Source of the DNA: Cellvibrio sp. OA-2007
GTDB lineage: Bacteria > Pseudomonadota > Gammaproteobacteria > Pseudomonadales > Cellvibrionaceae
DNA length: 64,000 nt
Direction: 5' to 3'
Assembly (NCBI RefSeq): GCF_000953825.1
Contig: NZ_BBUL01000080.1
Location: 1 to 64,000, forward strand
Positions 1 through 64,000 of the stretch are shown in pieces. The translations under genes and the position numbers were made by a program. Within the stretch, counting starts at the first letter, position 1, and each line of letters starts with the position of its first letter. Under the pieces are notes generated by a model. It was given only the letters and a program-made list of their open reading frames with translations, did no database searches and was not told the DNA's origin.

Positions 1-540
1 TGAGCAAGGTAGAAGGAGTGTCACCTGCATTAATCGAAAGAGCAGGAGTAGGAAGCCACTACCTAAACTCGGCGCGCCAGTCTTCGACTCTACCATAAAG
101 CGATCGTTCACCTCTTCTAGCAGGCGATGGGCAAGGTAGGCCTCGTCTAGCAATGCTTCTAATTGGCTGTGTGGGTCGACAATCGAAGGCGGCGACATAA
201 AGTAATCGCTCGCGATTTTTAAAAGGGGCTCAATGTCTTTATCGATTCCCGCCTCTTTGGCCATACTGCGAATGGCGTCGATAAAGTCTGGCACATGTTT
301 AATGTAGCGCACCACAAAATCAGCTAATCCCTTGGTTGCCTGCTGTTCCGGTAATTTGATGGCGTTGTGCAGGCGCTTTTTACGGCACTCGACAAATTCC
401 AGCAATTTTCCAGTCGCAGAGTCTTGCTCCTGCACCTGCTGGATTAGCTGGCGAATAGGGTTTAGGGGGTCGCTCAATCTATTTCTCTGATAGTGGTTAT
501 AAGTGATCACATTAGCAGTCCTGCAAGTTGCTGCTGACAT
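1..540 (-). CDS. Unrecognised protein, C-terminus cut by left edge
   Basis: A minus-strand frame stays open from an ATG at 540 to the window edge (180 codons, no stop). I do not recognise the family. The product is soluble and mostly helical, with a cluster of charged residues (CRKKRLHN) near residue 50 and no signal peptide at the start. Other in-frame starts exist: GTG at 510 and TTG at 474, the latter just before the segment SDPLNPIRQL. None has a strong Shine-Dalgarno sequence, so the true start is uncertain. It is separated by about 150 bases from the next gene, which is on the same strand. Confidence 0.5.
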   Translation of the reverse strand, partial: MSAATCRTANVITYNHYQRNRLSDPLNPIRQLIQQVQEQDSATGKLLEFVECRKKRLHNAIKLPEQQATKGLADFVVRYIKHVPDFIDAIRSMAKEAGIDKDIEPLLKIASDYFMSPPSIVDPHSQLEALLDEAYLAHRLLEEVNDRFMVESKTGAPSLGSGFLLLLFRLMQVTLLLPCS

Positions 541-686
541 TCATAAGTCGCGCTTTAACAGTAAACCATGACTAGGCAAACGCAAGTGAGTCTTAATACC
601 GACTTTTTATAAAAACGCTGGCAATCGATGAAATCGACCTGAGGGATGCTTTTGGCGCCAGCAGGTCGATATCTTCAATATCAATA

Positions 687-1307
687 TTAAAATGCGCCAG
701 AGAGTTTCAAGCGGAGGGTGTTATCCAAGTCACCGCTGAAATATTGCTGAAATTGCAGGCTGAGGTCGAGGCTGCCGAGGGTCTGACCTATGCCTAATAC
801 GCCGTAAACTCCGCCGTTAATGTCGATATCTTCCGAGTAACAGTTGCTGCAATTACTGATGCTGCGCTCGGACCCCAGAATGCCGCTTACCCCGCCGCGC
901 AGGGTTACAAAGCTCATATTGTTCTGCCCAAAGCGATATTTGGGGCCGTACTCGGCAAACAGCATAAATGCGTTGGCATCGGATTCGGTGTAATCCGTAT
1001 CGCCCCAGTAGTCTTCAACATATTGGGAAAAAGCAGCGTTGTCGCGATAAAACAAAATGTTGGCACCTAGCACCAGAGTGTTTTCAGTTTTGCTGGAATA
1101 GTATTCAGCGGCACCGCCGATTGCGGTGGCAGTGTCTTCAATCCACTGTTCGCTGGCAGCTTGGGTATCGATAGTCACATGATCCACATGGCCGGACCAG
1201 CTCCAGCCGGTGTAGTCAGCGTTATTGGGGTTGTTGTTGGCGAATGCAGCCGTTGCGGTGAGCAAGCTGGCGCCAAGCAGGCAGCGGGTGAGCAGGGAGT
1301 TGGCCAT
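687..1307 (-). CDS. Secreted, probably outer-membrane beta-barrel-like protein
   Basis: About 206 residues. The chosen start (ATG at 1307) gives MANSLLTR followed by a hydrophobic stretch ending in TAAFA, a typical Sec signal peptide with cleavage near residue 23. Starts further upstream (1319 and 1322) only add residues before the signal. The mature part is rich in glycine, tyrosine and alternating hydrophobic residues, and ends in LRLKLSGAF, a terminal phenylalanine after a beta-strand pattern as used for BAM-dependent barrel insertion. Two cysteines in NCSNCYSED could form a disulfide or bind metal. No named family is recognised. It is transcribed away from hisB, so the 225-base gap at 1308-1532 holds both promoters. 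Confidence 0.6.
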   Translation of the reverse strand: MANSLLTRCLLGASLLTATAAFANNNPNNADYTGWSWSGHVDHVTIDTQAASEQWIEDTATAIGGAAEYYSSKTENTLVLGANILFYRDNAAFSQYVEDYWGDTDYTESDANAFMLFAEYGPKYRFGQNNMSFVTLRGGVSGILGSERSISNCSNCYSEDIDINGGVYGVLGIGQTLGSLDLSLQFQQYFSGDLDNTLRLKLSGAF

Positions 1308-1475
1308 AGAGTGATCCATCATAATGTATAAAGAGGTTGAAAAGCGGCAGGCAAGATACTGCTCTTGTGCCAGTTTGTAACGCATGAATGAGAATTTTGG
1401 GAGAAATTATCTGTATGGCAACTTAACAATCAGCCTAATAGGGCGGCTTTCCGTGAATTTGGCGCCCCGAGTCTA

Positions 1476-1481
1476 TATAAT
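1476..1481 (+). promoter_or_regulatory. Candidate -10 box of the hisB promoter
   Basis: A perfect TATAAT lies 52 bases before the hisB start, just after a GC-rich segment. No convincing -35 hexamer is seen at 16-18 bases upstream, so only the -10 is proposed. Confidence 0.4.
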
Positions 1482-1532
1482 TCGCGCTTTATTATGTGCC
1501 GCCGGACATTTTCCGGTTTGATGGAGTTCCGC

Positions 1533-2126
1533 ATGTCAGATCGCATTGCTCAAGTTACCCGCAACACACTGGAAACCAAAATCAGCGTCAGCCTCAATTT
1601 AGACGGTGCAGGTAAGGGTGTGTTTAATACTGGTGTGCCCTTTTTGGAGCACATGATGGATCAGATCGCCCGCCACGGCATGATTGATCTGGACGTAACT
1701 TGTGATGGCGACACCCATATCGACGATCACCACTCAGTGGAAGACATAGGCATCACCATCGGCCAAGCCATCGCCAAAGCGATTGGCGATAAAAAAGGCA
1801 TTCGCCGCTACGGCCACTCCTATGTGCCGCTTGATGAGGCGCTGTCCCGCGTAGTCATCGATTTCTCCGGTCGTCCGGGTTTGGTGATGCAGATTCCGTT
1901 CACTCAAAAGCGTGTCGGCCAGTTTGATGTGGAGCTGTTTTGGGAGTTCTTCCAAGGCTTTGTCAATCACGCCGGTGTGACCCTGCATGTGGATAACTTG
2001 CGCGGCCACAATGCCCACCACCAGATCGAAACCGTGTTCAAAGCCTTTGGCCGCGCCCTGCGTATGGCGCTGGAAAAAGATCCACGTATGGAAGGCATTA
2101 TGCCGTCCACCAAAGGTAGCCTCTAA
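1533..2126 (+). CDS. hisB: Imidazoleglycerol-phosphate dehydratase
   Basis: Catalyses dehydration of imidazole-glycerol phosphate to imidazole-acetol phosphate in histidine biosynthesis. The 197-residue product is the monofunctional dehydratase without the N-terminal phosphatase domain found in E. coli HisB, as in pseudomonads. The metal-binding histidine/acidic motifs are present: [13 protein letters not shown] near residue 43, DDHHSVED near residue 70, and a second GHNAHHQIE block near residue 167. The ATG at 1533 is chosen because it is preceded by GGAG at good spacing and gives the usual MSDRIA start. First gene of the his block; hisH follows after two bases. Confidence 0.97.
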
Positions 2127-2128
2127 GC

Positions 2129-2791
2129 ATGACGTCAGCGGTTAACAAACAAACAGTGGCCGTCATCGACTACGGCATGGGCAATTTGCACTCGGTCAAA
2201 AGTGCGCTGGAGCATGTGGCTCCCGAGCAAAACGTGGTGGTGACCTCCGACCCCGCAGTTGTTGCAGCGGCAGATCGGGTGATTTTCCCCGGTGTAGGCG
2301 CAATTCGCGACTGCATGGCCGAAATCAACCGCCTGGGTTTTGACCAACTGCTGCGCGAGCAAATCGCCACCGGCAAACCGGTACTGGGGATTTGTGTGGG
2401 CATGCAGGCCTTGATGGACTTTAGCGAAGAAAACGGCGGGGTAGATTGCATCGGTATCTTGCCGGGAAAAGTGCGCTTCTTCGGCGAAAACCACACAGAT
2501 AGCACAGGCGCTCATTTAAAAGTGCCGCACATGGGCTGGAATCAGGTACATCACAATGATCACCCACTCTGGGCCGGTATAGCGCAGGACGAACGCTTCT
2601 ATTTTGTGCACAGTTATTGTGTTATCACCGAAGATGGCAGCTTGATCGCCGCAACTTGCGACTATGGCATTCAATTCCATGCGGCCTTAACACGCGGTAA
2701 TTTGTTTGTGGCGCAGTTCCACCCGGAAAAAAGCCATACCGCTGGGCTGCAGCTGTTGAAGAATTTTTTACATTGGGATGGCAAAGCCTGA
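2129..2791 (+). CDS. hisH: Imidazole glycerol phosphate synthase, glutaminase subunit
   Basis: Class I glutamine amidotransferase that supplies ammonia to HisF for closure of the imidazole ring. The 220-residue product has the nucleophile elbow GICVGMQ with catalytic Cys89, and the His198/Glu200 pair in FHPEKSH. The N-terminal DYGMGNLHS motif is typical of HisH. It begins two bases after the hisB stop, so the two are probably translationally coupled. A REP-like palindrome separates it from hisA. Confidence 0.97.
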
Positions 2792-2797
2792 TCCCGC

Positions 2798-2875
2798 GTA
2801 GGTTGGTGGTGAGCTTGCGAACCCCAGCGCTGTTCAAGATGGTCATGTTGGGGTTCGTTCCTCACCCCAACCTAC
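2798..2875. repeat. REP-like inverted repeat between hisH and hisA
   Basis: The arms GTAGGTTGGTGGTGAG and CTCACCCCAACCTAC, extended by GCGAACCCCA and TGGGGTTCG, form a long imperfect palindrome around a central segment of about 20 bases. The type resembles extragenic palindromes starting GTAGG(N)TGG; a related copy lies at 8778-8861. It sits inside the his operon and could form an mRNA hairpin. Confidence 0.7.
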
Positions 2876-2898
2876 ATTCTGTTTAATTGAGATTGAAA

Positions 2899-3627
2899 AT
2901 GTTAATTATCCCCGCAATTGATTTGAAAGACGGCCAATGCGTGCGTTTGCGCCAGGGTTTGATGGATGATTCCACCGTGTTCTCCGACGATCCCGTCGCG
3001 ATGGCAGCACAATGGGTGGAGCAGGGTTGTCGCCGCTTGCATTTGGTGGATCTGAATGGCGCCTTTGAAGGCAAGCCGATGAATGGCGGTGTGGTTACTG
3101 CCATCGCCAAAGCCTACCCCAATCTGCCGATCCAAATTGGCGGCGGTATTCGCAATGCGGAAACCATCGAGTACTACCTCAATGCCGGGGTGCAGTATTT
3201 GATTATCGGCACCAAAGCGGTAAAAGAGCCGCAATTTGTGACCGATATGTGCAAACAATTCCCCGGCCACATTATTGTCGGCCTGGATGCTAAAGACGGC
3301 TGGGTTGCCACCGATGGCTGGGCAGAAGTCTCTAACATTCAAGCCTCTGAACTGGCCAAGCGTTTTGAGCAGGACGGCGTGAGCAGCATCGTCTACACCG
3401 ACATCGCCCGCGACGGCATGATGCAGGGTGTGAATGTGCAGGCCACAGTGGCCATGGCACAGGCCTCCAGCATCCCGATTATCGCCTCAGGCGGTGTGAC
3501 CAATATGGATGACATCCGCGCACTTAAAGCCGAAGCGCACAAAGGAATTTGCGGCGCCATCACTGGCCGCGCGATTTACGAAGGCACCTTGACCATGGCG
3601 GAAGCGCAGGCTTACTGCGACCAATAA
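2899..3627 (+). CDS. hisA: Phosphoribosylformimino-5-aminoimidazole carboxamide ribotide isomerase
   Basis: Performs the Amadori isomerisation of ProFAR to PRFAR in histidine biosynthesis. It is a (beta/alpha)8 barrel of 242 residues with catalytic Asp8 in [10 protein letters not shown] and a second aspartate in the YTDIARDGM segment. The phosphate-binding glycines appear in QIGGGIR and ASGGV. The ATG at 2899 is preferred over a TTG at 2887 because it gives the family-typical MLIIPAIDL start and has GAGA upstream. It follows a palindromic repeat rather than directly abutting hisH. Confidence 0.97.
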
Positions 3628-3640
3628 GGGGATTTTATAC

Positions 3641-3892
3641 ATGAGCCCGACAGTCTTTAGGGCGGTTGAAGTGACGCATATATCAGCACATGGCGTTTGG
3701 CTGTTAGCTCACAACAAAGAGCTGCTGATGACTTACGACGATTTCCCTTGGTTCAAAGATAAATCGGTCGGCGCTATCTTAAATGTGCAAGAACAAAGCC
3801 CCGGTCATTTTTATTGGCCCGATATAGATGTGGATCTGACGGAAGAAATGATCGAACACCCAGAACGATTCCCTTTAAAAGCCAACGTTTGA
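3641..3892 (+). CDS. DUF2442 family small protein
   Basis: An 83-residue protein with the DUF2442 pattern: a short N-terminal beta region (VEVTHISAHGVWLL), the DDFPWF motif near residue 33, and the C-terminal YWPDIDVDL followed by HPERFPL. The function of DUF2442 is unknown; members often sit next to DUF4160 genes in possible toxin-antitoxin-like pairs, but no DUF4160 partner is present here. It lies 13 bases after hisA with its own AAGGGG ribosome site and 17 bases before hisF, so it is almost certainly co-transcribed with the histidine genes. Confidence 0.8.
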   Translation: MSPTVFRAVEVTHISAHGVWLLAHNKELLMTYDDFPWFKDKSVGAILNVQEQSPGHFYWPDIDVDLTEEMIEHPERFPLKANV

Positions 3893-3909
3893 TTAGTTAA
3901 GAGTTATTT

Positions 3910-4683
3910 ATGGCACTCGCAAAACGCATTATTCCCTGCCTCGATGTCGATAACGGTCGCGTGGTAAAGGGCGTCAATTTTGTCGGTATCCGCGATGCGG
4001 GTGATCCGGTGGAGATAGCCAAGCGCTATAACGACGATGGCGCCGATGAAATCACCTTTCTCGATATCACCGCCACCCACGAAGGGCGCGATACCACGGT
4101 GCATACGGTGGAGAAAATCGCCAGTGAAGTGTTTATCCCGCTCACCGTTGGCGGCGGTATTCGCACCGTGGATGATATTCGCACCATGCTCAATGCCGGT
4201 GCCGATAAAGTCGGCATCAACTCGGCGGCCATCTACAACCCGGAGTTTGTGAAAGCGGCTTCGGATCGTTTTGGTGCCCAGTGCATAGTGGTCGCCATAG
4301 ACGCGAAAAAAGTCAGTGTGGACGGCGAAGCGCCGCGCTGGGAGATTTTCACCCACGGCGGGCGTAAACCTACCGGCATTAATGCGGTGGAGTGGGCGAT
4401 CAAAATGGCGGAGTTTGGCGCAGGGGAAATCCTGCTCACCAGTATGGATGGCGACGGCACCAAAAAAGGTTATGACCTGGCGGTAACCCGTGCGATCAGC
4501 GATGCGGTGCCGATTCCGGTTATCGCCTCAGGCGGTGTGGGCAACTTGCAGCATTTGTGTGACGGCGTGACGGAAGGCCGCGCCGATGCGGTATTGGCAG
4601 CGAGTATTTTCCACTTTCGCGAATACACTGTGCCGCAGGCGAAAGCGTTTATGCGCGCTCAGGGAATTGAGGTGCGGCTGTAA
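3910..4683 (+). CDS. hisF: Imidazole glycerol phosphate synthase, cyclase subunit
   Basis: Uses ammonia from HisH to convert PRFAR into imidazole-glycerol phosphate and AICAR. The 257-residue barrel has the catalytic aspartate in [12 protein letters not shown] and the second one in VVAIDAKK. Phosphate-binding loops LTVGGGIRT and IASGGVG are intact. Last gene of the his block; a strong bidirectional terminator follows 33 bases later. Confidence 0.97.
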
Positions 4684-4716
4684 GGCTTGTTGCAAAAACA
4701 CCCCCGCTGAAATACA

Positions 4717-4745
4717 AAAAGGGCGCTCTGTGAGCGCCCTTTTTA
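4717..4745. terminator. Bidirectional terminator between hisF and the DUF6316-like gene
   Basis: GGGCGCTC-TGT-GAGCGCCC is flanked by A5 on the left and T5 on the right, so it can end transcription from both converging genes. Confidence 0.9.
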
Positions 4746-4765
4746 TGCTCGGCCTAAAGCGTACT

Positions 4766-4990
4766 TCAGGCCGCGCGGTACTGTTTTAGCATGTCCGATA
4801 CTTTTGGTTCGGATGCTTGAATAAAGTCGATGAATTCACCAACGCCAATTTCAGCGTCGTTGTGGCTATCAAACGGGCCTATATCCACACCCTCGCGGGT
4901 GGTGTAGTACCAGTAGCCATCTTTTTGTAGGTAGCGACCATGGCGCGAAGGTACTGAACCCTGTTCGCCTGCTCTGTTTGATGTAGCCAT
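4766..4990 (-). CDS. Small conserved protein, DUF6316-like
   Basis: A 74-residue soluble protein. The core has GRYLQKDGYWYYTTREG followed by GPFDS, a compact aromatic-rich pattern that I associate with DUF6316 proteins of gammaproteobacteria. The family call is from memory of the pattern and no function is known. The ATG at 4990 is chosen because AGGAG lies seven bases upstream and it removes an unlikely 20-residue extension. It converges on hisF across a shared terminator. Confidence 0.7.
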   Translation of the reverse strand: MATSNRAGEQGSVPSRHGRYLQKDGYWYYTTREGVDIGPFDSHNDAEIGVGEFIDFIQASEPKVSDMLKQYRAA

Positions 4991-5144
4991 ATACAACTCC
5001 TCGCGTCTATTCCTGAAAATCGGATCCTTCAGCGGTTGATCAAATATCACCCGTGATGATTATAGACAGCATTGGGAACTACCGGCTAGATTTAGTTGGT
5101 CTTTTATATATGCTTTTTTATAACCAAAAGTAAGTATTTTAAAT

Positions 5145-6017
5145 TTAATGCGCCATTTTTAAAGGTTTGAAGACTAAATCCAGAGAAAAAGGATCAATCG
5201 GTAGCCAAATTTGTGGCCAGAGACCCATGGGTGGGGCGATACAGCGAGTCTGTTTTGTATTGTTCAGCGGCTGCGCATGTGGCATCAGTTGCGATGCTTT
5301 GACCAGCTGAACTTGATAGTGATCCAGCAGCGATTGTAATTGCTCCAACTCATGCAGTGTTTCGGGATAAGGGTGGCCAATGGCGATGGCCGAACCATGT
5401 TGCTGTGCCAGTTTGAGGGCGCGAATCAATTGGTATTTGATGTTGCTGGTGGTGCGCTCATCATCCAAAAATACATCGCGCTTGCGGCTGGGCAGATGAA
5501 TCTTTTCCGCCATAGCTAGCGCTTGAGTTTGGGCGCTGGTGCGGCTATCGACAAAATACAATTGCCGCTGCTGTAGTTCCTCCATCAACCAGCTCATGGG
5601 TTCAGCTTGCTCGGTCAGCTGGCTGCCCATGTGATTGTTGAGACCTTTAATATGGGGAATATTGGCTAGGTTTTGGCGCAATACAGCAAGAAATTCACCG
5701 CGCTGCATGCCGCTCGTTAATCCACCGCGCCCCAGTGGATAGTTGTGCTGATTGCTCATGGGCGCGTGGAGCATAATCTCTTTGCCGCTGCGATGGGCGC
5801 GCTCGGCCAGCTCGATTCCGTGGGGGGTAAAAGGCAGTACGGCGAGGGTGAAATCGCCGCTTAAATCTGCCGTGCGCTTGCCTAGGGTGAGATTGTAGCC
5901 AATATCATCGATGATGATTGCCAAACGATTTGAGGCGACCACTGGCAAGCTGAGAAGCGTCGCAACCCAGAGCAAGGTCAGGCCTAACGTCAGGCGATGG
6001 GCGCGCGGTTTTAACAC
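5145..6017 (-). CDS. Divergent polysaccharide deacetylase family protein (YibQ-like)
   Basis: A 290-residue periplasmic protein with an N-terminal signal (hydrophobic LTLGLTLLWVATLLSLPVVA). The NodB-like fold is recognisable from LAIIIDDIGYN at the mature start, MLHAPMSN, LNNHMGSQLT and the C-terminal AIAIGHPYPET. These are the landmarks of the DUF610/YibQ group, whose substrate is not established. It starts with GTG only six bases after the ctpA stop, implying translational coupling. The gpmI-envC-ctpA-yibQ order is conserved in Pseudomonas and E. coli relatives. Confidence 0.9.
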   Translation of the reverse strand: MLKPRAHRLTLGLTLLWVATLLSLPVVASNRLAIIIDDIGYNLTLGKRTADLSGDFTLAVLPFTPHGIELAERAHRSGKEIMLHAPMSNQHNYPLGRGGLTSGMQRGEFLAVLRQNLANIPHIKGLNNHMGSQLTEQAEPMSWLMEELQQRQLYFVDSRTSAQTQALAMAEKIHLPSRKRDVFLDDERTTSNIKYQLIRALKLAQQHGSAIAIGHPYPETLHELEQLQSLLDHYQVQLVKASQLMPHAQPLNNTKQTRCIAPPMGLWPQIWLPIDPFSLDLVFKPLKMAH

Positions 6018-6023
6018 GCGACT

Positions 6024-7439
6024 TTATTCGCTGTCGCCCGTGGTGGACTGTTCTGGCTCAACGGCTATATCAGGTGCTATGGGCGCAACCTCTGTTTTAG
6101 CCGAGAGCGGTGAGCTCTGAATAAAAATATGCAGCCCTTTTAACAGGTTCAACGCTTCGTGTAGCTGATTATCTTCTTTGAGTAACTCGGCGCTGCTGAT
6201 ACGTTTTTTGGCGCGATCTTTACTGGTGCTTTCTTTGCCTCCCTTGCTATTGCCGAGGTGGCGGGCGAGATCAGCTTCGGTGGTATTTATGCCCGGTTGA
6301 ATGGCGGTGACTTGCACCCGTTCTACATCTACATCCGGCTCAATTCCCTGTGCCTGAATTGAGCGGCCATTGGGGGTGTAATAGAGTGCAGTGGTGAGTT
6401 TGATCGCGCGGTCATTGCTGATTGGGATCACCGACTGCACTGAGCCTTTGCCAAAACTGCGCGTACCCATGATGACGGCGCGCTTGTGGTCTTGCAGCGC
6501 ACCGGCGACTATCTCGGACGCAGACGCAGAGCCATCGTTAATTAGCACTACCAGCGGTAAGTTATGGGTGAGATCACCTTCTTCGGCGTTATAGCTGATA
6601 TTGCTGTTGTCGAGGCGACCTTGGGTGTAAACCACTTGGCCGCCGTCGAGAAAGGCATCGACCACTTCCACCGACGACTGCAACACCCCGCCGGGATTAT
6701 TGCGCAAATCCAGAATAACGCCTTTGGTTTCAGGGTTTCTTTTTAATTGAGCGCGCAACTTTTTGGCCACATCTTTGCCGGTATCGAGTTGAAATTGGGC
6801 GAGGCGAATATAAAAATAATCCTGCTCCAGTACCCGCGTGCGCACACTTTGCACCTTGATGATATCGCGTACCAAGTCAAAATCGATGGGTTGATCAGCG
6901 CCGTCGCGCATCACCGTAATTTTGATTGAGCTATTTTTTGGGCCGCGCATCAAATTGATGGCTTTGGTTAAGTCCATGCCTTTGACCGGTTGGTCGTCGA
7001 TACGGATAACAATATCGCCCGACACTATGCCTGCGCGCGCCGAGGGGCTGTCATCAATTGGGGTAACAACTTTGACAAAACCTTCATCGATACTGACCTC
7101 TAAACCGATCCCGCCAAATTCACCGGAAGTGCTGGCTTGCAAGTCGGCAAAGGCTTCTTTATCGAGATAGGCGGAATGGGGATCAAGCTCGGCGATCATG
7201 CCTTTGATGGCATATTCGAGTAGTTGGGCATCGTCGATTTGATCGACATAGCCGTTGCGTACATGGTCGTAAACGCGGGTGAAGGTGCGCAGTTCTTCAA
7301 GCGGTAACAAACCGGCGTCAGTATTGGCTTTGTTGTCGGCTTGGGCGGGCGCCATGAGTACACTGAACAGCGCGCAGGGAACAGCCAGCCTGATAAAAAC
7401 AGGTGCTTTAAACGGGAAAGTAAAAGCAGCGCGAAACAT
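6024..7439 (-). CDS. ctpA: Carboxyl-terminal processing peptidase (S41)
   Basis: A periplasmic serine protease of about 471 residues that in relatives degrades peptidoglycan hydrolases. A signal peptide ends near the APAQA segment. An N-terminal helical region is followed by a PDZ domain (GGIGLEVSIDEG to about residue 170) and the S41 catalytic domain. The nucleophile is the serine in DGSASASE and the general base the lysine in RSFGKGSVQ. The ATG at 7439 is chosen over 7484 because GGAG lies just upstream and it gives a clean signal peptide. The C-terminal 80 residues are charged and of low complexity. Confidence 0.95.
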   Translation of the reverse strand: MFRAAFTFPFKAPVFIRLAVPCALFSVLMAPAQADNKANTDAGLLPLEELRTFTRVYDHVRNGYVDQIDDAQLLEYAIKGMIAELDPHSAYLDKEAFADLQASTSGEFGGIGLEVSIDEGFVKVVTPIDDSPSARAGIVSGDIVIRIDDQPVKGMDLTKAINLMRGPKNSSIKITVMRDGADQPIDFDLVRDIIKVQSVRTRVLEQDYFYIRLAQFQLDTGKDVAKKLRAQLKRNPETKGVILDLRNNPGGVLQSSVEVVDAFLDGGQVVYTQGRLDNSNISYNAEEGDLTHNLPLVVLINDGSASASEIVAGALQDHKRAVIMGTRSFGKGSVQSVIPISNDRAIKLTTALYYTPNGRSIQAQGIEPDVDVERVQVTAIQPGINTTEADLARHLGNSKGGKESTSKDRAKKRISSAELLKEDNQLHEALNLLKGLHIFIQSSPLSAKTEVAPIAPDIAVEPEQSTTGDSE

Positions 7440-7579
7440 AACGTCTCCGATAGCGCAACAACTGAAAAATAAGCGCGACATCAAGGTCGCAATCTGAATG
7501 GCTTAGCGGGCGCACACTAAGCTAAACCATAAAAAAATGACAGCCGCCCCAAAAAATAATTCCGGCGCCAGTGTAGGGG

Positions 7580-8755
7580 TTAACCGCGCGCTAACCAACC
7601 ACCGGGATCTATAGGCTTACCATTGTGGCGAATTTCAAAATATAAACCGGTTGCCGCCTGACCACCCGAATTGCCGACGTTGGCGATGGCTTCACCGGCG
7701 CGCACGGGTTCACCGGCTTTTTTTAATAAACTTTGGTTGTGGGCATAGAGGCTTAAATAACCTTCGCCATGGTCAACAATCACCAGCAGACCGTGGCCGC
7801 CAAAATAATCGGCAAAGACAACCCGGCCATGATGCACCGCTATCACCGCATTGCCCATAGGGGCAGCAATATAAGCGCCATTCCAATTCATTTGTCCGGC
7901 AATTCGTGCGCTGCCAAAGCGATGAATCATGCTGCCTTGCGTTGGCCAGGGCAAGCGGCCTTTGCGCAGCGAGAATTTTTCGCCGCCTTTGGGCAGGGGC
8001 ACATAGCTGGGGGAGTTGATGGCGCCGGTGGTGGCGACACGTTTAGTTACTCGTTCTAACAGCGCCTGCAAGCGGCGGCGATCATTGTTGAGCTGGTTGA
8101 GTTCCTGACTTTTATTTTTCAGCTGGCTATTCACTTTTGCCAGCGCTTGCTGACGTTGCCCGTGAATGGTTTTGAGCTGCGCGCGCTGGGCATCCAGCTC
8201 CGCTTGCATAGTGCCTAATTCAAGCGTTTTTTTTTCTATTTCCGGGGTGAGTGCATCGATGCGGGTGATGGTATCCAAATAAGCTTGCATCTTGCTGGTA
8301 TGGGCTTCCATGAAGTAACTGTGGTATTTCATGATGCGTGATAACTGATCGGGCGATTCCTGATTTAGCAGTACCTTCACTTCACTCTGCTCGCCGAGTT
8401 TGTGCGCCGCGCGCATTTGTTCGGCAATCTGCGCCTGCTGATTTTTGCGCGCCTGCTCTAATTGGCTGCGCTCGTTTTTTAATTGCTCCAGCTCTTTGTT
8501 TTGTTCATTGAGCTGCTTGTTGATATCGCTCGCTTTCTTTTGCAGCTCGTTGATTTGTTTTTCCGACTTTTCCAGATCTTTTTGCAAATCTGTACGAGTA
8601 CCCTGCACATTTTTTAATTCTTGTTGCAGCGCCTCGATTTCTTTTTGCAGTTTTGCCATCTCGGCTTTTTCGTCGGCGAGCGCAAAGGTGGCGATGCTAC
8701 AGACCAAGCCCGCAAAAATAATTCCGGTAATCGATGCAAACAAACGATTCATCAT
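7580..8755 (-). CDS. envC: Murein hydrolase activator EnvC-like protein
   Basis: A 391-residue periplasmic protein: signal peptide ending at FALADE, a long coiled coil (roughly residues 30-250, heptad-rich Lys/Glu/Gln), then a C-terminal LytM (M23) domain. The LytM domain is degenerate. The usual zinc-binding His/Asp of the first motif is replaced in MNWNGAYIAAP, and the usual LHFE motif reads LYFEIR. This fits EnvC, which activates amidases at the division site instead of cutting peptidoglycan itself. It lies downstream of gpmI after a REP-like element and upstream of ctpA. Confidence 0.93.
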   Translation of the reverse strand: MMNRLFASITGIIFAGLVCSIATFALADEKAEMAKLQKEIEALQQELKNVQGTRTDLQKDLEKSEKQINELQKKASDINKQLNEQNKELEQLKNERSQLEQARKNQQAQIAEQMRAAHKLGEQSEVKVLLNQESPDQLSRIMKYHSYFMEAHTSKMQAYLDTITRIDALTPEIEKKTLELGTMQAELDAQRAQLKTIHGQRQQALAKVNSQLKNKSQELNQLNNDRRRLQALLERVTKRVATTGAINSPSYVPLPKGGEKFSLRKGRLPWPTQGSMIHRFGSARIAGQMNWNGAYIAAPMGNAVIAVHHGRVVFADYFGGHGLLVIVDHGEGYLSLYAHNQSLLKKAGEPVRAGEAIANVGNSGGQAATGLYFEIRHNGKPIDPGGWLARG

Positions 8756-8777
8756 TGTTATAGATCTGATAGGAAAC

Positions 8778-8861
8778 GTAGGATGGATGGCGCGCTAGCG
8801 ATACCCATCAACTTTGGTCGTGAATGCCAGGCGGGTATCGCTTGCGCTCCACCCACCCTAC
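8778..8861. repeat. REP-like inverted repeat between gpmI and envC
   Basis: The arms GTAGGATGGATGGCGCGCTA and GCGCTCCACCCACCCTAC, with inner GCGATACCC and GGGTATCGC, form a long imperfect palindrome. It is related in design to the element at 2798-2875. It lies inside a likely operon. Confidence 0.75.
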
Positions 8862-8876
8862 ACAATTAGGCACACA

Positions 8877-10421
8877 TTAACCGAGGGTAATTAAATTCTT
8901 ACCGGTCATTTCTGCTGGCTGAGGAATACCCATCAAATGCAACATGGTGGGGGCGACATCGGCCAATGAACCGCCGGGCGCAATAGTGCCCTTGCGTGAA
9001 CTGCAGAAAATAAATGGCACCGGCAGCGTGGAATGCTGGGTGTGTGGCTGGCCAGTTTCCTCGTCGAACATTTCTTCCACATTGCCGTGGTCGGCGGTAA
9101 TCAGCGCTTCACCGCCGACTTTTTCTACCGCTGCCAGTACCCGGCCGAGGCAGATGTCGATGGCTTCTACCGCTTTGGTTGCCGCTTCCATAATGCCCGA
9201 GTGGCCGACCATATCGCAGTTGGCGTAGTTGCAAATAATCGCATCGTACTTGCCTGACTCAATCGCTTCGACCAGTTTGTCGGTCACAATTGGCGCGTTC
9301 ATTTCAGGCTGTAAATCGTAAGTTGCGACTTGGGGTGATGGCACAAGAATGCGGTCTTCACCGGGATAAACCACTTCGTTACCGCTGTTAAAGAAGAAGG
9401 TGACGTGCGCGTATTTCTCCGTTTCAGCGATACGCAATTGGGTTTTGCCCAGCTGCGATATGTAATCGCCAAAGGAATTGCTCAGGCTCACCGGTGGAAA
9501 GGCGATAGGCGCATTGATGCTCGATGCGTATTCAGTGGTTTGCACAAAGTGGGCGATTTCTGGGTGCAGCTCGCGGGCAAAACCGTCGAAGTCCGGGCTG
9601 ATTAAGGCATTGGTGATTTCGCGTGCGCGATCCGGGCGGAAGTTCATAAAAATCACTGAGTCGCCATCGTTAATAGTGGCGACTTCTTCATCTTCACCGC
9701 AAATCACCGTGGCTTTGACAAATTCGTCGTTTTCGTCGCGCGCATAAGCGGCGGCCAAACCTTCAACGGCGGTGTGAGCATCAAATTCAGCATCGCCAGT
9801 GACCATCACATCGTAGCAAGCTTGTACGCGATCCCAGCGGTTGTCGCGGTCGAGTGCGTAATAGCGGCCAATAATCGAGGCGATCCGGCCAGCGCCCAAT
9901 TCTTTGAACAGATCCTGCGCCTTTTGCAGGGATTTTTCCGCACTGCGCGGCGCGGTATCGCGGCCGTCTAAAAAGGCGTGCAGGTATACCTCTTTGGCAC
10001 CGCGCTGTACCGCCATTTTCATCATGGCGTAGATGTGATCTTCATGGCTGTGCACCCCGCCCTCGGACAGCAAACCGAGAATATGCACGGCTTTGCCAGT
10101 GGCGATCGCGCTATCGATGGCTTTTACATAAACCGGATTGGTAAAGAAGTCGCCATCGCTAATGGCTTTATTGATGCGCGTAAAGTTCTGATACACCACG
10201 CGGCCAGCGCCAAGGGTCATGTGCCCCACTTCGCTGTTGCCCATTTGCCCTTCGGGCAAACCCACTGCCATGCCGGAGGTTTCGATCAGGCTTTTGGGGT
10301 TGTTGGCCCAGAGTTTATCGAATACAGGTTTGTGGGCAGCAGCAATTGCGTTGTACTTGGTTTTTTCAGAGTAACCATAGCCGTCGAGGATCAGCAGAAC
10401 TACAGGTTTTTTCGCGCTCAT
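8877..10421 (-). CDS. gpmI: 2,3-bisphosphoglycerate-independent phosphoglycerate mutase
   Basis: Interconverts 3- and 2-phosphoglycerate using two manganese ions. The 514-residue length equals E. coli GpmI. The alkaline-phosphatase-like metal motif [10 protein letters not shown] is at the N-terminus, the phosphoserine is Ser63 in QMGNSEVGH, and [11 protein letters not shown] near the C-terminus supplies metal ligands. The ATG at 10421 is chosen because GGAAG precedes it and it gives the canonical [10 protein letters not shown] start; an upstream in-frame start would add 39 unlikely residues. First gene of the gpmI-envC-ctpA-yibQ series. Confidence 0.97.
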
Positions 10422-10811
10422 AAATCGCTTCCAATGTCGGATGAACATGATTGGTTGATGCCGGCAGCCGCTCGTGGCAGCACAGGGATACAACCTCGTG
10501 GGTGATGGTTTGGGTGGAAACCCAAGAATGGCAAGCATTCTAGCGGGTTGGGCGCCTCAACTCTAATGTTTAAACAAAAAAGCAGCGATTGGGATCTGGC
10601 TATAGGGTCGATTGCCCGCGCGCAATCCGGCGTCTAACCGTAATAGGCAATCGTGTATACTTCGCCGCCTTATCGCCCGCGCCGGTAGCCCGCGCCGAAA
10701 AAGTTGCGGCGGCTTGCATTGAAATCTCTGTGCCTGCCCCCACTTTTGTCCTGGCGGCGCAGTTTCGGGCGGTCTGAGCCCCTTACCGCAAACCATTAAA
10801 AGGCAAGTATC
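10422..10811. other. 390-base divergent promoter region, gpmI / rhodanese gene
   Basis: No coding sequence is supported here. The right half is very GC-rich with short CG-rich direct and inverted repeats. A TATACT at about 10655-10660 could be a -10 element for the rhodanese-grxC-secB genes, but no good -35 is visible. Confidence 0.4.
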
Positions 10812-11225
10812 GTGGATTTTATCGCATTTGTTTCGCAAGAGTGGCTGCTAGTCACCACCCTGATTGTGTTGATTTACATTTATGTTTGGCGCGACCGTAT
10901 CAAGAGTGGCCGCCCTGTGTCGCCCCATGAAGTGACCAAGCTGGTGAATGATGGCAATGCCGTGTTGGTGGATTTGCGCGAGAGCGCGGAATTTAAAGCA
11001 GGTCACATCGTAGGGGCGCTGAATATCCCTTATGCCAAGCTCAGCAAAGAATCGACTGAAGTGGCCAGCTACAAAGACAAAACCATCATCCTCGTGGATA
11101 AACTCGGCCAGCATGCTGGCGCCGTTGGTCGGCTGTTGGGCAAAGAAGGTTTTGATGTGCGCCGTTTAGGCGGTGGCATCGGCGAGTGGCAGGCACAAAA
11201 TCTGCCACTGGTAAAAGGTAAGTAA
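10812..11225 (+). CDS. Membrane-anchored rhodanese-like protein lacking the catalytic Cys
   Basis: A 137-residue protein with one N-terminal membrane segment (residues about 10-25) and a cytoplasmic rhodanese domain. The CDC25-like VDLRESAEFKAGHI motif is clear. At the position of the active-site loop (normally a cysteine followed by a small loop) the sequence is ILVDKLGQHAG, so an Asp replaces the sulfur-carrying Cys. The product is therefore unlikely to be an active sulfurtransferase. It starts with GTG after AAGG. The neighbours grxC and secB match the yibN-grxC-secB order of gammaproteobacteria. Confidence 0.9.
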   Translation: MDFIAFVSQEWLLVTTLIVLIYIYVWRDRIKSGRPVSPHEVTKLVNDGNAVLVDLRESAEFKAGHIVGALNIPYAKLSKESTEVASYKDKTIILVDKLGQHAGAVGRLLGKEGFDVRRLGGGIGEWQAQNLPLVKGK

Positions 11226-11262
11226 TCGTTTTAGAACCCATTGTTATTTTTTGGAGTTTGTT

Positions 11263-11520
11263 ATGGCGCACGTGAAAATGTACACCACAGCTGTATGCCC
11301 TTTTTGTGTCAATGCGAAAAAATTGCTGGCGCAAAAAGGTGTGGCGGTGGAAGAAATTCGCGTGGATAGCCAACCGCATTTGCGCCAGGAAATGATGGAC
11401 AAAAGTGGTCAGCGCACAGTTCCACAAATCTGGATTGGCGAGCAGCATGTCGGCGGCTTCACTGATCTTTGGGCGTTGGATAAAGCCGGTAAGTTAGATG
11501 CGCTCCTGGCACAAGCCTAA
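11263..11520 (+). CDS. grxC: Glutaredoxin 3
   Basis: An 85-residue thioredoxin-fold disulfide reductase that uses glutathione. The active-site CPFC is at residues 12-15, the cis-proline is in the TVPQIWI segment, and the glutathione-binding GGFTDL motif follows. The ATG at 11263 has TTGGAG upstream. It lies between the rhodanese-like gene and secB, with short gaps on both sides that suggest one operon. Confidence 0.96.
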   Translation: MAHVKMYTTAVCPFCVNAKKLLAQKGVAVEEIRVDSQPHLRQEMMDKSGQRTVPQIWIGEQHVGGFTDLWALDKAGKLDALLAQA

Positions 11521-11563
11521 GCGCCTTTTTAAATATTCCTAAACCAGTCAAGTCGAGTTCATT

Positions 11564-12076
11564 ATGACAGAAGAAAATAACCAACAAGATGCTGGCCAAG
11601 CAGCTGCTGGCGCTCCGGTATTTGCGATTCAACGTATTTACTTGAAGGATATCTCCTTTGAAACCCCTATGGGTCCAGAGGCATTTACCAAGGCTTACAA
11701 GCCTAATATCCAACAGGATTTAAACATCCAAGCCAACCAAATCGAAGACGGTTTGTTTGAAGTGGTATTGTTGCTCACCATTACCGCCCGCATTGAAGAT
11801 CGCGCGGTATTTTTGGTAGAAGTGAAACAAGCCGGTCTGTTTGCGATCTCTGGTATCGAAGGCCCGGCAGTGACCCAGCTGATCAATACTGCCTGCCCGC
11901 AAATTCTGTTCCCCTACGCGCGCGAAGCGGTGGATGGCATTCTCGGTCGCGGCAGCTTCCCTCCACTGATGCTCGCTCCTATCAATTTTGATGCAGTATT
12001 TGTGCAAGCGATCACCGCGGCACAACAGCAAGCTCAAGAGCAGGCACAAGCAGAAAAGCCGGAAGTGGTGAACTAA
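11564..12076 (+). CDS. secB: Protein-export chaperone SecB
   Basis: Cytosolic tetrameric chaperone that keeps preproteins unfolded and hands them to SecA. The 170-residue product has the typical IQRIYLKDISFETP beginning of the fold, the QAGLFAISG segment and the FPYAREAVD motif, with a Gln/Ala-rich C-terminal tail. A strong terminator 33 bases downstream ends the unit. Confidence 0.97.
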   Translation: MTEENNQQDAGQAAAGAPVFAIQRIYLKDISFETPMGPEAFTKAYKPNIQQDLNIQANQIEDGLFEVVLLLTITARIEDRAVFLVEVKQAGLFAISGIEGPAVTQLINTACPQILFPYAREAVDGILGRGSFPPLMLAPINFDAVFVQAITAAQQQAQEQAQAEKPEVVN

Positions 12077-12108
12077 TCTAACCGCTGGGTTATATGAAGG
12101 TTACCTGA

Positions 12109-12137
12109 AGGCGATCATTGCGATGATCGCCTTTTTT
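12109..12137 (+). terminator. Rho-independent terminator after secB
   Basis: AGGCGATCAT-TGCG-ATGATCGCCT followed by a T-rich run. Confidence 0.9.
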
Positions 12138-12240
12138 ATTGCGCGCAATTTATCGCTATCCGCCTTGGCACGGAATTTGTCATTGTAATCTCCCCAAAGT
12201 CTCGCATAATCAAGCCTGCCGTTCGCTTTGGAATTTTCGC

Positions 12241-13737
12241 ATGTTCAATCTCTCTAGCAATAACCGCAAGACCAGCCATATCGCCGCGATTGATCTCGGC
12301 TCTAACAGCTTCCACATGATTGTGGCGCGCTGGGACAATGGCCAGCTCACCCTGCTCGACCGTTTGCGCGAACCTGTGCGTTTAGGCTTCGGGCTGCAGG
12401 AAGATCTCAGCTTGAGCGATGACGCGCGCGATCGCGCGCTTGCCTGTCTGGAGCGCTTTGGCGAATGCCTGCGCGGCTATCCCTCGCGCAGCGTGCGAAT
12501 TGTCGGCACCAAAACCCTGCGCACCGTAAAAGATTCGACTGCGTTTCTGATTGAGGCGGAAAAACGCCTCGGGCATCCGGTGGAAATTATTTCCGGCGAT
12601 GAAGAGGCGCGCCTGATTTATCTCGGCGTGGCCAACGATATAGCGCCGGACGGCGATAATCGTATCGTGATGGATATAGGCGGCGGCAGCACGGAAGTGA
12701 TTATCGGCAATGGCATGCAACCGAAATTGAAAGAAAGTTTGAACATGGGCTGCATCGCCATCACCAAAAAGTTTTTTATGGATGGCAAGGTCACCGAAAA
12801 ATTAATTACCAAAGCGTTGATTGCCTGCTTGCAAGAAATTGAGCCAGTAAAAGAAGAGTTTTTACAAGCTGGCTGGCAACAGGTATTGGGTGCCTCGGGC
12901 AGTATTAAAGCGGTCGCCAAAGTCTGTGAAGCCAACGGTTGGAGCGATGGCACTATCACCCTCGAATCGCTCGAAAAAATCATGGCGATTTATTTAGACC
13001 ACGGCAAATTGGATGCACAAATTGCCGGTTTGTCAGATGATCGCCAACCGGTTTTTCTCGGCGGCGTGATTGTCTTGAGTGCACTCTTTGATGCGCTCGA
13101 ATTGCGCCAAATGGTCGCCGCCGAATGGGCGCTGCGCGAAGGCCTGTTGTTTGATCAAAAAGGCCGCTTGGAAAATCACGATATTCGCCAGGCGAGTGTC
13201 GATGCGCTCGCCGCGCGCTTTCATGTGAATATGGATAAAGCTAAAGCGGTAGAAAAAACCGCGCTCAATTTATTGCAGCAAGTGGCAGAAAGCTGGCAGC
13301 TCACCGCTGACGACGCCAGTAAATTACTCGGCTGGGCGGCGCGTTTGTATCAAGTGGGTCTGGACATAGCGCACAACGATTATCACAAACACTCTGCCTA
13401 CATAGTGCAAAACGTCGATCTCGCCGGATGCTCGCGCGCCGAACAAATCCAACTCGCCGCATTAGTGCTGGCCCATCGTAAACGCTTTCCCAGCAAAAGC
13501 TTTCCGCTCGATAATACCGATTTAGTTCGCCTTGCTATGTTATTGCGCCTCGCCGTTATCTTTCATCGCGGCCGGGTTAAATCCGGAATGCCAGCAATTA
13601 CATTATCGGCCGGAAAAAAACGTGTGGATTTACAGCTGCCCCATGACTGGCTGGAACAGCACCCGCTGACCTGCGCAGACTTGGAAACCGAACAGCGTTA
13701 TTTGGGGGATATTGGGTATGAATTGACAGTTAATTGA
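12241..13737 (+). CDS. ppx: Exopolyphosphatase
   Basis: Hydrolyses terminal phosphates from inorganic polyphosphate. The 498-residue product has the actin-like ATPase fold: phosphate 1 motif AAIDLGSNSFHM near residue 17, phosphate 2 motif DIGGGSTEVI near residue 145, then a C-terminal HD-like helical domain. The ATG at 12241 gives a normal N-terminus; the frame extends upstream but without family-like sequence. ppk1, its opposing enzyme, lies about 6 kb away. In pseudomonads ppx and ppk are usually neighbours, so the genes between them here were probably inserted. Confidence 0.96.
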   Translation: MFNLSSNNRKTSHIAAIDLGSNSFHMIVARWDNGQLTLLDRLREPVRLGFGLQEDLSLSDDARDRALACLERFGECLRGYPSRSVRIVGTKTLRTVKDSTAFLIEAEKRLGHPVEIISGDEEARLIYLGVANDIAPDGDNRIVMDIGGGSTEVIIGNGMQPKLKESLNMGCIAITKKFFMDGKVTEKLITKALIACLQEIEPVKEEFLQAGWQQVLGASGSIKAVAKVCEANGWSDGTITLESLEKIMAIYLDHGKLDAQIAGLSDDRQPVFLGGVIVLSALFDALELRQMVAAEWALREGLLFDQKGRLENHDIRQASVDALAARFHVNMDKAKAVEKTALNLLQQVAESWQLTADDASKLLGWAARLYQVGLDIAHNDYHKHSAYIVQNVDLAGCSRAEQIQLAALVLAHRKRFPSKSFPLDNTDLVRLAMLLRLAVIFHRGRVKSGMPAITLSAGKKRVDLQLPHDWLEQHPLTCADLETEQRYLGDIGYELTVN

Positions 13738-13784
13738 TGATTAAAAAGAATTTTTCCATATCGAATAATAGAGCAGGGATTTAT

Positions 13785-14777
13785 ATGAAGTCAGGGTTAA
13801 TTTACACGTTTCGTTTTATTTTATTACTGTTGGCAGTGTGTTTATCAAGTACAGTATTTGCCGCTAATATTGAAAAATTGGCTAAGGGAAAATGGTTGCA
13901 GCTCACTAGTGATAATTTTCAAATTATTACTGATTTAAAAGAAAAGAAAGCGCGAATTTTGATTGATGATCTTGAAGCATACCGATATTTTTTGATTGAG
14001 TTAATGGGCATGCAATTACAGCCAAACCTTGATCCGCTACAGGTATTGGCATTGGGGTCTGGCTCAAGTTTTAAACATATGGGGTTGCCCAAAACTTGGG
14101 CTGGCGTTTTTGTGATTCACCCCGACAGATACTATGCTATCGCCAATGTGGATAATTACTCTGATGATTTGAAAAAGCCGAGTTTTGGCCGTCAGGTTTT
14201 ATTACATGAATATACGCATTTTGTGCAAAAGTATTCACTCAATCGGGTTCCTCATCCATTATGGGTTCAGGAAGGTAAGGCTGAGTATCTAGGCACGTTT
14301 AAATTTGACGGTGACAAAATTTATTTGGGTAATCCCAAAGCCATTATGTTTCGCACCGCAGGACTTTATTCCAATGCAGGGAGATTGCAGATAGATGCTG
14401 AAAGCATCATGAAAACCAAAAGTTTGCCCATTCATTCGACCAAAATAAGCGATAGAGTTGTCATTGATCAGTTTTATGCTCGCGCATTTTTTATTATGCA
14501 TTACATAAACTCTTCACCTGAATTACGGCAGGGTCTAGATGTTTATTTAACTGCAGTAAAAGACGGTAAAAATGAAGATGAGGCGTTAATGCAGGCGTTT
14601 GATCGAAATTTTGCTGAGTTTGAAAAAAACGTAACTGATTATGTTCTTAATGGTTTGTGGATGAGAGTTTTATCTCCTAAAGCAGGCAATATTATTTTTC
14701 CGGTACCAGAGGTTAAGGTCACCAAGTTGGATGCGGAAACATTCAAGACCAAAGTCGGCTATTTTATTTCTGAATAG
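13785..14777 (+). CDS. Secreted zinc metallopeptidase-like protein (HExxH)
   Basis: A 330-residue protein with a signal peptide (hydrophobic IYTFRFILLLLAVCLSS, cleavage near VFA-AN). A gluzincin-type motif HEYTHFVQ is followed about 20 residues later by LWVQEGKAEYLG, whose glutamate would be the third zinc ligand, as in the peptidase MA superfamily. The target is unknown. The gene is clearly richer in A+T than ppx and secB, which hints at later acquisition. The start at 13785 has AGGG upstream; an upstream ATG overlapping the ppx stop would place residues before the signal. A terminator shared with the PL11 gene follows. Confidence 0.8.
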   Translation: MKSGLIYTFRFILLLLAVCLSSTVFAANIEKLAKGKWLQLTSDNFQIITDLKEKKARILIDDLEAYRYFLIELMGMQLQPNLDPLQVLALGSGSSFKHMGLPKTWAGVFVIHPDRYYAIANVDNYSDDLKKPSFGRQVLLHEYTHFVQKYSLNRVPHPLWVQEGKAEYLGTFKFDGDKIYLGNPKAIMFRTAGLYSNAGRLQIDAESIMKTKSLPIHSTKISDRVVIDQFYARAFFIMHYINSSPELRQGLDVYLTAVKDGKNEDEALMQAFDRNFAEFEKNVTDYVLNGLWMRVLSPKAGNIIFPVPEVKVTKLDAETFKTKVGYFISE

Positions 14778-14790
14778 AACAGGCGCAATA

Positions 14791-14826
14791 AAAAAGCCGA
14801 TGGCAAACCACCATCGGCTTTTTGTT
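14791..14826. terminator. Bidirectional terminator
   Basis: GCCGATGG-caaacca-CCATCGGC with A-run on the left and T-run on the right, between two convergent genes. Confidence 0.9.
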
Positions 14827-14840
14827 TTTTTGCACACGAA

Positions 14841-17183
14841 TTAATTACACGCCGAACCGCTCACTACAGGAATTTCTGCTGTGCCTGAGTGAGTGCCCTG
14901 GAAGCCGAACTCAACCGATTGCCCCGGTTGAATGGTGCTGTTCCAACTCAGGCCAGATGCAGAGTAAGGATTGTTGCCGCTGACCGTTGCATTCCAAGTG
15001 CCGCTCAGGCGGGTATTGCCTGCGTAAGTCCAACTCACATTCCAGCCGTTGATTGCGCTGCTGCCTTTGTTGGTGATGCGGATCGCGCCGGTAAACCCCG
15101 AACCCCAGTTATTGCTAATCACATAGCTGCAGTTGCCCGCTGCGGTTGCTGTACTGGATGCGACACTGGATGTTGCGCGGCTACTGGCAGGCAATGAGCT
15201 GGCCGGAGTCGAGCTGGGCGCAACTGAACTGGCCGGGGTTGAGCTCACAGCGGTGCTGCTGCGCGATGAACTGCTGCTAGACGAGCTGCTAACCGGTACG
15301 CTGGCATTGGGGTTGGTGCCGACAAAATACAGGTCGGGTGCTGGTGGTGTTGCCATGCCATCACCGAGGAAAAAGCTGGTGTGTGGCGGTTGGTTGTAGC
15401 CCACGTTTTGCCAGGCGATGGCGGTGCGGTATTGGGTGTCGTGCATCAGCGTGCGCAGCTTGTGGCTGGTGACATGGGGGGTGGCAAAAATCAGTAGCTG
15501 GCTGTTGTTTTCGTGGCGCCAGATCACCTCTTCGCGCCAGTCACCGAGGATATCAGCGGACAGACCGGGGGTCGCTTTAGTGCCGTTGTTGGAGGCGGCG
15601 CCGTAGTTGTAAGCGGTGAGCAGGCGCGAGCTGTTATTGCTGGCGTAATTCCACCTATCGATCATGGTGTTGTTGAGCTGCTCGCGCAGCAGATCGCCAT
15701 CCCACCAGGCGGCAAAATTAATCGACGCTGGTTTGCTGCTGGTGATCTGGTTGCCGGTCGCACTGTTGATGCCGCCTGCACTCGCCCAGCTTTCAGCACC
15801 GGGGGTGCGCGGGTCTATATCCATTATCACGCCGCGGCCAATATCGCCGCCGCCCTGAAAGCTCCAGATAATCTGACCGGTTTTCGCGTCGTGCATTTCC
15901 ACCCCGTGGTTGCCGTAACTGGAGGGCGACTCATGCACCATAAACACTTCCAGACCGGGGCGATTGGGCAGGAAGTCGGAGAGATGCAGCGCATCGCCGT
16001 GACCCAAGCCAGTGGAGTACAACAGAGTGCCGTTGTCGTTGATAGTGGCGGCGCCAAAGACGATTTCGTCTTTGCCGTCCTGATCCACATCGCCCACCGT
16101 GAGCGAGTGTGCGCCCTGACCGGCAGCGGCGCCATTGCCGCTGGAGTTACTATCAAAGGTCCAGCGACGGGTGAGCTGGCCGTTGCGCCAATCCCAGGCG
16201 ACCAGCACGGCGCGGGTGTAGTAGCCGCGGGAAAATATCAAACTGGGGCGGCTGCCGTCCAAATAGGCAACACCGGCAAGGAAACGGTCGACACGGTTGC
16301 CGTAGTTATCGCCCCAACTGCTGACGGTACCGCGTGCGGGTAGATAGTCGGTCGTCGCCATTGCCACACCGGTTTGGCCGTTAAAAACAGTGAGATATTC
16401 CGGGCCTGAAAGGATATAACCGGCAGAGGTGCGGTAGTCGGTATTGGCATTGCTGCCGCCGAGCACTGTGCCTGCGGCATCGCGGGTGCCCGGCGCGGTT
16501 TTCATCGCCACTTCGGCTTTGCCGTCGCCATCCAGGTCGTACACCATAAACTGGGTGTAATGGGCGCCAGCGCGGATGTTTTTGCCCAGGTCGATGCGCC
16601 AGAGTTGGGTGCCATCCATCTCATAAGCATCGATAAACACATTGCCGGTATAGCCGGATTGGGAGTTGTCCTTGGCGTTGGATGGATCCCATTTGACGAC
16701 AATTTCATACTGACCATCGCCATCCAAATCACCCACACTCAGGTCATTCGGCGAATAGGTATAGGCCTCGCCACTCGGTGTAGTACCGCCATTAGGGCGA
16801 TTGAGGTTAATGGTCAGATAAGGGTTCGCCCAAGTCGCTTTGGCGGCGTTCGCTGCCAGCTCGACGCCATTCACTACTGCACGCACGGTGTAAGCCGCGC
16901 TGGTAGTGCCGCTGCTATCCAGAAAGTTGGTGCTATTGGTAATGGGTGATGCAGTGATTTTGCTGCCGTTGCGATAGACGTTAAAGCTCACGTTGGATGG
17001 ATCATCACCCAGCATGCGCCAGCTGATCAGCACACCGCTGCCAGAGGGCAGCGCAACCACACCTCGGTCGAGGTATTCGGCTTGGCGCGCGGCAAAGCTA
17101 CTGAAACTGGCGAGGCTGAGGCCGACACAAAAACACGCTAACAGGGTTTTGCGCAGCCGTGGCTGCAAAGAGAATCTGCTCAT
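14841..17183 (-). CDS. Rhamnogalacturonan lyase (PL11) with CBM2
   Basis: A 780-residue secreted enzyme. A signal peptide (to about FAARQ, residue 33) is followed by a short N-terminal beta domain with the AEYLDRGVVAL start typical of family PL11. The large beta-propeller has repeated Asp-rich calcium sites (DLDGDGQYE, DLDGDGKAE, DVDQDGKDE). A Ser/Pro/Ala-rich linker (about residues 630-683) leads to a C-terminal CBM2 with two conserved tryptophans (NNWGSG, INGWNVSW) and the bracketing cysteines. It should cleave the rhamnose-galacturonate backbone of pectin while the CBM anchors it to cellulose or similar polymers. The linker style is characteristic of Cellvibrio. Confidence 0.95.
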   Translation of the reverse strand: MSRFSLQPRLRKTLLACFCVGLSLASFSSFAARQAEYLDRGVVALPSGSGVLISWRMLGDDPSNVSFNVYRNGSKITASPITNSTNFLDSSGTTSAAYTVRAVVNGVELAANAAKATWANPYLTINLNRPNGGTTPSGEAYTYSPNDLSVGDLDGDGQYEIVVKWDPSNAKDNSQSGYTGNVFIDAYEMDGTQLWRIDLGKNIRAGAHYTQFMVYDLDGDGKAEVAMKTAPGTRDAAGTVLGGSNANTDYRTSAGYILSGPEYLTVFNGQTGVAMATTDYLPARGTVSSWGDNYGNRVDRFLAGVAYLDGSRPSLIFSRGYYTRAVLVAWDWRNGQLTRRWTFDSNSSGNGAAAGQGAHSLTVGDVDQDGKDEIVFGAATINDNGTLLYSTGLGHGDALHLSDFLPNRPGLEVFMVHESPSSYGNHGVEMHDAKTGQIIWSFQGGGDIGRGVIMDIDPRTPGAESWASAGGINSATGNQITSSKPASINFAAWWDGDLLREQLNNTMIDRWNYASNNSSRLLTAYNYGAASNNGTKATPGLSADILGDWREEVIWRHENNSQLLIFATPHVTSHKLRTLMHDTQYRTAIAWQNVGYNQPPHTSFFLGDGMATPPAPDLYFVGTNPNASVPVSSSSSSSSSRSSTAVSSTPASSVAPSSTPASSLPASSRATSSVASSTATAAGNCSYVISNNWGSGFTGAIRITNKGSSAINGWNVSWTYAGNTRLSGTWNATVSGNNPYSASGLSWNSTIQPGQSVEFGFQGTHSGTAEIPVVSGSACN

Positions 17184-17505
17184 AGTGGTTATCTCGTTAT
17201 TCGATGAGTAAGGCAGGCCCGAGCGCCAGACATAGCAAACCTGTCATGCGCGCCGGAGCCGCGTTTATTTGGGTGTTACCGAATGCCGTTAGGTTCAGCT
17301 ACAACTGATTATTGGAATTATTGTGATTGTTAGCCTGCTGGAGAAAACCGGTACGTTGCCGGAAGCGGGTGAGAGCGATAATATAATAAGTATGATTAAT
17401 GAAAAACCAGTGGCGTAATTTTAAACGCCAGATTGGCGAAGTTTTTCTCAATTTTGCGACGTGATGGGAGATTTGCTGTTGGGCATTGCTGCCCAACCCA
17501 AGGGT
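17184..17505. other. 320-base gap upstream of the PL11 lyase gene
   Basis: No convincing gene. A 65-codon minus-strand frame (17299-17496) lacks family features and ribosome site. A perfect hairpin GTTGGGCA-ttgc-TGCCCAAC at 17478-17497 lies just after the XRE gene stop and may end or stabilise that transcript, but it lacks a U-run. The PL11 promoter should lie near 17190-17300. Confidence 0.4.
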
Positions 17506-17997
17506 TCAGGATGAGTGTGCTGTCCATGCGTTAAATTTATCGCGCAGGCGCAATGAGATAGCGGCAAGGTAGGCCACGAACAAAGCCGAGAAAGCGCTCA
17601 AATACAGCGCATCGACGGTGGTTAAACCCAAAAACGGAAACTCTACGCGCGCGACAATAAAGGATGCGGCATAGGCAAAAAGCGCATAGGCAACCAGGAA
17701 TGCCTCATGCCTTATCAGCTCGGGGCGCCCCAAGCGGCTTAAGGACGGCAGCCCCAGAATAAGCCTTACCCATAATGGTCTCTCGTTATACTCATCTGTT
17801 GTGCTGTTCATTGCATATAGCTCCCGTTCCAGTAAGTCGACATTGATAGCAAATGTCGCCGCCAGAGCCCGAAGCGATGCATAACTCACACGATGACCCG
17901 CTTCAACACGCTGAATGGTGCGAAGACTTAAATGAGCCGCTTCAGCAAGTTGTTCCTGCGAAATACCCCTATCTTCTCTAAGTTTCCGAATTAGCAT
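17506..17997 (-). CDS. XRE-family regulator fused to membrane segments
   Basis: A 163-residue protein. Residues 1-60 form a Cro/CI-type helix-turn-helix (LREDRGISQEQLAE, LSLRTIQRVEAG). The C-terminal half holds two or three hydrophobic segments (FLVAYALFAYAASFIV and ALYLSAFSALFVAYLAAI). It is thus probably a membrane-tethered transcription regulator; the signal is unknown. The ATG at 17997 has GGAG six bases upstream and is preferred over a TTG at 18024. A perfect palindrome 46 bases before the start may be its operator. Confidence 0.82.
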   Translation of the reverse strand: MLIRKLREDRGISQEQLAEAAHLSLRTIQRVEAGHRVSYASLRALAATFAINVDLLERELYAMNSTTDEYNERPLWVRLILGLPSLSRLGRPELIRHEAFLVAYALFAYAASFIVARVEFPFLGLTTVDALYLSAFSALFVAYLAAISLRLRDKFNAWTAHSS

Positions 17998-18042
17998 GTC
18001 TATCTCCGGTTGCGACACCCCCAAACTAGACCACTTAAAGCA

Positions 18043-18058
18043 CTGTCGGTGACGACAG
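18043..18058. promoter_or_regulatory. Candidate operator upstream of the XRE gene
   Basis: A perfect dyad, CTGTCG-gtga-CGACAG, in the only promoter space of the XRE gene. The size and symmetry suit a dimeric HTH repressor, so autoregulation is plausible; this is inference. Confidence 0.4.
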
Positions 18059-18106
18059 CTGCCGCCAAATTACCCGCCAATTACAGTTTGTAAGCTCACC
18101 TTGAGG

Positions 18107-18190
18107 TTAATTACCAATATGCGTCGACCAGCGTTCTAACAGATCACTTGGGCATCGATGCCTTTTTCACCTTATTTAGGATAAGTGAGG
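18107..18190 (-). pseudogene. Relic of the 3' end of ppk1
   Basis: This segment aligns with the last 85 or so bases of the intact ppk1 (20156-20240) at roughly three-quarters identity, including a 12-base exact block (TACCAATATGCG) and the aligned TAA stop at 18107. Read on the minus strand it encodes IDAQVI, then a one-base shift, then LLERWSTHIGN-stop. Intact ppk1 ends IDAQAILLERWSAHIGS. It is not translated as such; its upstream part forms the final codons of the AlbA_2 gene. Confidence 0.85.
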
Positions 18191-20047
18191 AGGCGTTTCA
18201 ATTTGTGTAATGTAGGCTTGCTGTGGATGATTGGGTTTAGTTGGGTATTTCAGTTTTAGTTTTTTTTCTTTGATTAAATACTGGAGATGCTTTTTGCGTA
18301 GTGATTCGCCGCTACGATTTAGCAATTTTTCCAGCTCTTCAAGTCGCAGGGAGCGCACTGCACATAAATTCACTATTGTGTCTTGTACTTCAGCGGCGGT
18401 CGCCTTTTTGCGGCTCGCGATAGGTTTTGCGATTGCGAGCAACTGATTTTCCACAGGTCCGGAGCTCAGCAAAGGTCCGGACTCAAGGTTCGGACCTTTG
18501 GCGATTATTCCGGACTCCAATTCGCGATAGGCATCATCCAGGCGTGCTTCGGCCAGAAAATAGACTGTACCACGACCGTTACCTTCTTGATAAATAAGCT
18601 TTTTTTCCACTAAATTAGAAAGTATGGCCGATAGGTCACGCGGGTGGATATTCAGTACCGACATCATGCGCGCATGGTCAATTGTGCGTTCAATATGTGC
18701 AGTCACTAGTATCAAGCGCTCATTTTCAGAAAGCTTATCAAAACAGTCCGCACCTATCTGTTCTCTCAATTCTGACAATACTTTGTTTGGCACCAAACTT
18801 AAGGTATGTAGTTCTAATAAGGTTTGTTCTGAGGGGTCAGATTTTTCTTTCAGTAAGGGTTTGCGCCAATGTTGGCTATTCCAGCCATCAAAAATTTTGG
18901 GTAAACCTGAGCCCGCATTTTCTCCCAAGCCCACATAGCGAAACATGTTTTGTATGGCGCGATTGCGGCAGTCGCTGCTGCCACCCATGACCGCTCCCTC
19001 GATAGGAACACGCATATTGCCAGGGTTTCTAAAGCCAAACATATCGGGGCGTTTAACGACAAGAATAGAGGCTCTGCCGGTGTAATCCGCATGCACCAAA
19101 CAGTTCACAAGGGCTTCACGCAGCGCTTTATGTACCAGGGTATCGTCCTGTCGTTGATCGCCTTCCAGTTTGAACGGAACCTTTAAATCAGCAGTAAGTT
19201 TGCGGATTACTTTTTGATAAAAATCGAACAGGTTTCCCGACCAGCTGCCGTCGGGCACCAAACGATCAATCCAGCGCGCTTCAGTTTTTGCTTCAGGACG
19301 CTCTTGATAGTCGAGCATGTAATTAGGAAAGGCTTCCATAATCGGACGATACTGACCAAACATTAATAACCCTGCACGAGTTAAACCGTTATTGCCTGTT
19401 TCCCTGTCTCGACCCCAGGCGCCAATTTGATATAGGAATTCCTGAGCATCAATTTTGTTCCACGGATGGTCTGGTTGGCGGGCGCTATACATATTGCGAT
19501 AGGCATTAAAACTGTCGATATCTAAATCGCTCATCCCGTAACCTTTCAGAATCTCGGCGTCGCGGCTCTCTTCGATTTGCTCCGCCAACATACGGCGCAC
19601 AGCTTCGCCACTGAGTTTCATGTCGCCACTATTCAGGCGCTTGAAAGTACCGGTCATGGGATTGTTATTCAGGAATACCGGTTTTTGTTTGCGGTTAGCT
19701 TGCGGGACGTGAATTTGAATAAGTGATTTTCCATCCAGTGTAATCACCTTTACCCAGCGCTCGCACAATAGGTTACAGCTAATTTTTTGCGAATTGTTTA
19801 GGCCATTCCAGAGTTCATCCAGTACTTTCTGCGTGTTTTCTACACCTTGAAACTCAAAGGTGCGATCTTGTTTTTCCTTAAGCCCAAGAAAAATATCGCC
19901 GCCTGCTGTGTTGGCAAATGCGCTGTAGGTCTCCCAGATGTCGTTAGGTAACGCACCTTTACCATCGCGGCCTATAGCGAGTTTGCATTCCACATCAACA
20001 CTTTCGCGCATGGCGATAATGTCTTCGAGAGATTCAATATTGAGCAT
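18176..20047 (-). CDS. AlbA_2 / Schlafen-type ATP-binding regulator or defence protein
   Basis: About 623 residues. The N-terminal AlbA_2 domain has RESVDVECKLAIGRDGKG and FANTAGGDIFLGLKE. The middle has a GHKL-like HATPase_c_4 region (REALVNCLVHADY, FRNPGNMR, GENAGSGLPKI), followed by winged-helix segments and a charged C-terminus. This is the COG2865 architecture, whose members are annotated as transcription regulators and sometimes found in defence islands. The ATG at 20047 is chosen because homologous proteins begin close to this motif; neither it nor the ATG at 20134 has a good ribosome site. Its last six codons (TPPHLS) lie in sequence derived from a second ppk1 tail, so the native C-terminus may have been altered. 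Confidence 0.85.
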   Translation of the reverse strand: MLNIESLEDIIAMRESVDVECKLAIGRDGKGALPNDIWETYSAFANTAGGDIFLGLKEKQDRTFEFQGVENTQKVLDELWNGLNNSQKISCNLLCERWVKVITLDGKSLIQIHVPQANRKQKPVFLNNNPMTGTFKRLNSGDMKLSGEAVRRMLAEQIEESRDAEILKGYGMSDLDIDSFNAYRNMYSARQPDHPWNKIDAQEFLYQIGAWGRDRETGNNGLTRAGLLMFGQYRPIMEAFPNYMLDYQERPEAKTEARWIDRLVPDGSWSGNLFDFYQKVIRKLTADLKVPFKLEGDQRQDDTLVHKALREALVNCLVHADYTGRASILVVKRPDMFGFRNPGNMRVPIEGAVMGGSSDCRNRAIQNMFRYVGLGENAGSGLPKIFDGWNSQHWRKPLLKEKSDPSEQTLLELHTLSLVPNKVLSELREQIGADCFDKLSENERLILVTAHIERTIDHARMMSVLNIHPRDLSAILSNLVEKKLIYQEGNGRGTVYFLAEARLDDAYRELESGIIAKGPNLESGPLLSSGPVENQLLAIAKPIASRKKATAAEVQDTIVNLCAVRSLRLEELEKLLNRSGESLRKKHLQYLIKEKKLKLKYPTKPNHPQQAYITQIETPPHLS

Positions 20048-20155
20048 AAATAGATTCAGCTGTGCTTTATCGTTGGCGATAAGGTGCACGCTAGCATAGA
20101 TCCCGCCGTGATGAGTAGGATCTATGCGCAACATCGTGGTTAGGAAGCGATATGA

Positions 20156-22219
20156 TTAACTACCAATATGCGCCGACCAGCGTTCCAGCAGAATGGCTTG
20201 GGCGTCTATTGCATCTTCATCCTTTTGGGGATGAGTGGGGGTGTAGCTGCCGTCTTCCTGCAGCAACCAAGCGTGGGTGTTGTCGCGCAGGTAAAGGGCT
20301 AGGTCTTCGATAATGCGGTCGCGAATTTTTTTGTGTTTGATCGGGAAACAAGTCTCGACCCGGTGAAACATATTGCGCAGCATCCAGTCTGCACTTGAAC
20401 AAAATAATTCGGCGTTGCCATTATTTTCGAAATAAAACACGCGGTGATGTTCCAGAAAACGGCCGATGATCGAGCGCACGCGGATATTGTCGGACATGCC
20501 TGCCACACCGGGGCGCAGTTGGCAGACGCCGCGCACGATCAAATCGATTTGCACTCCCGCTTGTGACGCGGCATAGAGTTCGTTTACCAATTCTTCATCG
20601 TAGAGTGAATTCATTTTGGCAATGATGCGTGCGGGCTTGCCCTGTTCGGCATTTTCTTTTTCGGTGCGGATGCGCTTCACCATGCCTTTGTGCAGGGTGA
20701 AGGGGGCGTACAAAAGCGCATCCATTTTGGAGGCTTTGCCCATGCTCGATAATTGCAAAAAGATGCGGTACACATCTTCGCCGATTTCTTTGTCGCAGGT
20801 GAGCAAACCGTAGTCGGTGTAGAGCTTGCTGGTGCGCATATGGTAGTTGCCGGTGCCCATGTGCACGTAATAGCGCAGCTTGTCTGCTTCGCGGCGCGCT
20901 ACCAAAATCATTTTGGCGTGAGTTTTAAAACCTACAACACCGTAAATCACATGAATGCCGTAGCGCTGCAAGCGCTCGGCGAGTGCCACGTTTTGCTCTT
21001 CATCAAAACGCGCGCGCAACTCCACAATAGCGGTTACTTCTTTGCCCGCTTTAGCGGCGGCGACTAGTGCATCTACAATCGGGGAATTAGTGCCGGTGCG
21101 GTAGAGAGTTTGTTTAATCGCCAATACATGAGGGTCGGCGGCGGCTTCGCGCAAAAAATCCACTACACCTTGAAATGCATCAAAGGGGTGGTGTAGCAGA
21201 ATATCCTGCTTTTGCAGCACCTCAAAATAAGAATTGGTGCGCTTGGGCAGCTTCGGCATGGCCTGTACAAACGGTTTGAAATAATACTGTTGATCTTTAA
21301 TAAGATCGAACAAGTCGCCGTAGCGATTCAAATTGACCGGGCCGTTGATGCGGTATAAATCGCGCTCTTTAATTTCACAGCGCTGTAAGAGAAATTGTTC
21401 CAGTTCGGCGGGGCAGGAATCGGTCAGCTCTAGCCGCACTTCGTCGCCATATTGGCGATAGGCGAGTTCACCCTGTACCGCGCGCAGTAAGTCTTCAGTC
21501 TCTTCTTCGTCGAGAAAAATATCCGAGTTGCGGGTAAGGCGGAACTGATAGCTTTCCATCACCGTCATGCCGACAAAAATTTCGGCCATAAAAAAGTGAA
21601 TGATGGAGGAGACAAACACAAAACAGCGTCCATTGCTGCTCAACTCGGCGGGCAGTTCAATAATGTGCGGTAGCGAGCGCGGTACTTGCACTATGGCGCG
21701 GCCGGAGTTGCGCCCGAAGGCGTCTTTGCCATCCAGCCGGACGATAAAATTCAAACTTTTATTGAGAATGCGTGGAAACGGGTGCGCCGGGTCTAAACCA
21801 ATCGGACTGAGTACGGGTAATACATCGGATAAAAACACCTGCTTGAGGTGTTGGATTTGCGCCTCTGTCCACTCTTCACGGCGCAGGATATGAATGCCGT
21901 GCGCGTGCATTTCCGGCACTATTTCGTTGTTGAGAATGGCATATTGCTCCGCCACTAAGGCGTGGGCGCGCACTGAAATTTCGTTTAGGGTTTGGGTTTG
22001 GGTCAAGCCATCCGGCCCCTGGGTGGGCGGTGCGTTGCGCTCCAGAATTTCAACCAGACCGCCGACGCGCACTTCAAAAAACTCATCGAGGTTGGTGGAA
22101 AAAATGCCTAAGAAGCGCAGCCGCTCCAGCAGTGGCAAGCTGCGATTGTAAGCTTGATGGAGGACACGTTTGTTAAATTCGAGCAGGCTCAGCTCGCGAT
22201 TGAAATAGGCGTTAGACAC
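20156..22219 (-). CDS. ppk1: Polyphosphate kinase 1
   Basis: Makes inorganic polyphosphate from ATP at the inner membrane. The 687-residue length matches E. coli Ppk. The N-terminal NRELSLLEFNKRVL motif, the phosphorylated-histidine segment FKTHAKMILVARR and the second GTGNYHMRTSKLYTD motif of the phospholipase-D-like core are intact. The GTG at 22219 is chosen because GAGGT precedes it and SNAYFNREL follows; an ATG at 22300 would add 27 unlikely residues. The gene is complete even though a relic of its tail exists 2 kb downstream. Confidence 0.96.
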   Translation of the reverse strand: MSNAYFNRELSLLEFNKRVLHQAYNRSLPLLERLRFLGIFSTNLDEFFEVRVGGLVEILERNAPPTQGPDGLTQTQTLNEISVRAHALVAEQYAILNNEIVPEMHAHGIHILRREEWTEAQIQHLKQVFLSDVLPVLSPIGLDPAHPFPRILNKSLNFIVRLDGKDAFGRNSGRAIVQVPRSLPHIIELPAELSSNGRCFVFVSSIIHFFMAEIFVGMTVMESYQFRLTRNSDIFLDEEETEDLLRAVQGELAYRQYGDEVRLELTDSCPAELEQFLLQRCEIKERDLYRINGPVNLNRYGDLFDLIKDQQYYFKPFVQAMPKLPKRTNSYFEVLQKQDILLHHPFDAFQGVVDFLREAAADPHVLAIKQTLYRTGTNSPIVDALVAAAKAGKEVTAIVELRARFDEEQNVALAERLQRYGIHVIYGVVGFKTHAKMILVARREADKLRYYVHMGTGNYHMRTSKLYTDYGLLTCDKEIGEDVYRIFLQLSSMGKASKMDALLYAPFTLHKGMVKRIRTEKENAEQGKPARIIAKMNSLYDEELVNELYAASQAGVQIDLIVRGVCQLRPGVAGMSDNIRVRSIIGRFLEHHRVFYFENNGNAELFCSSADWMLRNMFHRVETCFPIKHKKIRDRIIEDLALYLRDNTHAWLLQEDGSYTPTHPQKDEDAIDAQAILLERWSAHIGS

Positions 22220-22424
22220 CTTGTACCTCGTTAAACTGATTCGTGTGGAGCAATATCGCGCCAGATTATGGCAATTGTGTGACAGAAATAAGACAGCCAA
22301 TGCCCAGTGCTAACACTAGCAAAGTTTTAAGCGTAACGGAGACTTAGTCAAACATGGGAAGTAAAGGAGGAGGGATAGGAAATTATTCGCTCCATTAAAG
22401 GTATTTAACCCGGTGGAAGGGGAG

Positions 22425-22502
22425 TCGTCATCCCCGCGCAGCGGGGATCCATAGGTTTTTGAGGGAGATCAAACGCTGGACTCCCGCATGCGGGAGTGAC
22501 GA
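22425..22502. repeat. REP-like double hairpin
   Basis: TCGTCATCCCCGCGCAGCGGGGA and its divergent mirror TCCCGCATGCGGGAGTGACGA are separated by about 34 bases. Each arm is itself a hairpin and the ends pair with each other. The type is the widespread GTCATCCCCGC extragenic palindrome. Confidence 0.75.
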
Positions 22503-22515
22503 TACTCTTTTTAGC

Positions 22516-22833
22516 TTAGTTGCACTTGTACACATCAAAGCTTTGGCGACCATCTTGTACCAAGCTTGCAGGCACTACTGTGTCGCCGCCAAATTGGCTA
22601 GCTTCGTTGCGCGCCATATTGGTCAATTCAGTCGCTACCTTTTCTGGTGAACGTTTCATTGAGCCAACAAAGTTGTCTTTTACTTTCACATTCACAGTGC
22701 GCACTTTCTCACAGCTACGTACATTGCCGGCATTGGCAACTGCGACACTGGCGCCTTGTTCGCTGACTTTTACCCAGCTGCAGGCGCTGGTCAGGCTGAC
22801 GATGGCGGCGAGTAAAAGGGTGGTTTTTTTCAT
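22516..22833 (-). CDS. DUF4156 family putative lipoprotein
   Basis: A 105-residue envelope protein. The signal sequence MKKTTLLLAAIVSL ends in TSAC-S, a weak lipobox. The mature part has NVRSCEKVRTVNVKV and NEASQFGGDTVVP, patterns of the DUF4156 group (function unknown). Two later cysteines may pair. The ATG at 22833 has GAGGAATT upstream. It stands alone between a REP-like element and a divergent cytochrome gene. Confidence 0.78.
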   Translation of the reverse strand: MKKTTLLLAAIVSLTSACSWVKVSEQGASVAVANAGNVRSCEKVRTVNVKVKDNFVGSMKRSPEKVATELTNMARNEASQFGGDTVVPASLVQDGRQSFDVYKCN

Positions 22834-23125
22834 GGTAATTCCTCGGTAGTGATCAAGCATAATCAGGGGGGCAAAAAACTCGCGGATACACTAATCCTAT
22901 GGCGATCCAGTTGCAAGCTGCGGCTAGCCAAGTCTTTTGGTGTAATACGCGGTAATAATTTTTTTTGGTATTCGCGGGCATGAGTAGTATCTTTAGCGAG
23001 CGATTACTTACGTTGCAGCGGTTGATTTTGCTGTAACCCCGATAAGGTATCCACCACTATCATTAACTGATCTACCAAAATAAAAAGTTTACCAATAGGA
23101 AAACCGCTAAAGAGGAGTTAACCCT

Positions 23126-25306
23126 ATGGGCGCATTCAACGCTGGCCTGTGCAATCTATTGTCCCGACACAATCTGTGGCGGCTGACCAAGCTGCTGATC
23201 ATTCTCGCCATCCCGTTTGGCATCACCCTGCTAATCGGCAAACTCTACCAAAGTTGGGATGATGACCCGGAGCGCGGCGCCATTGCGATTGAAAACGGCG
23301 CTTTTGGCGAGAGCTATTCCACCCCCATTTATTTGGATCAGGGTTGGACCGCCAACGATAGCCTCTGGTACTACAACACCACGCAAGGCTCGGCGTTAAT
23401 GCCCTACGACTTTTTTATCGCGCTGGAACAGGCGGATTCCAAAGAGCCATTTCGCGCTAACAGCCTTATCGATAAGTATCGCTACCTACCGCAAAAACCC
23501 ACTTTTTTTAACCCGGACGGTCTGCCGGTGGGTTTTGTAAAAGAGACCTACAAAGGCAATGATTACATAGGTTTTACCTGCGCAGCCTGTCACACCGGGC
23601 AGGTGAATTATAAGGGCACGGCACTGCGTATTGATGGTGGCTCATCTATGGCTGATATGGTGGGTTTTCTCACCGAGCTGCAAAAAAGTATGGATATAGC
23701 CCTGGCTGACAGCGAAAAAAACCAGCGTTTTGTGGCCAAGGTATTGGAGCTGAATAACACCTATAACAATGCCGAAACCGTGCAGGCTGATCTGCGGCGC
23801 TGGGCGCGCAAAATTCGCCTTTACAACAACATTAACGACTCGAAAGTTGCCTATGGTTATGCGCGGCTGGATGCCTTTGGCCGTATTTACAACCGCGTGC
23901 TGGAACATGTGATCAGCCGTAATCAAGTGCGCGACGTACTGTTGGGGATGACCAAAGCCGGTGATGCCGAAGCTGATTTGTTGACGCCAACACAGGTAGA
24001 CAAAGTACTGGAAGGTATCAGCGAAACCATTATTGGCGACCTGCAATTTGCCCAAATCATCGACCGGTTAATGTCCACTAAAGACGGTTACCCCGGGTTG
24101 GCGATGAGCGATATGAATCGCATCAAAGCAGAGATATTTAACGAGCCTAACGCGCCGGTGAGCTACCCATTTTTGTGGGACATAGTGCAATCGGATTATG
24201 TGCAGTGGAACGGTCTGGCTGCCAATGCCGGGGTTGGCCCACTGGGGCGCAATACCGGTGAAGTGATCGGGGTGTTTGGTATTCTCGATTGGACCGCACA
24301 CAAGCGCGGCTGGAGTTTGTCATCGTTTATTACCGGGCAAAAAAGTAAGAGTTACCAAATCGACTTCACTTCCTCTATCGACTTGGTAAACCTGTCGCGT
24401 CTGGAAACCCATCTCGCCAGCCTCACCTCACCCGTCTGGCCGACGCTGGCAACCGATAACGCCCAGCAAAAAATCGCCAATGAGATTTTTGGCAAATTGC
24501 CTGAGTGGCAAATCGATGCCAAAAAAGTGCGCCGTGGCCGTCAACTCTACGCCGAGTATTGCGAGTCCTGCCACGAGGTGATTGACCGCACCGACCACGA
24601 CCGGATTGTGGTGGCCGATATGTCGAGTCTGGATGTAGTGGGCACCGACCGCGCTATGGCGGAGAACAGCGTCAACTACAAAGGCTACTCCGGCAACTTT
24701 AAAAATACCTACCAGAGTGAGAGCGTGGGTTCACTGGTGATAAAAAATCAGGCGCCGGTGGTGCAGATTCTCACGGCTACTACTATGGGTGAAGTCACTA
24801 CCGCACCGGATCCGGATAAATGGTGGCCGCGCCGCGCGCTGGATTGGCTGTATATGTTGGCGAAATCCTTCTTTGATAATGAAATCAAAGCCAGTGTAAA
24901 ATCCGGCAACTATCAACCGGATACCACCGCATCGCCCTACCAATCGCTGCTATCCTACAAGGCGCGTTCACTCAATGGCATTTGGGCAACTGCACCTTAT
25001 TTGCACAACGGTTCAGTACCGAGCATTTATGACCTGTTGTTGCCAGTAAAAGGCGCTAATGACCCGGCTGATGGGCACTATCGCCCGAACGAATTTAAAG
25101 TGGGCAGCCGCGAGTTTGATCCGGTCAAAGTGGGCCTGCGCACCGAAGGTTACGAGGGTTTTACCTTCAAAGCCGACAAGCGCGGGGATTACAACAGCGG
25201 TCACGAATACGGAACCGCCAATGCACCGGCGGTCAATGGCGTGAAAATGGAGCCACTGACCGAAGAGGAGCGCTGGGATTTGGTTGAGTACATTAAAACC
25301 TTGTAG
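23126..25306 (+). CDS. Large di-heme c-type cytochrome (RoxA/MauG-like superfamily)
   Basis: A 726-residue periplasmic protein held by an N-terminal membrane segment (LTKLLIILAIPFGITLLIG). Two heme-binding sites are visible: CAACH at 152-156 and CESCH at 479-483. The RoxA/di-heme peroxidase-like signatures NPDGLPVGF, RIDGGSSMADM, YPFLWDIV, LGRNTGEVIGVFG, LNGIWATAPYLHNGSVPS and GHEYGT are present. The spacing of 327 residues between hemes is longer than I recall for RoxA, so the exact subfamily is uncertain. Known relatives oxidise polymers, peptides or peroxide. GAGGAG precedes the ATG. It is a single-gene unit. Confidence 0.85.
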   Translation: MGAFNAGLCNLLSRHNLWRLTKLLIILAIPFGITLLIGKLYQSWDDDPERGAIAIENGAFGESYSTPIYLDQGWTANDSLWYYNTTQGSALMPYDFFIALEQADSKEPFRANSLIDKYRYLPQKPTFFNPDGLPVGFVKETYKGNDYIGFTCAACHTGQVNYKGTALRIDGGSSMADMVGFLTELQKSMDIALADSEKNQRFVAKVLELNNTYNNAETVQADLRRWARKIRLYNNINDSKVAYGYARLDAFGRIYNRVLEHVISRNQVRDVLLGMTKAGDAEADLLTPTQVDKVLEGISETIIGDLQFAQIIDRLMSTKDGYPGLAMSDMNRIKAEIFNEPNAPVSYPFLWDIVQSDYVQWNGLAANAGVGPLGRNTGEVIGVFGILDWTAHKRGWSLSSFITGQKSKSYQIDFTSSIDLVNLSRLETHLASLTSPVWPTLATDNAQQKIANEIFGKLPEWQIDAKKVRRGRQLYAEYCESCHEVIDRTDHDRIVVADMSSLDVVGTDRAMAENSVNYKGYSGNFKNTYQSESVGSLVIKNQAPVVQILTATTMGEVTTAPDPDKWWPRRALDWLYMLAKSFFDNEIKASVKSGNYQPDTTASPYQSLLSYKARSLNGIWATAPYLHNGSVPSIYDLLLPVKGANDPADGHYRPNEFKVGSREFDPVKVGLRTEGYEGFTFKADKRGDYNSGHEYGTANAPAVNGVKMEPLTEEERWDLVEYIKTL

Positions 25307-25409
25307 CGATCATTAAATAGATCCGCATGCTGGATTTTTACACCCTGCAGTGTTTTTTTAGGTGAAAGCCTGATTAACACACAAGCCAGAGTGTAATCAA
25401 AGGAACGAT

Positions 25410-25462
25410 AACGCCACTTTTTGTCTTATCACCTGTACTGGGAATAGGGCAAAAGTGGCGTT
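25410..25462. repeat. Long-loop inverted repeat after the cytochrome gene
   Basis: AACGCCACTTTT and AAAAGTGGCGTT are perfect 12-base inverted arms separated by 29 bases, 104 bases after the stop. The right arm ends in TTCTTGT; the structure may end or protect the transcript, but it is not a classic terminator. Confidence 0.5.
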
Positions 25463-25579
25463 CTTGTATCTGTTGATGCTGGAAAGCATCAAAGATGAGC
25501 AGTAAAGATCGCATTTTTTAGTTGCCCCCAATTTTTATGGTCATCACTTACTGACCCTTAACGAGTTAGCTGTTTGGTT

Positions 25580-27118
25580 ATGCGATCAACAATAAGTAGG
25601 AATGTTTACTCATGGGTGCGCCTTGTCACCGGCGCTGCTCTAGGGGTATTACTGGTGGTGCCAGTGGTGCAGGCAAACGGCGAAAAACGGGTCACTGTGC
25701 CCATCGCCCTGCCGTTTCAACAACAGACTCAACAGCAAGCTAGTGCTGCTGCCAGTTCGCTTGGTGCGGCGCAGAACACCTACGCACCCAAAATCCAGCC
25801 GATGACATTTACCCAATCGCCGCCGCCAATTGCGGTGGCGTCGGCGGCCGCTTCCTCCGCTGCTGCAGTTGTCGTCGCCAGTGCCAGCGCTAAGAGTGCT
25901 GCAGCAACTGCCGCCGTAGCTGGGGCTGAAAAAAAGGTGGCGGCAGTTAAAGAGGCGCGACCAGCAGCGATCAATATTCCGCAGGTGACTACCGCGCCGA
26001 TAAAGGCGCCGCGTTATCCGGTTGGGCATCCGGAGGCGTTTGTGCCGGAATTTGAAGACTACGTGGCCCACAAAATCGCCCCCTTTGTCCCGGGTGTGGC
26101 GGTGGTGATTGTCTCTGGCGGGCAGATTAAATCCCTCAACGGCTACGGTGTGCGCCGCGCTGGCACCCGCGAAACAGTGACTCCGGACACAGTGTTTCGC
26201 CTCGCCTCTTTATCCAAATCCTTTGCGGCAACGGCGGCGAGTGTGTTGGTGAGCGAAGGGCGTATCAGTTGGGACACCCCCGTCACCTCGGTACTGCCTG
26301 AAGTGACCTTCAGCAATGCGCGCTACGGCAAGCAGCTCACCTTACGCCATATTCTCTCTCAGTCTTCAGGGTTGCCGCGTCACACTTACAGCCACTATAT
26401 CGATGCGGGCAAAAGCTTCGCCGATTCAGTCGCGCGCTTGCGCTATGTCAATTTTGTCTGCCCGCCGGGTAAGTGTTTTGCCTATCAGAATGTGTCCTTC
26501 AGTTTGGCGGGGGATATGATCAAGAAAAAATCCGGCAAGAGTTTCGAGCAGTACACCGAAGAGAAAGTATTTGATCCGCTGGGTATGCGCACGGCGTCCT
26601 ATGGTTTGGCCAGCTACAACGCCTCACCCAACCGCGCTGCGCCCCATATCACCAATGGCAAACGCTGGGTGCCTACCGCCGTGGTGGGCAATTGGTATCG
26701 CGTGGCACCAGCGGCGGGGGTGAATGCCAGTATTGTCGATATGTCGCGCTTTTTGCTGGCGCAAATGGGCAAACGTCAGGATGTATTGCCGCTTGCGGTA
26801 CTCAACCCGATCCAGTCGCGGGTGACTAAAAATACCCCGGCGCAAAACTATTATGGCGTGCGCAAAGCGGTGGGTAATACGGCTTACGGCATGGGGTGGC
26901 GCGTATTTGATTACGGGCGCTATAAAAACTTTATCCATCACGGTGGCCATGTAAAAGGCTTCCGCACCGAGATGGTGTTTAATCGCGACCTGCAAATCGG
27001 CATGGTGTTCTTATCCAACTCCGAAACCCGTCTCGCGCGCGATGTAATCTTTAAATTTATCGATAGCTACGAGCGCGCCCAGGTTGCCGCGCGTGCCGCC
27101 GCCAAGAAGAAAAAATAG
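25580..27118 (+). CDS. Serine beta-lactamase-like hydrolase, secreted
   Basis: A 512-residue protein with a signal peptide (LVTGAALGVLLVVPVVQA). An Ala/Ser-rich low-complexity stretch (about residues 45-130) precedes the class C beta-lactamase/PBP4-like domain. The catalytic SLSK (in RLASLSKSF), the YQN tyrosine motif (FAYQNVSFS) and a C-terminal HHGGHVKGF replacing KTG are visible. Members include esterases, D-amino-acid peptidases and penicillin-binding proteins; the substrate here is unknown. The ATG at 25580 is chosen over a TTG two codons earlier. It is followed after two bases by a CPBP protease gene. Confidence 0.9.
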   Translation: MRSTISRNVYSWVRLVTGAALGVLLVVPVVQANGEKRVTVPIALPFQQQTQQQASAAASSLGAAQNTYAPKIQPMTFTQSPPPIAVASAAASSAAAVVVASASAKSAAATAAVAGAEKKVAAVKEARPAAINIPQVTTAPIKAPRYPVGHPEAFVPEFEDYVAHKIAPFVPGVAVVIVSGGQIKSLNGYGVRRAGTRETVTPDTVFRLASLSKSFAATAASVLVSEGRISWDTPVTSVLPEVTFSNARYGKQLTLRHILSQSSGLPRHTYSHYIDAGKSFADSVARLRYVNFVCPPGKCFAYQNVSFSLAGDMIKKKSGKSFEQYTEEKVFDPLGMRTASYGLASYNASPNRAAPHITNGKRWVPTAVVGNWYRVAPAAGVNASIVDMSRFLLAQMGKRQDVLPLAVLNPIQSRVTKNTPAQNYYGVRKAVGNTAYGMGWRVFDYGRYKNFIHHGGHVKGFRTEMVFNRDLQIGMVFLSNSETRLARDVIFKFIDSYERAQVAARAAAKKKK

Positions 27119-27120
27119 CG

Positions 27121-27951
27121 ATGAAATTCACCGCCCTTACTGCTGCCTTGCATCCGCGCCAGATTTTGCGCGCGCTCGATGCTATCGACCGGGCGGAGAC
27201 TTCTTATACGCTGGATCGCCCTGCCGCCCTGCGCCGGGTGATCTGGGTATTGGCCTGCGTGTCGGTGAGTTTGCTGGTACTCCACTACGCCAAGTTCTCG
27301 CAAAATCTGCAGTTGTTGTTGGGTTGGTTGGATGCGGGTTACTGGCCGCGCTTACAGGCCAGCGGCTGGTTAGAGCTATGCGGTTATCTCTGGTGGACGC
27401 TGTGCCATCTGCTCACCTTTATTGTGTTGCCCTGGCTGGTGATTCGTTATGGCTTCAAACAATCCATGCTGGATTTTGGCTGGCGCTGGAATCAGGTGGG
27501 TGAACACTGGCGCGGTTATCTGCTGCTGCTCAGCCCGATTTTGGTGTTTGTGGTGCTGGTAAGTTTTGGTGAAGATTTTGTCAATCACTACCCGTTTTAT
27601 CGCAACGCCGGGCGCAGCTGGTTGGATTTTCTGCTGTGGGAACTGCTCTATATGAGCCAGTTTGTATTTCTCGAATTTTTCTTTCGCGGGTTTATGGTGA
27701 ATGCCCTGCGCCCCGCCATTGGCGCCAATGCGATTTGGGTGATGTGTGTACCCTATATGATGATTCACCTGCCCAAGTTGGCGCTGGAAGCAACCGGGGC
27801 AATTTTGTTTGGCCTGTTTCTCGGCATACTCGCGCTGCAATCTCGCTCTATTTGGGGCGGTGTTTTGGTGCACGCCGGGGTGGCATTGAGTATGGATATA
27901 GCCGCACTGCTGCGTAAACAAGAACTGCCTGGATCGTTTTTTCCCTTCTGA
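27121..27951 (+). CDS. CPBP-family intramembrane metalloprotease
   Basis: A 276-residue membrane protein with about six hydrophobic segments. The CPBP/Abi motifs are recognisable: motif 1 FLEFFFRGF (only one of the usual paired glutamates), motif 2 YMMIHLPK with the metal-binding His, and motif 3 VHAGVALSMD. It starts two bases after the beta-lactamase-like gene, so both are probably translated together and may act on the same envelope process. The client protein is unknown. Confidence 0.88.
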   Translation: MKFTALTAALHPRQILRALDAIDRAETSYTLDRPAALRRVIWVLACVSVSLLVLHYAKFSQNLQLLLGWLDAGYWPRLQASGWLELCGYLWWTLCHLLTFIVLPWLVIRYGFKQSMLDFGWRWNQVGEHWRGYLLLLSPILVFVVLVSFGEDFVNHYPFYRNAGRSWLDFLLWELLYMSQFVFLEFFFRGFMVNALRPAIGANAIWVMCVPYMMIHLPKLALEATGAILFGLFLGILALQSRSIWGGVLVHAGVALSMDIAALLRKQELPGSFFPF

Positions 27952-28149
27952 TTTTCCTCTTATAACTTTCTGCTAAATGCAATGTTGCGCTGCGCTGGCG
28001 GACCCCAGCAAAATCAATGACTTGTCGCTTAAACATACAAATAAGCAAACTAACTGCCGGGATTTTGCCGAAATAGTGAGACTTGAATCACGTATTTTTG
28101 CTGCTAGAGTCACAGTTACCCCATAAACATACCCATGTGAGGAAAGGAT

Positions 28150-28497
28150 ATGAAACACCTCAATCAGGCGGTAAGCATCAATATTGTATTGGTATTGAGT
28201 GCGTTGATGATGGCAGCGGCAGCCAATGCATCCATGCTCGACTGCGGTAAATCCTTAAGGTTGGAATTGGTCGCGAGTGCAGACTGTGTTTTTGTTGAGA
28301 TGACTGCAGCGGAAGGCAAAGTAACGGTTGGGAATCATAGCGTTTCCGCGCCCGCAACCAACACCCCAGGCGCGGGTTTTCAGGTCAACCAAACGCGTAC
28401 GGCGAGTGCAATACCTGAATCAGCGCCACTCTTAGTCTTGATCGGTGCATTGCTCGCTGTGTTATTAGTCCGCGCCAAGAGCTACAACACCAAGTAA
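28150..28497 (+). CDS. Small secreted protein with C-terminal membrane anchor
   Basis: A 115-residue protein of unknown family. It has a signal peptide (INIVLVLSALMMAAAANA), two cysteines shortly after cleavage (DCGKS, ADCVF), a Thr/Ala-rich middle, and a C-terminal AIPESAPLLVLIGALLAVLLVRAK. The last part, a Pro-Glu-Ser motif followed by a hydrophobic helix and basic end, resembles a PEP-CTERM sorting signal in layout, though the match is loose. Strong GAGGAAAGG ribosome site upstream. Confidence 0.65.
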   Translation: MKHLNQAVSINIVLVLSALMMAAAANASMLDCGKSLRLELVASADCVFVEMTAAEGKVTVGNHSVSAPATNTPGAGFQVNQTRTASAIPESAPLLVLIGALLAVLLVRAKSYNTK

Positions 28498-28600
28498 TTT
28501 ACCCGCAAGATTGCCCCGCTGATCCGCCCAGTAAAAACAAAGATGGCCATATGTATATCTAGCCAGTAAAATTGCCCTTCATTTTTTACTGGCACCGGTT

Positions 28601-30829
28601 ATGGATGTTTCCCTCCTGTTAGATTCTCTCAACGATGCCCAGCGCGCAGCGGTATCCGCCCCCGCCTGCAACCAGTTGATTCTCGCCGGTGCTGGCAGTG
28701 GTAAAACCCGCGTATTGGTGCATCGCATTGCCTGGCTGATCCAGGTGGAAAAAGTATCGCCCTACTCGATTATGGCGGTGACCTTTACCAATAAAGCCGC
28801 CCGTGAAATGCGCGCGCGGCTGGATGAGTTGTTCGCGCAGAACGGCCAGCACATCAACAGCCGCACCATGTGGGTGGGTACCTTCCACGGCCTTGCCCAT
28901 CGCCTGCTCAAAGCCCATTGGCAGGATGCAAAACTGCCGCAGAACTTCCAGATTCTGGATAGCGATGACCAGTTGCGGCTGATCAAGCGGGTCTACCAAG
29001 CGCTTAATATCGACGAAAACAAATGGCCGCATAAACAGGCGCAGTGGTATATCAACGGGCAAAAAGACGAAGGCCTGCGCCCGCAGCATATTCAGGATTC
29101 GGGCGATCCGTTTGTGCGCACTATGCTGCAGATTTATCGCGCCTACGAAGAAGATTGCCAGCGCGGCGGCATGGTGGATTTTGCCGAAATCCTGCTGCGC
29201 GCCCACGAACTCTGGCTGCACAAACCGCACATTCTGGAACACTACCAGCAGCGCTTTCCGTTTGTATTGGTCGATGAGTTTCAGGATACCAATAGCGTGC
29301 AATACGCCTGGCTGCGGGTGCTCGCCGGTAAAACCGCCTGTGTTTCGGCAGTGGGCGACGACGACCAATCGATCTACGGTTGGCGCGGCGCAAAAATCGA
29401 AAACATCCAACGCTTCTCGCAGGATTTTGCCGACACCACCACTTATCGCCTCGAGCAAAACTATCGCTCTACCGGCAATATTCTCAAAGCCGCCAACGCG
29501 GTGATCAAACACAACTACGGCCGCCTCGGCAAAGAACTGTGGACAGAAGGCGACAAGGGCGACCCGATTTCGCTCTACGCCGCCTACAACGAGCAGGACG
29601 AAGCGCGTTTTATTGTTGAGCGTATTCAGGAGTGGGCGCGCAAAGGCCGCGAGAAGAAAACCATCGCCATTTTGTACCGCTCCAACGCCCAGTCGCGGGT
29701 ATTGGAAGAGGCGCTGCTGCGCGAGGCGATTCCCTATCGCATCTACGGCGGCCAGCGCTTTTATGATCGCCTCGAAATTAAAAATGCTTTGGCCTACATG
29801 CGCCTGATCAGCAATCGCCATGACGATGCCGGTTTTGAGCGGGTTATTAATACCCCCACGCGGGGCATAGGCGGCAAAACGGTTGACGATATCCGCCTGT
29901 TTGCGCGCGAACAGGGCTGCTCGCTTTGGGCGGCCGCAGAGCAAATGGTAGCCAAGCGGGTCTTTGCCGCGCGCGCCGGCAACGCGGTGCAATCCTTTTT
30001 AAATTTGATTGAAAAGCTCGCACAGGATGCCAACGCGATTGATATCCACGGCGATACCGCCTCGCTCGATATGATTGCCAAACAGGTATTGGATGAAACC
30101 GGCTTGCTGGCCTTTCATCAAAATGAAAAAGGTGAAAAAGGTCAGGCGCGTGGCGAAAACTTGCAGGAATTAATTACCGCCTGCCGCGCATTTGATGCCG
30201 AAGAAGAGGATGATGACGGCCTCACGCCGCTGCAACAATTTTTAGACACCGCCGCGCTCGACGCCGGTGAAACCCAGGCCGATGAATTTGAAGATGCAGT
30301 GCAATTAATGACCCTGCACTCGGCCAAGGGGTTGGAATTTCCACTGGTGTTTTTAGCCGGTGTGGAAGAGGGTTTGTTCCCGCATAAAATGTCGGCGGAC
30401 GACCCGGATCGATTGGAGGAAGAGCGACGCCTGTGTTACGTGGGCATCACTCGCGCTATGGAAAAGTTATTTATCAGTTACGCTGAAACCCGTCGCTTGT
30501 ACGGCAATGAAACCTTTAACGCGGTGTCCCGTTTTGTGAAAGAAATTCCTGAAGATTGTATCGAAGAAGTCCGTTTAAAAACCGCGGTTACCCGTCCGGT
30601 GAGTTTTAATCGCCCGGCCTTAACCCAAGCCTCCAAACGCGCCCCCATGTACGAAACCGGTGAAGACACCGGCTTCCGCCTCGGCCAGCGCGTCACCCAC
30701 GCCATGTTTGGCGAAGGCGTGATTTTGCAATTTGAAGGCACCGGCCCCAACGCGGTGATTCAAGTGAAATTCGCCGAAATTGGCATCAAGCGGTTAGTGA
30801 TGCAATATGCGAAGTTGCAGGGGCTGTAA
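28601..30829 (+). CDS. uvrD: DNA helicase II
   Basis: A 3'-5' superfamily I helicase for mismatch and nucleotide excision repair. The 742-residue product begins with the Q-motif segment LNDAQRAAV and Walker A AGAGSGKT (residues 29-36). It then has Walker B VDEFQDTN, the motif III segment DDDQSIYGWRGA, YRSN, LMTLHSAKGLEF and YVGITRAME. The C-terminal 60 residues form the Tudor-like RNA-polymerase-binding tail (GQRVTHAMFGEG). It has its own upstream region and no operon partner on the same side. Confidence 0.97.
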   Translation: MDVSLLLDSLNDAQRAAVSAPACNQLILAGAGSGKTRVLVHRIAWLIQVEKVSPYSIMAVTFTNKAAREMRARLDELFAQNGQHINSRTMWVGTFHGLAHRLLKAHWQDAKLPQNFQILDSDDQLRLIKRVYQALNIDENKWPHKQAQWYINGQKDEGLRPQHIQDSGDPFVRTMLQIYRAYEEDCQRGGMVDFAEILLRAHELWLHKPHILEHYQQRFPFVLVDEFQDTNSVQYAWLRVLAGKTACVSAVGDDDQSIYGWRGAKIENIQRFSQDFADTTTYRLEQNYRSTGNILKAANAVIKHNYGRLGKELWTEGDKGDPISLYAAYNEQDEARFIVERIQEWARKGREKKTIAILYRSNAQSRVLEEALLREAIPYRIYGGQRFYDRLEIKNALAYMRLISNRHDDAGFERVINTPTRGIGGKTVDDIRLFAREQGCSLWAAAEQMVAKRVFAARAGNAVQSFLNLIEKLAQDANAIDIHGDTASLDMIAKQVLDETGLLAFHQNEKGEKGQARGENLQELITACRAFDAEEEDDDGLTPLQQFLDTAALDAGETQADEFEDAVQLMTLHSAKGLEFPLVFLAGVEEGLFPHKMSADDPDRLEEERRLCYVGITRAMEKLFISYAETRRLYGNETFNAVSRFVKEIPEDCIEEVRLKTAVTRPVSFNRPALTQASKRAPMYETGEDTGFRLGQRVTHAMFGEGVILQFEGTGPNAVIQVKFAEIGIKRLVMQYAKLQGL

Positions 30830-30853
30830 ACCTTAAGGGTGATGAGCCCGCCA

Positions 30854-30899
30854 CTACAAATGTAGCCAAATCAGCTACATTTGTAGCAAATTTGGCTAC
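30854..30899. repeat. Two interlocked inverted repeats after uvrD
   Basis: CTACAAATGTAGC (30854-30866) pairs perfectly with GCTACATTTGTAG (30874-30886). GTAGCCAAAT (30862-30871) pairs perfectly with ATTTGGCTAC (30890-30899). The two stems share bases and cannot form together, so the RNA or DNA has two mutually exclusive hairpins. No U-run follows either. Confidence 0.7.
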
Positions 30900-30954
30900 A
30901 CAAAAAATACAATAATACGAAGTGCCCAAACGCAGGAGCTACGAATCAAACACC

Positions 30955-32121
30955 ATGAACAATAAATCCATCAATTGGTATCCGCTGGTTATCATCGTTT
31001 TGATTGCGCTGTTTGCCGCGACTTTTGCGGCCTTGGTATTGGAGAAATCCAAACCTAAAGGTGCGCTGCAACAAGAGGCGGCAGCTGAACAAGCATCCGC
31101 CAGTGTTTCTACCCAACAATACCATTGGAAAATGGTGACTTCCTGGCCGAAAAATACACCCGGTTTAGGGGTGGGTGCGGAAAATATTGCGCGGGTGATT
31201 AATGAGATGTCCGGTGGGCGTTTGCAAATTCATGTCTATGGCGCCAATGAATTAGTGCCCGCCATGGGGGTGTTTGATGCGGTGTCGTCCGGCAGTGTGG
31301 AGATGGGGCATTCGGGCAGTTATTTTTGGCGCGGCAAAGTGCCCGCGGCACAATTTTTTACCTCTGTACCTTTTGGTATGAACGCGCAGGAACTTTACGG
31401 TTGGATCAATCACGGCGGCGGTTTGGAGTTGTGGCGCGAACTTTACGCGCCGTTCAATTTAATCCCCTTTCCGGCGGGCAATACCGGTGTGCAAATGGCG
31501 GGGTGGTTTAATCGCGAAATTAATTCTGTTGCGGATTTGCGCGGCTTAAAAATGCGCATCCCCGGTCTGGCCGGTGAAGTGTTTAATATCGCCGGTGGCA
31601 CCTCGGTGAATATTCCCGGTGGCGAACTTTATACCGCGCTGCAGACCGGTGTAATCGATGCGGCTGAATGGGTCGGGCCGGAAAATGATTTGGCCTTTGG
31701 TTTTCAGCAGATCGCTAAATACTACTACTACCCCGGTTGGCATGAGCCGGGGCCGTCGATGGAATTGATCATCAACAAAACCGCGTTTGAAAATTTGCCC
31801 AAGGATTTGCAGGCGATTGTGACTTATGCCGCCCGTGCGATGAGTCAGGATATGTTCGACAGCTACACCGCGCACAACAGCCGCGCGTTGAAGGAGTTGG
31901 TGGAAAATCAGGGTGTGCAAATTCGCAAATTGCCGGATGAGGTGTTGCAGCGTTTTTATGAAATAGCGCAGCAGGTATACGCGGAGCAGGCGGCCAAAGA
32001 TCCGCAATTTAAAAAGGTGTACGACTCTTATTCAGCGTTTATGAAAGATTCGGCGGCCTACCAAAAAATTTCTGAGCAGACCTACTACGAAGTGCGCGAA
32101 CAACAAACGCAACGGCACTAA
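30955..32121 (+). CDS. TRAP transporter solute-binding protein (DctP type), membrane-anchored
   Basis: A 388-residue periplasmic protein. An N-terminal hydrophobic helix (YPLVIIVLIALFAATFAALVL) has no clear cleavage site and is followed by an Ala/Gln-rich linker, so it may stay anchored. The binding domain has WKMVTSWPKNTPG, SGGRLQIHVYGANELVP, the conserved arginine in LKMRIPGLAGEV and ALQTGVIDAAEWVGP. This is the TakP/DctP7-like group, which binds 2-oxo acids or related carboxylates. No TRAP membrane subunits lie nearby. The ATG at 30955 is preferred, though AGGAG is 17 bases away and a GTG at 30922 remains possible. Confidence 0.9.
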   Translation: MNNKSINWYPLVIIVLIALFAATFAALVLEKSKPKGALQQEAAAEQASASVSTQQYHWKMVTSWPKNTPGLGVGAENIARVINEMSGGRLQIHVYGANELVPAMGVFDAVSSGSVEMGHSGSYFWRGKVPAAQFFTSVPFGMNAQELYGWINHGGGLELWRELYAPFNLIPFPAGNTGVQMAGWFNREINSVADLRGLKMRIPGLAGEVFNIAGGTSVNIPGGELYTALQTGVIDAAEWVGPENDLAFGFQQIAKYYYYPGWHEPGPSMELIINKTAFENLPKDLQAIVTYAARAMSQDMFDSYTAHNSRALKELVENQGVQIRKLPDEVLQRFYEIAQQVYAEQAAKDPQFKKVYDSYSAFMKDSAAYQKISEQTYYEVREQQTQRH

Positions 32122-32132
32122 CACGATTAAAC

Positions 32133-32168
32133 GCTCGCGCTTGATGACTCGGGCGCGAGCTTATTGTT
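32133..32168 (+). terminator. Terminator after the TRAP binding-protein gene
   Basis: GCTCGCGC-ttgatgactcgg-GCGCGAGC followed by TTATTGTT. It overlaps the end of the convergent HTH gene. Confidence 0.7.
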
Positions 32169-32403
32169 CGCTAGGTTCCTCGCCCTTTTGCGCCTCATCT
32201 TGAGCGGTAATTTCCACCAGCGTGGCAATACCATTGTTGCGCAACTTGTCCATCAATCGCGCCAGCTTTTCTACCTGGGCGGCATCCAACTGTTCACCGT
32301 GAGTAAAACTTAAGCGTTTTTTTGCCACCAGTTCACGCACATAGTCGGGGCGCACGCGCAAACGTTCGGCGGTTTGGGTGATGGAGAGTAATTGGCGCAA
32401 CAT
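32161..32403 (-). CDS. Small helix-turn-helix protein (MerR/excisionase-like fold)
   Basis: An 80-residue protein. The N-terminal 50 residues (SITQTAERLRVRPDYVRELVAKKRL) read as a winged helix-turn-helix of the excisionase/MerR type; the C-terminus is acidic. There is no integrase or toxin gene beside it, so a role in excision is not supported. A local transcription factor is the simplest reading. The ribosome site is weak. Confidence 0.6.
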   Translation of the reverse strand: MLRQLLSITQTAERLRVRPDYVRELVAKKRLSFTHGEQLDAAQVEKLARLMDKLRNNGIATLVEITAQDEAQKGEEPSEQ

Positions 32404-32610
32404 AAATAACTCAAGGGTTGATCTGTGGGTGTGGCTTACTATGCCATATTAATGTGCCTTTATGACCTTTTGCTCGCTCGGCGATGTCATTTCGCGCAGT
32501 GAATTCCATCGATTGGTTGCAGAACTTGGGCGCCTTGGCTGTGAGTTCCGGCAAGCTGTGCCATAATTTCCCCCATCAATTGAATGCCGCCTCCACTCAC
32601 TGCTGATTAA

Positions 32611-33237
<627 letters not shown>

Positions 33238-33375
33238 ATTTAGTCACGCGCGGTTGGCATAGTTGCTGCTGCTGACGCATAATAGCCGACCGGGCTGCAG
33301 CTGAGCTGCATTAACCCCCAAGCGCCTATTTCCCAGCGCCCTAGATCATCCATAGAAAGTAGAGCACACAAAGTT

Positions 33376-33627
33376 ATGGCACGTATTACCGTTGAAGATT
33401 GTTTGGATCACGTTGATAACCGTTTTGAGTTGGTAATGGTTGGCAGCAAACGCGCACGTCAATTGGCTATCGGCGGCAAAGATCCACACGTTGCCCCAGA
33501 AAATGACAAACCTACCGTTATCGCACTGCGCGAAATCGAAGAAGGTTTTATTGATGCGAGCATCCTGTTGGAAAAAGACACTCTGCCGCAACCTAAGCCA
33601 GAGCGTGTGTACGAAAACGATATCTAA
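33376..33627 (+). CDS. rpoZ: RNA polymerase omega subunit
   Basis: An 83-residue subunit that helps assemble RNA polymerase and forms part of a ppGpp binding site. [20 protein letters not shown] and [13 protein letters not shown] are the family signatures. It lies between gmk and spoT, with a 138-base gap before it that may hold a promoter. Confidence 0.97.
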
Positions 33628-33702
33628 GTCGATTTTTTTTCTGCCAGTACCCGCTATCTTCCCCGGCGGGTCTGTTGTCTGGCGTGATTTCTGGAGAGGG
33701 AC

Positions 33703-35817
33703 GTGCAAACCATAGAGGCTTTGAGCCACCGGCTTTCGTCTTATCTGGAACCTTCCCAAATTAATTTGGTGAAGCGCGCCTACTTCTACGCCGAACAAGC
33801 CCACGACGGCCAAAAACGCCGCAGCGGCGAAGCCTATATCACCCATCCCCTCGCGGTTGCCGACATCCTCGCCACCATGCATATGGACCATCAAAGCCTG
33901 ATGGCGGCCATGCTGCACGATGTGATTGAAGACACTGGCATCAGCAAAAAAGCCATCGCCGGTCAGTTTGGCGATTCAGTGGCAGATTTGGTGGATGGCG
34001 TGAGCAAACTCACCCAGATTGAGTTTGAATCCCACGCGGAAAAACAAGCGGAAAACTTCCAGAAGATGGCCTTGGCCATGGCCAATGACCTGCGTGTGAT
34101 CTTGGTCAAACTCGCCGACCGATTGCACAACATGCGCACCTTGGGCGCCATGCCGCCCGACAAAAAACGCCGTATCGCCAAAGAAACCCTCGAAATCTAC
34201 GCGCCGATTGCTCACCGTTTGGGCATGAATGAAGTGCGTTTGGAGTTGGAAGACCGCAGTTTCTACTGCATGTACCCACTGCGCGCGACCCGCTTGCAAG
34301 CGGCGTTGAAAACCGCGCGCGGTAATCGCAAGGAATTGGTTGAGCAGATTCAAACCTCCTTTGAAAAGCGCCTGCTCAAAGAAAATATCAACTCAATTGT
34401 CATTGGCCGCGAAAAGCATTTGTACAGCATCTACGAAAAGATGCGCCTGAAGAAAAAATTCTTCAAAGAAATTATGGATGTCTACGCCTTCCGCATCATT
34501 GTGGACACGGTGGACACCTGTTATCGCGTGCTGGGTGTAGTGCATAACCTGTACAAACCCGTCGCCAGCGAATTTAAAGATTACATCGCCATTCCCAAAG
34601 CCAATGGCTATCAATCGCTGCACACTGTGCTGGTGGGTATGCACGGCGTGCCGATTGAGGTGCAAATCCGCACCAAGGAAATGGACGAAATGGCCAACAG
34701 CGGTATCGCCGCCCATTTCCTCTATAAATCTAATAGCGATGAACCAATCAACGCCAGCCACAGCCGCGCGCGCCAATGGGTGCAAGGCCTGCTGGAAATG
34801 CAGAAAAATGCGGGCAACTCCCTCGAATTTATCGAAAACGTCAAAATTGATCTCTTCCCCGATGAGGTTTATGTATTTACGCCGAAAGGCAAAATTGTCG
34901 AGTTGCCCACCGGTGCAACACCGGTCGATTTTGCCTACGCGGTACATACCGATGTGGGTAATACTTGTGTCGCCTGCCGTATCAATGAGCGCATGGCGCC
35001 GCTGTCGCAGCCGCTATTGAGCGGCCAAAAGGTGGCGATCATCACCGCACAGGGCGCCCAGCCTAATCCCAACTGGCTCAATTTTGCGGTATCGGCCAAG
35101 GCGCGCTCGGCGATTCGTCATTACCTCAAACATCAGCGCCATCACCAGTCAGTTACTCTCGGTAAGCGCATGCTCAGCCGCGCGCTGGCAGAAAACCATA
35201 TAGATTTGGAGCATTTGAGCGAAGAGCAGCAGCATAAATTGCTGATGGGCGCGCAATTGGAATCCATGGACAAACTCTACGAAGAGATTGGCCTTGGCAA
35301 CAAAGTGGTTTATTCGCTGATCAAATTGCTGCAGCCAGATGCGGATGTGAAAGGCAGACCCGGTACGCTCAACTCGGCGATTACAATCGATGCCGCCGAA
35401 GGCATGATGATCAGCTTCGCGCGCTGCTGCCGCCCAATTCCGGGTGACCCGATTATCGGTCACGTCAGCTCTGGCAAAGGCTTGGTAATCCATCAGGATA
35501 CCTGCCGCAATATTGCCGAAATCCGCAACTATCCCGACAAAATCAGCCAGGTAAACTGGGCTGCCACAGTCAGTGGTGAGTTTTTGGTGGATGTGCGGGT
35601 GGAAGTGGAAAGCGACCGGGGTATTATCGCCACCCTCGCCACTCGGATTACCGAGCAGGGCGCGAGCATCGAACATATCAACGTACACGAGCGCGATGCC
35701 CACAACAGTGTGATTCATCTGTGCATCGGCGTGCACAACCGTATCCACCTCGCCAACATCATGCGCCGCATCCGCAACCTGGGTTTTGTGATTCGGGTCA
35801 ATCGCAGTAAAAACTAA
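33703..35817 (+). CDS. spoT: Bifunctional (p)ppGpp synthetase/hydrolase
   Basis: A 704-residue RelA/SpoT enzyme. The hydrolase domain is intact, with THPLAVA and MLHDVIEDT (HD motif near residues 70-75). The synthetase domain has KANGYQSLHT and EVQIRTKEMDE. A TGS domain (DLFPDEVYVFTPKGKIVELP), a conserved Cys pair in ARCCRPIPGD and a C-terminal ACT domain follow. The GTG start at 33703 has a strong GGAGAGGG site. Active hydrolase and synthetase residues together indicate SpoT, not RelA. Confidence 0.97.
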   Translation: MQTIEALSHRLSSYLEPSQINLVKRAYFYAEQAHDGQKRRSGEAYITHPLAVADILATMHMDHQSLMAAMLHDVIEDTGISKKAIAGQFGDSVADLVDGVSKLTQIEFESHAEKQAENFQKMALAMANDLRVILVKLADRLHNMRTLGAMPPDKKRRIAKETLEIYAPIAHRLGMNEVRLELEDRSFYCMYPLRATRLQAALKTARGNRKELVEQIQTSFEKRLLKENINSIVIGREKHLYSIYEKMRLKKKFFKEIMDVYAFRIIVDTVDTCYRVLGVVHNLYKPVASEFKDYIAIPKANGYQSLHTVLVGMHGVPIEVQIRTKEMDEMANSGIAAHFLYKSNSDEPINASHSRARQWVQGLLEMQKNAGNSLEFIENVKIDLFPDEVYVFTPKGKIVELPTGATPVDFAYAVHTDVGNTCVACRINERMAPLSQPLLSGQKVAIITAQGAQPNPNWLNFAVSAKARSAIRHYLKHQRHHQSVTLGKRMLSRALAENHIDLEHLSEEQQHKLLMGAQLESMDKLYEEIGLGNKVVYSLIKLLQPDADVKGRPGTLNSAITIDAAEGMMISFARCCRPIPGDPIIGHVSSGKGLVIHQDTCRNIAEIRNYPDKISQVNWAATVSGEFLVDVRVEVESDRGIIATLATRITEQGASIEHINVHERDAHNSVIHLCIGVHNRIHLANIMRRIRNLGFVIRVNRSKN

Positions 35818-35828
35818 TCCCTCCCCCG

Positions 35829-35930
35829 CCTCCCTTTTTCAAAGGGAGGAGCCTGACTCCCTGTAAATGTGGTTTCGGAGTGAAATATATCCTCCCCCTT
35901 TGCCAAAGGGGGATTGAGGGGGATTTTTGA
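35829..35930. repeat. Pair of extragenic hairpin repeats between spoT and ridA
   Basis: CCTCCCTTT-ttc-AAAGGGAGG (35829-35849) and CCCCCTTT-gcc-AAAGGGGG (35894-35912) are two perfect stems of the same design, the second followed by ATTGAGGGGGATTTTTG. This is a familiar dispersed intergenic repeat form in bacterial genomes. Confidence 0.7.
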
Positions 35931-36008
35931 AATAAGAGGATCAAAGGAGATTTTGTTTTATACTCTCGCCCTTCCTTCTTTTGAAAAAACACCGATAAAG
36001 GTTCTTCC

Positions 36009-36392
36009 ATGACCAATAAAGCTATTATTCACAGCGATAACGCCCCCGCCGCCATAGGCACCTATTCCCAAGCCGTAAAAGCCAACAATACGGTTTACCT
36101 CTCCGGCCAAATTCCGCTCGACCCAAAAACCATGCAAATGGTTGAAGGCGACTTTGCCGCGCAAGCGCATCAGGTATTTAAAAATTTGGCCGCCGTATGC
36201 GAAGCCGCCGGCGGCAGTTTGAAGGACATAGTTAAGCTCAACATTTACCTGACTGATTTGGCCAATTTCCCAGTCGTAAATGAAGTGATGGGGCAATACT
36301 TTCAGCAACCCTATCCCGCCCGCGCTGCGGTAGGTATCAACCAACTGCCCCGCGCCGCACTGATTGAAGCTGATGGGATTATGGTGATTTAA
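36009..36392 (+). CDS. ridA: RidA family reactive-intermediate deaminase
   Basis: A 127-residue trimeric enzyme that hydrolyses reactive enamine/imine intermediates from PLP-dependent dehydratases. The family signature [18 protein letters not shown], the catalytic arginine in YPARAAVGI and the C-terminal [10 protein letters not shown] are present. It follows spoT, as in Pseudomonas, but is separated from it by two repeat hairpins. Confidence 0.96.
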
Positions 36393-36417
36393 GCGATCAC
36401 GCTTTTTTTACTTATAA

Positions 36418-36447
36418 AAATGCTCGATTCGTCGGGCATTTTTTTTA
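36418..36447 (+). terminator. Rho-independent terminator after ridA
   Basis: AATGCTCGA-ttcg-TCGGGCATT (one T-G wobble) followed by T7. Confidence 0.85.
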
Positions 36448-36600
36448 GGTTTTGATTGCTAACTAGGTATTGAAAACTTGTTGAATAAAGAGAGGTGATT
36501 TATTGTAGTTGCGCATGTGATTTTGTCGTTTTTAAAACGCTGAATGGGATTGCATATATAAAAATTAAGTGGGCTATAGCCAGGGTAAAAAGGATTATCT

Positions 36601-36825
36601 ATGAGCTTTTATTTTCGTTATTTATTCATTATGTGCGTTGCTTTGTTTTCGGCAACCAATTCTGCAACAACTCAACTTGCGACAGAAGATTTTTCCCAAC
36701 TGCCAGATGTGAATCGTTTAGTGTTATCGCCTAATGGCAAGACACTCGCTTATAACGCCCGAATTAATGTTGGCGACATTCAAGGCGTTGGCGTACATGT
36801 GTTGGATCTGGCCACAAAAAAATGA
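36601..36825 (+). CDS. S9 peptidase, N-terminal piece with signal peptide
   Basis: A 74-codon frame encoding a signal peptide (YLFIMCVALFSATNSA) and the first beta-propeller blade (DFSQLPDVNRLVLSPNGKTLAY) of an S9 prolyl oligopeptidase. It ends ATKK-TGA at an A7 tract. The remainder of the protein continues in the -1 frame from 36822. On its own this piece would be a short secreted peptide without activity. Confidence 0.75.
   Translation: MSFYFRYLFIMCVALFSATNSATTQLATEDFSQLPDVNRLVLSPNGKTLAYNARINVGDIQGVGVHVLDLATKK
36816..36825 (+). promoter_or_regulatory. Slippery A_AAA_AAA tract followed by TGA
   Basis: In the upstream frame the codons are ACA AAA AAA TGA. A -1 slip on the heptamer A AAA AAA leads straight into ATG AAA ATT of the downstream frame. 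The same bases also form an ATGA stop/start overlap. Eight A residues in place of seven would give one continuous gene. The site could therefore act by ribosomal or transcriptional slippage, by reinitiation, or be a plain mutation or sequencing error. Confidence 0.6.
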
Positions 36826-38597
36826 AAATTGCCTTGTTCACCGATAACTCTAAATTTTTTATGAGGTGGTTGAGCTGGAAAGATAACAAGACGTTATTGG
36901 TTGGTGTATTTAGCCCTTCCGAACGTGACACTGTTGTTAATGCGCAGCGGGTTCGTTTTAAAACCCGTGATTTTCATTTGATGATTATAGATACCGAAAC
37001 CGGTGAAGTTACTGAGCCGTTTACGCGCACATTTTTGCGCCGTTACAACGTATTGCCACCAATACGTGATTATGTGGTGGACACGTTACCCAATGATCCT
37101 GAACATATTTTAATGCAAATGCCAGGAGTGGATATTGGATACTGGCGTGAGCCCATTGTTTACAAAGTGAATATCAAAACACAAAAAGCCAGCGTTTATC
37201 ATCCCGCGCAAAAAGAAGTAAGTGATTGGATAACCGATCAACACCATCAGGTTAGATTAGGGCATGCCAACGATGATAAAGGGATTCAATCAACAAAAGT
37301 GCTAGATGCCAACTCTGGGAACTGGCGAGAGCTGTGGCCATACAGTATTTTTTCTGAAGAGCGAGTAGAAGCCTTGGGATTTGATAAGGATCCCAACGTG
37401 CTTTATATCCGCGCCTACCACCAAAAACGTCTGGCAATATTTAAGGTTAATTTGAAAGATCCTGATTTAAAACGGGAATTAGTTCTCGCTGACCCCACCT
37501 ACGATGTAAAGGGGCACCTGATATATTCGCCATTGAATGATGCAGTTATTGGTGTGACTAGCATGGAGCAAGGTGGAACCTATTTTTTCGATAAAGAATT
37601 GCAAACTCTACAAACAAAAATTGATAAAGCAATTCCAGGTAATCGTAATTACATTTATTCGATTACCGATGATCAGCAAAAATTTTTAGTATTCTCCACA
37701 AGTAGTACAGATTCAGGTACTTATTATTTAGGGCAAACTAATCCGATTAAATTAGAGGCGGTGGCCTATAGCTACAAAAAATTAGTTCCCGAAGTGCTGA
37801 GCAAAACCGAGCAGATCGAATACAAGGCGAGAGATGGGTTGAAAATTGAGGCTTATTTAACCACGCCCAAAAATCAACCTGCCAAAAATTTACCCACGTT
37901 GCTATTCCCACACGGCGGGCCAATCTCGCGTGATAATGACGCCTTTGATTATTGGACACAGTTTTTTGTCAATAAAGGCTATGCTGTGCTGCAGATGAAC
38001 TTCCGTGGTTCCGATGGCCAAGGTATTGAGTTGCGTAATGCTGGCTTGAAAAACTGGGGCAAGGAGATGCAGGATGATATTGAAGACGGTGCGCGAAAAT
38101 TAATTGCTGATGGCATAGCCGACCCTAATGCCATCGCGATTGTGGGAGCAAGCTATGGTGGTTATGCCGCTTTAATGGGAGTAGTAAAAACTCCGGACTT
38201 TTATCGCTGTGCAATCAGCGTCAACGGTGTGTCTAACGTGTTTGACTTGGTAAAAGACAATCGTGCATTTTGGCGCAGTTACAATGTGGTGGACGAACAA
38301 ATCGGAAATGACAATTCGACGTTGCGCGCAATTTCGCCGGTTAATTTTGCCGATAAAATTAAAGTGCCCGTGTTGTTGGTGCACGGCACTGATGATCGCC
38401 AGGTTAAAATACAACAAAGTTATGAAATGCGCGACGCGCTACAAAAAGCTAAAAAAGAAGTGACCTTTTTGGAGTTGCCGAGTGAAGATCATTATTTGTT
38501 AAACGAAAAAAATCGTATTGATACTTTCCGTGCGATGGATACATTTTTAGACCAGTGTTTACCGGTTAAAAAAGCAAAAGCTGTAGCAGGTAATTAA
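36822..38597 (+). CDS. S9 family prolyl oligopeptidase, main body
   Basis: A 591-codon frame carrying the rest of the beta-propeller and the alpha/beta-hydrolase domain. The nucleophile is Ser444 in GASYGGYAALMG, the acid lies in HGTDDRQVK, and the histidine in SEDHYLLNE. The TLLFPHGGP oxyanion loop and the VLQMNFRGSDGQG motif are family-typical. It lacks its own signal peptide; that is encoded in the preceding frame, so the natural protein should be about 665 residues and periplasmic or secreted. Codon use and A+T content resemble the upstream piece. If the frames are not joined, the body would remain in the cytoplasm. Confidence 0.88.
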   Translation: MKIALFTDNSKFFMRWLSWKDNKTLLVGVFSPSERDTVVNAQRVRFKTRDFHLMIIDTETGEVTEPFTRTFLRRYNVLPPIRDYVVDTLPNDPEHILMQMPGVDIGYWREPIVYKVNIKTQKASVYHPAQKEVSDWITDQHHQVRLGHANDDKGIQSTKVLDANSGNWRELWPYSIFSEERVEALGFDKDPNVLYIRAYHQKRLAIFKVNLKDPDLKRELVLADPTYDVKGHLIYSPLNDAVIGVTSMEQGGTYFFDKELQTLQTKIDKAIPGNRNYIYSITDDQQKFLVFSTSSTDSGTYYLGQTNPIKLEAVAYSYKKLVPEVLSKTEQIEYKARDGLKIEAYLTTPKNQPAKNLPTLLFPHGGPISRDNDAFDYWTQFFVNKGYAVLQMNFRGSDGQGIELRNAGLKNWGKEMQDDIEDGARKLIADGIADPNAIAIVGASYGGYAALMGVVKTPDFYRCAISVNGVSNVFDLVKDNRAFWRSYNVVDEQIGNDNSTLRAISPVNFADKIKVPVLLVHGTDDRQVKIQQSYEMRDALQKAKKEVTFLELPSEDHYLLNEKNRIDTFRAMDTFLDQCLPVKKAKAVAGN

Positions 38598-38608
38598 TGG
38601 GATTAACA

Positions 38609-38650
38609 AAAAAGCCCGAGCAGAATCTTCTGCTCGGGCTTTTTATTTTT
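38609..38650. terminator. Bidirectional terminator between S9 peptidase and lpdA
   Basis: AGCCCGAGCAGA-atct-TCTGCTCGGGCT flanked by A-run and T-run. Confidence 0.92.
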
Positions 38651-38663
38651 CATGATATGGACA

Positions 38664-40085
38664 TTATTTTTTCAGAGTCGCTTTGGGGTTAGGTAAATCG
38701 GTAATCGTACCCACGCCCAATTCTGCCGCCAGACCAACCGATTCATGTAAGGTCGGGTGGGCGTGGATGGTGAGGGCTATATCTTCCACGCTGGCGCCAA
38801 ATTCCAGCGCCAAGGTGAGTTCGCCGAGCAATTCACCCGCGTGTACGCCGACTAACCCTGCGCCGAGCAGGCGATCGGTTTTGGCGTCATAGATAAGTTT
38901 GGTTTTGCCTTCGCTGCGGTCGGCGGCTATGGCGCGGCCGCTGGCGGCCCAGGGGAATACGGCGGTTTTGAAATCCAGCCCCTGCTGTTTGGCTTCTTTT
39001 TCGGTCAGGCCGACCCAGGCGAGTTCGGGGTTGGTGTAGGCGATGGAGGGAATTGCCATTGGTTCAAACGCGTGTGGATGACCGGCGACACCTTCGGCGG
39101 CGGCGTGGCCTTCATGGGTGGCTTTGTGGGCGAGCATGGGCTGGCCGATGATATCGCCAATAGCGTAAATGTGCGGCACATTGGTTTGTAAGAAGGCATT
39201 GACCTTGATAAAACCGCGCTCATCCACCTCAACACCGGCTTTTTCTGCGTCGATCAGTTTGCCGTTGGGCACCCGCCCGACTGCCACTAATACGGCGTCA
39301 AATTGGCGTGGTTCGGCGGGCGCATTGGCGCCGCTAAAGGCCACTTCGATCGCCTCGGGTTTGGCGCTGACCGCTTCCACCTTGGTGGATAGCAGTACTT
39401 CAAACTTGTCTTTGTTGTATTTGCTGTAAACGGCGACCAGGTCTTTATCGGCGGCTGGCACCAGTTGATCGGCAAATTCCACTACAGTGACTTTGCTGCC
39501 CAGGGCTTCATACACAGTCGCCATTTCCAATCCGATAATACCGCCGCCAATCACCAATAACCGCGCCGGTACATCGCGCAGTTCAAGCGCGCCGGTAGAA
39601 TCAAAAATGCGTGGATCTTCGGGGATAAAGGGCAGTTTTACGCTGCGTGAACCAGCGGCGATAATCGCGTGTTCAAAGTCGATCAGGGTAGTTTCGGTAC
39701 CTGACTCCACCGCCAGTTGGTGATCGCTAACAAACTTGCCATAGCCTGTCACCACGTTGACTTTACGCGCTTTGGCCATGGCATTAACACCGGAAACCAG
39801 CTTGCTAACCACGGAATCTTTATAGCCGCGCACCTTGTCGAGGTCGTGGGTAACTGGGCCAAAACTGAGGCCGAGGTTGCCGGCATGGTGGGATTCATTA
39901 ATCACTTCCGCCACGTGCAGCAGCGCTTTGGAGGGGATGCAGCCTACGTTGAGGCAGACGCCGCCGAGGCTGGAGTAGCGCTCTACCAAGGTCACATCCA
40001 GGCCGAGGTCTGCGGCGCGAAAGGCGGCGGAATAGCCGCCGGGGCCACTGCCGAGAACTACCACTTGGGTTTTGATTGTTGCCAT
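38664..40085 (-). CDS. lpdA: Dihydrolipoyl dehydrogenase
   Basis: FAD-dependent E3 component that reoxidises lipoyl groups of 2-oxoacid dehydrogenase complexes. The 473-residue product has the FAD motif VLGSGPGGYSAA, the redox disulfide GGVCLNVGCIPSK, the NAD motif VIGGGIIGLEMA and the C-terminal catalytic HAHPTLHE. AAGGAG lies upstream. Genes for E1 and E2 are not in this window, so it is a stand-alone E3 gene here. Confidence 0.96.
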   Translation of the reverse strand: MATIKTQVVVLGSGPGGYSAAFRAADLGLDVTLVERYSSLGGVCLNVGCIPSKALLHVAEVINESHHAGNLGLSFGPVTHDLDKVRGYKDSVVSKLVSGVNAMAKARKVNVVTGYGKFVSDHQLAVESGTETTLIDFEHAIIAAGSRSVKLPFIPEDPRIFDSTGALELRDVPARLLVIGGGIIGLEMATVYEALGSKVTVVEFADQLVPAADKDLVAVYSKYNKDKFEVLLSTKVEAVSAKPEAIEVAFSGANAPAEPRQFDAVLVAVGRVPNGKLIDAEKAGVEVDERGFIKVNAFLQTNVPHIYAIGDIIGQPMLAHKATHEGHAAAEGVAGHPHAFEPMAIPSIAYTNPELAWVGLTEKEAKQQGLDFKTAVFPWAASGRAIAADRSEGKTKLIYDAKTDRLLGAGLVGVHAGELLGELTLALEFGASVEDIALTIHAHPTLHESVGLAAELGVGTITDLPNPKATLKK

Positions 40086-40173
40086 CTTGCTTGCTCCTTA
40101 ACAGGTTAGCTGCCAGGCGCTAGCTCCCGGCATGACTGGGGAAGGGAATCGAACACTATCGGGGGGGATGCTA

Positions 40174-41559
40174 TCAAAAGAAACTGAAACCCACTTGGAA
40201 AAGTTTTTCCAAGTCGCGGATATGCTTTTTCTGCAGCAAAAACACAATTACATGGTCGCCGGACTGCACTACTACATCGTCATGGGCGATCACTACTTCG
40301 TCGCCATCGGGGCCTTCGCGCACAATCGCGCCGATATTGGCGCCTTCGGGCAGGTCTATGTCTTCCAACGCTTTGCCGACTACTTTGGAGGATTTGGCAT
40401 CGCCGTGGGCGATAATTTCAATCGCCTCGGCTGCACCCCGGCGCAGTGAGTGAACATTCACTATATCGCCGCGACGCACGTGGGTGAGCAGGCTGCCGAT
40501 GGTGGTGGTCTGGGGGGAGATGGCGATGTCAATATCGCCGCCCTGCACTACATCTACGTAAGCGGGGTTGTTGATTAGCGTCATCACCTTGCGCGCGCCC
40601 AAGCGTTTGGCAAGCATGGAGGACATGATATTGGCTTCGTCGTCGTTGGTAAGCGCGAGGAATACATCGGTATCTTCAATGCTCTCTTCCATCAGCAGGT
40701 CTTTGTCGGACGCGCTGCCCTGAATCACAATCGCCCGATCCAGTTGTTCCGATAGGCGGATGGCGCGCGCCTTGTTGTATTCGATCACGCGCACGTTGTA
40801 GCGGCCTTCGAGCATCTTGGCGAGGCGCAGGCCGATATTGCCGCCGCCCGCAATAGTGATGCGTTTGTAGGCTACTTCGAGGCGGCGCAACTCGCTCATT
40901 ACCGCGCGGATATCGGCCTTGGCAGCGATGAAGAAGACTTCGTCATCGGCTTCGATCACCGTATTACCGGTGGGCATAATGGCGCGATTGCGCCGGTAAA
41001 TGGCGGCAACACGGGTATCGACCGAGGGCATATGCTCGCGTAAAAAACGCAGCTCCTGGCCGACCAGCGGCCCGCCGTGATAGGCCTTAACCGCGACCAG
41101 CTGCACCTTGCCATCGGCAAAGTCCAATACCTGCAGGGCACCGGGCTGTTCAATCAGGCGGAAGATATATTCCGATACCAATTGCTCCGGGCTGATAAGT
41201 ACATCAATCGGAATGGCACCGTTTTCAAACAGCTGTTGGTGCGTGAGGTAAGAGGTGGCGCGCACCCGCGCAATTTTGGTGGGGGTGTGAAACAGGTTCT
41301 CGGCAATGGTGCAGGCGATCATATTGATCTCGTCGTTGCTGGTTACCGCGACCAGCATATCGGCGTCTTCCGCGCCCGCTTGCTCCAACACATCCGGGTG
41401 CGATGCTTCGCCCGTGACCACACTGATATCCAGCCGGTCGCGCAGCTCGCGCAGGCGCGCTTCGTCGGTATCGATCACGGTGATGTCATTGGATTCGCTC
41501 GCCAGATGTTCCGCGAGGCTGCCGCCGACTTGTCCGGCACCGAGGATAATAATTTTCAT
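40174..41559 (-). CDS. trkA: Trk potassium uptake regulator TrkA
   Basis: A peripheral NAD(H)-binding subunit that gates the TrkH/G potassium channel. The 461-residue product is two tandem RCK units: Rossmann motifs [12 protein letters not shown] at residue 4 and [11 protein letters not shown] near 235, each followed by a TrkA_C domain. Last gene of the def-fmt-rsmB-trkA order that pseudomonads also have. Confidence 0.96.
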
Positions 41560-41655
41560 AGTCTACCCGTTGTGAGTCGCTGTCTAATCCATCGCCAAGT
41601 CTAGTGCTAAGTGCAGCAAATTGCCGCTATCGTCGGCTAATGTGAAGAAGTTGTA

Positions 41656-42954
41656 TCAATTTGTTTTGCGCAAACGCGCGTAGTAAAAACCGTCGTGGCC
41701 ATCCAATTGCGGCAGTAATTGCCTGCCGCAGGGTTGCGCTAAACCCCAATCGACATCGAGTGGGTCGCAGCTTGCATCCTTATTGCGCGTCAAAAAAGCT
41801 TCAATAATACGGGTGTTTTCCTTGGGCATAATCGAGCAGGTGGCATAGAGCAAAACGCCGCCGGGTTTGAGCAATGGCCAGAGGTTTTTCAGCAGTTGTT
41901 GTTGCAGTTCGCCGAGTTTATCCAGCTCTTCGGGGGTGCGCAGTACTTTAATATCCGGGTGGCGGCGAATAATACCGGTGGCGGAACAGGGCGCGTCGAG
42001 CAGTATGCGGTCGTAAAGTTCGCCATCCCACCAGCTGTTGGGTTTGGTGCCATCGCCACATAACACCTCAGCAGTGACACCAAGGCGAGTCAGATTTTCA
42101 CGCACGCGGGTGAGGCGGCGCTCGTCGGCATCCAGTGCGGTCACCTTCAGGCTGGGTTCTAATTCCAGCAGGTGGCCGGTTTTTCCGCCGGGGGCGCTAC
42201 AGGCATCCAATACCCGCAAGTTGGGCGACAATTCGAGCAGGTCGCCGCTTAATTGCGCTGCTTCATCCTGCACACTTAGCCAGCCTTCGGTGAAATGGGG
42301 CAGTTTGCGCGGGTCACAAGCCTGTTCCAGGGTGATGCCATAAGGGCTGTGTTGGGTGGCTTTGGCGCTAATGTCGAGTTCGCGCAGCAGTTGCAGGTAG
42401 TTATCGCGGCTGATTTTTTGGGTGTTCAAACGCAGGCTAAAGGGCGGGTGCTGGTTGTTGGCGGCGATCAATTCATCGAATTGCGCCGGCCAGCATTTGC
42501 TCATCATGGCTTCCATCCACGCGGGATGATTGCTGTTAAATGCGCGATTCTCGGCGAGAAAATCGTTAATTCTGCTGCTATCACGCTGAAAACTGCGCAA
42601 TACACCGTTGACCAGATTGGTCGCCCAGGGCTTTTTAATATGGCGCGTGACTTCAACGGTTTCGCCAATGGCAGCGTGATCGGGAATGCGTGTGTGCAGC
42701 AATTGATAGAGGCCGAGCAGCAGCAGCGCCTGAACATCGCCATCTTTGGCGCGCAGGGGTTTATCCAGCAGGCATTCGGTATAGGCCTGCAGTTGCGGGT
42801 AAAAACGGCAGGTGCCAAAACACAGTTCTTGCAGTAAAGGGCGATCATTTTCGGCTACTTTCGCCGAAATTGGTGGCAATAAGCTGGATAAAGAACCTTT
42901 TGCGGCCAGTATCTGGGCAATTACCTGCGCCGCTGCGGCGCGCACGCTTAACAT
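41656..42954 (-). CDS. rsmB: 16S rRNA m5C967 methyltransferase
   Basis: Methylates C967 of 16S rRNA with S-adenosylmethionine. The 432-residue product has an N-terminal NusB-like RNA-binding domain (to about residue 140) and a C-terminal methyltransferase domain with [33 protein letters not shown] and the catalytic cysteine in [11 protein letters not shown]. The start overlaps the end of fmt by seven bases, a coupling typical of this operon. Confidence 0.96.
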
Positions 42955-43919
42955 GCCGGTTGCTCCAGTTGCGCGCCGACCTTAAATAGATCCGGGTGGC
43001 CGCGCAGTATATCGCCGATGTTCATCGGTTTTTTGCCGGGTAATTGCAGCTGTTCGAGGATAAGCTGCCCCTGTTTACAGGCGATCCATAGGCCTTGGTG
43101 GTCAATTTGGGTGATGCTGCCGGGTGCGGCATTGGCTGTGTTGTCGACCGTTTTAGCCGCCCAGATGCGGATGCGCTGATCGTCGCCCGCGCCTGCCGGT
43201 TTGGTGTGTGCGACCGGAAACGGATTGAATGCGCGCACTTTGCGCTCCAGCTCCACTGCGGGCAATTGCCAGTTGAGCGCCGCTTCTTCTTTGCTGAGTT
43301 TGGGTGCGTAGTTGCTTAGCTTGTCATCCTGTTTTTCCGGTTTGATGGTGCCCGCTTGAATCAAATCGAGCGCCGCGATAAGTGCGGGTGTGCCGATACT
43401 GATGAGCTTATCGTGCAGGCTTCCACCGGTATCGTCGGCTAATATCGGACAACATGTTTTGCTCAGCATATCGCCAGTATCCAGCCCTACATCCATTTGC
43501 ATAATCGTTACGCCAGTTTCGCTATCACCCGCTTCTATCGCCCGTTGGATGGGAGCGGCACCGCGCCAGCGCGGCAGGATCGAAGCGTGCACATTGATGC
43601 AGCCGAGGCGCGGGGCATCCAGTACGACTTTGGGCAGAATCAAGCCGTAGGCGACCACTACCATCAAATCCGCATTCAGCGCGGCCAATTCGGCTACCGC
43701 TTCGGGCGCTTTAAAGTTGAGCGGCTGGTAAACCGGAATATCGTGTGCGAGCGCAACCTCTTTTACTGGGCTGGCGCTGAGCTTTTTGCCGCGTCCGGCG
43801 GGGCGATCGGGCTGGGAATAAACGGCAATCACCTGATGGCGGCTAGTAAGCAGCGCTTTTAGATGCTCCGCCGCAAAATCGGGGGTGCCGGCAAAAATAA
43901 TGCGTAAACCTTGGCTCAT
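42948..43919 (-). CDS. fmt: Methionyl-tRNA formyltransferase
   Basis: Formylates initiator Met-tRNA using 10-formyl-THF. The 323-residue product has [15 protein letters not shown] at the N-terminus, the catalytic [18 protein letters not shown] and the family-typical [17 protein letters not shown]. The C-terminal OB-fold binds tRNA. The ATG at 43919 has AGG upstream; an earlier ATG adds seven residues without support. It is separated from def by a minus-strand terminator-like hairpin. Confidence 0.96.
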
Positions 43920-43964
43920 GAATAACCTGTCGAATTGCAAAGTGTTTAAATCATTGGCAATAGA

Positions 43965-43993
43965 AAATAAAAAAGGCGCCAGTAGCGCCTTTA
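43965..43993 (-). terminator. Terminator-like hairpin between def and fmt
   Basis: Read on the minus strand: AAAGGCGC-tactg-GCGCCTTTTTTATTTT, a short stem followed by a T-rich run, immediately after the def stop. It could end part of the transcription and let fmt-rsmB-trkA be expressed separately. Confidence 0.7.
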
Positions 43994-44007
43994 TCTGCTG
44001 CGCACCT

Positions 44008-44517
44008 CTAGCGCGCTTCAGCCTTGTGTTTTTTCTCTAGTTTGGCGCGAATGCGGGTGCGCTTAAAGGGCGAGATATGATCTACAAACAACTTGCCGTT
44101 TAAGTGATCCAGCTCATGCTGGATGCATACTGCAAGCAACCCCTGGGGTTCAATTTCAAACGGTTTTCCGTCGCGATCCAGTGCTTTTACCCGGATATGC
44201 TCCGGGCGCACTACCGTTTCATAGAAGCCGGGAACTGACAGGCAGCCTTCATCGTACTCGCTAACACTGTTATCCAGCACTTCGATTTCTGGATTAATGA
44301 AGACCAACGGCTGGGATTTATCTTCACTCACGTCTATAACTACTACGCGCTTGTGCACATTCACTTGCGATGCCGCAAGGCCAATGCCGGGGCAGTCGTA
44401 CATAGTTTCAAACATGTCGTTTATCAGCTGGCGGATTTTATCATCCACTTCTGTGACGGGTTTGGCGACAGTGCGCAGCCGTGGGTCTGGAAATTCAAGG
44501 ATAGGTAACAAGGCCAT
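44008..44517 (-). CDS. def: Peptide deformylase
   Basis: Removes the formyl group from nascent proteins; iron enzyme. The 169-residue product has the three motifs [22 protein letters not shown] (Cys ligand) and [12 protein letters not shown] (HExxH). First gene of def-fmt-rsmB-trkA; divergent from the LysM gene. Confidence 0.97.
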
Positions 44518-44672
44518 AGTGTTTGTGACAAACTTCTAGTAAAAAGGTAATAACCGCTGCTAACATGATGATCGCACAGGATTTATGCGGTGCACACGGA
44601 AACAGCATGGGCTTTTAATTAACTATTATACGTCTATCTGCCTCAGGACCGAATAAAACAGGATCGGTTTCT

Positions 44673-45728
44673 ATGAAAAAAATATTACTGGCCGTTGCGG
44701 CTGCATCACTCATTAGCTTCTTTTCTTGGGCTGATGATGCACTTCTTAAAACGGGTCACCCCGATGAATACACCGTCAAAAAGGGCGATACCCTCTGGGA
44801 TATTTCCGCTACCTTTTTGAACAGTCCTTGGCTTTGGCCAGAGATTTGGCATGTTAACCCCCAAATCGAAAACCCGCACCTGATCTTCCCCGGCGATCTG
44901 ATCCGCTTGGTTTATCTGGATGGGCAGCCTCGTCTCACACTTGAGCGCACCTTGAAAATGGTGCCTGGCGCAGGTGGAGGTATAAATGGCGCGACGAAAT
45001 TGAGCCCTAGCATTCGGGTGCAACACACTGAAGATGCCATCAGTGCTATCCCGCTGGATAGGATCGAGGCGTTTTTATCGCGCAGCCGAATCGTCAATCC
45101 AGGCGAGTTGGAGGCAGGCCCTTATATGCTCGCTGGTCAACAGCAACATTTGATTGTTGGGGCAGGCGATCGCGCTTATGCGCGCGGAAATTTTGATGAT
45201 CATTACTCTAATTACGGTGTTTATCGCAAAGGCCAAACGTTTAAAGACCCGATCACCAAAGAGTTGCTGGGTATTTATGCGCAAGGTATAGGTACTGTCG
45301 CCGTTACCAAAAAAACCGATGATGTTGCAACACTCGATGTTATTCGCACCTATGAGGAGGTTCGCCCCGGTGATAGCTTATTGCCAAGCGAAGATCGCTC
45401 GGTGGATTCAGTGTTTTATCCGAGCGCGCCAGATGCAGATATAGAAGCCCAGATCATCGCCGTGGAAGGTGGTGTGACGCAAGTTGGTAAGTTTAATGTA
45501 GTGATGATAAATCGCGGTGAGCGTGAGGGTCTGCAAATAGGTAATGTACTGGCGATTTATAAGGCTGGTGAAGTGGTTACCGACCGTGTTAAAGGTGGCA
45601 AAGTCGCATTGCCGGATGAGCGTGCAGGCTTGCTGATGGTTTTCCGTACTTTTGAAAAAATGAGTTTTGCGCTGGTGCTTGAGACTGACCGTGCTTTGGC
45701 GGTTAACGACAAGGTGCGCAACCCTTAA
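44673..45728 (+). CDS. LysM-domain secreted protein
   Basis: A 351-residue protein with a signal peptide (MKKILLAVAAASLISFFSWA) and an N-terminal LysM domain (YTVKKGDTLWDISATFL through LIFPGDLIRLV, about residues 33-80) that binds peptidoglycan. The remainder has no recognised domain. The same gene sits between def and dprA in pseudomonads, which supports orthology. The function is not known. Confidence 0.92.
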   Translation: MKKILLAVAAASLISFFSWADDALLKTGHPDEYTVKKGDTLWDISATFLNSPWLWPEIWHVNPQIENPHLIFPGDLIRLVYLDGQPRLTLERTLKMVPGAGGGINGATKLSPSIRVQHTEDAISAIPLDRIEAFLSRSRIVNPGELEAGPYMLAGQQQHLIVGAGDRAYARGNFDDHYSNYGVYRKGQTFKDPITKELLGIYAQGIGTVAVTKKTDDVATLDVIRTYEEVRPGDSLLPSEDRSVDSVFYPSAPDADIEAQIIAVEGGVTQVGKFNVVMINRGEREGLQIGNVLAIYKAGEVVTDRVKGGKVALPDERAGLLMVFRTFEKMSFALVLETDRALAVNDKVRNP

Positions 45729-45741
45729 GTGGTATTGTAGT

Positions 45742-45763
45742 GGCTGCCCCGCTGTGGGCAGCC
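45742..45763. other. Hairpin before dprA
   Basis: GGCTGCCC-cgctgt-GGGCAGCC is a perfect stem a few bases before the dprA ribosome site and soon after the LysM gene stop. It lacks a U-run; it may slow polymerase or shape translation of dprA. Confidence 0.5.
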
Positions 45764-45782
45764 AGAATCAAGGATGATAGTT

Positions 45783-46931
45783 ATGCTCTCCCCCCTCGCT
45801 GCTACCCTATTGGTGTTACGTCTCCCTGCGATTGGTGTTGCTGGTTACTGGCAGCTGCTTGAGTTATTTGACAGCCCGCTGCAATTGCTCGATCAACCCA
45901 CGCAATCCTTGCGCTCGCTGCTTAACCCGGCTGCTGCCGACATGCTCAGCCAGTTTCGCACCGATCCTGATACCAGTGACATTGGCCGTAAGTTGGCTGC
46001 CGATTTAGCCTACATCGAATCCCAGCCTGACCTGCATTGCCTCACCTATGATGACCCTCTCTACCCGCGGTTGCTGCGTGAAATTCCGCGCCCGCCACCG
46101 CTGCTGTTTGTGCGCGGTGAACCTGCCTGCCTCAGTTTGCCGCAGTTGGCAATTGTCGGTAGCCGCAACCCTAGCGGCGGCGGCAGCGAAAATGCGGAGC
46201 GGTTTGCGCACTATCTTGCCGAGCGCGGTTTTGCAATCACCAGTGGTTTGGCGCTGGGGATAGACGCGGCGGCGCATCGCGGCGCGCTGCGGGCAGGTGG
46301 GAAAACCATCGCGGTGATGGGCACCGGTATCGATTTGATCTACCCATCCCGCCACCGCCCGTTGGCGCAGGAAATTATTGCCAGTGGCGGCGCTCTAGTT
46401 AGTGAGTTTCCGTTGGGAACAAGTTCACAGGCCAGCAACTTCCCTCAGCGCAATCGTATTATTAGCGGTTTGAGCGGTGGTACCTTGGTGGTGGAGGCGG
46501 CGGTACAAAGTGGCTCATTAATCACCGCTTCCTACGCACTGCAACATGACCGCGAAGTGTTTGCGATTCCCGGTTCTATCCACAATCCGCTGGCGCGGGG
46601 TTGTCACCAATTGATTCGCCAAGGCGCGACTTTGGTGGAAACCGCGCAGGATATAGTCGATCAACTGGCCGGATTGCTCAGCTATAAACGCCAAGAGGTG
46701 AGATCCGCCAAAACAGTGCAGCCGGAATTGTTTGATAAGTCCGTGAATGCGGAAATCGAACTCGGCGCTGATGAACAGAAATTATTACAGGCCCTGGGTT
46801 ACGATCCGCTGCCGGTGGATTTACTGGCTGAGCGCACTGGCTTGGATGTGGGCAATTTATCGGCGCAGCTCATCGGCTTGGAAATCAAAGGTTTGATTCA
46901 ACAGGTTGGCGCCTGCTATCAGCGGGTATAG
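45783..46931 (+). CDS. dprA: DNA-processing protein DprA
   Basis: Loads RecA on incoming single-stranded DNA during natural transformation. The 382-residue product has an N-terminal SAM-like region, the Rossmann-like core (AIVGSRNPSGGG, GLALGIDAAAHRGAL, FPQRNRIISGLS, GSLITASYALQ) and a C-terminal winged helix. The ATG at 45783 is preferred to 45774 because AAGG is then at normal spacing. Confidence 0.96.
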   Translation: MLSPLAATLLVLRLPAIGVAGYWQLLELFDSPLQLLDQPTQSLRSLLNPAAADMLSQFRTDPDTSDIGRKLAADLAYIESQPDLHCLTYDDPLYPRLLREIPRPPPLLFVRGEPACLSLPQLAIVGSRNPSGGGSENAERFAHYLAERGFAITSGLALGIDAAAHRGALRAGGKTIAVMGTGIDLIYPSRHRPLAQEIIASGGALVSEFPLGTSSQASNFPQRNRIISGLSGGTLVVEAAVQSGSLITASYALQHDREVFAIPGSIHNPLARGCHQLIRQGATLVETAQDIVDQLAGLLSYKRQEVRSAKTVQPELFDKSVNAEIELGADEQKLLQALGYDPLPVDLLAERTGLDVGNLSAQLIGLEIKGLIQQVGACYQRV

Positions 46932-47005
46932 CCAATACGGATGAATTCTTGAGCTTGTGCTATAGCTGGGGTAGATTGGCTGTAACTTGATAATAGGTAT
47001 GGCTC

Positions 47006-47575
47006 ATGATCGATTGGTCGCGTAATCCCCGCATACAATTCGCAGCAAGACAAATGAAACTAGGCGGAGTGATTGCCTACCCCACCGAGGCAGTGTGGGG
47101 TTTAGGCTGTAACCCCTTTGACGAAGGGGCGGTATTGGAGCTGTTGGCCTTGAAGAGCCGCCCAATAGAAAAAGGCCTTATTCTGATCGCCGCCGATATC
47201 AAAATGTTTGCCCCCTTTCTTGATGAGTTGGATGATTTGCAGCGCCAGCGATTAAAAAACTCCTGGCCCGGCCCCCATACCTGGCTGGTGCCCAATAATG
47301 GTTTAGTGCCCTATTGGATTAGCGGCAGTTTTAGCAGCGTGGCGCTGCGGGTAACTGATCACCCGGTGGCAGCGGGGCTATCGCGCGCATTTGGCGGGCC
47401 TTTGGTCTCCACCTCCTGCAATCCCCAAGGTTTAGCGCCCGCCACCAGTATCCATCAGGTGCGCCGCTATTTTAGCGGAGAATTGGATGCGATCACCTCC
47501 GGCCAAGTCGGCAAGCGCACCGCCCCCTCTGAAATCCGTGATTTGCTCACCGGTGAGATCATTCGCCCCGGTTGA
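47006..47575 (+). CDS. tsaC: Threonylcarbamoyl-AMP synthase
   Basis: Makes the threonylcarbamoyl-AMP intermediate for the t6A modification of tRNA. The 189-residue product has the Sua5/YciO/YrdC core: GGVIAYPTEAVWGLGCNP, LKSRPIEKG and GGPLVSTSCNPQG. The length matches the short TsaC form without the Sua5 C-terminal domain. It lies between dprA and hemF as in pseudomonads. Confidence 0.96.
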   Translation: MIDWSRNPRIQFAARQMKLGGVIAYPTEAVWGLGCNPFDEGAVLELLALKSRPIEKGLILIAADIKMFAPFLDELDDLQRQRLKNSWPGPHTWLVPNNGLVPYWISGSFSSVALRVTDHPVAAGLSRAFGGPLVSTSCNPQGLAPATSIHQVRRYFSGELDAITSGQVGKRTAPSEIRDLLTGEIIRPG

Positions 47576-47705
47576 TTGGTGCTTAACCCAGGTCAAATCC
47601 TGTGAACTAGTTTTCCCCTTTCACTTCTGGCCGCGTAGAATGGCGGCCTTTCTGATTTCATCCTTCACTCATCTATTGCTGCAACACGCGGATGCCGCAC
47701 TTTGA

Positions 47706-48635
<930 letters not shown>

Positions 48636-48687
48636 ATAGGTAGTTAGTATTTCATTATTGTTTTTCGTTTTATTTGTTGGATAACCC

Positions 48688-49518
48688 ATGACTGATTTAT
48701 ACGCCTTGTTTGGCAACCCGATTGTGCAAAGCAAATCGCCCCATATCCATCGCCAGTTTGCCGAGCAAACCGGGCAGGATATGCATTACACCAAACAACT
48801 AGTGGCTATCGGAGAGTTTGAACAGGCAGCACAGGATTTTTTTGCTCAAGGCGGCAAAGGATTAAATATCACCGTGCCATTTAAATTAAACGCATTTGAA
48901 TTTGCGCAAAAACGCACTGCGCGTGCAGAGCGTGCCGGTGCCGTGAACACGCTTGCGATGTTAAGTGATGGCAGCATCCTTGGCGATAATACGGATGGCA
49001 TTGGCATGATTCACGATATGCACAATCTCGGTTGGGAATTGGAAGGTAAACGTGTATTGATTTTGGGCGCAGGTGGTGCTGTGCGCGGTATTTTGCAGCC
49101 GCTGCTAGAAGAAAATCCGGCACAAATTGTAATTGCTAACCGCACCTTCAGCAAAGCCGAAGAGCTCGCCAAAAATTTCCATGATATGGGTGATGTACAA
49201 GCAAAAACGTTTGAACAATTGGCCGGCGAAACTTTTGATTTGGTAATCAATGGCACTTCGGCAAGTATGCAAGGTGAGTTGCCGCCACTGCCAGATAACT
49301 TACTGTCCGCTAACGCCAATTGTTACGACATGATGTACGGTGCCGAGCCAACAATTTTTCTGCGCTGGGCGCAAGAGCACGGCGCTGTACAAGTTGCCGA
49401 TGGTTTGGGCATGTTAATCGGCCAAGCTGCGGAAGCATTCTACTTGTGGCGACAAATTCGCCCCGAAGTAGTGCCGGTTATCAGCGCAATGCGTCGTCAG
49501 ATTTCCGAGAAAAAATAA
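48688..49518 (+). CDS. aroE: Shikimate dehydrogenase
   Basis: NADP-dependent reduction of 3-dehydroshikimate in aromatic amino acid synthesis. The 276-residue product has the substrate site NPIVQSKSPHIH, the catalytic lysine in NITVPFKLNAF, GDNTDGIG, and the NADP motif LGAGGAVRG followed by NRTFSKA. It lies 52 bases after hemF. A hairpin with a weak U-tract follows. Confidence 0.97.
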   Translation: MTDLYALFGNPIVQSKSPHIHRQFAEQTGQDMHYTKQLVAIGEFEQAAQDFFAQGGKGLNITVPFKLNAFEFAQKRTARAERAGAVNTLAMLSDGSILGDNTDGIGMIHDMHNLGWELEGKRVLILGAGGAVRGILQPLLEENPAQIVIANRTFSKAEELAKNFHDMGDVQAKTFEQLAGETFDLVINGTSASMQGELPPLPDNLLSANANCYDMMYGAEPTIFLRWAQEHGAVQVADGLGMLIGQAAEAFYLWRQIRPEVVPVISAMRRQISEKK

Positions 49519-49527
49519 ACACTCTTG

Positions 49528-49552
49528 TGCGCCTACATAAAATGTGGGCGCA
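49528..49552. terminator. Hairpin after aroE, possible weak terminator
   Basis: TGCGCC-T-ACAT-aaa-ATGT-G-GGCGCA is an eleven-pair stem; the following TCTTCC is a poor U-run. Confidence 0.5.
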
Positions 49553-49583
49553 TCTTCCGCATTAATTATTCCTCTGTGGCGCC

Positions 49584-50003
49584 ATGATTTATCTCTCGCT
49601 GTTTTTTACCGCATTGATTGCCGCCACACTTTTCCCGCTCTCATCTGAAGCACTGCTCGTTGCACTGCTCTATCAACACTATTCCCCATTATTACTGTGG
49701 TTGGTGGCGACCAGCGGCAATACGCTTGGCTCCTGTATCAATTGGTATTTGGGCAAAGAGTGCCTGCGCTGGCAGGATAAAAATTGGTTTCCAGTGAACC
49801 CAACACAATTAGCGCGTGCGCAACAACAGTTTCAACGCTATGGCTTGTGGTCGTTATTGTTTGCGTGGGTGCCAGTTGTTGGCGACCCGCTGACATTGAT
49901 TGCGGGTGTGATGCGCATTTCGTTTTGGAAATTTGCCGCACTCGTCGCGCTCGGTAAAGCAGTGCGTTATGGGTTGATTATTTATATCGCTTTGTGCGCT
50001 TAG
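49584..50003 (+). CDS. YqaA-like membrane protein (DedA/SNARE-associated superfamily)
   Basis: A 139-residue membrane protein with three or four hydrophobic segments. The motif LFPLSSEALLVALL at the N-terminus, SGNTLGSCINWYLGK and FAWVPVVGDPLTLIAGVMR are hallmarks of YqaA, a short DedA-related family implicated in envelope homeostasis. It follows aroE and converges on the LysR remnant with a two-base gap. Confidence 0.88.
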   Translation: MIYLSLFFTALIAATLFPLSSEALLVALLYQHYSPLLLWLVATSGNTLGSCINWYLGKECLRWQDKNWFPVNPTQLARAQQQFQRYGLWSLLFAWVPVVGDPLTLIAGVMRISFWKFAALVALGKAVRYGLIIYIALCA

Positions 50004-50005
50004 TC

Positions 50006-50668
50006 TTAGTGTAGGTTTAACCAAGATGAACTCGAACAAGACTCGATAAACCAGTGTAAGGCCTTTCCTTGGTTGCCTTTATACCACGCCAAATAAAGTG
50101 GAATATTCGGCCGCGGCACAGTGCAATTAAGTACCACTAAATCGCCCTGTTGAATTTCGTGTTGAATAAGATGCGTGGGCAAAAAACCTACGCAGACCCC
50201 CATCACTTGTGCGTGAATTTTTGCAGCAGCGTTTGCGACGCGAATAATCTGGCGGCTCTCCAATAAACCCGAAGAGCGAGCGGGGACGCTGAGCGATGAA
50301 TCGGCCATAACAATCGTAGGAAACGCACTAATAGCGGCGGCATCCACAGGCTCTTTGTGTAAACAAAGTGGGTGACCCCGTGCAACGGCAAAAACAAATT
50401 CCACGTCGTCTATTAATTTATGCTCAAAAATCCCCTTGGGTATATCCCCGCTGGCGCCCAGCGTCAAATCACAGCGCCCTGCAATTAATGCATCCCAAGT
50501 TCCGTCCAACACTTCTTCACTGATGGTGATGGCGACACGTTTATCGAGTTGATTGAACGCCTTGATCTGTTGTAGCAGTGGCGCCAGAGGCAATATTGCA
50601 TCCATCGCGATACGCAATTGTGTCTCCCAGCCTGTCATCTCTGGTGGTGGTCGTGCAAGTGCCGACAA
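50006..50668 (-). pseudogene. LysR-type regulator lacking its DNA-binding domain
   Basis: A frame of 220 residues that corresponds only to the effector-binding half of a LysR regulator. It starts at the linker (ARPPPEMTGWETQLRIAMD) and continues through the usual two-lobe domain to SSSSWLNLH. The roughly 80-residue N-terminal helix-turn-helix is missing, and the bases upstream (50669-50764) do not encode it in any frame. A stop lies seven codons upstream of the TTG. It is divergent from a broken pirin gene, a pairing common for intact LysR-pirin loci. The simplest reading is a deleted regulator. Confidence 0.75.
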
Positions 50669-50764
50669 TTGGATCGCAAATAAAATTTAAACCGGAATTG
50701 AATGCAAGCTAACAAACTGACACATGGCGCTTTAATAAAAGCGCCGCAAAAAATGAGGTGACCT

Positions 50765-51457
50765 ATGATCAGTATCAGACGCAGCAACCAGCGTGGCAGT
50801 GCCAACTTCGGCTGGCTCAATAGCAAGCATACCTTTTCATTCGGCAATTATTACGATGAATAGCAAATGGGATTTTCGGCACTGCGGGTGATTAATGATG
50901 ACCGTGTTGCCGCCGATTCCGGTTTTGATACCCATGGCCACCGCGATATGGAAATTATTAGCTATGTACTTGAGGGAGAAATTGCCCATAAAGATAGTGC
51001 AGTCAATGTGGCGACTTTACCGCCCGGTGAATTCCAATTGATGTCGACAGGCAGTGGTATTCGCCATAGCGAATTTGATCCGTCGCAAACCAAAGAGGTG
51101 CACTTTTTGCAAATCTGGATTTAACCAAATGTTTATGGTCAAGCGCCGGGTTATCAACAAAAGGATTTTGGTAGTAAAAAAGATTTGACCTTAGCCATAA
51201 GCCCGGATGGTGAAGCAGGTAGCTTGGTTATCAAGCAGGATGCGCGTTTGTATCAACTGCTACTCGATGCAAATACCAGTGCTGAATTACCAGTTTCCAA
51301 AAAGCGTAATTATTACGTGCATGTTATCAACGGCGAGTTGGAAATTGACGGAGACCTTATCACGCCAGGTGACGGTGCGAAAATCGAACACGTTAATAGT
51401 TTGGTGATGATTGCGCAGCAAAAAGCAGTAAAGGAGCTGGTATTTGATTTGCCATAA
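50765..51457 (+). pseudogene. Pirin-family (YhhW-like) gene with two nonsense codons
   Basis: Starting at ATG 50765 a single frame encodes a pirin: [26 protein letters not shown], then TAG at 50861, then [13 protein letters not shown] and the metal motif [21 protein letters not shown] and VHFLQIWI, then TAA at 51122, then PN and the second cupin domain to LVFDLP. Relatives have a sense codon at both places (for example a Glu in IWIEPN). Apart from the two stops the frame is uninterrupted. Translation of separate pieces from internal starts cannot be excluded. Confidence 0.85.
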
Positions 51458-51471
51458 AATAATGAGTTGTT

Positions 51472-51504
51472 AAAAAGGGTCATCATTTTATGATGACCCT
51501 TTTT
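51472..51504. terminator. Bidirectional terminator, pirin / M60 peptidase
   Basis: GGGTCATCAT-ttt-ATGATGACCC with A5 on the left and T5 on the right. Confidence 0.92.
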
Positions 51505-51527
51505 AACATTTAATGAGGAAATTACCG

Positions 51528-54374
51528 CTAGCGCGATAATCTGGGTTCTACCCAAACACTCCAATCACTGTTAGTGCTACCCATATCAAGAAACTCCAAT
51601 GTCAGCTGGTCAACATTCGACACATTGATGGATGGTAATTTCTGTAGGCCATCGCGTGCATCGAATGCGGTAGATCGATACAATTCAATGCCATCTCCTA
51701 TAATGCGAGCGGCTACCAATCCCCACTGGCTATCGTCTTTAATGAACGCACTGGTATCGAAGGTTTTCCATTTTTTATTGAGTTGATAAGTGATTTTGGA
51801 TGGTGCATGTGCGTAAATGCTTTTGTCGTTACAGGTATTTTCGATTTTCACAATATTGGTATCTAACTCTCCCCAACCTACGCTGACACTTTTGCGTGTC
51901 GCTTCCCAAAGAAATAGTTCAGATTTTGTAGTTGGCATGTCAGAGGGATCCTTGAAATTGAACGTTAAACTCCTACGTTGAAACATGGATTCTATCTGCT
52001 GGCGTTCTGAGTAGGTATGCAGCAGCTCCCAGCCATCCAAACCGGTATAGGATTTTAATTCCCGCCACCAAGCGCGATACTGATCATAATCACTTCCCCA
52101 GTTAGTTGGCCAGCTTCTACCTTCAATTTCAGTTTTGTAGGGCGACCACCGGTCATGCATTATTTGTTTAAAAGAGGCCCATTTTTGATCGGCGGGCAAT
52201 AATTTTTGGAATTCAAATAATTTTGGCACTAGTGCGCCAGGATCTGAAAAGCACCCACGAAAACGGTTTCGTTCGTTTTCCATCCACTGGTCAACTGTGA
52301 CAAAATTTGAGTCTGCAGTACGTAATAAATTGCGCTTATCCATTGCATAGGCTTGTAGCAACACAGGTAAATGTGCATCAAAACTGGAGCCGGGGAAATC
52401 GAAACTGTGCTCCAGCTCATGCACCATTACTCCGCCGACGATATTATGTGACGCCCACACACTCTTTAAAAAATCAGTGGTCAATAAATCAGGTGTTTTT
52501 AAAATCATACCGTTATAGTTGGTGCCCATCGCAAACACACTCCAATTGCGCGGCATAAAAATATTTTCTTTTTGGCATTCTGCGTAGGCGTACTTCCCTG
52601 AAAGCTCGCGCATGTCAGCAGCAGCTTGTGCAACACGCGAAAAATATTGATGAGTTGCTGCATAACCACCTGTGCGTTCTACAACCTCGTTGTAAATATT
52701 TGCGCTCAGATTGGGGAATTCAAACTGTGTAACTGTGTGGTCATTGAGCTCTATCAAACGTAAATTGTCGATTTGGAATTTACCTGTGTATTCACCCATG
52801 TGCGCATGGATATCGACAATACCGTGAAATGGAACAATAAAATCTACCGCTACCTCGCGCCATTGCGTTGGGTCGCGTGGATCAATTCCCTGCTCAGAAG
52901 CATCGCCATGCACACCAACTCGTAGTCGTGCCAATTTCCAGGATCTACTATCCCCCATTCCCGATGTCATAGGCAGGTTATTGGGTGGATTTAGCAGTCG
53001 AACACGCGCGCGAACTTCATAAGCTTTGTAAGGAATAAGATGAATATTGGTAAACCACTCAGCAAAGCGCGCGCTGCTGCTGGTTTCAATTTGCAACACT
53101 AAGCCTTGAGCACTGCCATCATCTACGGTGGTCAGCGTGAGTTGAGCGTTGCCATCCGATTTTTTTAACCAGTGGTTGGTTGCACCCGAATTATCTTCGC
53201 TAACAAATCTGTCGCGCGGAACAAATGAAATTTGCTTGCGTGCGATTAAATTGCCCGATGTAGCGGTCACTTCCAGGGTATGGCGTGCATAACTGTTGGC
53301 AGCAACACCTATATTTGCACTTTGGTAAAAACGATAACTGTTTTCGCTGGGGTTATTTACCTGCGCAAGTTGTTCGCGTACTTGATCAAGATTATTCCAT
53401 GACCCATTAATGGTTTCCCGCTGTAACCTACCAGATGCTGTTAGCTCGTCGGGCTTCGAATATACCGTATCGGGAATTTCTTCCCAGCTACTGCTACCTG
53501 GCTGTTGCCAGAGTAAACTGTAATGGCCTTGCGAGTTGGATTTTATATAAAAAAACTCAATGGGATAAGCTTGCCCTGCTTGCAATTCAATCCATTCACT
53601 TTGTTGTTGTGGAACGTTGAAATATCCGGCTTTATCCACTTTGTTATTTGAATGCGTGAGTTTTTCATTCACCCCGTTTTTATTTAAATAGAATTCGTGA
53701 CTGGTATCGGCGGCAACCAAGAAACGGTATAAACCGCTGCGCGGGGGATAAATTTTTCCGCTCAATCGTGAGCCAAAAAATGATGGATGGCATTCCGCGC
53801 TGATAGTGGAAGAATCCCAGATAAACCCGAACGCATCTCGACGTTGATAATTACCGTCTTCAATTAGGCGCCACTGATACTTCCAATCGGACCCTTCACT
53901 CATGCTTGCCCACAAATAAACGGGTTCATTGATAAAAGCATGTTGTACCGCACCGGTAATGGTCAATGTTCCATTAAAACTGCTCATTGCTAAGGAGCTT
54001 ACTACAGCGGACGAAGAGCTACTGTGCGAAGAGCTGGATATATTGCTCGATGAGGACTCGACAGTGGAAGATTTAGCTGCACTGACGGAGTCTTCGTTGG
54101 AGGATGAACGCGAACTGGGCTCGAATGAATGTGTTGATGATGAAAAATCAGAGCTTGTAGCTAATGATAAGGAACTGGCGGCATTGGACGCATCTGTACT
54201 AGACAGGGCCGTACTGGATATCGTATTGCTAAGTGGGGAAGAAGATGGGCTGTGACTGGGGGATGTAGTTGAACCACCTCCTCCACATGCGGTAAGTCCA
54301 AGTAAAATACTGGTACACATTAAAGCTTTTGTTGAGAAAATAAGTTTTTTGCTGCTGATAAATAAATTTTCCAT
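51528..54374 (-). CDS. M60-like (enhancin-type) metallopeptidase lipoprotein with PA14 domain
   Basis: About 948 residues. A lipoprotein signal ends in the lipobox LTAC-GGGGS near residue 30. A Ser-rich linker (about 35-135) follows, then a PA14-like domain (SRLSGKIYPPRSGLYRFLVAADTSHEFYLN, about 190-310), a carbohydrate-binding-like beta region (about 410-540), and the M60 peptidase with HELEHSF at 652-658. A downstream acidic residue should complete the zinc site. M60 proteins of this form act on mucin-like or glycosylated proteins; the target here is unknown. The ATG at 54374 has AGGAAG upstream. Confidence 0.85.
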   Translation of the reverse strand: MENLFISSKKLIFSTKALMCTSILLGLTACGGGGSTTSPSHSPSSSPLSNTISSTALSSTDASNAASSLSLATSSDFSSSTHSFEPSSRSSSNEDSVSAAKSSTVESSSSNISSSSHSSSSSAVVSSLAMSSFNGTLTITGAVQHAFINEPVYLWASMSEGSDWKYQWRLIEDGNYQRRDAFGFIWDSSTISAECHPSFFGSRLSGKIYPPRSGLYRFLVAADTSHEFYLNKNGVNEKLTHSNNKVDKAGYFNVPQQQSEWIELQAGQAYPIEFFYIKSNSQGHYSLLWQQPGSSSWEEIPDTVYSKPDELTASGRLQRETINGSWNNLDQVREQLAQVNNPSENSYRFYQSANIGVAANSYARHTLEVTATSGNLIARKQISFVPRDRFVSEDNSGATNHWLKKSDGNAQLTLTTVDDGSAQGLVLQIETSSSARFAEWFTNIHLIPYKAYEVRARVRLLNPPNNLPMTSGMGDSRSWKLARLRVGVHGDASEQGIDPRDPTQWREVAVDFIVPFHGIVDIHAHMGEYTGKFQIDNLRLIELNDHTVTQFEFPNLSANIYNEVVERTGGYAATHQYFSRVAQAAADMRELSGKYAYAECQKENIFMPRNWSVFAMGTNYNGMILKTPDLLTTDFLKSVWASHNIVGGVMVHELEHSFDFPGSSFDAHLPVLLQAYAMDKRNLLRTADSNFVTVDQWMENERNRFRGCFSDPGALVPKLFEFQKLLPADQKWASFKQIMHDRWSPYKTEIEGRSWPTNWGSDYDQYRAWWRELKSYTGLDGWELLHTYSERQQIESMFQRRSLTFNFKDPSDMPTTKSELFLWEATRKSVSVGWGELDTNIVKIENTCNDKSIYAHAPSKITYQLNKKWKTFDTSAFIKDDSQWGLVAARIIGDGIELYRSTAFDARDGLQKLPSINVSNVDQLTLEFLDMGSTNSDWSVWVEPRLSR

Positions 54375-54429
54375 GTCGCTTCCTAAGTGACGCAAGTGGT
54401 CCATTGGTAAAAGTTATGATTTAAATTCT

Positions 54430-55095
54430 CTAAGCGATTTTAATTGACAAATTTAGTGGCCAGCTTTCCAAGTTCCCCACTAATTCATCGCCCCGCTGTA
54501 CTGGCCCGACACCAGCCGGTGTCCCAGTAAAAATCAAATCGCCCGCTTCCAATTTAATATAGCGCGATACTTCGGCGATTAAATCGGGAATCGCCCACAC
54601 CATATCGCGCCAGTTGCCGCGCTGTACTTCGGTGCCGTTGCAGGTTAATACCAAATCGCCGAATTGTTGCAAATCATCAAGCGTGCCGCGTTGAATGGCG
54701 GTGCAGGGGGCGGAGCCGTCAAAGCCTTTGGCTAGCTCCCAAGGGCGACCTGCTTTTTTCGCTTCTTTTTGAATGTCGCGACAGGTCATATCCAAACCGA
54801 CAGCATAACCGCATACATATTCAGCGGCCTGTGTGGCGGGAATTTGCGTGCCGGATTTGCCAATTGCAATTACCAATTCGATTTCATATTCAACCTGTTG
54901 CGAAAAATGCGGGTAAATAAAATCGTCGCCATTTTGCGCCAATGCACTTTGCGGTTTAAAAAAGAAAAACGGCGGCTCACGTTCAGGGTCGTGACCCATT
55001 TCGCGCGCGTGTTCAGCGTAGTTGCGGCCAATACAAATAATTTTGTTAACTGAAAAGCGATCACCCGTGTTAACAATAGGCAGTGAATGATTCAT
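54430..55095 (-). CDS. Fumarylacetoacetate hydrolase family protein
   Basis: A 221-residue enzyme of the FAH superfamily, which includes acylpyruvases and oxaloacetate decarboxylases. KIICIGRNYAEHA, the metal-binding glutamates in VEYEIELVIAIGK, and GDLIFTGTPAGVGP are present. The ATG at 55095 has GGAG upstream. It lies 17 bases after the gamma carbonic anhydrase gene on the same strand, so the two are probably co-transcribed. The substrate cannot be fixed from sequence alone. Confidence 0.92.
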   Translation of the reverse strand: MNHSLPIVNTGDRFSVNKIICIGRNYAEHAREMGHDPEREPPFFFFKPQSALAQNGDDFIYPHFSQQVEYEIELVIAIGKSGTQIPATQAAEYVCGYAVGLDMTCRDIQKEAKKAGRPWELAKGFDGSAPCTAIQRGTLDDLQQFGDLVLTCNGTEVQRGNWRDMVWAIPDLIAEVSRYIKLEAGDLIFTGTPAGVGPVQRGDELVGNLESWPLNLSIKIA

Positions 55096-55112
55096 GGGCA
55101 CTCCGGAATAAT

Positions 55113-55652
55113 TTATTGGTTCTCTTGTATATAAGTATCTTTAAGTTTGACGTAATTATTGGCTGAGTAGAGAAAAAAGCTGCGCTCGGAATCTTTGAGC
55201 GGGCGGATTTGTTTTACCGGCGTGCCCATATACATAAAACCCGATTCAAGCCGCTTGCCCGGTGGCACCAGCGAACCTGCACCAATTACTACTTCATCTT
55301 CCACTATGGCGCCATCGAGAATAGTAGAGCCAATTCCCACCAAAACCCGGTTGCCAATGGTGCAGCCGTGTAAACACACCGAGTGACCCACAGTTACATC
55401 GTCGCCAATTATGAGCGGGTGGCCGGCGGGGTTGTAATCGCTGGCGTGGGTGATGTGCAGTACCGAGCCATCTTGCACGCTGGTGCGCGCACCTATGCGA
55501 ATGCGGTGCATATCGCCGCGAATGACTACACAGGGCCAGACGGACGCGTCATCACCCAAGACTACATCGCCAATTACCACCGCTGATTCATCGACAAACA
55601 CCCGCGCGCCTAATTGTGGGCAGTGGCCTTGGTAATTTCGAATTGCGCCCAT
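55113..55652 (-). CDS. Gamma-class carbonic anhydrase family protein (YrdA-like)
   Basis: A 179-residue left-handed beta-helix protein with hexapeptide repeats. The zinc-binding histidines are visible in SVLHITHA and in VTVGHSVCLHGC. VVIRGDMHRIRIGART is the signature loop. The ATG at 55652 has AGGAGT upstream; upstream extension to 55724 lacks similarity to the family. Divergent from prlC, as in Pseudomonas. Confidence 0.94.
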   Translation of the reverse strand: MGAIRNYQGHCPQLGARVFVDESAVVIGDVVLGDDASVWPCVVIRGDMHRIRIGARTSVQDGSVLHITHASDYNPAGHPLIIGDDVTVGHSVCLHGCTIGNRVLVGIGSTILDGAIVEDEVVIGAGSLVPPGKRLESGFMYMGTPVKQIRPLKDSERSFFLYSANNYVKLKDTYIQENQ

Positions 55653-55735
55653 AGATATACTCCTCAAATCCCAACTGAATTGTGGGTGTATGATACGCCA
55701 AACCCCGCCTGATTTTCGCCACACGGAGCCACCGC

Positions 55736-57808
55736 ATGAGCAACCCGCTGTTAGCCAACCACACTTTGCCGCCTTTTTCTGCCATCACCGCCGCACAGGT
55801 AACCCCTGCGATTAGCGAACTGATCGAGCAGGGGCGCGCGCAACTTGCACACATACTCGCCGACTTACCCAACCCAAGTTGGGAAACACTTGTTGTGCCC
55901 CTAGAAGCGCAGGGCGATAAATTAGACCAAGCTTGGGCGCCGGTGAGCCATTTAAATTCCGTCGCTAATAACGATGAGATGCGCAAAGCCTATACCGAAA
56001 GTGTTGCGCTGCTAACTGATTATTCAACCGAGTTCAGCCAAAACGAAGCGCTCTACAAAGCCTACCAACAGCTGGCCGACAGCAATGAATTTACGCAGTT
56101 AACACAAGCGCAACAGCAGACAATTAACAATGCGCTGCGCGATTTTCGGTTAGGCGGTGTTGCGTTAAATGCAGAAGACAAACAACGGTTTGGCGCTATC
56201 CAAAAACGTTTGTCCGAACTCTCCACCCAATTCTCCAACAATGTATTGGATGCAACCCAAGCCTGGTACAAACAATTTGATAGTGCTGAAGCATTGGCTG
56301 GCTTGCCCGAATCGGCGCTAGCGCAAGCTGCACAAGCCGCCGCGCAAAAAGAGTTATCCGGTTATGTGATTACCCTCGATTTCCCGTCCTACTACGCGGT
56401 CATCATGTATGCCGACAATCGCGCTCTGCGCGAAGAAATTTACACCGCCTATGTCACCCGTGCCTCGGCGTTGGGTAAAAAAGCCGACGGTAGTTCAGCA
56501 GCAGAATTTGATAACAGCGCGCTGATTGCCGAGACATTGGCGCTGCGCCATGAGCTGGCGCAACTGTTAGGTTTTGCCAATTACGCGGAGCGCTCGCTGG
56601 CGAGCAAGATGGCGGAATCAACCGAGCAAGTGCTGCAGTTTTTAACCGAGCTTGCACAAAAATCCAAACCCTACGCTGAGCGCGATTACGCCGAGCTGCG
56701 TGAGTTTGCCGCGCGCAATGGCTGCGCCGATCTACAAGCTTGGGATTCAACCTACTACAGCGAAAAATTGCGTGTAGAAAAATATTCCGTTTCGCAAGAA
56801 GAGTTGCGCCCTTATTTTCCGGCAGAAAAAGTCATCGCCGGTATGTTTGAAGTAGTGCAGCGGTTGTTTGGCATTCAGGTAAAACAAATCGCCGAGTTTG
56901 ATACTTATCACCCCGACGTGCGTTTTTATCACATCGAAAAAAATGGTGCGCAGTTGGCGAGTTTTTATCTGGATTTGTTTGCGCGCGATAAAAAGAAGGG
57001 CGGCGCCTGGATGGCTGACTGCCGCGTGCGCCGTAAAACTGAAACTGGTGTGCAATTGCCCGTGGCCTTTTTAACCTGCAATTTCACCCCGCCAGTAGGC
57101 ACTACACCTTCGCTGCTCACGCACGATGAGGTCACCACTCTGTTCCACGAATTTGGTCATGGCTTGCACCATATGCTCACGCAAATTGATGTGGCAGCAG
57201 TGAGCGGCATTAATGGCGTAGCTTGGGATGCAGTGGAATTGCCCAGTCAATTTATGGAAAACTGGTGCTGGGAGCCAGAGGCGATTCCATTAATTTCCGG
57301 CCACTACCAAACTGGTGAGCCGTTACCGCAACATTTGTTAGATAAAATGCTCGCCGCAAAAAATTTCCAATCTGGCCTGCAAATGATTCGTCAGATTGAA
57401 TTTTCGCTATTCGATTTCCGCCTGCATGCCGAATACAATCCAACTGCGCCGCAAACCGCTCAGGAAGTATTGAATCAAGTGCGCGACCAGGTTGCAGTCA
57501 TCAAACCACCGGCCTTCAATCGTTTTGAAAATAGTTTCAGTCATATTTTTGCCGGTGGTTACGCGGCGGGTTATTACAGCTACAAATGGGCAGAAGTATT
57601 ATCGGCCGATGCCTATTCGCGTTTTGAAGAAGAAGGTATTTTTAACGCGCAAACTGGCGAACGTTTTTTAACTGAAATTTTGCAGCAGGGCGGTAGTCGG
57701 GCGCCTATGGAGTTATTTAAAAATTTCCGTGGCCGCGAACCCAATATCGACGCATTATTGCGTCATTCCGGCATTGCGCTTAGCGATGCATCAGGGGAGG
57801 TTGCCTAA
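55736..57808 (+). CDS. prlC: Oligopeptidase A
   Basis: A cytosolic M3 zinc metallopeptidase of 690 residues that degrades peptides such as cleaved signal peptides. The zinc motif HEFGHGLHH begins at residue 471, followed by the third-ligand region GVAWDAVELPSQFMENW. The long N-terminal helical domain and the C-terminal FAGGYAAGYYSYKWAE are family-typical. yheV starts inside its stop codon. Confidence 0.97.
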   Translation: MSNPLLANHTLPPFSAITAAQVTPAISELIEQGRAQLAHILADLPNPSWETLVVPLEAQGDKLDQAWAPVSHLNSVANNDEMRKAYTESVALLTDYSTEFSQNEALYKAYQQLADSNEFTQLTQAQQQTINNALRDFRLGGVALNAEDKQRFGAIQKRLSELSTQFSNNVLDATQAWYKQFDSAEALAGLPESALAQAAQAAAQKELSGYVITLDFPSYYAVIMYADNRALREEIYTAYVTRASALGKKADGSSAAEFDNSALIAETLALRHELAQLLGFANYAERSLASKMAESTEQVLQFLTELAQKSKPYAERDYAELREFAARNGCADLQAWDSTYYSEKLRVEKYSVSQEELRPYFPAEKVIAGMFEVVQRLFGIQVKQIAEFDTYHPDVRFYHIEKNGAQLASFYLDLFARDKKKGGAWMADCRVRRKTETGVQLPVAFLTCNFTPPVGTTPSLLTHDEVTTLFHEFGHGLHHMLTQIDVAAVSGINGVAWDAVELPSQFMENWCWEPEAIPLISGHYQTGEPLPQHLLDKMLAAKNFQSGLQMIRQIEFSLFDFRLHAEYNPTAPQTAQEVLNQVRDQVAVIKPPAFNRFENSFSHIFAGGYAAGYYSYKWAEVLSADAYSRFEEEGIFNAQTGERFLTEILQQGGSRAPMELFKNFRGREPNIDALLRHSGIALSDASGEVA

Positions 57809-58059
57809 TGGCTTACAGCACCACACGCCGTTTTGTCGCGGGCGCAGTCTGCCCGCGCTGTTCAGAAATGGACAAACTCGTTGTATACAATGAAGAAGGA
57901 AAAGACTACCGCGAATGCGTCGCCTGCGGTTACAAAGAGGAAATGCACTTTAAACCGGTCGCACGGGAGTTAGAGACCCGCGTTAATCAGACCGAAGAAG
58001 ACAAAAAAGACGCGGTTCAGGTTATCAATATCCTGCCTTTTTCAAAACCTGAATCCTAA
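57808..58059 (+). CDS. yheV: YheV family zinc-ribbon protein
   Basis: An 83-residue protein with two CxxC pairs, CPRCSE and CVACGY, that should bind one metal ion. The C-terminus is charged. Its ATG overlaps the prlC stop (TAATG), so expression is coupled. prlC-yheV is a conserved pair; the function of YheV is unknown. Confidence 0.93.
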   Translation: MAYSTTRRFVAGAVCPRCSEMDKLVVYNEEGKDYRECVACGYKEEMHFKPVARELETRVNQTEEDKKDAVQVINILPFSKPES

Positions 58060-58568
58060 TCAATTACCTCCTGAGGTTATCAACCTGGCGGTGTTACTCT
58101 CATCGCCAGGTTCAAAAAATTGCTAATAATTCAGTTTTTATCAATAAAAAATTATTTTCGTTTGTTTCTCAATATCTACCCCTGCCCTGCCAAATCCAAG
58201 CTGTCGCAAAAAGCAGCCAATTTCACTAATTAAATTCACTTTTAAAGTGCTACTAGAATAAGGCTTTATGCGCCAATGTGTGGCGTGTCGTAACAGTAGT
58301 TAACTTTTTATGAGCCAATGTGAGTCAATATGTTGTAGTCAATATGAACATATGATACTTGTATCCAACCATGCTGGTACTCCCTCTTAGGTGTACCCAT
58401 AAATACAACACGGCAATGGTAATAACAGAGACGAGCTACGGCGCTCGGTGTGACTAGATCATCTTGCTAAAAGATGAGTCAGGATGAATTGCTTCCATAG
58501 GTGCGATCAATCCTGATGTGTAGTACCGATAAAAATCCAGACCATAATTAATCCAATAGGAGAGCTCC
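58060..58568. other. 509-base non-coding region upstream of the TonB receptor
   Basis: No gene supported. AACCTGGCG (58082-58090) pairs with CGCCAGGTT (58104-58112), a possible transcript end for yheV. The rest is A+T-rich, has repeated words (see the separate entry) and must contain the receptor promoter. TATGAT at 58361 could be part of a -10, but no -35 is convincing. Confidence 0.5.
58265..58346 (+). repeat. Direct repeats in the receptor promoter region
   Basis: TTTATGCGCCAATGTG (58265-58280) recurs with one change as TTTATGAGCCAATGTG (58307-58322), a 42-base period or four helical turns. Next to it AGTCAATATG occurs twice (58323-58332, 58337-58346). Such spacing suits a regulator binding on one face of the DNA. 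Confidence 0.55.
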
Positions 58569-61500
58569 ATGAACACAAGAGCACATTTCAAAAAGAAACT
58601 CATAGCAACAGTCATTGCATCCTCTGCTGTAACCGGGATGAGCGGCTACGCAGTAGCCCAAGATCAAGGTGTTGAAGAAGTAGTTGTAACAGGTATTCGC
58701 GCCTCAATGGAGCGCGCGATGGATGTTAAGCGTGAGTCGGCGGGTGTGGTTGACTCAATCAATTCAGAGGATATGGGTAAGTTCCCCGATACTAACCTTG
58801 CTGAATCGTTGCAACGCATTACTGGCGTGTCTATCAGCCGTCAAAATGGCGAAGGTTCTGAAGTCACCGTGCGTGGTTTTGGTTCTGGCAATAACATGGT
58901 GACCTTGAACGGCCGCACTATGCCAACTGGTACTACTTATGCGGGTGGTTCGGGAGCAGATGGTACTACCCGGGCTGGTGGTAGCCGTGCGTTTAACTTC
59001 TCTAATCTGGCTTCTGATGGTATTTCAGCGGTAGAAGTGTACAAGACCGGCAAGGCAAATATTGCAACTGGTGGTATTGGTGCAACTATTAACGTTAAAA
59101 CAAACCGTCCGTTGGATACCGCAGGCTTCAAAGCGACTGTCGGCGCAAAAGCGTTGGCGGATACCACCAATGAAGTGGGTAGCGATATCACTCCAGAATT
59201 GTCCGGCTTAGTTAGCTGGGCTAACGATTCAGAAACGTTTGGTGCATCGCTCTCTGTAAGCTCTCAAGAGCGTGATTCTGGTTCTGCTGGCGTAACTGTT
59301 AACAACTGGAACATTGGAGTTTGGGGCACTAACAAACTTTATGACACAGCGCCCAATTCTGTATTTAAAAACGCCCCGGAAGTGGGTCAGCTTTATGCGC
59401 GCCCTAATGATTTCCGTTACGGTTTCTCTGATTTCGAACGTGATCGTTTGAATGGCCAGTTAACATTGCAATTCCGTCCGGTAGAAAATATTACTGTTAC
59501 CGGTGACTACACCTATGCTGATAACGACATTACTGAAAGCCGCGCTGAAGTAACTAACTGGATCCAAAATGGTTCTAATATTGCCGAAGTAGTATTTGAT
59601 GATTCTGAAATTGCCACACCTTTGAGCATCAGAGAAGCTTATAACGGCACAGTAGATGTGGGTTATGAGCAGCAATTTCGTATGCAGAGCAATACCTTGG
59701 AGTCATTCGGCTTGAATGTCGATTTCCAAGTTAGCGACGAATTTAAACTGACTTTGGATGCGCACGATTCATCTATGGAAAGTTTGCCAACCGGTCCGGA
59801 TGGTTCAGGTGAGATTGCTATTGGTTTGGGTTCTCCTACTGTACGCGGTAAAACGTTGGATTTCTCAAAAAGCATTCCAACCTACAGCTATACCACCAGT
59901 GTGGCTGGCAATAACATCACCGAAGCTAACGTAGGTTCATCGATCTTGCGCGTACGCGGTGCCGGCTCTGTGAACGATATTACACAGCTCAAACTCGATG
60001 GTTCTTACGAAGTTGATGGTGCACGTTTTGATTTCGGTGTGGAATCACGTGAAATGGAAATGTCGGCTTATCAAACTGCCGGTGTTAACCAAACCTTGGG
60101 TAACTGGGGTGTTGCTAATCCGGGTGAATTCGCTGGGAAGGGTTTGTTGACCCAGGTAAACGCTGCTAGCTTGTTTGATGACTTTGATATTGGCAATAGC
60201 CCTACTATTGCCTTTAAAGGTAATGCGGCTGATTTAACCCGCGAAGCGAACAAACTCTATCCTGGTACCTGCCTGTGTGTTGCCGATGCCAACTCATCTG
60301 ATGATGTGATTACTGAAGAGACCCAAGCGATTTACATTCAGGGTGGTTTAGATGTTGAAGTTGCTAACCTTCCGGTCAGCGTTTTAGCGGGTCTGCGTTA
60401 TGAGACCACGGATGTTACTTCAGCGAGTGTTGTAACCCCAGTTTCATATCTTCTGTGGGAAAATAACAACGACTTTTCCACCGTGTTTGGCAATACCACT
60501 ATCTCTGCCAGTGAATCGGCAAGTTACGATAACCTGTTGCCAAGTCTGGATATAAAAGTAAGTTTGACTGATGATTTGGTTGCTCGTGCATCTTTCGGTA
60601 AAACCATCGCGCGTGCTGGCTTTGGTGACATGCGTTACTCACCAAGCGGCTTCGGTACTACAGGCTCCAGCTTCAATGGTTATCAAGCAACTGCCTCTTC
60701 TGGTAACCCCGGCTTGTTGCCATTGGAATCAGATAACGTGGATTTCTCAGTTGAATATTACTACGCAGATTCCAGCTATGTATCTGCGGGTGTTTTTGAG
60801 AAGCGCGTAAGTAACTTCATTGGCCAAGGCCAGGAAGAAAAAACGTTCTACGGTATAAAAGATCAAACATCAGCTAGCAGTTCACGCGTCCAAACTGCTG
60901 CCAGTGCTTTGCGTAGTTTGAATATGCAAACCGACGACACTAACCTCTATGCGATGATGGTGTTGCAGGCGCATCCTGAAGCGTTGAACATGAAAAACGC
61001 GCAAGGCAATTTGATTTTCCCGAACGGCAAGTTTGAAGCTACCAGCGAACAATTATTGTTGCTCGGTGAAACAAATGGTTGGGATATAGCACCGGATGGT
61101 AGCGAGCCAGAAATGGTGTTCTTGACCAGTACTCCGGTAAATGACAAAGAAGCAAAACTTTACGGTGCAGAATTTGCCGTACAGCATTTCTTCGGCGAAA
61201 CCGGCTTTGGCGTGTTGGCTAACTATACCTTGGTGCGTGGCGATGTAGGCTTTGACAACAATGGCTTGCCTACTGAAACGCAATTTGCTCTGACTGGTTT
61301 GAGTGACACTGCTAACTTGGTATTGATGTACGAGAACTACGGTGTTTCAGCACGTTTGGCATACAACTGGCGCGACGAGTTCTTGACCGAAACCAACCAG
61401 GGTGGTTCGCGTAACCCACGTTATGTTGAGGCATACTCGCAAATCGACTTGAGTGTAAGCTATGAACTCACCGAGAATTTGTCGCTCTCTGCTGAAGCAA

Positions 61501-61610
61501 TTAACTTAACTGGTGAAGACAACCGTGAGCATAACCGTAACTCCCGAATGATCCGTTTTGCGGATGATCTGGGTGCTCGTTATGCTCTGGGTGCTCGCTA
61601 CAAGTTCTAA
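58569..61610 (+). CDS. TonB-dependent receptor
   Basis: A 1013-residue outer-membrane transporter. A signal peptide (IATVIASSAVTGMSGYAVA) is followed by the TonB-box-like EEVVVTGIRASM, the plug domain (GKFPDTNLAESLQRITGVSI, VTVRGFGSGNNMVTLNGR) and a 22-strand barrel ending in GARYKF. The RASMERAMDVKRES style is that of the large receptor class used for oligosaccharide import in Cellvibrio, Caulobacter and Xanthomonas. The following SapC, cupin and halogenase genes are typical partners. GGAG upstream of the ATG. Confidence 0.95.
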   Translation: MNTRAHFKKKLIATVIASSAVTGMSGYAVAQDQGVEEVVVTGIRASMERAMDVKRESAGVVDSINSEDMGKFPDTNLAESLQRITGVSISRQNGEGSEVTVRGFGSGNNMVTLNGRTMPTGTTYAGGSGADGTTRAGGSRAFNFSNLASDGISAVEVYKTGKANIATGGIGATINVKTNRPLDTAGFKATVGAKALADTTNEVGSDITPELSGLVSWANDSETFGASLSVSSQERDSGSAGVTVNNWNIGVWGTNKLYDTAPNSVFKNAPEVGQLYARPNDFRYGFSDFERDRLNGQLTLQFRPVENITVTGDYTYADNDITESRAEVTNWIQNGSNIAEVVFDDSEIATPLSIREAYNGTVDVGYEQQFRMQSNTLESFGLNVDFQVSDEFKLTLDAHDSSMESLPTGPDGSGEIAIGLGSPTVRGKTLDFSKSIPTYSYTTSVAGNNITEANVGSSILRVRGAGSVNDITQLKLDGSYEVDGARFDFGVESREMEMSAYQTAGVNQTLGNWGVANPGEFAGKGLLTQVNAASLFDDFDIGNSPTIAFKGNAADLTREANKLYPGTCLCVADANSSDDVITEETQAIYIQGGLDVEVANLPVSVLAGLRYETTDVTSASVVTPVSYLLWENNNDFSTVFGNTTISASESASYDNLLPSLDIKVSLTDDLVARASFGKTIARAGFGDMRYSPSGFGTTGSSFNGYQATASSGNPGLLPLESDNVDFSVEYYYADSSYVSAGVFEKRVSNFIGQGQEEKTFYGIKDQTSASSSRVQTAASALRSLNMQTDDTNLYAMMVLQAHPEALNMKNAQGNLIFPNGKFEATSEQLLLLGETNGWDIAPDGSEPEMVFLTSTPVNDKEAKLYGAEFAVQHFFGETGFGVLANYTLVRGDVGFDNNGLPTETQFALTGLSDTANLVLMYENYGVSARLAYNWRDEFLTETNQGGSRNPRYVEAYSQIDLSVSYELTENLSLSAEAINLTGEDNREHNRNSRMIRFADDLGARYALGARYKF

Positions 61611-61639
61611 CTCGGAATTGATTCTGATCATATAGAACG

Positions 61640-61670
61640 AAAAAGCCGCTGGTTTCAGCGGCTTTTTTTT
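61640..61670 (+). terminator. Rho-independent terminator after the receptor gene
   Basis: AGCCGCTG-gttt-CAGCGGCT followed by T7. It lies before the SapC gene, so the accessory genes are either expressed by read-through or have a promoter of their own. Confidence 0.92.
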
Positions 61671-61729
61671 ATCGGTTTGAATTACTATGCACTCTATTAC
61701 CGATGAGTTTATCTAGTAGGCGACACTTA

Positions 61730-62461
61730 ATGACTAATTATGTAATGTTGAACAATGTCGAGCATTTCGACATAAAAGTAATGGATCAGGTATTTACTGC
61801 TGTGGCAGACAACAAAACCGCTGTGCTGACTTTTCCGACAGAGTTTTCTAATATCCAGAGAGAATATCCCATTTTGCTCTCCAAAGATCCGGCAAGTGGT
61901 CAATATCAAGCGGTGGCCCTGCTTGGAATTCAGAAGGATGAAAATCTTTTTCTGCAAAAAAATCCTGCTGCGGATAATTTTTTCTGGAGTGGTGGCTATG
62001 TTCCAGCAATTCTAGCTAAAGGACCGTTTATTACTGGATTGCGCGAGCAAATGGATGGTAGTGCTGAGGCAATGGTTTACATAGATCTAAATAGCCCCAA
62101 ATTAAATAATCAACAGGGTAAAGCGCTGTTTTTACCTCAAGGTGGTAATAGTCCCTATCTGGATTATGTCACTAAACTGTTGAATATTATTCAGCAAGGT
62201 AAAATTGTTGGTGATGCTATGTTTGCCCAGTTTGCTGCACTGGAATTAATTGAACCACTTACAATTAATATTGATCTAGTCAACGGCGATAAACATCAGC
62301 TGCGCGGTTACTACACCATCAGTGAAGAAAAATTAATGAACCTGACCGGCGATAAACTTGAGCTGCTTAATAAGTCAGGTTATTTGCAGGGCGCTTATCT
62401 TATGCTAGCGTCACTTACCAACATTGAAAAATTGATTCGCATGAAAAACGCACGCATGTAG
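61730..62461 (+). CDS. SapC family protein
   Basis: A 243-residue protein with the SapC pattern: MLNNVEHFDIKV at the start, FPTEFSNIQREYPILLSKD, and a C-terminal YTISEEKLMNLTG. The name derives from an S-layer-associated gene, but the biochemical role of SapC proteins is not known; they recur beside TonB-receptor operons. The ATG at 61730 is preferred because the family normally begins close to this point; an ATG at 61703 would add nine residues. No signal peptide is seen. Confidence 0.88.
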   Translation: MTNYVMLNNVEHFDIKVMDQVFTAVADNKTAVLTFPTEFSNIQREYPILLSKDPASGQYQAVALLGIQKDENLFLQKNPAADNFFWSGGYVPAILAKGPFITGLREQMDGSAEAMVYIDLNSPKLNNQQGKALFLPQGGNSPYLDYVTKLLNIIQQGKIVGDAMFAQFAALELIEPLTINIDLVNGDKHQLRGYYTISEEKLMNLTGDKLELLNKSGYLQGAYLMLASLTNIEKLIRMKNARM

Positions 62462-62491
62462 TGTGTTTTTGTGCGATAAAAGAAATTAGTT

Positions 62492-63526
62492 ATGGCAAAT
62501 ATCAGCAAACACATCAAGGTCATTGAGGGTTGTACGCCGGGCTCTATTCCAGTAGAAATAGGCTCATCCGCTGAACCCTTAGTATTAAAAGGTTTGGTCA
62601 AAGACTGGGATATCACAAAAGCTGCTGTTTCATCGCCAGAGACTGCAGTGAATTATTTAAAATCCTATTACAACGGGAATTTATCGTTAATTAATAAGGG
62701 GCACTCTGGTATTGAGGGGCGCTATTTTTATAATCAGGAATTAAACGGCTTAAATTACGACACCGTTAAAATGCGGATCGATGAAGCACTTGATTTAATT
62801 CTTGCTAGCACTCGCCTGCCGGAAAAACCTTCCTATTATATTTCTTCAAATACTATTGATACTCACTTCCCAGGGTTGCGCGCCACTAACGATATTCAAT
62901 TGCCGCGTGCCGATAGAGGTTATCCTGTTTATCCGCCCGATGTAAAAATCTGGATTGGCACGCGCTCTATCGCAACCTGCCACTATGACGCACTGGAAAA
63001 TATTGCCTGTGTTGTTGCTGGAAAGCGGCGTTTTACTTTGTTTCCTCCTAGTCAATTTGAAAATTTGTACTTTGGCCCGCTGAGTCCTACGCCCGGCGGC
63101 CAAGCTATCAGCATGGTCGATTTTCGTGATCCGGACTACGAACAGTTTCCGCGTTTTAAAATCGCAGAAGCCAATGGTTTGATGGCAGAGTTAGAGGCCG
63201 GTGATGCCATTTTTATGCCCAGTATGTGGATGCATCATGTAGAGGGGCTGAGTGATTTTAATATTTTGGTGAATTACTGGTGGGACGATGCGCCTGTGTA
63301 TACCGGCTCGGGTATGACAGTATTGCAGCATGCGCTACTGGGTTTGCGCGATAAGCCAGCGCACGAAAAAATGGCTTGGAAGCATCTATTTGACTACTAC
63401 ATTTTTGGAGATGCTGAGCGTGCAGCGGAACATCTCCCTGAACATGCTCGGGGTGTACTCGGGCCACTAGACGAGATTAAGGCGCGGCAACTGCGCAGTA
63501 TCATCATCAATAAACTGAATCGCTAA
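62492..63526 (+). CDS. Cupin-like (JmjC-type) Fe(II)/2-oxoglutarate oxygenase
   Basis: A 344-residue protein of the cupin_8 family. An iron-binding HxD is in TCHYDALEN and the distal histidine in SMWMHHVEGL. Between them is the family-typical VAGKRRFTLFPPSQ. No signal peptide, so it should act in the cytoplasm. Homologues hydroxylate protein or small-molecule targets; here the target may be the product or partner of the neighbouring halogenase or receptor, which is inference. It starts 30 bases after the SapC stop. Confidence 0.9.
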   Translation: MANISKHIKVIEGCTPGSIPVEIGSSAEPLVLKGLVKDWDITKAAVSSPETAVNYLKSYYNGNLSLINKGHSGIEGRYFYNQELNGLNYDTVKMRIDEALDLILASTRLPEKPSYYISSNTIDTHFPGLRATNDIQLPRADRGYPVYPPDVKIWIGTRSIATCHYDALENIACVVAGKRRFTLFPPSQFENLYFGPLSPTPGGQAISMVDFRDPDYEQFPRFKIAEANGLMAELEAGDAIFMPSMWMHHVEGLSDFNILVNYWWDDAPVYTGSGMTVLQHALLGLRDKPAHEKMAWKHLFDYYIFGDAERAAEHLPEHARGVLGPLDEIKARQLRSIIINKLNR

Positions 63527-63678
63527 TCACTCTCGTTACATGCTGTTTAGGTTCGCAATAGTAAATATAAATCGAACATCGCTTGCGATACTGCGCGTGA
63601 ATAGCGAATATTCTCTCACCACTACTGGTTTGATCACCGGTCACAAATACACAATAAAAGAGCAAAACGGGGTTTCCT

Positions 63679-64000
63679 GTGCAGTTATCACCTGTAAAAA
63701 AATTAGTCATCGCCGGTGGCGGCACCGCTGGCTGGATGGCGGCGGCAGCTATTTCCAGAAAATTCGGCGAGTTGCTGGATATAACGCTTATAGAATCTGA
63801 CGACATTGGCACTGTTGGGGTGGGTGAAGCGACGATTCCTCCAATCCGCGTATTTCATAAATTGCTAGGTATTGATGAACAGGAGTTTATGCGTGCGACT
63901 CTGGCTACCTTTAAAGTGGGTATCTCGTTTGAGAATTGGGGGCAGCAGGGCGATAGATATATCCACTCCTTTGGTAAAACCGGCAAAGAAACCTGGCTTG
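63679..64000 (+). CDS. Flavin-dependent tryptophan halogenase, cut by right edge
   Basis: Starting at GTG 63679 (GGGG upstream) the frame encodes [19 protein letters not shown], the FAD-binding GxGxxG motif, then [15 protein letters not shown], all signatures of flavin-dependent tryptophan halogenases. At least 107 codons are present and the frame is open to position 64000. The catalytic WxWxIP motif would lie beyond the edge. Its place after the cupin gene matches the usual receptor-SapC-cupin-halogenase order. Confidence 0.9.

What the first reader, a model, noticed from the sequence alone, without database searches (positions are those of the whole stretch)
18107..20240. AlbA_2/Schlafen-type gene flanked by intact and relic ppk1 3' ends
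The bases at 18107-18190 align with the last 85 or so bases of intact ppk1 (20156-20240), with the same stop position, but diverge by roughly a quarter and carry a one-base shift. The AlbA_2 gene lies exactly between the two copies, and its own last codons are drawn from the relic. This is the layout left when a mobile or recombining segment enters at the 3' end of a housekeeping gene and supplies a new gene tail. No integrase is visible, so entry may have been by homologous recombination with a related strain. The 3' end of ppk1 may be an integration hotspot for defence-type genes.
Basis: partly seen in the sequence, partly recalled or inferred. Interest (0 to 1): 0.72.

Follow-up and report, generated by a model that had tools for sequence, protein, structure and literature searches.

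The report
Captured gene flanked by ppk1 ends
A single defence-type gene sits just behind a housekeeping gene, with a decayed second copy of that gene's tail on its far side, which is the scar expected when DNA from a relative is taken up by one-sided recombination, and similar scars were found beside other acquired genes.

Summary
Window 18107-18190 is a decayed second copy of the last 85 bases of ppk1 (20156-20240): 76% identity, same stop position, one-base shift, E 2e-10 in the genome, no third copy. The AlbA_2 gene lies between the copies and takes its last four codons and stop from the relic. None of 38 related genomes has a second tail in the 3-15 kb examined. The relic is not a recent copy of the present tail: at 9 of 21 differences it carries the commonest base of 12 genus mates. 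Best reading: a donor piece with a related ppk1 end and one cargo gene was anchored by homology in ppk1 and joined illegitimately at its other end, leaving the old tail behind. In the window alone an old local duplication is not excluded (codon test P 0.09). Repeats of flanking gene ends were seen by eye at 8 of 69 testable AlbA_2 loci, this one included (prpF, an efflux gene, hsdR and others); in 4 of 6 repeat pairs tested (one beside a Fic gene) there are significantly fewer nonsynonymous differences than expected. Fic genes show such repeats too, so they are not clearly AlbA_2-specific. The ppk1 hotspot idea is not supported.

The parts
20156..22300 (-). ppk1, intact polyphosphate kinase ORF (true start probably somewhat inside the ORF)
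   Evidence: Pfam PP_kinase domains; one match in the genome
20156..20240 (-). intact ppk1 3' end, one member of the repeat
20094..20127 (.). inverted repeat (10-bp perfect stem) shortly behind ppk1, in the leader of the cargo gene
   Evidence: sequence; 20050-20158 folds at -35.1 kcal/mol, z -4.45; among 294 loci found in 5, all fetched from this same place
18176..20050 (-). AlbA_2 / HATPase_c_4 protein (about 624 aa; ORF open from 20134), the inserted cargo
   Evidence: Pfam SLFN_AlbA_2 5.9e-11 and HATPase_c_4 1.7e-8; aligns along its length with relatives
18107..18190 (-). relic ppk1 3' end, with an in-frame stop and a one-base deletion relative to the intact tail
17506..18024 (-). XRE-type HTH protein ORF of 172 aa, not found behind ppk1 in relatives
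   Evidence: Pfam HTH_3; absent; the five homologues of 68% identity or more lie away from ppk1
17184..17422 (-). spacer before the RGL11 gene in which homology with relatives' ppk1-downstream DNA resumes
14841..17183 (-). RGL11 lyase, the next gene after ppk1 in 10 of 18 genus mates

Best explanation
A DNA piece from a related bacterium, carrying a ppk1 3' end and a single AlbA_2 gene behind it, recombined with the resident ppk1 by homology on one side. On the other side it was joined without long homology inside the resident ppk1 tail, about 84 bases before its stop. The resident tail was pushed to the far side of the new gene and has since decayed a little. The cargo is a full-length AlbA_2/ATPase gene of a subfamily often found beside type I restriction genes and probably works on its own or as a leftover of such a system. 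Shown: anatomy, absence from the relatives examined, relic not a recent copy of the present tail, same anatomy at other loci with codon differences that show past selection on both copies in four of six pairs. Inferred: direction of transfer, the one-sided mechanism, and the function of the cargo.
For: Tails homologous with the same stop. Second tail in 0 of 38 related genomes. At 9 of 21 mismatches the relic has the commonest base of 12 genus mates where the intact gene deviates; P 5e-5 for a copy of the present tail that decayed uniformly. No identical core (longest exact run 12 nt), and the least conserved part of the relic is the one abutting the cargo, unlike an att core. Same anatomy elsewhere: L190 intact prpF - AlbA_2 - 610-nt prpF tail, 31 synonymous and 13 nonsynonymous differences, pN/pS 0.14, P 5e-10. 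L259, L185 and L128 give pN/pS 0.27, 0.28 and 0.06 (P 1e-4, 0.01, 1e-4). Published models of this kind: PMC5361080 (passages) and PMC2884548 (passages).
Against: In the window itself the codon test is not significant (13 nonsynonymous, 8 synonymous, pN/pS 0.49, P 0.09), and a tree of the tails does not reject relic plus intact as sisters (p-AU 0.44, with fewer replicates than the program advises), so an old local duplication is not excluded. The relic scores higher against the window's own tail (71) than against any relative's (at most 53). No donor genome with ppk1 followed by AlbA_2 was seen. The HTH gene between the relic and the old flank needs a second event or a larger one. L178 shows no significant effect (pN/pS 0.52, P 0.24). 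The six codon P values are not corrected for number of tests. Competence genes were not examined.
Confidence: 0.66

Rival explanations
1. Insertion with target duplication: the gene entered a staggered break (or came in by copying repair) in the ppk1 tail, which duplicated about 85 bases; both copies then diverged in place.
For: Direct repeat flanking a gene of a subfamily linked to restriction loci, the pattern named 'insertion with long target duplication' in Helicobacter (PMC1643837, PMC3031569, PMC4978471, passages). Relic plus intact as sisters not rejected; the relic is nearer to the window's own tail than to any relative's; codon test not significant in the window.
Against: The relic carries the commonest genus base at 9 of 21 differences, so the duplication would have to be old. 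At L190, L259, L185 and L128 there are significantly fewer nonsynonymous differences than expected, not expected if one copy was dead from the start; at L190 the relic frame is still open over 202 codons, so use of both copies is not excluded there.
Confidence: 0.22
2. Remnant of an integrase-driven island that uses the 3' end of ppk1 as its attachment site and has lost its integrase.
For: Position at a gene 3' end with an intact reading frame restored. Such islands do carry AlbA_2 genes: at L234 the flanking repeat is the 3' end of a tRNA-Ala gene.
Against: No integrase-sized ORF other than AlbA_2 between the repeats, no identical core (longest exact run 12 nt), divergence greatest at the cargo-side boundary, no other cargo plus tail repeat at ppk1 among 38 genomes.
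Confidence: 0.06
3. The mirror event: AlbA_2 was already behind ppk1, and a later donor piece (second ppk1 tail + HTH gene) was joined at its 3' end, so that the relic is the imported tail.
For: The HTH gene is also foreign at this place and lies on the relic side; the relic interrupts the natural 3' end of AlbA_2.
Against: Neither intermediate was seen in the 18 genus mates examined; the direction cannot be read from about 85 bases.
Confidence: 0.06

Closest known systems
Homology-facilitated illegitimate recombination, as proposed for T6SS effector-immunity modules in Vibrio (PMC5361080, passages) and discussed for variable segments (PMC2884548, passages)
   Same: Incoming DNA anchored by homology on one side and joined illegitimately on the other; in the Vibrio model old parts, such as a displaced 3' end, stay behind the new cargo
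   Different: Here the host gene is a housekeeping gene and the cargo a lone AlbA_2 gene; the event is inferred, not observed
Insertion with long target duplication (Nobusato et al. 2000, seen only as cited in PMC1643837, PMC3031569, PMC4978471)
   Same: Defence-related gene flanked by a direct repeat, single in genomes without the gene (repeat lengths of the published cases not seen)
   Different: The copies here are 24% diverged, and at four other loci in the pattern of two alleles under selection rather than one dead copy
SLFN_AlbA_2 proteins with RecG-C-like HATPase_c_4 domain (COG2865-like, label recalled)
   Same: Both Pfam domains above cut-off and alignment along the length with relatives
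   Different: Stands alone behind ppk1; no hsdM, hsdS or hsdR match in the 64-kb window

Membership tests
Homology-facilitated illegitimate recombination | Cargo adjoins a stretch homologous to the recipient on one side | tested here: met
   ppk1 tail pair
Homology-facilitated illegitimate recombination | Homologous stretch comes from another lineage | tested here: inconclusive
   9 of 21 differences have the commonest genus base in the relic, but codon test P 0.09 and tree unresolved
Homology-facilitated illegitimate recombination | Second junction with little or no homology | not testable with these tools
   donor sequence unknown
Homology-facilitated illegitimate recombination | DNA uptake route (competence or conjugation) and RecA | not tested
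   no search made for com or rec genes
[quoted passage not shown]
   about 85 nt
Insertion with long target duplication | Single copy in genomes without the insert | tested here: met
   second tail in 0 of 38 within 3.1-15 kb; none of these is a close strain
Insertion with long target duplication | The two copies were one sequence at insertion | tested here: inconclusive
   disfavoured; not excluded
Integrase-borne genomic island at a gene 3' end | Integrase gene on the element | tested here: not met
   between the repeats one search lists AlbA_2 and two antisense ORFs of 102 and 104 aa inside it
Integrase-borne genomic island at a gene 3' end | Identical core at both ends | tested here: not met
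   longest exact run 12 nt
SLFN_AlbA_2 family | Pfam PF04326 above the curated cut-off | tested here: met
   43.4 bits, cut-off 25.3
SLFN_AlbA_2 family | Conserved E-x4-E-x-K stretch (its role is recalled) | tested here: met
   E16, E21 and K23 listed as nearly invariant in the 10-sequence alignment
Phage-defence gene | Protects against phage | not testable with these tools
   PADLOC gives only partial matches to pAgo and Aga_SIR2 models (E 5e-10 to 1e-6)

The most novel reading that the evidence does not exclude
Gene-end relics are a widespread fossil of one-sided homologous capture: accessory single genes arrive with a foreign copy of the neighbouring gene's end, and the codon pattern of the differences between intact and relic ends shows that many 'long target duplications' are two alleles brought together, not a duplicated target.
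Probability: 0.38. Interest if true: 0.62.

Novelty: new member of a known kind. Interest (0 to 1): 0.44.

Why it matters
It gives a readable scar of how single defence-type genes can move without integrases or transposases, and a simple codon test (synonymous against nonsynonymous differences between intact and relic gene ends) that can separate import of a foreign gene end from local duplication. The test can be run on any set of genomes.

Tried and rejected
The idea that the AlbA_2 gene itself drives the repeats is not supported as specific. With the same test (flanks 700 nt, score >= 50) AlbA_2 genes gave 9 of 69, Fic genes 3 of 39, AAA_15 genes 1 of 20 and distant neighbour genes 2 of 203, these two in one array-like locus; AlbA_2 against Fic plus AAA_15 P 0.19. 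Six HTH-gene loci gave no repeat above their shuffles. Sorting by eye, at score >= 34-36, put gene ends at 8 of 69 AlbA_2 loci (the window, L190, L185, L178, L195, L224, L128, L130) against 2 of 59 controls (L259, L269): one-sided P 0.08; 0.12 without the window; 0.03 if L269 is not counted. The other AlbA_2 hits were L196 (array), L217 (attC-like by look) and L234 (tRNA 3' end); the other control hits L239 (32-nt hairpin) and L290 (attC-like by look). This sorting was made by one reader after seeing the hits. Weak members: L224 (20 coding bases), L195 (48), L130 (both copies are fragments, hsdR by look only), L178 (an integrase gene), L269 (integrase-like by look; no Pfam match).

A first control run was wrong: control ORFs with negative starts gave artefact scores of 1400; one search replaces it. 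Rows left out: L181 as a copy of L121; L121 and L175 with too short a flank; L255 (one search gave no result); G760, never fetched at length; L075 and L079 with 73 and 0 bases behind ppk1. L061 and L062 had only 3.1 and 4.1 kb. In one search, 12 of the 19 other same-genus tails that reach the gene end were used (seven more divergent ones left out), and the G032 row was cut short by a frameshift. Of the Fic and AAA_15 hits 40 and 20 were fetched, chosen by hand from the top of the lists. L195, L224, L130 and L269 had no codon test.

The tree of the tails is uninformative. Sliding identity along ppk1 shows no clear break point. The leader gave only weak matches elsewhere in the genus (best E 0.01). 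Structure prediction was not run. Paper searches without a direct answer; one search listed two papers that I did not open.
Full report
Observation. The window lies in the same genus as Cellvibrio sp. 79 (record title; contig length and place agree with G022). Along the minus strand the order is ppk1 (20156-22300), AlbA_2 gene (18176-20134), relic (18107-18190), HTH gene (17506-18024), RGL11 lyase (14841-17183). The relic aligns with the last 85 bases of ppk1 at 76% identity with the stop in the same place. A search of the 4.6-Mb genome with the relic finds only these two places at E <= 1.

Empty sites. ppk1 was found in 133 of 144 family genomes, the own one included. I fetched the region behind ppk1 for 40 others; 38 could be tested, over 3.1 to 15 kb, and none has a second tail scoring above its shuffle control by more than 10. 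Of 18 same-genus genomes with usable sequence (of 20), 10 have RGL11 next, 6 have ppx next, G020 has a histidine-biosynthesis gene and G019 a PIN-domain gene. Neither the AlbA_2 nor the HTH protein matches any ORF behind ppk1 in them. So the layout is derived in the window lineage, and ppk1 is not a hotspot in this sample.

Age and origin of the relic. Relic and intact tail differ at 21 of 86 aligned columns. At 9 the relic has the commonest base of 12 genus mates, at 9 the intact gene has it, at 3 neither. If the relic were a copy of today's tail that decayed evenly, 2.3 would be expected (P 5e-5). So the two lines separated long ago or came from different lineages. The even split suggests that both were working tails for much of that time, but the codon test in the window is weak (13 nonsynonymous, 8 synonymous, P 0.09), the tree is unresolved, and the relic is nearer to the window's own tail than to any relative's. 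The relic has an in-frame stop and a one-base deletion, so it is dead now as a ppk1 end.

Cargo. The protein has SLFN_AlbA_2 and HATPase_c_4 domains, aligns along its length with relatives at 41-72% identity and keeps their strongly conserved residues. Solved relatives by sequence are a 'possible ATP-dependent DNA helicase RecG-related protein' (2kyy, E 2e-4) and an 'uncharacterized protein' (3lmm, E 1e-3). Of 23 subfamily loci (4 to 18 kb each), 10 have a match to type I restriction subunits, two of these to HsdM only; of 47 other AlbA_2 loci, 14 have one. Pfam confirmed hsdM, hsdS and hsdR at L125 and hsdR at L128. The 64-kb window has no such match; the rest of the genome was not searched for them. 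The simplest view is an orphan accessory gene of such a system.

Generality. I took the 55 PF04326 hits listed for the family genomes plus relatives from order, class and genome contigs, 71 loci of which 69 were testable, and looked for direct repeats on both sides of the gene. Nine pass score 50, eleven pass 36. By eye eight of the eleven involve ends of flanking genes. 3' ends: the window (ppk1), L190 (prpF), L185 (outer membrane efflux gene plus neighbour) and L178 (phage-type integrase); the last three named by Pfam. 5' ends: L195 (winged-helix regulator), L224 (nucleotidyltransferase/HEPN gene), L128 (hsdR) and L130 (hsdR by look, both copies fragments). Controls: Fic 3 of 39, AAA_15 1 of 20, distant neighbours 2 of 203. 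One Fic case is the tail of the next Fic gene (L259) and one an integrase-like tail by look that Pfam does not confirm (L269). AlbA_2 genes show the scar more often than distant neighbours (8 of 69 against at most 1 of 203, P 9e-5; 7 of 68 without the window, P 3e-4), but are not clearly special among accessory genes (P 0.03 to 0.19 depending on the count).

Codon test. Six repeat pairs were tested. Nonsynonymous differences fall short of expectation at L190 (31 synonymous, 13 nonsynonymous, pN/pS 0.14, P 5e-10), L259 (about 19 and 19, 0.27, P 1e-4), L128 (7 and 2 over 13 codons, 0.06, P 1e-4) and L185 (9 and 7, 0.28, P 0.01), and not significantly at the window (0.49, P 0.09) and L178 (0.52, P 0.24). 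P values are uncorrected. This is what two alleles of a working gene look like when brought together, and not what a copy dead since its birth would give.

Mechanism and literature. The pattern matches homology-facilitated illegitimate recombination as proposed for effector modules in Vibrio (PMC5361080, passages) and discussed for variable segments (PMC2884548, passages); PMC3240628 was seen only in the search listing. It also resembles 'insertion with long target duplication' of restriction genes in Helicobacter, which I saw only as cited in PMC1643837, PMC3031569 and PMC4978471 (passages). Of PMC3784515 I saw the abstract and section list. One search for ppk1 as an insertion site listed nothing to the point, in a library that lacks most subscription journals.

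Three statements were mended: the codon result is a shortfall of nonsynonymous changes per site, not always a majority of synonymous ones; L269 is not confirmed as a gene end; L234 is a tRNA-end repeat. For these I lowered the main confidence from 0.68 to 0.66, raised the duplication rival from 0.20 to 0.22, and lowered the novel case from 0.40 to 0.38 and the interest from 0.45 to 0.44.

Verdict. A real, derived and rather ordinary scar of gene capture, well explained by a known kind of event, with a clear signal at several other loci. Main gaps: no donor, no close strain, direction unresolved, cargo function untested.

Noticed in passing
window 17477-17498: A 22-nt palindrome behind the HTH gene recurs at many places in the genus genomes, often as inverted pairs a few tens of bases apart, like REP elements (label recalled).
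   Followed up: partly
L128 6541-7862: An Abi_C gene whose C-terminus matches the end of HsdR, followed by a relic HsdR start, inside a type I restriction locus: several nested gene-end relics.
   Followed up: partly
L080 (G032), ppk1: The ppk1 of the G032 genome is split by a frameshift before its last 118 residues; real or assembly error unknown.
   Followed up: no
L063 2700-3104 (G019): A PIN-domain gene sits directly behind ppk1 in convergent orientation, without a tail repeat.
   Followed up: partly
L234 3370-3459 and 7382-7426: An AlbA_2 gene lies between repeats of the 3' end of a tRNA-Ala gene, as in islands that enter tRNA genes.
   Followed up: partly
L196 and L217: AlbA_2 genes among repeated elements of about 100-300 nt (L196) or attC-like repeats (L217) that resemble integron cassette arrays (label by look).
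   Followed up: no
window 20094-20127: Strong hairpin shortly behind the ppk1 stop with no run of T; z -4.45 for the leader. Perhaps the 3' end signal of ppk1.
   Followed up: partly
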